DNA of 28,164 nucleotides from a virus, in IMG/VR virus record IMGVR_UViG_3300027733_000168, positions 1 to 28,164 of that record, one strand, 5' to 3'. Position numbers and translations under genes: made by a program. This document shows positions 1-28,164 of the stretch, one piece after another (the first letter of the stretch is position 1; each line of letters starts with the position of its first letter). Below the pieces are notes generated by a model. It searched no databases, was not told where the DNA came from, and was given only the letters and a program-made list of their open reading frames with translations.

Positions 1-23
1 GGGGGGGGGGGGGGGGGGGGGGG
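1..23. other. Poly-G run at the window edge
   Basis: The first 23 bases are all G, followed by ordinary mixed sequence. A run like this at the very end of a sequence is typical of two-colour Illumina read artefacts carried into a contig end. I infer that it is not biological and that position 24 is near a true assembly break. Bases 24-87 hold no feature that I recognise. Confidence 0.7.
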
Positions 24-87
24 ATTATGCAATATCTGCAAATCTGCGGCGGGGATTATGCAGAAAGCCTCTGCAAAATTGCTGCAT

Positions 88-1299
88 TTATTCGGCCTTG
101 CGTACTTTTGCAAATGCAGCGGCTGTATTTGCCTCGCTCGCCCATGGGTAGCTGCGGCAATGCACCTCATAGCTATGCCCCATAGACCGCGCCATGCTCC
201 CCGCGTCAATCCCAAGGCGGTGGCCCCTAAGGCTGTAGCTATGCCGAAGTGAGTACGGCACCAGCCGCTCGCCAGCTTGGGCCAGCTCGGCCCTCAGCTG
301 CTGCCATGCTTTCTGGCGCATCAAATAAGTCTTCAAGCCATCGCCGCAACCATTGCCGCTTTCCAGTGGTGGCAGCTCGATCTGGCCGCCACGCCACCGG
401 CGCATTAAGCCCCATTGCACAGGCTCGCCGTTAGTGTCCATTGGTGCCAGCGGGTAAACGCGCCTCGGCTCAGTCGAGCCGCCACCACTTCGCTTTTCAT
501 ACGCGCACCACCAATACCTGTCGCCTGTCATCGGATCAAGCCTTACTGATATATGCAGCAGCTCAATGGGCCTAAGCCCCAGCTCCGTCATCAGCATCAA
601 CGCATCGCTCCATCGTTTCCCGGCATCGTTGGTTGGCAGCCCCTCAAGCAACTCCAAGATTTGATCATCAGTAATCGGTGAGCCCTTTTGATGCATCGCC
701 ACTTTCTGGCCAACATGAGAAGCCAAATCCTCTGGCGCCCTCCAGTCGTTTGGAAATTGCTCGCGCCTAACGCAATGCTTTAAAAACTGGGCTAACGCCT
801 GCGCACGCATTTGCCGCTTGCGTGTCCCTGGCGCCCAATCACTAATGCATAGATCCATAAGGTCAGCGGAGTTAGCCGGAGGCTTTTTGCCGGTCATCAA
901 GCCCACTGCCATTGCCACGGTGTCGCTGTAGCTCATATCCCAGGTGACCTGCTTAATGGCTGCACCGTGATTCATTTTCTGAATCTTGAACCTGGCCGCA
1001 GCGCCGTCCCAGTCCAGCCGTGCAGTTGGCGCTGATATTGAAGCAATTCCAACCGATTCTCGTAGGCTCAGCCCAGTTGACCATCGCTGGTAGATGTTGC
1101 GTATCCGCACGTATGCGTCCGGCGCGGCATCCTCTCGCCACGGGAAATCAAGCGTTATGGACTCAGTGAGACGGCCTTCTGGCCTCACGACAATTCGCAC
1201 CCGGTGGTCGGATTCGCGGACAGTCCAGCCCTTGCATAATGCCCGCGCTTGGCTGCGTAGCACCTCCTCCCATGGGGCCATTTTCTTTGCCGCTGGCAT
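88..1299 (-). CDS. int: Tyrosine recombinase (phage integrase)
   Basis: Site-specific recombinase of 403 residues expected to integrate the phage at a host tRNA-Pro gene and, with an excisionase, to excise it. The C-terminal catalytic domain is readable: Arg I in GLRPIE (R243), a lysine in YEKR (K269), box II as PYSLRHS (R352), a histidine in MGHS (H375) and the nucleophile tyrosine in RSYPW (Y384), nine residues later as is usual. The first box II position, normally His (HxLRH), is Tyr349 here. The N-terminal about 200 residues would hold the arm-binding and core-binding domains. The start at 1299 has AGGA four bases upstream; Met7 is an alternative. The gene is read away from the att core, which lies about 120 bp upstream of its start, and the first arm-type repeats lie directly in front of it. 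Confidence 0.92.
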   Translation of the reverse strand: MPAAKKMAPWEEVLRSQARALCKGWTVRESDHRVRIVVRPEGRLTESITLDFPWREDAAPDAYVRIRNIYQRWSTGLSLRESVGIASISAPTARLDWDGAAARFKIQKMNHGAAIKQVTWDMSYSDTVAMAVGLMTGKKPPANSADLMDLCISDWAPGTRKRQMRAQALAQFLKHCVRREQFPNDWRAPEDLASHVGQKVAMHQKGSPITDDQILELLEGLPTNDAGKRWSDALMLMTELGLRPIELLHISVRLDPMTGDRYWWCAYEKRSGGGSTEPRRVYPLAPMDTNGEPVQWGLMRRWRGGQIELPPLESGNGCGDGLKTYLMRQKAWQQLRAELAQAGERLVPYSLRHSYSLRGHRLGIDAGSMARSMGHSYEVHCRSYPWASEANTAAAFAKVRKAE

Positions 1300-1305
1300 G
1301 GGATC

Positions 1306-1326
1306 CTGCTCAAAACCTGCTCAAAA
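1306..1326 (+). repeat. Left-arm direct repeats CTGCTCAAAA (two copies)
   Basis: Two exact copies of CTGCTCAAAA start at 1306 and 1317, 11 bp apart, directly upstream of the integrase start. Three more copies in the same orientation lie on the other side of the att core (1491, 1502, 1512). Spacing of 10-11 bp places them on one face of the helix. They are best explained as arm-type binding sites for the integrase or its excisionase. The assignment is inferred from position and spacing. Confidence 0.6.
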
Positions 1327-1417
1327 TAGCCCAAAAAGGTGCCAAAGCGTTCCCAACCGTTCCCCAAAACCCTTTGCTACACCTAAAAACCAAGTCGCCG
1401 CCTGGGGTCGTTCCTAG

Positions 1418-1460
1418 CTTTGGGAGCACTAGGTCGCAGGTTCGAATCCTGTCGCCCCGA
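1418..1460 (+). other. attP: attP core: 3' half of tRNA-Pro(UGG)
   Basis: This is the 3' portion of a proline tRNA: anticodon loop TTTGGGA (1419-1425, anticodon TGG), 3' anticodon stem GCACT, a 5-nt variable loop, T-stem GCAGG, T-loop TTCGAAT (1441-1447), CCTGT, acceptor strand CGCCCCG and discriminator A1460. The five bases before the loop do not pair with GCACT and no D-arm or 5' acceptor strand is present, so this is not a complete tRNA gene. Phages that insert into tRNA genes carry exactly such a 3' piece so that the host tRNA stays intact. No CCA follows A1460. Phage genes on both sides argue for attP rather than attL or attR. Repeats at 1306-1326 and 1491-1521 flank the core. Confidence 0.85.
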
Positions 1461-1490
1461 CTGACTTCTCAGGGATTGGCCAGTCAAGAG

Positions 1491-1521
1491 CTGCTCAAAA
1501 GCTGCTCAAAACTGCTCAAAA
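1491..1521 (+). repeat. Right-arm direct repeats CTGCTCAAAA (three copies)
   Basis: Three exact copies of CTGCTCAAAA start at 1491, 1502 and 1512, with spacings of 11 and 10 bp, about 30 bp to the right of the att core. They match the two copies at 1306 and 1317 in sequence and orientation. The array lies between the core and the promoter of the excisionase-like gene, so protein bound here could act in recombination and also affect that promoter. Confidence 0.6.
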
Positions 1522-1550
1522 ACCAAGCTCGGCAACTTTTGCCAAAACTG

Positions 1551-1580
1551 TTGCGCCTTTGGCTGTCCGCGGTTTATACT
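1551..1580 (+). promoter_or_regulatory. Sigma70-like promoter for the excisionase-like gene
   Basis: TTGCGC (1551-1556), an 18-bp spacer and TATACT (1575-1580) form a fair sigma70-type promoter. Transcription would start near 1587, inside the dyad element at 1583-1605 and about 23 bases before the ATG at 1610. Called by eye only. Confidence 0.45.
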
Positions 1581-1582
1581 CT

Positions 1583-1605
1583 TACTTGTCCACGGTTGGA
1601 ACCAC
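1583..1605 (+). promoter_or_regulatory. Operator-like dyad element, copy 1
   Basis: A 23-bp element with the central dyad GGTT-GG-AACC lies across the predicted transcription start of the 1610 gene. A second copy in inverted orientation is at 6368-6390, matching at 21 of 23 positions. The two differences fall at symmetric dyad positions (T to C and A to G), so both copies keep the symmetry. A weaker relative, CCAACCGT, is at 1353-1360 upstream of the integrase gene. It is a candidate binding site for a phage regulator; the protein is unknown. Confidence 0.45.
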
Positions 1606-1609
1606 GCGC

Positions 1610-1843
1610 ATGACCCAATCGCCTCCCGATTGGTTGATCACCAGGCAAGCAGTAGATGCCATTGGCGTCTCAGACGAGACGCTTGCTAAGTGGCGCCGCT
1701 CTGGCCTCCTGCAGCCTGGTATCCATTACCGCCGCAAGTCAGCTGCGCCCAAATCGCCGGTGCTCTACCACTGGCAGCGATGCATCGAGGCAAACGCCGC
1801 TGCTACCGCCCGTGACCCCGCCACGCTGGAGCTGACGACCTAA
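1610..1843 (+). CDS. Small HTH protein, candidate excisionase
   Basis: A 77-residue basic protein whose N-terminal part (DWLITRQAVDAIGVSDETLA, then KWRRSGLLQPGIHYR) looks like a MerR/excisionase-type winged HTH: a helix-turn-helix followed by the W-x-R-x-G-L-L wing seen in Xis-like proteins. It lies next to attP, on the side away from the integrase, behind the promoter at 1551-1580 and the dyad at 1583-1605. The frame is open upstream to 1559, but ATG 1610 gives the natural N-terminus of the domain and suits the promoter. Its stop overlaps the end of the converging minus-strand nuclease frame. The excisionase role is inferred from fold, size and position; it could instead be a transcription regulator. 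Confidence 0.6.
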   Translation: MTQSPPDWLITRQAVDAIGVSDETLAKWRRSGLLQPGIHYRRKSAAPKSPVLYHWQRCIEANAAATARDPATLELTT

Positions 1844-2139
1844 GCCGCTGGTGGGGCCCCATCGCGCTCTACCTCGACCGCAAAGCCCAGCTGGAGTAGC
1901 TCTTGGTGCCTATAAACCTGCACAGCGCTCAACCGGCCCTTAGCTGCCTTCACCTCAACCCACCGCACTTCATTGGGCCGCAGCAATAAGAGATCGGGCA
2001 GACCAGAGCGATTCGTTTGGATTAACTTCACCACATACCAGCCCTCCTTCTCGTAGCGCTTGATTAACGTCTGCTGATAAGCGGCTTCGCTCCTTCCGGT
2101 AATGCTGCGCGGTGTAATCTTCCTTGCTCCGTACTGTAT
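1840..2139 (-). CDS. VRR-NUC domain nuclease, start unclear
   Basis: In this frame the protein reads as a nearly complete VRR-NUC domain: SEAAYQQTLIKRYEKEGW (helix with the motif I Glu), VVKLIQTNRSGLPDLLLL (the G-x-PD motif), RWVEVKAAKGRLSAVQ (the E-x-K motif and the conserved Gln) and a final helix. VRR-NUC proteins are PD-(D/E)XK-type nucleases, often next to phage SNF2-like helicases as here. The frame opens after a stop at 2140-2142 and has no ATG, GTG or TTG before tandem GTG codons at 2037 and 2034, which would cut off the motif I helix. Either it starts at an ATT, or it is reached by a +1 shift from the helicase frame, or there is a sequence error. The 300-bp span given is the open frame, not a proven start. 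Confidence 0.6.
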   Translation of the reverse strand: MQYGARKITPRSITGRSEAAYQQTLIKRYEKEGWYVVKLIQTNRSGLPDLLLLRPNEVRWVEVKAAKGRLSAVQVYRHQELLQLGFAVEVERDGAPPAA

Positions 2140-3316
2140 CTAATACAGTCTGCTCAATACCTTTATCAGCTAAAATCCAATGCACGCGATTGGCGCGATC
2201 ACGGCCCAAATAACTTGCCCTATCGCGGCCTTGCAAATAAGACAACGCCGAATAGTCAACACCAAAAAACACTAAATCATCGGCGCTGCTTAAATTAACG
2301 CCTTCCCTGCTCGCAAGCACCTGGCCAATAAATACAGCATCAGCATTTGCATTAAATACCTCTGGGCTATCTGTTGCAGCTGCTCCATAAAGCTGTCGTA
2401 GCATAATACCTTCAGCCTGAAATGTATAAAGAATTGCGGTTTTACCCTTGAATGTACGCTTTATATATTCAGCCTTGCTTTGATCAAATATCACGGCGCC
2501 ATGGGCCTCTGTAATTACGCTTCCGCTCCAAATCTGCCTTAATTTGCTCATTACCTTTGCTCCAGTATCCGCAACCACACTTCTGCAGTCAGGCCTTCCA
2601 ATAACCCCATCACGCATAACTCTTTGCGCCAGCCGGTAAGTGCGGCGCTTCATCTTTACCAAATGCACCTGTTCTTCAATCACAGCCTTAAAACCAGCCT
2701 GTTGTTGCGTCATTCGTACCGTAAAAGGTTCAATCTTTCTTAAAATTTCTTCGCCTTTGGCTTTGTTATAATCATTCACCAGCTGGCCAGTGCCCACATA
2801 CCTTTGCGTAACAGTTACATAAACTCTGGCCCAACCGTAAAAATTGCTATATTCACGCCACGGTGAATCAACACCAGCAAGCGCAAACTGGTGGTACAAC
2901 TGGCTATAGCTTTCAGGGCTTGGCGTACCACTCATTAATATCAACTGGCTATAGCTGATCGCCTTTATATCTTTGAACCTTTTAGATGGCTTTGGAAATG
3001 CCCCAACCCCATGCGCTTCATCTACAATCAACAATTCAAAGTTTTGCCCCGCATACTTAGGCGCCTGTTCAAAATTAGTTACCGTAACCCTACCATCAAC
3101 ACCAATTGCCTCGGCATCGCTCACAATACTAGCGATTGCTTTTTTCTTTGTTAACAGCAATGCCTTGTTAATGCCCAACGGCTCTAGCAAGCTCAATACC
3201 GTTAGTGTCTTGCCGCATCTAACCTCACCAGCTAAATAAACCACGCCATAACGCTGCAGCTTTTTGGCTAGCTCATCCGCAGCTTTTTGCTGGTACGGGC
3301 GCAGGGTTATAGGCAT
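1970..3316 (-). CDS. SF2 (SNF2/DEAD-like) DNA helicase
   Basis: Helicase of 448 residues from ATG 3316, numbered from that codon. Seen: the N-terminal LRPYQQKAADE typical of SNF2-like enzymes, Walker A GEVRCGKT (30-37), DEAH-like Walker B IVDEAH (97-102), motif III MSGTP (128-132) and motif VI YLQGRDRAS (360-368) with its arginines. These are the two RecA-like lobes of a superfamily 2 ATPase; phage members act in replication, recombination or defence evasion. The open frame extends upstream to 3382 without helicase-like sequence. The last about 45 residues overlap the VRR-NUC frame and look non-native, so the functional end may be near KEDYTAQHYRKE. It diverges from the operon that begins at 3419. 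Confidence 0.85.
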   Translation of the reverse strand: MPITLRPYQQKAADELAKKLQRYGVVYLAGEVRCGKTLTVLSLLEPLGINKALLLTKKKAIASIVSDAEAIGVDGRVTVTNFEQAPKYAGQNFELLIVDEAHGVGAFPKPSKRFKDIKAISYSQLILMSGTPSPESYSQLYHQFALAGVDSPWREYSNFYGWARVYVTVTQRYVGTGQLVNDYNKAKGEEILRKIEPFTVRMTQQQAGFKAVIEEQVHLVKMKRRTYRLAQRVMRDGVIGRPDCRSVVADTGAKVMSKLRQIWSGSVITEAHGAVIFDQSKAEYIKRTFKGKTAILYTFQAEGIMLRQLYGAAATDSPEVFNANADAVFIGQVLASREGVNLSSADDLVFFGVDYSALSYLQGRDRASYLGRDRANRVHWILADKGIEQTVLDTVRSKEDYTAQHYRKERSRLSADVNQALREGGLVCGEVNPNESLWSARSLIAAAQ

Positions 3317-3361
3317 TAGGTTGGCGCTGGCGGCCCAACGACCATAAGCTCGTTTGCACGC

Positions 3362-3392
3362 GGTTGCAACCCCAGGCAACAACCGATAGCAT
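3362..3392 (+). promoter_or_regulatory. Possible promoter with TTGCAA palindrome
   Basis: In the divergent gap between the helicase and the primase operon, the perfect 10-bp palindrome GGTTGCAACC (3362-3371) overlaps a possible -35 (TTGCAA), followed 17 bp later by TAGCAT (3387-3392) as a weak -10. The ribbon-helix-helix gene would start 27 bases beyond the -10. Similar TTGCAAC words recur in front of the late operon at 13349-13389. A site overlapping a -35 would suit repression. Confidence 0.3.
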
Positions 3393-3418
3393 CTGGGGGC
3401 AGTCGCGCACCATTCCGA

Positions 3419-3565
3419 TTGAACCGCGTGGTCATAAACCTGCCGCAGCAGCAGGTCTCATGGATTGACGAAAAGGTGACCGGCATCGAAAACCGCACCA
3501 CCTTCCTCCGCAGACTGATTCAGCAGGCCATGGAATCCGATAAGCGCCAGCAAGATCGTGCATGA
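3419..3565 (+). CDS. Ribbon-helix-helix DNA-binding protein (TTG start)
   Basis: A 48-residue protein reading RVVINLPQQQVSWIDEKV then IENRTTFLRRLIQQAME, the usual form of an Arc/CopG-type ribbon-helix-helix: a short beta strand, a helix, the turn with Asn-Arg-Thr, and a second helix. No ATG precedes the fold; TTG 3419 gives a natural N-terminus, with GTG 3428 as an alternative. No clear Shine-Dalgarno is seen. The stop overlaps the primase start as ATGA, so the two are probably translated together. These proteins bind DNA as dimers and often repress their own operon, and the palindrome at 3362-3371 is a candidate operator. Confidence 0.65.
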   Translation: MNRVVINLPQQQVSWIDEKVTGIENRTTFLRRLIQQAMESDKRQQDRA

Positions 3566-6063
3566 GCGTTTCGCCCGCCGATGGCCGTTGGCCAGATCTC
3601 CTCGCGGCACTCGCAGGTCTTTCATCTTCTCAGCTATCCCCAAAGCACGGCCCTTGCCCTCTTTGTGGTGGCACCGACCGCTATCGATTTGATGATCTAA
3701 ACGGCACCGGCTCCTGGTTTTGCAATCAATGCGGCGGCAAGGATCAACGCGGTGGCGGCGGTTCCGGCATGGACCTACTCATGCGTATCAAAGGCTGGAG
3801 TTATCCAGAAGCGGCCCGTGCAACTGACGATTTTCTTGGTATTGCAAGAACACCGCAAGCCAGCCTGCGCTTAGCACCACCACTAAGTCGAGCCGATTCT
3901 TATTGGCAATACAGCGATACCTATTACGTTTGCCGTTTTCCTGGTAAAAAGTTCAGGCCACTTTCATGGGATGGCATTAATTGGATATGGAAAGCACCGC
4001 CAGCGCCTAGGCCGCTCCTATATCTTGAACGTCTAAAAGCACGGCCAAATGCTGTCGTGCTGGTAGTCGAAGGCGAAAAAACAGCAGACGCTGCCCAGCG
4101 CTTGCTTCCTGCATATGTCGTCACAACCTGGCCCAATGGCTCCAAGGCCATATCAAAGGCCGATTGGAAGCCACTCGCCAATAGGGACGTCGTTCTATGG
4201 CCCGATAACGACGATGCCGGCAACGCAGCAATGGCTGCTATCGCCTTAATCCTTCAGGCCTTACCAGCGGCATCAATCAAACTGGCCTCTAATCCGCCAG
4301 ATGCGCCAACCGCTTGGGATATTGCTGACGCATCCTGGTCCCTAGAAGAGGCTGTTATTTACATAGAAGCCAATACCTCGGAGGTATTGGCGCCAACGTC
4401 ATCACAGCCACCACCGCCAGGCACCCCTCCATCAGCAGCGTCCGCTCAGCCACCACCACCGCCACCACCCTTTGAGCTGTTGGGTTTTAGCCATGGCACC
4501 TACTACTACCAGCCGCACTCAACCGCACAGGTGACGCCATTGCTGCGTTCAGCTCATACCGGCACCAACCTCACCGCCCTTGCGCCACTCTCGTATTGGC
4601 AACAGGTATACGCATCACGCCGTTCGGTTGATTGGGCCGCAGCTGCATCAGATCTATTTGAAAAGCAAGCACGTATTGGCATGTACTCCCCCGAGCGCTT
4701 GCGTGGTCGTGGCGCATGGTGGGATAAAAACCGTTGCATCATCCACCTCGGTAATCGCATCCTGGTGGACAACACCAAACATGCGCTTCATGGCTTTGGC
4801 TCCGATTACCACTATCAACGCGGAGAGGCACTCCATGGTTTTGATGCCATCACACCTCTAACCGCAGAGGAAGGCCTTGCCATCCTTAACGTTGCCACCA
4901 TGTTTCTATGGGAGCAGGAGCCATCGGCTCAGTTGCTCGCTGGCTGGATTGCCTTAGCTCCAATCTCAGGTGCGCTCAAATGGCGCCCTCACGTATGGCT
5001 CACCGCACCAGCAGGCGCTGGTAAATCCACAATCCTTGATCGCTTTGTTGGGCCATTGCTCGCTGATTTCGCCCAGGTATTCGTCGGTAACTCAACAGAA
5101 GCCGGCATCCGCCAGCAGCTGCGCTCAGATGCATTGCCCGTAGTGCTAGACGAGGCCGAATCAAACGAAAAATCAGACCAAGCCCGCATCCAATCAATCC
5201 TGTCCCTTGCTCGCGTCTCATCATCAGAATCATCTGCCTCCATTATCAAAGGCTCTAGCAGCGGTGAAACCGCACGCTTTAGGGCGCGGTCCATGTTTAT
5301 GTTTTCGTCGATTTCTACATCTCTAAAGCAAGGCGCAGACAGGCGCAGGTTTGCTCAGCTAACTCTCCAAACCGCTGCAGCAAAGGCCCTGCCTGATGCC
5401 CAAAGCCAATGGGAAGAACTAGATAAATCGCTAGACCGTTTGATCACGCCCGAAATTGGCAGGCGTTTGATCGCAAGAACTGTCTCAATGATCCCAATAA
5501 TTCGCCAAACAATCGCATTATTCACCGCCGTTGCAGCCAGAAAATTTGATTCCCAAGCGTTGGGCGATCAATATGGCACCCTCATGGCCGGTGCCTGGTC
5601 CCTGCAGTCCGATTCTGTCCCAACCGACGCGGTGGCCCATGATCTTATAGGCCTTATTGATTGGTCCGAATACCAGCAGGCCACTGAGATCCCAGATGAG
5701 CGCCGCTGCCTTGACACAATCCTTCAGCAGCCCATCAGGGTTGAAACCGATGACCGCGCCATCACACGAACACTGCTGGAATTAATCCAAATGGTTCAAA
5801 CGCCTAGCGCCAAACCGTTTGAACCGATCAGCACGGAAATTGCTGCGTCACACCTAGGCCGCCATGGCTTGCAGGTAAAAGATGGCCTGCTTTTGGTCGC
5901 CAATAACTCAAAGGCACTAACCAAGTTATTAGCTGAAACCGCTTGGCAACACAGCTATCCCACAGTTCTTAGGCGCTTGAACGGTGCGACGGCTGCAGGC
6001 TCGCATTACTTCCGCGGGGTTGGTCAGCACCGGGCGATTGCAGTGCCACTTCAAACGCTTTGA
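3562..6063 (+). CDS. P4-alpha-like primase-helicase
   Basis: An 833-residue multidomain replication protein. In order: a P4-type zinc-binding domain (CPLC at 32-35, CNQC at 54-57), a TOPRIM primase core (VVLVVEGEKT at 165-174, DNDD at 215-218), a proline-rich linker (about 283-303), and an SF3/DnaB-like helicase domain with Walker A APAGAGKST (482-490), Walker B VVLDEAE (527-533) and arginines near 594-596 that could form the arginine finger. In satellite phage P4 the alpha protein joins primase, helicase and origin-binding activities. This protein is of similar size and a dense iteron array starts at its last codons (6051-6365). I infer that its C-terminal about 200 residues, with no motif that I recognise, bind those iterons. 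It begins inside the stop codon of the 3419 gene (ATGA). Two further iteron-like words lie in its coding sequence at 5796-5822. Confidence 0.88.
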   Translation: MSVSPADGRWPDLLAALAGLSSSQLSPKHGPCPLCGGTDRYRFDDLNGTGSWFCNQCGGKDQRGGGGSGMDLLMRIKGWSYPEAARATDDFLGIARTPQASLRLAPPLSRADSYWQYSDTYYVCRFPGKKFRPLSWDGINWIWKAPPAPRPLLYLERLKARPNAVVLVVEGEKTADAAQRLLPAYVVTTWPNGSKAISKADWKPLANRDVVLWPDNDDAGNAAMAAIALILQALPAASIKLASNPPDAPTAWDIADASWSLEEAVIYIEANTSEVLAPTSSQPPPPGTPPSAASAQPPPPPPPFELLGFSHGTYYYQPHSTAQVTPLLRSAHTGTNLTALAPLSYWQQVYASRRSVDWAAAASDLFEKQARIGMYSPERLRGRGAWWDKNRCIIHLGNRILVDNTKHALHGFGSDYHYQRGEALHGFDAITPLTAEEGLAILNVATMFLWEQEPSAQLLAGWIALAPISGALKWRPHVWLTAPAGAGKSTILDRFVGPLLADFAQVFVGNSTEAGIRQQLRSDALPVVLDEAESNEKSDQARIQSILSLARVSSSESSASIIKGSSSGETARFRARSMFMFSSISTSLKQGADRRRFAQLTLQTAAAKALPDAQSQWEELDKSLDRLITPEIGRRLIARTVSMIPIIRQTIALFTAVAARKFDSQALGDQYGTLMAGAWSLQSDSVPTDAVAHDLIGLIDWSEYQQATEIPDERRCLDTILQQPIRVETDDRAITRTLLELIQMVQTPSAKPFEPISTEIAASHLGRHGLQVKDGLLLVANNSKALTKLLAETAWQHSYPTVLRRLNGATAAGSHYFRGVGQHRAIAVPLQTL

Positions 6064-6365
6064 CAGCTGTCAAACGCCTTCAAACGCCTACCGTTTGACA
6101 GGATCGACTGGTATGACTGGCGTTTGGGGAAATCAAACGCCAAACGCCTGTGGAGACAGATATATATAGAAAAACAAATGCATATGTCTCTACGTCTAAG
6201 TCTAGTCTTAGTCTAAGAATAAGACACATAAAAACTTGTTTCTATATATATATATCTTTAAAAGCGTTTGAAACGTTTGAAAGCGCGAAATCGCTTGCCA
6301 TGGCTGGGATCTCTGTCAAACGCTTAAGCGTTTGAAGGCGTTTGAAAATTGGCAAAAGCGTTTGA
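6051..6365. other. ori: Candidate replication origin: iterons around an AT-rich core
   Basis: At least nine exact copies of TCAAACGC or its complement GCGTTTGA, plus four variants, lie in 315 bp. Exact copies start at 6051, 6070, 6080, 6133, 6264, 6316, 6328, 6338 and 6358; variants at 6091, 6120, 6140 and 6273. Copies left of the AT-rich core mostly read TCAAACGC and those right of it mostly GCGTTTGA, so the array is roughly symmetric around 6158-6257. Two are joined in perfect palindromes: TTTGACAGCTGTCAAA (6059-6074) and TCAAACGCTTAAGCGTTTGA (6316-6335). Apart from the last codons of the primase-helicase gene, the region holds no credible ORF. The layout suits iteron-controlled initiation by the adjacent primase-helicase. 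The alternative is an operator array controlling the genes from 6408. Confidence 0.65.
6158..6257. repeat. AT-rich imperfect palindrome, probable unwinding element
   Basis: The left arm 6158-6177 (starting AGATATATATAG) and right arm 6236-6257 (ending CTATATATATATATCT) are inverted repeats with small length differences. They enclose GTCTAAG-rich sequence with its own short dyad (CTAAG-TCTAGT-CTTAG). The low melting stability and the central position between the two iteron groups suggest a DNA unwinding element or a cruciform. Confidence 0.55.
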
Positions 6366-6367
6366 TC

Positions 6368-6390
6368 GTGGTCCCGACCGTGGACAAGTA
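6368..6390 (-). promoter_or_regulatory. Operator-like dyad element, copy 2 (inverted)
   Basis: The reverse complement of this stretch equals the element at 1583-1605 at 21 of 23 positions, with central dyad GGTC-GG-GACC. It lies 3 bp after the last iteron and 18 bp before the ATG at 6408. A further hairpin, GTTTGC-TTGT-GCAAAC (6392-6407), fills the gap to that ATG. This suggests that the small-gene operon and the excisionase-like gene share a regulator. Confidence 0.45.
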
Positions 6391-6407
6391 CGTTTGCTTG
6401 TGCAAAC

Positions 6408-6518
6408 ATGGCGCAGACCTACACCGGCGCCTGCCTTTTGGTTCTCGCCGCAGACGGCTACCCATGGGATGGCCGCAAGGTCCGGCAGGTCTTTTACCCT
6501 TCACGGTTCAAACCATGA
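6408..6518 (+). CDS. Small hypothetical protein, first of a coupled gene chain
   Basis: A 36-residue ORF (begins MAQTYTGACLLVLAADG, ends SRFKP) whose stop codon overlaps the next ATG as ATGA at 6515. The same 4-base overlap recurs at every following junction up to 7100, which supports it as a real gene despite its size. I recognise no family. A hairpin at 6392-6407 directly precedes the ATG, and no Shine-Dalgarno is evident. Longer ORFs in the other two frames over 6332-6515 look like chance. Confidence 0.4.
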   Translation: MAQTYTGACLLVLAADGYPWDGRKVRQVFYPSRFKP

Positions 6519-6709
6519 ACTCACTCGACCGCAGACGGGCTCAAAGGCGCTCTAGGCGGCAGCAGGCACCAATTCTCTACATCGAGTATTGGATCGGCTT
6601 CCTGGTCGGCCTAGGTGCCGCCTGGGCAGTTTCTGGGCCCACGCTCACTGCTGCTTATTTCCAAATCCAGCACGACATCGCCCGATCTGTATTGGTGGCG
6701 GAGCAATGA
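6515..6709 (+). CDS. Small membrane protein, one predicted TM segment
   Basis: A 64-residue protein with a strongly basic N-terminus (eight Arg within residues 6-15), then one hydrophobic stretch (about IEYWIGFLVGLGAAWAVSG, residues 23-41) and a polar tail. This predicts a single-span membrane protein with the basic end in the cytoplasm. The frame is open upstream to 6332, but ATG 6515 overlaps the stop of the previous gene (ATGA) and is preferred. The stop again overlaps the next start. One-span small phage proteins can be holins, spanins or inhibitors; nothing here decides between these. Confidence 0.5.
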   Translation: MNSLDRRRAQRRSRRQQAPILYIEYWIGFLVGLGAAWAVSGPTLTAAYFQIQHDIARSVLVAEQ

Positions 6710-6888
6710 CCACCACCCCACGTGAGCGCCTAGCCGTCACCATCCACACTGCCGCCAAAACGGTTGCATGGCACCCAACACTGGAACGCCAAATCGCGGC
6801 GCGGTTAGAGCAATTACCTGTCAATTCCGAGGCTGCAATCCAGCTGCGCGGTTTATTTGCTGAAATGACCCACTGGAAAAACCAATGA
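6706..6888 (+). CDS. Small hypothetical helical protein
   Basis: A 60-residue protein (MTTTPRERLAV... ending THWKNQ) rich in Ala, Leu and Arg and likely all-helical. No family recognised. ATG 6706 overlaps the previous stop and its own stop overlaps the next start at 6885, both as ATGA. The frame is open from 6589, but the coupled start is preferred. Confidence 0.5.
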   Translation: MTTTPRERLAVTIHTAAKTVAWHPTLERQIAARLEQLPVNSEAAIQLRGLFAEMTHWKNQ

Positions 6889-7103
6889 AATCAACCACGT
6901 TTAATGCCGGCGAAAAGCTTTACGTCCGCTCGCACCTAGGCCTGGATTCCAAATGGGACAAGGCGCCTAGCTCCACGGTTTTAGTGACAGATCGAATTGA
7001 TTTTGAGGGTTGCCCTCATTACATCGTTACCGCACCCAACGGTGAAACGTGGCGGCTGCCGCAAATCCATCTATCCCGTAGGCCAATCAAGCTAGACAAA
7101 TGA
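6885..7103 (+). CDS. Small beta-rich hypothetical protein
   Basis: A 72-residue protein predicted to be mostly strands: GEKLYVRS, STVLVTDRIDF, HYIVTAPNGETWRLPQ. Alternating hydrophobics with G/P turns resemble a small SH3-like barrel, but I cannot name a family. It is coupled by ATGA overlaps to the gene before it and to the nucleotide kinase after it, so it may serve replication or nucleotide supply. Confidence 0.55.
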   Translation: MKSTTFNAGEKLYVRSHLGLDSKWDKAPSSTVLVTDRIDFEGCPHYIVTAPNGETWRLPQIHLSRRPIKLDK

Positions 7104-7702
7104 ATTACCCGAACCCGATCGCGTTGTGGTCGCCAGCACCCGGCTGCGGCAAAACCACAGTGGCAAACTTCATCCTGCAGGATCTACGCGAATTTGAGCG
7201 TATGCCGTTTGCTGCGCCCATGCGCCGGATGCTCACAACATTCCTGTTTGAGGCCGGCTGCACCTATGCCGATGCGCAGTATTACCTAAGCGATCCAGTT
7301 GGCAAGGAATTAGATATTCCGCAGCTGCCCTATCCGACCACAGGCCGCCATCTGCTGCGGACACTAGGCACCGAATGGGGCCGCACCTGCATCCATCCTG
7401 ATGTATGGGTTCAGATCTGGGAGCAGTCAATCAACGGTGCCGTCATAACCGATGATCTACGGTTTCCTAATGAAGCCGCTGCCATCAGAAGGCTCGGCGG
7501 CGAGATCTGGTGCATTCATCGCCCTGGTGTATCAGACATATCAGGCCATGCGTCAGAGTCCGGTTTGCGTAATGTGGCATTTGATTTGGTGCTCAACAAC
7601 GACGGCACAATCCGTGAGCTGCACCAAAAGGTGGCCAGGCATTTAGGCCTAGCCTTTAAAGATGACGACACCGGACTGGGTACTGCAGCAGCGGCGATCT
7701 GA
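7100..7702 (+). CDS. Deoxynucleoside monophosphate kinase
   Basis: A 200-residue P-loop kinase that resembles phage dNMP kinases (T4 gene 1 family), which phosphorylate dNMPs to dNDPs for phage DNA synthesis. Seen: Walker A SPAPGCGKTT (11-20), LLRTLGTEWGR (85-95), a motif conserved in these kinases, and ITDDLRFPNEA (116-126), which carries the DxRFPNE signature. Length fits the family. It starts inside the stop of the 6885 gene (ATGA) in the replication operon, as expected for a nucleotide-supply gene. Confidence 0.8.
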   Translation: MNYPNPIALWSPAPGCGKTTVANFILQDLREFERMPFAAPMRRMLTTFLFEAGCTYADAQYYLSDPVGKELDIPQLPYPTTGRHLLRTLGTEWGRTCIHPDVWVQIWEQSINGAVITDDLRFPNEAAAIRRLGGEIWCIHRPGVSDISGHASESGLRNVAFDLVLNNDGTIRELHQKVARHLGLAFKDDDTGLGTAAAAI

Positions 7703-7889
7703 GTTGATGGAGGCGCTCTATCAGGTGTCAGGTCGCAGTAATGGGCTAATGACTGGGCTATGGCATGGGACAGCGCTTGAACTGGCCGCTCGTATGCGGG
7801 ACATTGATGCGTTACACTGGTTGAGTTATGTGGACTCCCCTGAGGCGGCCAGCAACGGGCGCCCCTCGGGGGTCTTTTTTCTGTTATGA
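7662..7889 (+). CDS. Small hypothetical protein
   Basis: A 75-residue protein with a helical core (RSELMEALYQVSG, LMTGLWHGTALELAARM, DALHWLSYVD) that looks like real protein. From ATG 7662 it overlaps the kinase by 41 bp; ATG 7707, four bases past the kinase stop, is an alternative giving 60 residues and may be the true start. Its stop overlaps the next ATG as ATGA (7886-7889). Its last codons lie over a terminator-like hairpin (7861-7880). No family recognised. Confidence 0.5.
   Translation: MTTPDWVLQQRRSELMEALYQVSGRSNGLMTGLWHGTALELAARMRDIDALHWLSYVDSPEAASNGRPSGVFFLL
7861..7880 (+). terminator. Terminator-like hairpin inside a gene end
   Basis: GCCCC-TCG-GGGGT forms a 5-pair stem with a 3-nt loop (7861-7873), followed by C and six T (7875-7880). 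It lies in the last codons of the 7662 gene and 5 bases before the next ATG. A weak rho-independent terminator here would reduce expression of the Z-like gene relative to the replication genes. The stem is short, so activity is uncertain. Confidence 0.45.
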
Positions 7890-8692
7890 GCACCTACCGC
7901 TTTGCTCTAAAAGAAATTGATGAAATAAAGGAAAGCATTACTGTTTTTCAGCGGTCGCAATTGCCGTATGTAATCAGCAGAAGCCTTAACACCCTTGGCT
8001 CCGAGTTGCGGCTATTACACCAGCAAGAAATGGAGCAGGTGTTTAGCCATAAGGTATCGCTGACGTTGCGATCACCTATTTATGGTGTGCCACGGATGGG
8101 AAATAATTTAGCGCCTGGTAAGCCTGGGTCATTTTATCGGCCATCCAATAAGGCAGATTATCCGCTGCGTACATATTTTGAGTTAATTGATGATTCGCCC
8201 AAAGGCCAGTCACCATCAAGGTATTTGTACCCGCAGACTGTCGGCGGGCCAGTTTATAGGACTAGGTTCCAGAACGTTCTTTCCAGGACTGGCTTTTTGG
8301 CTGGCAATGAATATGCGATCCCAATGCACAAGGCAGATGCAGTTAAACGCGGCCCTGGCGGAAGGATGAGCACCGGTCAATACGTTCAAACACTATGGGG
8401 CATTAAGGCATTGCATACAAATAGCTATAGCACCCAGAAGTACAGCGATGCAAAGCGACCGCCAAATCAATCAAAGTATTTTGTGATTACCAGGCAACAC
8501 GCCGCAGAGCAGCGGCGCGGATTGCCACCAGGTATTTATATGCGTGTTGGCGGCAAGCCAAGCCGTTTGTTCGCGATTGTGGGCAAAACACCAGAAGTAC
8601 GCATTAAATACGACTACGAGGGGCTAACGGGAGCCCATGCGGAGAATATTTATGAATCAAGCTTGACCGCGCTGCTGGCTCAAATTATTTGA
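7886..8692 (+). CDS. Minor tail protein Z-like (tail completion) protein
   Basis: A 268-residue protein. Its N-terminal helices (QLPYVISRSLNTLGSELRLL) and C-terminal segment (GLPPGIYMRVGGKPSRLFAI, then a basic/aromatic stretch) resemble the lambda gpZ/minor tail Z family, whose members have a similar 'P-x-G-I-Y-x-R-V' core. gpZ-type proteins complete the tail end that joins the head. Lambda order puts Z between FII and U; here FII-like (20748) and U-like (21023) genes overlap directly with no Z between, and this is the only Z-like gene seen. It is coupled by ATGA to the early operon, behind a terminator-like hairpin. Family assignment is from pattern memory, and a different structural protein remains possible. 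Confidence 0.45.
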   Translation: MSTYRFALKEIDEIKESITVFQRSQLPYVISRSLNTLGSELRLLHQQEMEQVFSHKVSLTLRSPIYGVPRMGNNLAPGKPGSFYRPSNKADYPLRTYFELIDDSPKGQSPSRYLYPQTVGGPVYRTRFQNVLSRTGFLAGNEYAIPMHKADAVKRGPGGRMSTGQYVQTLWGIKALHTNSYSTQKYSDAKRPPNQSKYFVITRQHAAEQRRGLPPGIYMRVGGKPSRLFAIVGKTPEVRIKYDYEGLTGAHAENIYESSLTALLAQII

Positions 8693-8805
8693 CCGCTTGC
8701 CAGTAGTGCTGCATGTGCGGGGATTGCCGCTGCAGTCGGTATAGGTTTTGGGTGGGCCGGCGAGACAGCCGCTTATGCGCCCGCCAGGGCCAACACCAGG
8801 CCGGC

Positions 8806-8839
8806 CTTATTCAAAGGAAAGCCCTTTCCCTTGAATAAG
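8806..8839. repeat. Near-perfect 34-nt inverted repeat
   Basis: CTTATTCAAAGGAAAG (8806-8821) and CTTTCCCTTGAATAAG (8824-8839) are inverted copies with one mismatch, separated by CC. No T run follows on either strand, so it is not a simple terminator. It lies in the gap after the Z-like gene. It could be a protein-binding dyad or an RNA hairpin. Confidence 0.6.
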
Positions 8840-8874
8840 TTCCAACGGTATTCAAGGTTCGCCCCAGGGGCTCC

Positions 8875-9156
8875 ATGCGGCGCGACGCCACCGGGCGCTA
8901 CGAGATAACCAGCACCGCCAATAGCTGGGCGCCGCCCTGGCTTGTTAATCTTCACTGCTGGTACTGGCTTATCAGGCCAGCCGGTGGAGCGTCAAGGCAC
9001 CGGCACAGCCCGCAACGGATCACTGCCAAGTTGCCATGGGCGCTGCATTGCCAGCTTCGGGATAGGGCAGATATTGAAGGCAGATCGCTCAGCAATTTAG
9101 TGGCGCATTTGCTGGAGGCCGGCATTAAGTCAACTGGTTTGCCTGGAAAAATTTAA
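8875..9156 (+). CDS. Ribbon-helix-helix protein with N-terminal extension
   Basis: A 93-residue ORF. Its C-terminal half (RITAKLPWALHCQLRDRADI then EGRSLSNLVAHLLEAGI) is a clear Arc/CopG-like ribbon-helix-helix: strand, helix, the R-S-x-S-N turn and second helix. The first about 45 residues (Trp-rich, MRRDATGRYEI...) are not part of that fold. ATG 8875 has AGGGG four bases upstream; no other ATG, GTG or TTG lies between it and the fold, so either the long form is real or the gene is a damaged remnant. It is the second such protein here, directly before the non-coding region with promoter and dyads, so a regulatory role is likely. Confidence 0.5.
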   Translation: MRRDATGRYEITSTANSWAPPWLVNLHCWYWLIRPAGGASRHRHSPQRITAKLPWALHCQLRDRADIEGRSLSNLVAHLLEAGIKSTGLPGKI

Positions 9157-9189
9157 GGACTTGCAGGGGGGCGGTTTTAAGGGTGTTTT

Positions 9190-9217
9190 TTGACACACAG
9201 ATAGGCCGGTTTATTAA
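9190..9217 (+). promoter_or_regulatory. Consensus-like sigma70 promoter
   Basis: TTGACA (9190-9195, a perfect -35), a 16-bp spacer and TATTAA (9212-9217) make one of the best promoters in the window. The start would be near 9224. A GGAGG at 9222-9226 precedes an ATG at 9232 that ends after three codons (Met-Leu-Cys-stop). No gene follows until 9785. Confidence 0.55.
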
Positions 9218-9223
9218 ATTGTG

Positions 9224-9582
9224 GAGGCAAAATGTTGTGCTAACATTAAATCGTAGCAAGCCTAAATTTAAGCCAACTCGTTGGTTTCAAGGCTTGGAGT
9301 TACCCATCTCCTCATATCATCAAAACCCTATAACGATACTGTTCTAACAGTAAGTAATAACAACTGTTTTCGCTATTTCAAATGCTAAGCACTGATTGAA
9401 TCTAATTAGCGATAAACAAGATTCAATAGACGCGCTATTGCCGAGATTCGGCTATTACTAAAAAACAGTGCTCTTTAATACTATTAACGCAAAGATAGAC
9501 TGCGCTAGCAACAAATAGATAGCGCTGGTTTATATCTAGTCTTAATTGGCCGCTAGGGTGCACGTACTAGCGCCGCTAGTAC
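9224..9582 (+). ncRNA. Candidate structured non-coding RNA / control region
   Basis: Downstream of the promoter at 9190-9217 there is no credible ORF on either strand for over 500 bp, but there are many inverted repeats. They are CAAGCCT/AGGCTTG (9257-9296) around CCAAC/GTTGG; ACTGTT/AACAGT (9338-9351); ATTGAATCT/AGATTCAAT (9395-9427, nine perfect pairs); GCCGA-GAT-TCGGC (9440-9452); GCGCTA/TAGCGC (9502-9525); and GTACTAGC-GCC-GCTAGTAC (9564-9582). The word TAGCGC or GCGCTA recurs from 9502 to 9590. Either a structured RNA or a cluster of operators would explain this. No terminator marks a 3' end, so the limits are those of the visible repeats. Confidence 0.35.
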
Positions 9583-9605
9583 ATTAGCGCATCCGTACTA
9601 CTGCC

Positions 9606-9669
9606 GCCAGGTGCCAGGTGTCAGGTGTCTGCCGCTGCCGCCGCCGCTGCCGCTGCCAGGTGTCAGGTG
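9606..9669 (+). repeat. CAGGTG / CCGCTG short tandem repeats
   Basis: Two perfect 15-bp copies of GCCAGGTGTCAGGTG (9613-9627 and 9655-9669) flank a run of CCGCTG/CCGCCG units, and an extra GCCAGGTG starts at 9606. A GCGGTC repeat follows near 9714. The stretch has no ORF that I trust. It may be slippage-generated simple sequence or a protein-binding array. Bases 9670-9784 hold nothing else recognisable. Confidence 0.6.
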
Positions 9670-9784
9670 GCAATTGTTAAGGCTTTATGAATATCCGCAG
9701 GCCCCCGCCGTTCGCGGTCGCGGTCGTATATAGTCAGTTCATGCCCAGCGCATCGCGCAGGCTGTCCACATAACAAACAACCAA

Positions 9785-10039
9785 ATGACAACCGCTACCG
9801 CCTTGACCCGCCCGGCCTGTCTGCCCGAGGGGATCCTCCTTCGGGTGCAGCATAGCCACTGGCCCTTAGTTGAAGCCATCGCCATCGGCAACGACCTAGA
9901 CCTAGCCAACGCGTTCAAAGACTTGACGCAAGGCCTTGAGCGTCTGCAGGAAGACTCCCCCGCAGACTTTGAATACTGCGCCGGCAGCTTGACGCCCGCC
10001 CAGCTAGCAGCGCGCCACCTAGTGCACTTGCTTGGATGA
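9785..10039 (+). CDS. Small hypothetical protein
   Basis: An 84-residue, mostly helical, acidic protein (begins MTTATALTRPACLPEG, with a helix around LVEAIAIGNDLDLANAFKDL). No family recognised and no clear Shine-Dalgarno. It is the first gene after the long non-coding stretch and lies 42 bp before the DUF932 gene in the same direction, so the two may share a transcript. A longer minus-strand ORF over the same bases has a Cys/Arg/Ser-rich composition and looks like its shadow. Confidence 0.5.
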   Translation: MTTATALTRPACLPEGILLRVQHSHWPLVEAIAIGNDLDLANAFKDLTQGLERLQEDSPADFEYCAGSLTPAQLAARHLVHLLG

Positions 10040-10081
10040 TCCTTAGCTAATCCCAAACTAAAACAACAAAGGACCTTAATC

Positions 10082-11095
10082 ATGTCTCATCAGTTTTCTA
10101 GTGGCTGTTTCACACGCGGCCGCGCAGCTTGGCACGGTCTCGGCACCGTCATTGATGGCACCGTCACCCCCCGCGAGGCTTTCGGCCTTGCTAATGCCGA
10201 TTGGCAGGCTATCGGCCGCCCCGCCTATGACGTAAACATGCAGCCGATCCCTGGCTGCCAGCAGATCGTCCGCGGCGACACTGGCGCTCACCTTTCTATG
10301 CAATCTGACAGCTATCAGATTGTCCAGAACGAACAACTGATACGTATTGCCGAGGCGATCAGCGGCCAGGCCACCATTGATGCCGTGACGGTGCTGGCCG
10401 GCGGCCGTCGGGTCACGTTTACTGCTGAGATCAACAACGCCACAGCTGAGCCAATCCCCGGCGATGCGATCCGGCAATATCTGGTAGGAGTGACCAGCCA
10501 CGACGGCACAGTGGCATTTCAGGCAATCTTCAGTCCTGTCCGCGTGGTCTGTCAAAACACCCTCAGCGCTGCCCTGGGTATTGCCGAACGTGGCGCATCA
10601 AACCAACGCGTGAAGGTGCGCCACACACGCAATGCCAACGATTTGATTCGCCACATCCCGCAGCTGATAGATATTCAACGCCAGCATTTCCTAGGGGGCC
10701 TGCCCGAGCTGGCGGCAATGGCTAGCCAGCCCTGCAGCAACGAGCAGTTCCGCGATTATGTGGCGGCAGTGTTTGCCGATCAATTGACCGGCACCGTTAA
10801 CGCCGTCCGCGGTGACAACCGCACCGCTAGACCTAAAGCCCTGGCAGACCTGCCGCAGTGGCTGCAGCTGCAGAGCAAATTTCATGGCCAGGCGATCGGC
10901 TCAGATATTCCGGGATTCCTCGGCACCTTCTGGGGCGCCTATCAATCGGTGACCGAATACTTGACCCATGACGCCGGCCGCACAAAGGACCCAGCAGAAG
11001 CGGCACGGCTAAGGCTTGAGTCCCTTTACTGGGGCCCAGCAGCGGCAACGCTAAACAAAGCGCACGCGCTTGCGCTAACGGCGACCAGGGCCTGA
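10082..11095 (+). CDS. DUF932 / phage-plasmid-like protein (TIGR03299 type)
   Basis: A 337-residue protein matching the DUF932 family found on phages and plasmids. Seen: the typical opening TRGRAAWHGLGTVIDGTVTP, a middle SYQIVQNEQLI, ADxVTVLAGG-like VTVLAGGRRVTFTAEI, and SPVRVVCQNTLSAAL near residue 155, a hallmark of the family. The biochemical role of DUF932 is unknown; it often sits near replication or recombination genes. ATG 10082 has AGGA upstream at a normal distance. It opens a run of genes on the plus strand that ends at the terminator at 12908. Confidence 0.85.
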   Translation: MSHQFSSGCFTRGRAAWHGLGTVIDGTVTPREAFGLANADWQAIGRPAYDVNMQPIPGCQQIVRGDTGAHLSMQSDSYQIVQNEQLIRIAEAISGQATIDAVTVLAGGRRVTFTAEINNATAEPIPGDAIRQYLVGVTSHDGTVAFQAIFSPVRVVCQNTLSAALGIAERGASNQRVKVRHTRNANDLIRHIPQLIDIQRQHFLGGLPELAAMASQPCSNEQFRDYVAAVFADQLTGTVNAVRGDNRTARPKALADLPQWLQLQSKFHGQAIGSDIPGFLGTFWGAYQSVTEYLTHDAGRTKDPAEAARLRLESLYWGPAAATLNKAHALALTATRA

Positions 11096-11099
11096 ATCC

Positions 11100-11306
11100 A
11101 TGGCCTTTTATATCTACGCCCATGAAATGGGGCAGTCGGATTATGTCCGGCGATGCGACACCAAAGCGCAAGCCGTCGCCGCGGTGCATCGGATGAAATC
11201 CGAATGTAACGACTGGTGCAACGAACCCTTGCCCAGGCTTGAAATCAGCACAGATCCCCCATACGTGCCGACCTATCAATTTCCCGATATGTCCAGTCAC
11301 GGCTAA
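11100..11306 (+). CDS. Small hypothetical protein
   Basis: A 68-residue protein starting five bases after the DUF932 stop. It has an N-terminal strand (MAFYIYAHE), a helix with QAVAAVHRM and two Cys in a C-x(3)-C arrangement (ECNDWC), then a polar tail. No family recognised. Spacing suggests co-transcription and translational coupling with DUF932. Confidence 0.5.
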   Translation: MAFYIYAHEMGQSDYVRRCDTKAQAVAAVHRMKSECNDWCNEPLPRLEISTDPPYVPTYQFPDMSSHG

Positions 11307-11335
11307 ACCACTAAACCCACATCGCACCTGAAACC

Positions 11336-12109
11336 ATGCAATCCAACTGCTCTCACATTGTCACAGCTGAAACCGTGGCGATCCTGCCGGCCCCGATCCT
11401 ATGGGCCGCCGCTCAGTTCGCCAGCGCTGACCTATCACGGCCAGCAATAAACAAAATTCAAATAGAACGCTGCCAGTGGAATGTAAAAATCCGGTCCGTT
11501 GACGGTCACCGCGCATTCAGAGCAACGCTTGACACCTGCGGATCCGGGGATGATATGGCCTACTGGCCAGTGCCTGATCAGCACCTCCTACTACCAGCTG
11601 CCGACTGGATAAAGCCTGGCAAACTACTGACCGCAGACTGGGCCCACCTGAAACTTGACGGAACAGCCCACATAATCAACCACGCCGGCGCCACCGTTGA
11701 GATCCGCCAATGGTCCAACGCTAACAACCTAGAACAATTTCCCAACGTCGACCAGGTATGGCCTACAGAATTTGAATGTGACCCTATGGCGCCAATCAAT
11801 CTAAACGCCAACTACCTAGAAAGTATCGCCAAAGTGGCGGCCAAGCTGGGAGAAAAAGCAAACCCACAGATAGAGGTAGAAACCGGAAACGAAGGCACGC
11901 CGCTTCAATTTTCCAGCCACTATCGCGACACGAAACAACGCCTTGAATACCTCCTCATGCCTGCACAGGCACGCCATGCAAGCGATCGCCTGGCCGAACG
12001 CATAGGACGCCAACGCGAAAAAGAACGCGATGCCCGCGAACTGGCAGCATTCAGAGCCCGCGAGCTGGCCCAACTTCCAACCATTAGCCGGGAGCTGACT
12101 CATGTTTGA
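11336..12109 (+). CDS. DnaN-like sliding clamp, shortened
   Basis: A 257-residue protein that aligns by eye with bacterial beta clamp from domain 2 onward: LPAPILWAAAQFASADLSRP corresponds to the start of domain 2, RSVDGHRAF (53-61) to the hallmark TDGHRLA, FPNVDQVWP (135-143) to FPDYRRVLP, INLNANYLESIAKVAAKL (154-171) to the domain 3 helix, and YLLMPAQ (205-211) to the final VVMPMRL. Domain 1 (about 120 residues) is absent, domain 3 is shortened, and a charged 46-residue tail (RQREKERDARELAAFRAREL) follows. Beta clamps ring DNA and tether polymerase. Here the role might be host polymerase recruitment or interference, or a ring with different symmetry. No polymerase gene is in the window. Confidence 0.65.
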   Translation: MQSNCSHIVTAETVAILPAPILWAAAQFASADLSRPAINKIQIERCQWNVKIRSVDGHRAFRATLDTCGSGDDMAYWPVPDQHLLLPAADWIKPGKLLTADWAHLKLDGTAHIINHAGATVEIRQWSNANNLEQFPNVDQVWPTEFECDPMAPINLNANYLESIAKVAAKLGEKANPQIEVETGNEGTPLQFSSHYRDTKQRLEYLLMPAQARHASDRLAERIGRQREKERDARELAAFRARELAQLPTISRELTHV

Positions 12110-12178
12110 AGAATTAAAGCCCGAAGGGCTGAGACCCTAACCATTGTCTGCGTTTAACCCACCACAGCAACTCACGCC

Positions 12179-12874
12179 ATGTCAGCTTATTTCTGCGATT
12201 CCAAAATTTTCCACGCCATCGCTACGGCCGCCGAGTCCGCCAATCTGGCGGATTATGCCACCTCCTACCGGCAACTGGTGACCGAGAACCTCAGATCATT
12301 AAACCACCGCTACCCAGACCAGATTGCCGAGCATTGTCGCCTAGCGGCTGCAGCTCTAGCCGAGACGCCTCAACGCAACCACCAGGACCCCAACGCACTA
12401 TGCCAAACAATGGCAGAGTACAACTACCAATCTTGCGAGCATCCCGAATTTAACGGCAGCCCAGCCGATCAACTAATACAACAGCTGCAAACAATCAACC
12501 GCAAACCTCAACCAGCCCCCATAACGGCCGCCCCTGTTGCCGTCAAGTACCAAGGCCCAACGCCCAAGCCGGAGCGATCCAGCACCGAATCAACACGGCA
12601 ACAGCTGGCAAGAATGCTAGCCGCGCCCTCAGCGATTCCAACGCCAACACCAGAGTCTAAAATCGCAGAGCTGACCAGGGAAACCCGCAACGCCGGTTTA
12701 GTCCTGCTACAAACCCTCGCCATAATCAGCGACGGCCAGCCCAGCGGTGAGCATTTTGCCACCCTTGCCGCCAGGGTGACGGCCGTAACCTCAGACAACG
12801 ACACCGAAACCGCCACCAGCGAAGCGCACCGGCTAGCCCTCGCCTTGCGGCTACTGCTAGATGCGGCGAGCTGA
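12179..12874 (+). CDS. Hypothetical protein with YNYQSCEH motif
   Basis: A 231-residue protein. The N-terminal about 100 residues, with ENLRSLNHRYPD and YNYQSCEHPEF (about residues 81-91), resemble a small uncharacterised protein recurrent in phages and bacteria, in which a Y-x-Y-Q-S-C-E motif follows a helical segment. The middle (about 105-160) is Pro/Thr/Ala-rich and probably disordered, and the C-terminal 60 residues are helical. It could be a domain fusion. It is the last gene before the strong terminator at 12908-12931. No function can be given. Confidence 0.55.
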   Translation: MSAYFCDSKIFHAIATAAESANLADYATSYRQLVTENLRSLNHRYPDQIAEHCRLAAAALAETPQRNHQDPNALCQTMAEYNYQSCEHPEFNGSPADQLIQQLQTINRKPQPAPITAAPVAVKYQGPTPKPERSSTESTRQQLARMLAAPSAIPTPTPESKIAELTRETRNAGLVLLQTLAIISDGQPSGEHFATLAARVTAVTSDNDTETATSEAHRLALALRLLLDAAS

Positions 12875-12907
12875 CAACCGCAGCCAACCAACCACAACCA
12901 ACCAACC

Positions 12908-12931
12908 GCCGGCCCAAGTGGCCGGCTTTTT
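12908..12931 (+). terminator. Strong rho-independent terminator
   Basis: GCCGGCC (12908-12914), loop CAAGT, GGCCGGC (12920-12926) form a perfect 7-bp GC stem followed by five T. It closes the plus-strand transcription unit that includes DUF932 and the clamp-like gene. Confidence 0.85.
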
Positions 12932-13263
12932 AATGCCAAACAAAAGCGCACATTAACCAACCCAAAAAATCAAGGACAGGCAAGGGCCAGGCTTAAAGGC
13001 CTGCAATCGATCAAACCAAACAGGCAAACAATCGGACATTAAATCATGCCGGCTAATACATACAAGCGCCCCGGCAGATTTGGGCGGCCTTGAATACTTA
13101 GGGACTCGCAAGGGTAAGGTTTATGGTGCTAAATCGCGGGTCCTTTGTGACACTCCGGCCCGCGGAGGGATTCGAACCCCATCATTCAGCTACTCACAAT
13201 TTCACCAAAAGGGTGTATTCTAGCATGTAATTAGCCCTATTGGCAATGAAAAAAGCACTTAAA
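12932..13263. other. Gene-free gap between middle and late genes
   Basis: Some 330 bp with no ORF that I trust; a 15-residue frame from ATG 13046 is too short to judge. The one recognisable item is a tRNA T-arm-like stretch on the minus strand (13156-13182, GGGG-TTCGAAT-CCC), without acceptor partner, D-arm or anticodon arm, so no tRNA is called. Confidence 0.5.
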
Positions 13264-13389
13264 TAGGCCTATTTGGCCTAAATCTAAAAATCATCAAAAA
13301 GAGCGCAAAAACAGGCAATTTGAAAGTAATTGCCGCGTGACTGTCACTGTTGCAACTCAATTGCAACCGCTCACTAGGATGGTTGCAGC
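13264..13389 (+). promoter_or_regulatory. Inverted-repeat cluster upstream of the late operon
   Basis: In about 125 bp before the terminase genes lie TAGGCC-TATTT-GGCCTA (13264-13280), GGCAATT-TGAAAGT-AATTGCC (13314-13334, seven perfect pairs), GTTGCAAC (13349-13356), ATTGCAACC (13360-13368) and GGTTGCAGC (13381-13389). The repeated TTGCAAC word also occurs as GGTTGCAACC at 3362-3371 before the primase operon. I infer binding sites for a phage regulator of late transcription. I could not place a convincing -10/-35 pair. Confidence 0.45.
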
Positions 13390-13393
13390 TTGA

Positions 13394-13993
13394 ATGCGTA
13401 TGGCCTTAATCAATCCAACAAAGGGCGCAAAGCTAATAACTGATGAAACTGGCCGCAGTTGTTCGCGTCAAAACCTAGAAAAACACTGCCGGAGAGGGCG
13501 GCTGCCAATTAGCTTGGTTTCAATTAACCCAATTAGGGTAAATAGCGAAACGCTTGTGGCTGAGTTTCTAGCTGCAGTGAATGAATACCAAACAGAGGAT
13601 TCGCCGTCAGCTCCGCAAAGGCAGAGCGAACGTGTAATGCAGCCGCAGCAGCGTGGAGCAAGCGTCCACATGCCAGATTCAACTGATCTGCTGCCGCCTG
13701 GGATTCTGCTGGATGATGGCACATATAATATCAACCAAGCAAAAGCATGGGCCGAGCTAGAGCGAGCACGAAAATTGCAGGTCGAAAGGTTAGCGACTGA
13801 AGGCAAATATATGGAAGTCGAGAAAGTGGCGCCTGCATGGGAAAGGGCAATGGGGGCGATAAATCGTGGTGTTATGGGTATTGGTAGCCGGCTGAAAGCA
13901 GATAGGCCTGAGCTACCGCTGGATGTAATTGATTTGGTAGAGGCGCTTTGCCGTGAAGCGCTTGAGAAGGCATCAATGGAGATCGCTGAGTAA
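13394..13993 (+). CDS. Terminase small subunit-like DNA-packaging protein
   Basis: A 199-residue protein. The N-terminal part (CSRQNLEKHCRRGRLP) resembles the winged HTH of Nu1-like small terminases, and the C-terminal part (INQAKAWAELERARKLQVER, then a helical segment with AINRGVMGIGSRLK) has the E-rich helix and R-containing region typical of Nu1/DUF1441 proteins, which bind the large subunit. Small terminases recognise the packaging site on phage DNA. ATG 13394 or 13400 could be the start. The stop overlaps the large-subunit ATG (TAATG), as usual for this pair. Confidence 0.7.
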   Translation: MRMALINPTKGAKLITDETGRSCSRQNLEKHCRRGRLPISLVSINPIRVNSETLVAEFLAAVNEYQTEDSPSAPQRQSERVMQPQQRGASVHMPDSTDLLPPGILLDDGTYNINQAKAWAELERARKLQVERLATEGKYMEVEKVAPAWERAMGAINRGVMGIGSRLKADRPELPLDVIDLVEALCREALEKASMEIAE

Positions 13994-15915
13994 TGGCACT
14001 AAAAGATCCAGCAGAATTATTGGTAAATTGCGCTCATTTGCTGAGGCCAGCGCCAAAACTAACAAGAAGCGAATGGGCGGATCGGTATTTTTATGTACTC
14101 AAAGGTGGCAGTATAGGTAGATGGAAAACGCGGCCATACCAAAAAGAAATTTTAGATAATTTTGGCAACCGTCAAGTGTGGCGCCAATCAGTGATGAAAT
14201 CCGCAAGGATTGGGTGGACAACAATGCTAAATATTGACGAATGCTTTTGTTTGCATTGGGACCCATGCGATTCAACAACAATGCAACCTACTATTGGCGA
14301 TGCGGAAAAATACAGCCGAGATACGTTTAACAAAATAATAGAAAATGTGCCTGCGATAAGCGAGCTGTTTGCAGGCGGTAAGTTTCGGGATGGGTCTAAT
14401 AGTATTTTGGAAAAATATGTAAAAGGCGGCTCACTTAGTTTTATTGGCGGCAACAGCCCAAATGGCTTGCGTCGAACTACCTACAAAGTGGCCAGGGCGG
14501 ATGAGACTGACGGCTATCCGGTGATGGGCGCTGGCAATGATGGCGACCAAATTCAATTGCTAATTAATAGAACAATTGATTACTGGGACAGAACCTTTGC
14601 CGATGGCAGCACACCAACAATTGAAGATTTTAGCAGGATAGAAAAAAGTTTTAAGCAGGGTGACCAACGGCGTAGATTTTTGCCTTGCCCCCATTGCGGC
14701 CATATGCAGTACTTGGTCTGGCGTAACACGAATAAGCCAGGTGGATTTTGGTGGGAAACCAACAAGCCAGAGACAGCAGTTTACGTCTGTGAAGAATGCG
14801 AAAAGCCAATTGAGCACAGGGAAAAACGGTGGATGGATGAAAATGGAATATGGAAACCAATGGCTCCCGCCAATGTAGCGCCTGATGGCCGTGAGCATAG
14901 AAGTTATCATATTTGGGCGGCATATTCATATCAAGCAAATGCAACATGGGCGCATCTTATCCATGAGTATGAAAAAACAAAAGAAGATCCGCTGCAGTAT
15001 CAAACATTTGTAAATACATGGCGAGGCGAAGCATGGAAAGATGATGCTGGGTCCAGGATTACAACAGAAGGCTTGCTAGGCAGAAGGGATGCCTATAAAA
15101 GTGGCGAGATACCTGAAGGTGTGTTGTGCTTGACAGCTGGTGTTGACTGTCAGGATGATCGACTTGAAATAAGCATTTGGGGATGGGGGCGTGGATCAAA
15201 AAGCGAATCAGCTGGGCCTGAACCGGAGGGGTGGTTAATATTGCATGAACGTATTCACGAAAGGTATAACAGCAGCGCAGCATGGAGTCAGCTGGACGAA
15301 TATTTGCATGATGAATACAAGAGGGCAGACGGCGTAACTTTAAAAATTATGGGAATGGCTGTTGACTCTGGCGATGGCGATCATAGTAGCTATGTATATG
15401 ACTACGCAAATTCAAGAAAAGCTGAGCACGTAATTGCCACGAAAGGTGTTGGCACAGCGGGCAAGCCAGCCATTGGCCGTGGTACAAGGGTTGAATTTAG
15501 CACCAAAGGCAAAGCGCTGAAGAAATCAGCAATGATGTATATAGTCGGCACCGATGGCATTAAGACAAGGATTATGGGCCGATTGCGCTATAGCACTACG
15601 CCAGGGCCAGGATGCTTGCATTTCCCGGCGGATGTAGACCAAGAATATTTTGATCAGCTTGTATCAGAGCGGCAATCATTGTATTACCAACATGGCACGC
15701 CCAAGCGGCGATGGGTAAGAAAGGCTGGAGCTAGGGCTGAGACGCTGGACTGTGCAGTGTATGCCTATGCGAGTTTGCACCATGTTTTCATGAGGTATAA
15801 CCGCAAAACGTTTTTTGATCAAATGGAAGCCACCATTGAAACGCAGCTAACTACAGGAGAGGTAATACAAGATAAGCAAAGCGTGAGGCGATCTTTTAAT
15901 GTGCTGGGCCAGTAA
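13993..15915 (+). CDS. Terminase large subunit, GpA family
   Basis: A 640-residue packaging motor and nuclease of the lambda gpA type. Seen: the adenine-motif-like region RYFYVLKGGSIGRWKTRPYQ (31-50), the variant Walker A MKSARIGWTT (68-77) usual for GpA, Walker B ARADETDGY (167-175), a zinc-finger pair CPHC (232-235) and CEEC (266-269), and the nuclease domain start AGVDCQDDRLEI (382-393) with its catalytic Asp. The length is typical of GpA. The enzyme cuts concatemers and drives DNA into the prohead. GpA-type enzymes are usually linked with lambda-type cohesive-end packaging. Confidence 0.93.
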   Translation: MALKDPAELLVNCAHLLRPAPKLTRSEWADRYFYVLKGGSIGRWKTRPYQKEILDNFGNRQVWRQSVMKSARIGWTTMLNIDECFCLHWDPCDSTTMQPTIGDAEKYSRDTFNKIIENVPAISELFAGGKFRDGSNSILEKYVKGGSLSFIGGNSPNGLRRTTYKVARADETDGYPVMGAGNDGDQIQLLINRTIDYWDRTFADGSTPTIEDFSRIEKSFKQGDQRRRFLPCPHCGHMQYLVWRNTNKPGGFWWETNKPETAVYVCEECEKPIEHREKRWMDENGIWKPMAPANVAPDGREHRSYHIWAAYSYQANATWAHLIHEYEKTKEDPLQYQTFVNTWRGEAWKDDAGSRITTEGLLGRRDAYKSGEIPEGVLCLTAGVDCQDDRLEISIWGWGRGSKSESAGPEPEGWLILHERIHERYNSSAAWSQLDEYLHDEYKRADGVTLKIMGMAVDSGDGDHSSYVYDYANSRKAEHVIATKGVGTAGKPAIGRGTRVEFSTKGKALKKSAMMYIVGTDGIKTRIMGRLRYSTTPGPGCLHFPADVDQEYFDQLVSERQSLYYQHGTPKRRWVRKAGARAETLDCAVYAYASLHHVFMRYNRKTFFDQMEATIETQLTTGEVIQDKQSVRRSFNVLGQ

Positions 15916-15979
15916 AACTAGGCTGCCTAGCATCAGTAGAGCATGAGCCGCGGCGCCAGCGGTCATTCAGCATAATCGC

Positions 15980-16534
15980 ATGACGTTGCCAGCAACTATT
16001 TACGCGGGGGATACGGTTACGTGGACCGATCCGTACTACGACAGCAACGCTAGTGCCTTGGTTTATTACCTGCGCACCAATTACGCCAGCGGAGCAACAG
16101 TAAGCGGGACCAGTTCTGGAACAAATGGCTGGATTTTTACGTTAGCTAGCGCTACTAGCATAAATTTTGCGCTTGGGAACTGGGTTTATCAGGCGAGGGC
16201 AACAGTAAGTAATCAGCCAGCTACGGTAAGAACAGGTAGTTTTGTCGTTGCTAAAAGCCTTGCATATTCTGGTTCGCCAGGCGCGGTCGATCTAAGAAGT
16301 CAAGAAGAGATTGATCTGGAGAATGTAGAAACTGCGATTAGGACTCTTACTTCAGGGGCGCAAGAATACCGCATTGGAACGGCAAGCGGCGGGCGCATGG
16401 TAAAACGTGCTGATTTGGCTGAGTTAATTAAATGGCGTGATCGATTGAAATCAGCTGTTCTAGCAAAAAAACGAGCTGATTCGATTGCCAATGGATTTGG
16501 CGATCCCCGCAAACTTTTTGTGAGGTGGAAGTAA
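15980..16534 (+). CDS. gpW-like head-tail connector with N-terminal beta domain
   Basis: A 184-residue protein in two parts. Residues about 115-184 (AIRTLTSGAQEYRI, GGRMVKRADLAELIKWRDRL, then a basic tail) fit the lambda gpW head-tail joining fold: helix, beta hairpin, helix. Residues 1-95 are Thr/Ser/Ala-rich strands (MTLPATIYAGDTVTWTDPYY, WVYQARATVSNQPAT) that look like an Ig-like beta sandwich. gpW alone is about 68 residues, so this looks like a fusion. It lies between terminase and portal, the gpW position in lambda. Its stop overlaps the portal start (TAATG). Confidence 0.6.
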   Translation: MTLPATIYAGDTVTWTDPYYDSNASALVYYLRTNYASGATVSGTSSGTNGWIFTLASATSINFALGNWVYQARATVSNQPATVRTGSFVVAKSLAYSGSPGAVDLRSQEEIDLENVETAIRTLTSGAQEYRIGTASGGRMVKRADLAELIKWRDRLKSAVLAKKRADSIANGFGDPRKLFVRWK

Positions 16535-18084
16535 TGGGATTGCGTACATCTGCGATGAATGCATTTATGCGCCTATGGAGTGCAGGTCCAGGGCCACGGG
16601 GGCGCCGGTTATTTGAGGCTGCTAGGTTTAGCAGGCTTGATACAGATTTCTGGGGTGGGTTTGGTTCGGCTGATTCCGAAATCAGAGAAAGTTTAAGGTT
16701 ATTACGCAATCGCTCTAGGAAATTATGCCGGGATAATCCTTACGCTAAGCAAGCAAAACGTACAATACAGACAAATGTAATTGGCCCGCGTGGGGTGCAA
16801 CTACGCGCAAGCGCAAAAAAGGCTGATGGCCTGCAGCTTGACGCTAGACGAAACAAGATACTTGAAGAAACTTTTTCATTGTGGTGCAGGGCTGATACAT
16901 GTGATGTAGCCGGAAGGCTGAGCTTCCATGGATTTGAGCAGATGATAGCTGGGGCACTGCCGGAATCAGGCGAAGGCGTCATTAGGTTGGTACGTCAACC
17001 ATTTGGCAATGGTAAAACACCATTGGCACTAGAAATAATTGAATCAGACCAATTGGATGAGATGTATTCTGGCATCAGCGATAGACCTGGCCATAGGTGG
17101 CGGCTTGGTGTTGAGCTAAACGAATGGAATAGGCCAACACGATATGCGATTTTAACAAGGCATCCTGGCGATAGCGAGCTTGGAGCCCAACAAAGCGAAG
17201 CTCAGCGTCACATTTTTTTGGATGCCAAGGATATTATTTTGATCTTTTTGCCTGATCGTGTCGGTCAAACAAGAGGTGTGCCTTGGTTTTCGACTGTAGC
17301 TCTGACGGCTAATGCACTAGCTGAATACGAAAAAGCGCATTGGACTAAAAAACGTGTGCAGGCCAGCAGCCTTGGCTGGATTCAAACGCCAGAAGGCGAG
17401 CTGTCGGGCGATGAGGTGGTTAATGATCAAAGATTGCTTAATACAGAGCCAGGCTCATGGAATTACCTAGGTCCAGGCGAGAATGCAATCCCGCCTGATT
17501 TTGGCGCTGATGACGGCCAGTATGACAATGTAGTGCGTAATTTATTGCGTAGATTTGCGGCTGGAATGGGGTGCAGCTATGAAACATTGAGCAGGGATTT
17601 TAGCCAATCAAATTATTCCAGCTCACGGCTATCTGTGCTAGAGGACCGCGACCATTGGCGGGTAATCCAAAGCATGATTATTCAGCAATTTCACCAAAGG
17701 GTATACGAGGAGTGGCTGGATGCAGCAATGATTTCTGGGGTGCTACCTATTGATACATTCAAGGATTACTGGGTACGGCCTGAGCGGTATACAAACCCAA
17801 GATGGCAGGCAAGAACATGGAGCTGGGTTGATCCAAGCAAAGAACTAGATGCGATAAAAACTGCGCGTGAGCTTTTGCTTGAAAGCCATGGCGAACAGAT
17901 CAGTGACTTTAGCGGTGAAGAATTTGAAGCTGTAATGGCGCAAATTGCTCATGAAAACGAAATAAAAGATAGTCTTGGCTTGCCCTTGGTAATTGACCAG
18001 AAGGCTAATCAGTCATCAATAGCATCAGGTGGAGGACCACAAACACCTGGCAATGACTCAACAAACACAAGCCAGCAAAGCTGA
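16534..18084 (+). CDS. Portal protein, lambda gpB family
   Basis: A 516-residue portal. Seen: SRKLCRDNPYAKQAKRTIQT followed by NVIGPRGVQL, which is the usual lambda-portal start, ALPESGEGVIRLV, EIIESDQLDEM, VPWFSTVALTANALAEYEKA and CSYETLSRDFSQSNYSSSR, all characteristic of this family. The dodecameric portal forms the DNA gate at the prohead vertex and binds terminase. ATG 16534 has GAGG eight bases upstream and overlaps the gpW-like stop; the frame is open slightly upstream to a GTG at 16525. The C-terminal end is Ser/Gly/Gln-rich and overlaps the next gene by about 30 bp. Confidence 0.92.
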   Translation: MGLRTSAMNAFMRLWSAGPGPRGRRLFEAARFSRLDTDFWGGFGSADSEIRESLRLLRNRSRKLCRDNPYAKQAKRTIQTNVIGPRGVQLRASAKKADGLQLDARRNKILEETFSLWCRADTCDVAGRLSFHGFEQMIAGALPESGEGVIRLVRQPFGNGKTPLALEIIESDQLDEMYSGISDRPGHRWRLGVELNEWNRPTRYAILTRHPGDSELGAQQSEAQRHIFLDAKDIILIFLPDRVGQTRGVPWFSTVALTANALAEYEKAHWTKKRVQASSLGWIQTPEGELSGDEVVNDQRLLNTEPGSWNYLGPGENAIPPDFGADDGQYDNVVRNLLRRFAAGMGCSYETLSRDFSQSNYSSSRLSVLEDRDHWRVIQSMIIQQFHQRVYEEWLDAAMISGVLPIDTFKDYWVRPERYTNPRWQARTWSWVDPSKELDAIKTARELLLESHGEQISDFSGEEFEAVMAQIAHENEIKDSLGLPLVIDQKANQSSIASGGGPQTPGNDSTNTSQQS

Positions 18085-20155
18085 ACCCAGCGATAACTCG
18101 GGTGTTCAAGCTGAGCGGATGAACGGATACATGCCGCAAAAACCGGCAGTGATGAAGGCGCCTGGCGAAAATGATGATGCGTCAGACATGATGGTTGAGC
18201 CTATGGACCCCAGCCTTGATGTAGCTGAGGACTTGGCCGAGGAAGAGGGAGAAGAAACAATGAAAGGCAATGGCCCAGAAGTAAATATCAATGTGGTCAT
18301 TAGCAGCAGCCGAGCTGCTGAGCTGCGGTCGATGAAACGTGCGGCATTTGACGCTAGGGCGGAAGCCAGTGGTGATCCTGAACTTTACAGGTTTAGCTTT
18401 TCAAGCGAGCAACCGGTTGAGCGGTGGTTTGGGACCGAAGTTCTTAGCCATGATCCATCGGCTCCAGATTTCAGCCGGCTAAACGGCAATGCAGCGCCTT
18501 ACCTATGGAACCATAACTCTGAAGTTGTACTGGGCAAGGTTGAGCGTGCATGGCAAGGGGCTGACGGCAGAGGGTATTGCGAGGTGCGCTGGAGCCCAAA
18601 TACAAAGGCAGCTGGCAGCGAAGAGGCAAAACGACGAACTGACATTGAAGCAGGAATTATTCCAAGCGTGTCGTTTATGTACTCAATAGACGATGTGGTT
18701 GAGGTCGATGGCGTGATGCTTGTACGCCGCTGGACTCCGCTGGAGATTAGCAGTGTTCCAATCCCAGCAGATATTTCCGTTGGCCAATCACGTTCTGCTG
18801 CTGAAACTCCAATAAATGCTCTCCTTAGCATTAGTAGTGACGATTCTGCTATCCGCGGATCAAACACTGTCTCTATCTCTGCGATGACTGAACACAACCA
18901 GAACCTGGATGATGTGCGATCCGCCGAACGGGAACGCATCACCACTATTTCAGCACTAGCCGATCATCATGGCGTAAAAGAACTTGGCCAAAAGCTGATT
19001 TCTGATGGCCGCTCAATTGAGCAAGCCCGTGAAGCTGTGTTGAATGCTATTGGCGCCAGGAAGGAAGAATTTACCGGTCTGTCCCATACGGCCTCTGGTG
19101 ATGAGGTTGGCCTTTCCGATAAGGAAATCCGCCAATTCAGCTTCATGCGCATTGCCCGTCACTTGGCTGATCCTGCCGACCGCGCTGCCCGCGAGGCCGC
19201 TGGTCTTGAGTTGGCCGCCTCACGTGCCGCCGAATCCAAGTATGGCCGCTCAGCCAAGGGTATTTTGATCCCCAATGAAGTGCTTACTCGTGATCAAAAT
19301 GTTGGCACTGGTAGCGCTGGTGGCTATGGCGTGTCCACGACGTTGCTGACCGGAAGCTTTATTGATCTGGTCCGTAACCGCTCTGCAATCCTGCCTTACG
19401 CCACTGTGCTGGGCGGACTGCAAGGCAACGTTGACATCCCTCGGAAAACAAGCGTTACGCAAGCTTATTGGCTTGGCGAATCGGTTGCCGCCACCGAAAC
19501 GCAAATGGCGCTTGGTCAAATCGCCATGACTCCCAAGAGCATCGGCGCTTATGTGGACATCACCCGCCGGTTGATGATCCAATCCAGCCTTGACGCTGAA
19601 AGCTTGATCCGTAGCGACCTCGCTACCTCAGTTGCGCTGGAAGCTGATCGCGTTGGTCTTTACGGTAGTGGTTCTGCTAGCCAACCCCTTGGCCTGAAGA
19701 ACATCACTGGCATTGGTTCTGTCACCTTGACCGGTGGCGTTACTAAAACTATCAATAGCACCAGCTACGACTTCGGCACCTACGCCCAGTACATCGACCT
19801 GGAAACCTCTGTTGCGGCTAACAACCTTGACATTGGCTCCCAGCGCTATCTGGTGTCTGCTTATGCCCGTGGTTCGCTCAAGCAACAACCTAAGATCGGG
19901 TCTACCTTCCCCGAGTTTGTATACGGCAGCGACAACACTATCAACGGCTATGAAGCTGTTGTTAGCAACCAGCTGATTGGTTCAAACACATTCTTCGGTT
20001 CATTTGAAAATGCTGTGTTTGGGTTCTGGAGCGGCCTTGATGTAACGGTGGATCCTTATTCACTGAGCACCAAGGGCAGCGTTCGGATCGTTGCATTCCA
20101 AGATCTTGACTTTGCTGTGCGCTATCCCGGTGCATTTGCCTTTGGCGCTAGCTGA
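18053..20155 (+). CDS. Fused prohead protease and HK97-fold major capsid protein
   Basis: A 700-residue protein. Residues about 85-250 form a prohead serine protease of the HK97 type: VERWFGTEVLSHD, catalytic His in LWNHNSE (H154), catalytic Ser in IIPSVSF (S205 or S207) and the closing LEISSVPIPADISV. Residues about 285-345 form a delta-like scaffold segment (charged helices). The rest is an HK97-fold capsid protein: GGYGVSTTLLTGSFIDLVRN, VDIPRKTSV, YWLGESVAATETQMALGQIA, and the C-terminal FQDLDFAVRYPGAFAF. In HK97 the protease and capsid are separate genes. A fused protein would cleave itself out after assembly. ATG 18053 is preferred over an upstream GTG. The N-terminal about 75 residues are acidic and disordered. 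Confidence 0.9.
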   Translation: MTQQTQASKAEPSDNSGVQAERMNGYMPQKPAVMKAPGENDDASDMMVEPMDPSLDVAEDLAEEEGEETMKGNGPEVNINVVISSSRAAELRSMKRAAFDARAEASGDPELYRFSFSSEQPVERWFGTEVLSHDPSAPDFSRLNGNAAPYLWNHNSEVVLGKVERAWQGADGRGYCEVRWSPNTKAAGSEEAKRRTDIEAGIIPSVSFMYSIDDVVEVDGVMLVRRWTPLEISSVPIPADISVGQSRSAAETPINALLSISSDDSAIRGSNTVSISAMTEHNQNLDDVRSAERERITTISALADHHGVKELGQKLISDGRSIEQAREAVLNAIGARKEEFTGLSHTASGDEVGLSDKEIRQFSFMRIARHLADPADRAAREAAGLELAASRAAESKYGRSAKGILIPNEVLTRDQNVGTGSAGGYGVSTTLLTGSFIDLVRNRSAILPYATVLGGLQGNVDIPRKTSVTQAYWLGESVAATETQMALGQIAMTPKSIGAYVDITRRLMIQSSLDAESLIRSDLATSVALEADRVGLYGSGSASQPLGLKNITGIGSVTLTGGVTKTINSTSYDFGTYAQYIDLETSVAANNLDIGSQRYLVSAYARGSLKQQPKIGSTFPEFVYGSDNTINGYEAVVSNQLIGSNTFFGSFENAVFGFWSGLDVTVDPYSLSTKGSVRIVAFQDLDFAVRYPGAFAFGAS

Positions 20156-20157
20156 TC

Positions 20158-20361
20158 ATGTGGATTGAACTTGATTATGATGTGATGGTTGCCGGCACTC
20201 CTCGCAAGAGCGGGGAGAGGTTGGACTTGTACGAATCAGAGGCAAGCCTGCTGATTGATGCCCGTAAATGCCATCAGGTCGATGGCCCAATAGAAGCCGA
20301 GCCGCTTGTGTGCCCGGCGCCTAAAACACGCAAACCTATTTCTACCACCAAGGAGAATTAA
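20158..20361 (+). CDS. Small head-region protein
   Basis: A 67-residue protein starting two bases after the capsid stop. Its first 40 residues (ELDYDVMVAGTPRKSGERLD, LYESEASLLIDARKC) resemble the small beta-strand proteins often found just after capsid genes, which may be head decoration or connector accessories. The C-terminal third is Pro/Lys-rich. No name can be given. AAGGAG near its end provides the Shine-Dalgarno for the next gene. Confidence 0.55.
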   Translation: MWIELDYDVMVAGTPRKSGERLDLYESEASLLIDARKCHQVDGPIEAEPLVCPAPKTRKPISTTKEN

Positions 20362-20364
20362 TCA

Positions 20365-20748
20365 ATGACGATTCAACAGCGCAACCTGGAGCGCCTTCAG
20401 CTCGCCAACTGCCACCCTACTGCTGCTCGTACCACCACTGGCGTTGGTTCAGCTGTGGATGTATTTGATTACGACGGTGACTTGCTGCTTGTGCTTGATT
20501 CAGCTGCTGGCACCGGCACTACACCTACCCTTGACGTAACCATTACCGCTTCTGACACCTCAGGCGGCACATACACCGCCATCAGTGGCGCTGCATTCAC
20601 GCAGGTTACCGGCACTGCTTCACAACAGAAGCTAGCGATCAGCAAGGATGACGCCAAACGTTACCTCAAGGCTGCCTACACAATTTCTGGTACTAGCCCT
20701 AGCTTTACATTTTCCGTTAATGCTGTTGGCACTAAAAAGTACGTTTGA
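20365..20748 (+). CDS. Phage head structural protein (possible decoration)
   Basis: A 127-residue, beta-rich, Thr/Ser-rich protein: DVFDYDGDLLLVLDSAAGTG, TLDVTITASDTSGGTYTAIS, KRYLKAAYTISGTSPSF. The sequence pattern is common in siphovirus head modules as a protein of unknown exact role, perhaps capsid decoration. AAGGAG precedes ATG 20365 at a good distance. Its stop overlaps the next start (TGATG). Confidence 0.6.
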   Translation: MTIQQRNLERLQLANCHPTAARTTTGVGSAVDVFDYDGDLLLVLDSAAGTGTTPTLDVTITASDTSGGTYTAISGAAFTQVTGTASQQKLAISKDDAKRYLKAAYTISGTSPSFTFSVNAVGTKKYV

Positions 20749-21026
20749 TGATTGAAGCAGACGCAAATCTGTTTCTGCAAGATTTCGGCCTCAGCGTTAC
20801 TGCTGGGGCCGTTTCTGGCATTGGTGTTTTAGACCAAAACAGCGAGATCGTGCTTGGCGGGCAAATTATTAGTGTTGAGTATTCGCTTACGTGCATTTCA
20901 AGTTTGTTTGGTAACTTGAAGTATGGCGATGCAGTGATCGTTAATGGCGTGAATTATACGGTGCAGCATCAACCAATGCGCCTAGACGATGGATTGTTTT
21001 GTATGGTATCGCTGCAAAAAGCATGA
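20748..21026 (+). CDS. Head-tail joining protein, FII-like
   Basis: A 92-residue protein resembling phage head-tail attachment proteins of the lambda gpFII/Phage_attach type: short N-terminal helix (ANLFLQDFGL), then strands around EIVLGGQIISVEYSLTCISS, a conserved LKYGDAVIVNGVNYTV turn and a final strand. ATG 20748 overlaps the previous stop (TGATG). Its own stop overlaps the 21023 start (ATGA). It fits the lambda order, between the head genes and the U-like gene. Confidence 0.65.
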   Translation: MIEADANLFLQDFGLSVTAGAVSGIGVLDQNSEIVLGGQIISVEYSLTCISSLFGNLKYGDAVIVNGVNYTVQHQPMRLDDGLFCMVSLQKA

Positions 21027-21469
21027 CAGCATCAAGGCGAGAACAAATTCTGCAAGCGATAGTTACAACGCTTGCTGGCACAACGCTTGTGGGCAGCAGA
21101 ATTTGGCGGAGCAGGGTAGAAGCATTAAGCCGTGACGAAGCGCCAGCAATCGTGGTGGCGCCAGGTGTTGATAAAAGTGTTGATCCTGAAAATGGCGGTG
21201 GCAGCTCATTTGGGGTGCTTGATCAAGAGCTGATGGTTGCTATTGCTGTATATGTGCGAGGCATAGCGCCAGACAGCCTTGCGGATCCAATTGAAGTTGA
21301 TGTGCATAGCAAGCTAATGGCAGATCGGACTATTGGCGGCTTGGCCTTTGATATATATCCAATCAAAAGAACACCACAGATCGAGGAAGGTGATCAAGCA
21401 GCTGGATGGATGGTAACTGAGTTCAAGGTGCGTTATCGCACATCGGTTGCCAATATTTCCGCTCCTTAG
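21023..21469 (+). CDS. Tail terminator, lambda gpU-like
   Basis: A 148-residue protein: N-terminal helix TASRREQILQAIVTTLAG, then RIWRSRVEALSRDEAPAIVV, QELMVAIAVYVRG and a closing EFKVRYRTS, matching tail terminator/minor tail U proteins that cap the tail tube and define its length with the tape measure. ATG 21023 overlaps the FII-like stop; a longer frame from 20999 would sit inside that gene. It is directly next to the FII-like gene, so the usual Z gene is not between them. Confidence 0.7.
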   Translation: MTASRREQILQAIVTTLAGTTLVGSRIWRSRVEALSRDEAPAIVVAPGVDKSVDPENGGGSSFGVLDQELMVAIAVYVRGIAPDSLADPIEVDVHSKLMADRTIGGLAFDIYPIKRTPQIEEGDQAAGWMVTEFKVRYRTSVANISAP

Positions 21470-21497
21470 CATTAGGGAAGGATCACATCCACACGGC

Positions 21498-21680
21498 ATG
21501 GCTATTGATGAATTTGCGGGAGAAGGTGGGACTTACCTGCTGGATTCCAAGAGCGACAAGCGCAAACTTGTCCCCGGATCGCGCACATTGGACGCCGACC
21601 AGCCACTAGCCGTTGTTGATGAGCAACCTGCCCATTCTGATGCCCCTCTGGAGGTGAAGACCAATGGTAATGCTGCGTAG
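21498..21680 (+). CDS. Small hypothetical tail-region protein
   Basis: A 60-residue protein (AIDEFAGEGGTYLLDSKSDK, KLVPGSRTLDADQPLAVVD) with no family recognised. Gly/Asp-rich and short, it sits between the tail terminator and tail tube genes and overlaps the tube start by 17 bp. The frame opens at 21447 inside the previous gene; ATG 21498 is the first start beyond that stop. Its last codons supply the GGAGG for the tail tube gene. Confidence 0.5.
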   Translation: MAIDEFAGEGGTYLLDSKSDKRKLVPGSRTLDADQPLAVVDEQPAHSDAPLEVKTNGNAA

Positions 21681-22599
21681 AAAAACGGTTCTTGCCGTTA
21701 AGGCTGAGGCCACCTATGGCACCGATCCCACCCCTGGCGCTTCCAATTGCATCCAAGTAAAAAACTTGGATATTACTCCTTTGGGCGGCAATATGGTCAG
21801 CCGGGACCTTATCCGCCCATACTTCGGCAATAGCCCGATGCTGCTAGCGCAGAAGATGGTGCAGTGCCAATTTACCGTTGAACTTGCTGGATCAGGCACC
21901 GCTGGCACCGCTCCTCGCTATGGCGATGCGCTAAAGGCTTGTGCATTGAGCGAAACTGTATCTGCTGGCGTTAGCGTTACATATGCACCTGTCAGCTCAA
22001 GTTTTAGCAGTGTCACTATTTATTACAACATAGATGGATTGCTTCACAAGGTAACCGGCGCTCGCGGCACTGTCAGCATGAAGGCCGACCTGGGCCAAAT
22101 CCCTGAGCTGCAGTTTAATTTTACAGGTATTTACAACGCTCCAACTGATACTGCATTGATTTCGCCAACCTACGCTAACCAAGCATCACCGCTTGTGTTC
22201 AGGGTTGACAATACCTCTGCATTCCAGTTTTTCTCATATTCCGGTGCTTTGCAGTCTGTGTCGCTTGACATGGGTAACTCTATTGTTTACCGCGAATTAA
22301 TTGGTGGTACAAAACAAGCGTTACCCACTGATCGCAAGGTCGCCGGGAATGTAAGCATTGAAGCAGTAGCAATTGGAACCAAGGATTACTTCACCGCTGC
22401 CCTTACTGACGGCACCACTGGTAACCTGACGTTTCAGCATGGCACCACTGCTGGCAATATTGTCACCCTGACTGTTCCCTATGCTGATATTACCCAGCCC
22501 GCCTATGGCGAGTCTGATGGTATCACAATGCTTAACATTCCTTACGTAGCAGTTCCTTCTACGTCTGGCAACGATGAAGTTTCCATTGTTCTGACCTAA
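21664..22599 (+). CDS. Major tail tube protein (Phage_tube_2-like)
   Basis: A 311-residue protein resembling tail tube proteins of long non-contractile tails. Seen: the opening KTVLAVKAEATYGTDPTPGA, IRPYFGNSPMLLA, QCQFTVELAGSG, and strand-turn repeats such as GALQSVSLDMGNSIVYREL and GNLTFQHGTTAGNIV. GGAGG nine bases before ATG 21664 supports this start. It polymerises into the tube through which DNA passes. It stands before the chaperone pair, as in lambda (V then G/GT). Confidence 0.8.
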   Translation: MVMLRRKTVLAVKAEATYGTDPTPGASNCIQVKNLDITPLGGNMVSRDLIRPYFGNSPMLLAQKMVQCQFTVELAGSGTAGTAPRYGDALKACALSETVSAGVSVTYAPVSSSFSSVTIYYNIDGLLHKVTGARGTVSMKADLGQIPELQFNFTGIYNAPTDTALISPTYANQASPLVFRVDNTSAFQFFSYSGALQSVSLDMGNSIVYRELIGGTKQALPTDRKVAGNVSIEAVAIGTKDYFTAALTDGTTGNLTFQHGTTAGNIVTLTVPYADITQPAYGESDGITMLNIPYVAVPSTSGNDEVSIVLT

Positions 22600-22608
22600 T
22601 TCTTTCTA

Positions 22609-22935
22609 ATGTCCTACACTCGCGTTCGCACCGAATCGTTCACCTGGCCTATTAAGGTGACATCGCCGTCTGATGGCGGCATCCAGCACAGTCAAACATT
22701 CACGGGCAAGCTCAAGCGCTTGCGTCGTGATCAATTAAACGAATGGATTGCAAAAGGCGATCTAGACCTTGTACGTGCTGTGCTGGTTGGCTGGGATGGG
22801 GTGAATGGATCAGATGGGTTGCCGATTGAGTTTTCGGCTGCAGCATTGGACGATGAGCTGCAAGAGCAAGGATTTATCCGTGGGGTAGTCGAGGCAATCA
22901 TCGAAGCCACCAGCGGAGCGCAAGCAAAAAACTAG
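22609..22935 (+). CDS. Tail assembly chaperone G-like protein
   Basis: A 108-residue protein in the position of lambda gpG. It has an N-terminal strand region (FTWPIKVTSPSDGGIQ) and a helical C-terminal part (RLRRDQLNEWIAKGDLDLVR, RGVVEAIIEAT). It ends at TAG 22933-22935 directly after the slippery sequence A AAA AAC, so a minority of ribosomes would read on in the -1 frame (22932-23270) to make the longer GT-type product. G and GT proteins chaperone tape measure assembly and are not in the finished tail. Confidence 0.8.
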   Translation: MSYTRVRTESFTWPIKVTSPSDGGIQHSQTFTGKLKRLRRDQLNEWIAKGDLDLVRAVLVGWDGVNGSDGLPIEFSAAALDDELQEQGFIRGVVEAIIEATSGAQAKN

Positions 22936-22966
22936 AAGGGGCCGCCAAACATTGGGCGGCTTCTAG
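22926..22966 (+). promoter_or_regulatory. -1 programmed frameshift site with hairpin
   Basis: The heptamer A AAA AAC (22926-22932) is in the correct frame for slippage, one codon before the G-gene stop. After eight bases a stem GCCGCC (22941-22946), loop AAACATTG, GGCGGC (22955-22960) follows. An outer inverted repeat, CTAGAAG (22932-22938) with CTTCTAG (22960-22966), extends it. Both elements match known tail-chaperone frameshift signals. Confidence 0.85.
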
Positions 22967-23270
22967 TTCATCCAAGGATGATGAACAGGCAAAAGAAGAT
23001 GGCAAAGGCCTTGGTGTTGTTTTTGCTGGCGACACCAAGGAACCAGATATTTTTGAAGTATGGGATGAGAATTGGGATACGGTAATGATGTTTTGCCGAA
23101 TGCAAACGCAATGGCGGACAACGATGGCTGGCTACCAAGGGCTTGACTACAATGTACTTAAGTGGTTTCTTGATCTCTACGCAGTGAACGACCAAGTAGC
23201 AATGCTTGAAGGTTTGCAGGTCATGGAAATGGCAGCATTGGAGGAGCTGAACAATGGCAGGATCTCCTAG
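22932..23270 (+). CDS. Tail assembly chaperone T extension (-1 frame of GT)
   Basis: The -1 frame gives 112 residues with the pattern of siphovirus T-domains: DIFEVWDENWDTVMMFCRMQ, TQWRTTMAGYQGLDYN and a helical end, GLQVMEMAALEELNN. It has no start of its own near its beginning; an ATG at 23085 would delete half of the domain. Translation therefore most likely comes from the G gene through the slippery site, giving a fused GT protein of about 220 residues. It overlaps the tape measure start at 23254. Confidence 0.8.
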   Translation, partial: LEGAAKHWAASSSSKDDEQAKEDGKGLGVVFAGDTKEPDIFEVWDENWDTVMMFCRMQTQWRTTMAGYQGLDYNVLKWFLDLYAVNDQVAMLEGLQVMEMAALEELNNGRIS

Positions 23271-26200
23271 GACTATTCGCTTCAATTTTGAAGCAAATGC
23301 CAATACGCAGGATTTAGATAAATTTAGCAAGAGCTTAAACAGCCTGCAGCAATCGCTGCCTCCGTTATCCGTAAATCTGGAGCAAGCTAGGTCTGAAATC
23401 CTGCAGCTTGGGCAGACAAATCTTGTAACTGAGAAATTAATACAGGGTCAGATTACAGCGTTGCGCGATCTGCAGACCCATGTGGCTGGCACCAGCCCGT
23501 TGTATCGGCAGCTTGGCAATGATCTGAAAGGTCTAAAGGGTGATCTGGCTGAGATTACAGAAGGCAGCAAAAAGGCTGCCAGTGCAACGCAGGAATTGGC
23601 ACGAGCACTTAATTCCGCTGTATCAGGAAGCGGAAAAGGTCTTGATGCTAATGTTGCAAATTTAAAGAATAAGCTAAATGATCTTAAGTTTAACAGCGAA
23701 GAATATGCGCGTGTACTTCAAAGGATTACTGAGCTTGAAACCGTAGCAAGCCGCCGGCAGGGTCGTACTCAAGCTATTGCCACAGCTGCTGCCTACAACG
23801 ATGGGACTCTAACAAGAGGGTATGGCTCGGCTGAAAGGCTGCCTGAGCTGCCACAGACGACCGCAGGTTATCAGCAGCGACTGAGCGAGCTATCGCATGA
23901 ACTATCAAATGTAAACGTTGGTGGCCAGCGATATGTCGAGATCTCCCGTGAGATCGCAAGCTTAAATACGCAGCAAGCACGGTCACTGCGTACATTAACT
24001 GATGAGCTTAATGCTGAAGGTATTGCACTTGAAGGCGCAGCCAGGCGAGCGAAAAAGCTAGCTGATATTACTGCTGCTTCACCAGCGGCGCCTGGCCGTG
24101 CTGGTGTTCGTGACCCAGAGACTGGCGCAATGATTGCGCGTGGTTCGGGCTCTGCGGGTGATCGACTGGCATACAGAAAGATGCTTGCCGAGATTGAAGC
24201 CCAAAAAGTTGAGATGCGTGCTGCGCCGCTAGCGTTGCCATACGGCGATTCATCGCTGCCTGCAGTCAGGGGTGGCGCAAGAAGAGTTGGCTTGGCACGT
24301 GACATTGTAAGCGTTAATCATGATGAAGAAGCGCTAAGGCTGCTAAAAGATTTCAATGATAAGGAAGCAGCGGAATACAAAAAACAAGTATCCATACTTG
24401 AGCAGCAAATTGCTAAGTTAAAAGATTTACGGGTTGCTGCTGCAAGAGCAGAGATCAATGCACGGCGAAATGCTGCAAATAATGTCCCATCTGGATTTGC
24501 ATCCTTTTCGCAAGATCCTTTTGCAATTACAAATTCGCTTGATCAGCAGGAGGCAATTAATAAATCAATTGAGCGTAATCGACGCAAAAATGCTGTTCCA
24601 GCTGCGCCAATAGTTATTGAGCCGGCAATGCGAGAGGCCAGCCAGTTGCAGCAATCAATAAATGATATTGGCTTAAGTAAAATTACAAACCTATCTCAAA
24701 CAATGGGCGGTAGCTATAAGGAAGTAGCGCAAAGCATAAGGGCTGCAACGCAAGCATCAGACGGCAGCATTAATAGCCTTAATCATCAACGCGCATCATG
24801 GGAGCAGCTAAAAAATGCTGTTGCGTTAACGCCCGCTGAATTGCGTGAAGTAAATAAAGAACTTACAGCAATTGATCGGAAGCTAGAAAAAACACAGCTT
24901 GGAGGTGGCGGTCGCTTGAAGCGCTTTGCTCAAACTGCAGGCACCGTAGCAGCATCTGGCGTATTTGGCGGCCCTGAAGGCTTGATAGGCGCTAGCGCAG
25001 GTGCATTTTTTGGTCCTGAAGGCGCAATGGCCGGCGGTGCGATAGGGGCTCAGGTTGGGATGATGCGGCAATCAATTAGTGACGCAGCAAGCTATGCCGC
25101 CGAATTAAGCAAGTTAAATATTGCCTTGCGTGGTGTTGCTGGAAGTGCTGCTGAGTATGCGCAAGCGCAGCAGGTTATTGCATCTGCTAGTAATGATTTT
25201 AATGTCCCGACGTTAGAAGCTACGCAATCTATGACCAGGCTTGCTGCTGCAGTTAAGGGTGCTGGCGGCAATGTAACTGATACTGAGCTTGTGTATCGTG
25301 GCGTTAGCAGCGCTATTAAGGCAACAGGCGGCAGCGCAGAAGATGTGCAAAGCGCATTGCTTGCAATGTCACAGGTATTTAGCAAGGGCAAGGTATCAGC
25401 AGAAGAACTGCAAGGCCAACTTGGGGAACGCCTTCCTGGCGCCGTAACTCTATTTGCCAAGGCTACCGGGCGGACATTACCCCAGCTATCAAAGGATTTG
25501 CAAGATGGCACCGTTGGGCTTGCTGATTTGATGAAGTTTGTGGCAGCGCTTGATAAGCAATATGAACCAATGGCAAAAAAACTAGCAAGTTCTACTGAAG
25601 AAGCTGGCGCACGGATGACAGTTGCGCTTGATAAATTGAAAAAAGATTTTGGAAATTTCTTTAAGCCAGTTGGCGCAGGGATACAAGATATTACAACAAA
25701 ATTAGCAAACATGGCTGATGCTGCGCTAAGAGCTATTTCAATCAATGCAAGACTGCAAGCCTTAGGTGAAGCCAACCAAAAATTTGGGTATAATCCTGTA
25801 TTTGACCCAAGGCGAGCGCTTGATCCAAAATATCAAGCGTTTGTGCAAAAAAGAATATCTGAAATTGATATGGCCAACGGTCCAAAATATGGCCCTGCCA
25901 ATGGCACTGAACGCCCAAGTCTCACAAGCAATTGGGATAAGCCCAAAGGCAACGGCGATAGCACATTTGAAAAAGAACTAAAAATTCGCCAAGATGCCGA
26001 ATATAAATTAGCTGATGCGGCAAAGAAAAGAGAAGAACAGCTTGCTGACTTAAGGGAGCAAACTGTAAAACGTGTTACTGTATTTGAGCGCCAGCTTGGC
26101 GAACAAAGATTACAGCTTGAAAGGCAGTCGGCTGAAGCACGACGCCGCTCTGTTGAATATGAGCAAGATTTTGCGCTTGAGGCCGAACGGCGGCGGTTGG

Positions 26201-28164
26201 CTGGGCTTGGACTTAGCACCGCAGGCATTGATGAACAGCAGAAGCTAAATGATATTCAGCGACAGTTTTCTGAAAAGAATATACAAATTCAAGATTCAGC
26301 CGCTGACAGGAAGCGAGCGCTTGAGCTTTCGATTGAGGAGTTTAAGCTTCAAACTGCAGATAGTATTGGAAAAATTAATCAAGGCTATGCGCGAAGCACT
26401 GCAGACATCATAGAAAACGCTGGCAGTAAGCTTGCCGAACTTATGGAAAAGGGAGCACGCAAGGCTGCCAATATTTTAAATGGTCAAAGTTCAGATACTG
26501 GTGTCACCGTAAATCCTGCGGCTAGCAATATGGCTGGTGCTGGTAGGTATATTCAAGGCGGATTTGGACCCAAAGGCCCCGGCTCATATGGGCCTCATTT
26601 TGATATAAAGCGAACTGATAATAGCTATTTTCCCCGTAATTCCCTTGACCAATATGTAAGCGTTAACGGCAGCCCTTTGAGTTCCGGCCTTACCGTTGAT
26701 GGCGTTGATGGTGGTCAGTATGGGGCATCAAGAGATGGAGGAATCCGAACCCACACTGCTTGGGACTATGCGTTTGGTCGCCGTGCTGCACTTACGTTAA
26801 AAGGTGGCGCTGAATGGGTTGGCAACAGTAAGAGCTCATATGGCGATGTAGCAGTATTTATGGCAGGCGGCAAGATTTATAGAATAATTCACGGCACCTT
26901 TGAAAAGGAAAAGCCTATCGTTTCCCAGCAATCAATTGCCCAGGTTGATTCTCGACCTGCCAACTTTGCCAGCTCAGCCATCATGTCCCGCAGCAATGCG
27001 CAGGCTACAAGGCTATCAAAAGCTGGCGCAAATCTAGCTAAGGATCAAACAGAGGAAAATAAGACTAGAACTAGTGCTTTGTATAGCCGTAATTTATCCG
27101 AAATCACAAGAGATGTTGATGTTCAAGCAAAATCAGCTAAAGACCAGCTTGGTGATTATGCGCGGTTGACGCAATTGATGAAAGGTGGCTTGAGCCCTGA
27201 ATTAGCCAAGCAAAGAGTAGATCTTGAACGCATGGCGAAAGTTGAAGCTGAAAAACTTAAAACAGATCAAGCTATGTATGTTGGATTGCTAGCGTCTGGC
27301 AATTTGACCAAAAAAGATAAAGCAACATATGAAGGCTTATTGCTTGCTGTCAGCACTCGCCTGAGCCTGCAGCCGCAAATCATAGAAGGGATTATGGCTG
27401 AAGCCGAAGCATTGGCACGCGCCACCGAGCAACATCAAAAGCTGCAGGAGCTAGCAAAAAGCGTTGCCGACACCATAGGCAACGGCATGACCCAAGCAAT
27501 TGATTCATTGCTTAGCGGCACCAAGAACTGGGGCGACAGCCTTAGGGAGATTGGTTCTGGCGTACTAAAGGATATTGCCAAGCAGTTATTGCAAATGTCA
27601 GTTGTTGCGCCAGCGACCAAGGGCATTGGCAACTTTCTGCAGTCGTTGATTCCAGCGGCGCTACCCATCCTTGGCGCCGGGTTTTCGCTTGGCGGCGCCG
27701 GCAGCGGCTCTGGTGGAGCGGTCGGAAGCCTCGGCAGCGCAATGAGTCCAGTTACCAGCCTGCCTACCTTTTTTGCCGCCAACGGCGGCATCATGACTTC
27801 AGCAGGCCCGGTGCCACTTCGGCGTTATGCAAGCGGCGGAATTGCCAATAGCCCACAGCTGGCGATGTATGGCGAGGGCCGCACGCCGGAGGCGTATGTG
27901 CCATTGCCTGATGGCCGTTCAATACCCGTCAAGTTGGATGCTGCGGGTGCATTGGATCGTTACCCACGGTTTGATGCCAGCGGCAACAGTAGTGATGGGA
28001 TGGCAGGCGCTGCCGCTGCCGGTGGCGATGGCGGCACAGTGCTTGCGATGAATTTTGAAACCACGCAATTCCTCGGCCAAGATTGGGTAAGTAAGGATCA
28101 ACTCATGGCTGCCATGGCTGCAACCGAGAAACGCGCCACTGCAGCCGGGGCCAAAGCTGGAGCT
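23254..28164 (+). CDS. Tail tape measure protein (partial, open at the right edge)
   Basis: An open frame of at least 1637 residues running off the window. ATG 23254 has GGAGGAG six bases upstream. Residues about 617-769 (NIALRGVAGSAAEYAQAQQV, LYRGV-like turns, GQLGERLPGAVTLFAKATGR, GTVGLADLMKFVAAL) match the tape measure N-terminal core (TIGR02675 type). Heavily charged coiled-coil helices lie at about 900-1050. Residues about 1090-1220 form an M23-peptidase-like insert with HTAWD (H1167, D1171). The segment near 1415-1450 (TQAIDSLLSGTKNWGDSLRE) resembles the lambda-type C-terminal domain. Its length sets tail length, and the protein probably enters the host envelope at infection. It is the largest gene in the window. 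Confidence 0.88.
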   Translation, partial: MAGSPRTIRFNFEANANTQDLDKFSKSLNSLQQSLPPLSVNLEQARSEILQLGQTNLVTEKLIQGQITALRDLQTHVAGTSPLYRQLGNDLKGLKGDLAEITEGSKKAASATQELARALNSAVSGSGKGLDANVANLKNKLNDLKFNSEEYARVLQRITELETVASRRQGRTQAIATAAAYNDGTLTRGYGSAERLPELPQTTAGYQQRLSELSHELSNVNVGGQRYVEISREIASLNTQQARSLRTLTDELNAEGIALEGAARRAKKLADITAASPAAPGRAGVRDPETGAMIARGSGSAGDRLAYRKMLAEIEAQKVEMRAAPLALPYGDSSLPAVRGGARRVGLARDIVSVNHDEEALRLLKDFNDKEAAEYKKQVSILEQQIAKLKDLRVAAARAEINARRNAANNVPSGFASFSQDPFAITNSLDQQEAINKSIERNRRKNAVPAAPIVIEPAMREASQLQQSINDIGLSKITNLSQTMGGSYKEVAQSIRAATQASDGSINSLNHQRASWEQLKNAVALTPAELREVNKELTAIDRKLEKTQLGGGGRLKRFAQTAGTVAASGVFGGPEGLIGASAGAFFGPEGAMAGGAIGAQVGMMRQSISDAASYAAELSKLNIALRGVAGSAAEYAQAQQVIASASNDFNVPTLEATQSMTRLAAAVKGAGGNVTDTELVYRGVSSAIKATGGSAEDVQSALLAMSQVFSKGKVSAEELQGQLGERLPGAVTLFAKATGRTLPQLSKDLQDGTVGLADLMKFVAALDKQYEPMAKKLASSTEEAGARMTVALDKLKKDFGNFFKPVGAGIQDITTKLANMADAALRAISINARLQALGEANQKFGYNPVFDPRRALDPKYQAFVQKRISEIDMANGPKYGPANGTERPSLTSNWDKPKGNGDSTFEKELKIRQDAEYKLADAAKKREEQLADLREQTVKRVTVFERQLGEQRLQLERQSAEARRRSVEYEQDFALEAERRRLAGLGLSTAGIDEQQKLNDIQRQFSEKNIQIQDSAADRKRALELSIEEFKLQTADSIGKINQGYARSTADIIENAGSKLAELMEKGARKAANILNGQSSDTGVTVNPAASNMAGAGRYIQGGFGPKGPGSYGPHFDIKRTDNSYFPRNSLDQYVSVNGSPLSSGLTVDGVDGGQYGASRDGGIRTHTAWDYAFGRRAALTLKGGAEWVGNSKSSYGDVAVFMAGGKIYRIIHGTFEKEKPIVSQQSIAQVDSRPANFASSAIMSRSNAQATRLSKAGANLAKDQTEENKTRTSALYSRNLSEITRDVDVQAKSAKDQLGDYARLTQLMKGGLSPELAKQRVDLERMAKVEAEKLKTDQAMYVGLLASGNLTKKDKATYEGLLLAVSTRLSLQPQIIEGIMAEAEALARATEQHQKLQELAKSVADTIGNGMTQAIDSLLSGTKNWGDSLREIGSGVLKDIAKQLLQMSVVAPATKGIGNFLQSLIPAALPILGAGFSLGGAGSGSGGAVGSLGSAMSPVTSLPTFFAANGGIMTSAGPVPLRRYASGGIANSPQLAMYGEGRTPEAYVPLPDGRSIPVKLDAAGALDRYPRFDASGNSSDGMAGAAAAGGDGGTVLAMNFETTQFLGQDWVSKDQLMAAMAATEKRATAAGAKAGA

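Follow-up and report, generated by a model that had tools for sequence, protein, structure and literature searches.

What is the cluster of short repeats that starts inside the end of a phage primase-helicase gene, and does the product of that gene read it? The window (the whole stretch of DNA that we analyzed, a virus sequence of 28,164 bp) is a tailed cyanobacterial phage, with genes for a putative integrase, a SNF2-like helicase, the primase-helicase, a GpA terminase, a lambda-type portal and an HK97 capsid. In the capsid region, a 708-aa ORF (18029-20155) fuses a prohead-protease-like part to the HK97-type major capsid protein. An initial annotation had proposed that the primase-helicase and the adjoining repeats make up a self-contained replicon in which the initiator uses an iteron word of its own.

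The repeats are much more frequent and more densely clustered than in shuffled sequence. The octamer TCAAACGC is present 12 times in the window compared to 1.2 expected copies, a number that was reached in no shuffle. The nine exact copies and the four variants (6092, CGTTTGAC; 6121, CGTTTGGG; 6140, CCAAACGC; 6274, ACGTTTGA) that had been counted initially were all located at 6051-6365. This region contains 11 copies of the heptamer CGTTTGA; across 300 order-2 shuffles, no 330-bp stretch had more than two. As had also been described, the array starts just inside the 3' end of the primase gene, with the first word at 6051 and the stop codon at 6061-6063. Five additional CGTTTGA sites are inside the coding sequence, between 5161 and 5822 (5161 and 5796 on the minus strand, 5437, 5464 and 5816 on the plus strand). 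Only two of these, at 5796 and 5816, had been reported; both are there, and the count was too low. The window is unusual in this respect, as other loci have zero or one of their own words in the last 900 bp of the primase gene, compared to five here.

The words form two arms, mostly facing outward, on either side of an AT-rich core. In the left arm (6051-6146), four of the five exact copies of CGTTTGA point leftward (6051, 6070, 6080 and 6133, minus strand), the exception being that at 6092 (plus strand), and there are variants at 6121 (plus) and 6140 (minus). In the right arm (6265-6365), five of the six exact copies point rightward (6265, 6274, 6329, 6339 and 6359, plus strand), the exception is at 6316 (minus strand), and a further variant lies at 6391. 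The two perfect palindromes that had been noticed, of 16 and 20 bp, can be read from the sequence as TTTGACAGCTGTCAAA (6059-6074) and TCAAACGCTTAAGCGTTTGA (6316-6335). The core (6160-6261), a probable unwinding element, is 76% AT compared to 49% for the window. It had been described as an inverted repeat at the center of a near-mirror symmetry; the AT-rich core and the mostly outward arms bear this out, and the inverted repeat (repeats I1 and I2) is only imperfect, with arms of 45-49 nt that are 71-73% complementary. Folded as single-stranded DNA, the core has a z of -4.65, to which runs of TA contribute.

The protein encoded next to the array is predicted to be a primase joined to a helicase and a DNA-binding domain. 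The gene (3562-6063, plus strand) encodes 833 amino acids, a putative initiator with a zinc ribbon, a TOPRIM primase, an AAA+ helicase like those of Cch and SaPI Rep, and a C-terminal winged helix. It matches the Pfam family Zn_Ribbon_Prim (PF08273; 4e-14) and the PHROG for DNA primase (2.8e-130). The AlphaFold2 model has a mean pLDDT of 87.9 for the full protein and 94.3 for residues 712-833. In the predicted fold, residues 101-280 match the DnaG core (Z 14.6), the N-terminal half also matches the TOPRIM primase of T7 gp4 (Z 13.3), and both the zinc ribbon (Pfam) and the TOPRIM RNA-polymerase fold (predicted) that characterize DnaG- and T7 gp4-type primases are present. For residues 303-832, the best full-length helicase match is SCCmec Cch (5dgk; Z 13.7, rmsd 8.0 over 409 residues), and the helicase part also matches MCM, D5-like helicases and PriRep1 of SaPI5. 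The model thus points to a TOPRIM primase of the DnaG and T7 gp4 kind, fused to an AAA+ helicase resembling Cch and SaPI Rep. The A1 profile, compared with sequences of solved structures, matched no primase-helicase or initiator and had TOPRIM hits with E values of 0.03-0.04 at best, and the DUF927 profile of the Cch and SaPIbov1 Rep helicases had no Pfam match in the window protein.

The initial annotation had called the primase P4-alpha-like. It does have Zn_Ribbon_Prim, but hmmscan (E ≤ 0.01) found neither D5_N nor PF03288, the profile used for alpha (PMC8628076), and the predicted fold resembles DnaG/gp4 and Cch/SaPI Rep. We rejected membership in the P4 alpha family on the basis of these family scans.

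The C-terminal part of the protein (residues 724-833; 5731-6060, plus strand) is a putative DNA-binding domain, predicted to be a winged helix from the AlphaFold2 model of residues 712-833 and VIA-align. When the domain alone was compared by VIA-align, the top row, a tie, was the C-terminus of SaPIbov1 Rep (8tch, Z 4.6), followed by other winged-helix DNA-binding domains and PriRep1. Foldseek with the domain alone against the PDB gave no match at E ≤ 0.001. The last hairpin, the wing (residues 810-817 and 821-829; 5989-6048, plus strand, from predicted secondary structure), carries on its two strands residues 814, 816 and 822, the candidate specificity positions from the mutual information described below.

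Relatives of the primase-helicase have an array in the same place, each with its own word. A first scan of viral contigs yielded 80 relatives with 46-57% identity to the window primase. The TCAAACGC array was absent from all 80, and nearly all of them had another short word repeated immediately 3' of the primase gene. The search for the octamer beside related primases, proposed initially as a check, was therefore negative for the octamer itself and positive for an own-word array in the same place. Because the relatives lack the octamer but carry a word of their own, taking its absence as grounds to discard the replicon, as had been suggested, would have misled.

Further scans of viral contigs and bacterial genomes brought the total to 179 distinct full-length primases; the long matches in bacterial genomes were almost all in picocyanobacteria (Synechococcus, Cyanobium and Vulcanococcus). 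A word could be called at 150 of the 179 loci, and the array was weak (three copies) or not callable at approximately 40, some of which are cut by contig ends. The equivalent site is occupied by words of the form (C)G-T-N-N-N-R, of which there are at least 15. The words include CGTTACA, CGTAACA, CGTAAGA, CGTTAGA, CGTGAGA, CGTGAGG, CGTTAGG, CGTCACA, CGTCAGA, CGTTCCA, CGTCCCA, CGGGACA, CGCAACA, CGTTACG, CGTAATG, TGTTTGG and the CGTTTGA of the window. Among the 146 loci with at least four copies, the word was on both sides of an AT-rich center in 145, with a median of nine copies over approximately 256 bp and the center a median of 158 nt past the primase stop codon. Copies faced outward in 403 of 609 cases on the left and 494 of 628 on the right.

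The layout was also kept in distant homologues: Synechococcus phage S-H1 (CCTAACG/CCGAACG), Bdellovibrio phage phi1422 (11 copies of GGTAACA), an Atlantibacter plasmid (GGTAACA/GGTAATA) and 8-kb linear plasmids of Arsenophonus (13 copies of GGTAACA or 11 of ATTACAA). The same procedure finds GTGAACA arrays adjoining the P4-alpha-like genes of Enterobacterales, in agreement with the P4 iteron. A viral scan with L192 as the query found no relative.

Several of these loci have other features. On the linear plasmids of Arsenophonus nasoniae (L083 and L084, approximately 8 kb), with GGTAACA or GCATTACA arrays downstream, the helicase homologue is the only annotated gene that resembles a replication initiator, and one of the plasmids has a protelomerase gene. 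In S-H1, the stretch directly after the array (L082:8072-9121) codes for a complete DNA polymerase III beta clamp, and a window protein (11336-12109) labeled RusA-like by PHROGs has weak similarity to that clamp (E 0.002). The primase-helicase ORF of Cyanobium sp. Cruz-8D1 (L191:4001-7732) contains an insert like a LAGLIDADG homing endonuclease or intein (Pfam LAGLIDADG_3 and Hom_end, residues 750-823). Loci with a related primase zinc-ribbon region in Erwinia, Pantoea, Serratia, Lonsdalea and Pectobacterium (L208, L209, L213, L220, L226, L230 and L231) have word clusters of their own nearby (TCCCCCA/CCCCCAC, 4-8 copies). The words are GTACTAC/TACTACA at L219 and L227, GTCCAAC at L212 and GCCCTAC, in 10 copies, at L144.

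Repeats in this position might have a role in gene expression. The words separate the primase gene from the genes that follow it, with some inside the gene, as would be expected of an operator by which the primase-helicase could repress its own operon or the genes beyond, or control their timing, with the origin elsewhere. In addition, what covariation of the word with the protein (described below) reveals is recognition, not a role in replication. However, outward-facing arms around an AT-rich core, with a median of nine copies over approximately 256 bp, far exceed a usual operator, and arrays of similar shape 3' of pri-rep genes are the origins of PICIs (PMC6092414). In addition, a promoter and terminator scan found nothing, including no promoter-like site at 5900-6800, although cyanobacterial promoters may differ. 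We consider an operator with a distant origin unlikely; the operator and origin roles could coexist. GC skew, which had been suggested as a check, was uninformative: it did not turn at the array in S-H1, in phi1422 or in the window, where the minimum is at 13374.

The word is correlated with a single residue in the predicted wing. We read each word outward as G-p2-p3-p4-p5-p6 and calculated mutual information for each pairing of an alignment column with a word position. Column 816 versus p5 had the highest z of all columns (9.3; the next was 3.3), and the best three columns for the whole word were 816, 822 and 814. In a table of 172 loci, Arg816 was found with C at p5 in 101 of 101 cases, Trp816 with GG at p5-p6 in 24 of 24, and Tyr816 with GA in 21 of 21, among them the window (Tyr codon at 6007-6009, plus strand; word GTTTGA). 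His816 was found with GA in 19 of 24 cases, and the other five had CGTAATG; Ser and Lys occurred once each. For these counts, the register of two groups was changed: CCTAACA arrays were taken as (T)GTTAGG, on account of the CCTAACG copies that adjoin them, and L120 was taken as GTTAC. Both changes were made after the first tables.

Residue 814 may influence positions 2-3 of the word. Lys814 pairs with G at p2 (GGGACA, and GGAACA in L364). Ser814 changed together with G at p3 in three of six pairs on the tree, which is not significant, and the Ser814 of the window is found with T at p3. That exception and the His816 subclade with CGTAATG indicate that positions beyond the 816 and 814 rules contribute to the word.

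The rule for residue 816 held in loci that were not used to derive it. The rule was fixed in writing before new loci were fetched, and those with clear arrays, plus phi1422, were scored. Agreement was 11 of 11 for Arg, one of one for Tyr, four of four for Trp and five of six for the scored His loci. The new cases included Tyr with CGTATGA (L323) and Trp with CGTATGG (L329, from another clade); phi1422, a distant homologue, has Arg with GGTAACA.

The correlation could in principle reflect common descent, or exchange of neighboring DNA as a linked block, with no contact between residue 816 and the iteron. We used a tree built from the helicase region only, with 15 changes at p5 and 45 in the whole word. 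Arg816 and C at p5 changed jointly in nine of nine supported independent pairs (p 0.004), and Trp816 and GG in six of six (p 0.03). Of 562 testable columns, 816 alone reached 9:0:0, and the runner-up reached 4.6 of 12. The same mapping thus arose repeatedly and at one column, and the rule holds in a clade outside the discovery set (L329, L323) and in phi1422, all of which argues against common descent. A pairwise-distance (Mantel-like) test in 25-residue windows, superseded by the column-level and tree tests, peaked modestly (0.22) at residues 798-822.

In favor of linked exchange, the C-terminal domain and the array do appear to be swapped as a block, and neighboring positions hitchhike when that happens. 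Among close relatives (helicase divergence of 2-12%), the ratio of C-terminal to helicase divergence was 3.2 when the words differed and 1.3 when they were the same. Between L279 (CGTAACA) and L301 (CGTCAGA), DNA identity was 72-98% up to approximately -300 relative to the stop codon, 43-74% from -300 to +300, and 88-93% beyond. L111 and L115 have the same kind of upstream break, and in some near-identical phages the main difference is a cassette of approximately 600 bp comprising the C-terminal domain and the array. These breaks and divergence ratios indicate, at the level of sequence comparison, that the DNA-binding domain and the array move or change as one unit. Against linkage as the source of the correlation, codon 816 precedes the first 3' iteron by approximately 40 nt and so is outside the array. 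Taking this together with the tree, we think it highly improbable that the correlation arose by descent or linkage with no contact between residue 816 and the iteron. The covariation and the exchange of the domain together with the array instead suggest that the initiator recognizes the iterons through its C-terminal domain.

Partition sites, too, typically contain clusters of short repeats, and the array might be a centromere-like partition site, or a packaging or recombination site, that is beside the primase gene by chance. We give this almost no credence. The word tracks a wing residue of the primase itself, and array and primase are linked across picocyanobacterial and Bdellovibrio phages, the Atlantibacter plasmid and linear plasmids, in which the neighbors differ.

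Based on the layout, its conservation, the covariation and the cassette exchange, we conclude that the array is very probably the replication origin of the phage and that the abutting gene encodes its initiator, in a self-contained, SaPI/PICI-like design in which the C-terminal wing reads the iterons. The self-contained replicon that was proposed initially is thus favored both by the layout, found in 145 of 146 loci, and by the covariation of word and wing. The primase-helicase would bind the CGTTTGA words through its C-terminal winged helix, assemble on the two outward-facing arms, one assembly per side, open the AT-rich core, and load itself bidirectionally as the replicative helicase, with the TOPRIM domain priming. 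Wing residue 816 would set p5-p6: C at p5 for Arg, GA for Tyr or His, and GG for Trp. The DNA-binding domain and the array would coevolve and at times be transferred together, allowing related phages to gain new replication specificities.

We think that picocyanobacterial phages and their relatives probably share an exchangeable, fast-evolving origin-specificity cassette, made of the initiator winged helix and the iteron array, with a simple wing code by which iteron and protein can each be predicted from the other, and at least 15 specificities. The PICI-type layout was already known from satellites. The fast-switching, single-residue specificity code appears to be new: we found no such code in the open-licence literature on SaPI/PICI modules, and its novelty is provisional because the search was limited to open-licence papers. 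These loci are a large natural set of initiator/iteron pairs, and a readable code would make replication specificity predictable from sequence in uncultured phages.

The forces that change origin specificity can now be tested, among them incompatibility, satellite hijacking and origin-directed nucleases such as Odn. There was no support for incompatibility as the cause of word change, because elements that reside in the same genome often have a word in common. One assembly of Synechococcus sp. HJ21-Hayes has four primase copies with arrays (L158, L162, L171 and L189), three with GTTACA and one with GTTCCA. All three elements in Cruz-8D1 have GTTAGA and both in FGCU6 have GTCACA; those in Umea differ (GTTCCA and GTTTGG). 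Selection for new words by an Odn-like nuclease is a candidate model, by analogy with the Vibrio cholerae PLE, for which Odn, an origin-directed, RepA-mimicking nuclease of ICP1, has been proposed to select iteron change (PMC8263062).

Among known systems, P4 alpha resembles the window protein in combining primase, helicase and initiator in one protein, in having Zn_Ribbon_Prim, and in using short iterons. It differs in the PF03288 and D5_N matches that the window protein lacks and in the word, GTTTGA in the window and GTGAACA at P4-like loci. The iterons of the P4 alpha family are GGTGAACAG, which the window array, with its word CGTTTGA, does not match, and in P4 ori1 and crr are kilobases apart, unlike the compact arrangement here. 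The N15-type RepA of linear plasmid prophages is a primase-helicase initiator with its origin in or at its own gene; similarly, a homologue of the window family is on a protelomerase plasmid. In PLE, as here, initiator and iterons form a replication module whose parts diversify and are exchanged together (PMC8263062), but PLE RepA belongs to the RepA_N proteins and has neither helicase nor primase, and its iterons are semi-palindromes of approximately 30 bp.

Further close parallels are found in SCCmec and in satellites. SCCmec Cch is the best full-length structural match for the predicted helicase part (5dgk), and the isolated C-terminal domain of Cch2 binds repeats that follow its gene directly (PMC7581432), although Cch2 has three AAGTG iterons compared to approximately nine per locus here and has no fused primase. 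SaPI Rep recognizes iterons directly downstream of its own gene through its C-terminal domain, apparently as two hexamers (PMC7581432), and PICI origins, which directly follow the initiator helicase gene on its 3' side, have two sets of iterons around an AT-rich region (PMC6092414), the layout that is also found in the window. The pri-rep-ori modules of SaPIbov1, SaPI5 and EcCICFT073 thus share with the window the iteron/AT/iteron order 3' of the initiator, and may share the helicase and C-terminal folds predicted here. The primases differ, being of the AEP family in SaPIbov1 and SaPI5 (PMC7581432) and of the TOPRIM type, fused to the helicase, in the window. The elements differ as well: a PICI is a satellite without its own capsid, portal or terminase large subunit, and the window, with its GpA terminase, lambda-type portal and HK97 capsid, is a tailed phage and not a satellite. 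If the array is the origin, tailed phages gain an origin layout that was reported as exclusive to PICI satellites, and the set described here would extend this layout beyond satellites, to linear plasmids and to the tailed phages that infect cyanobacteria and Bdellovibrio.
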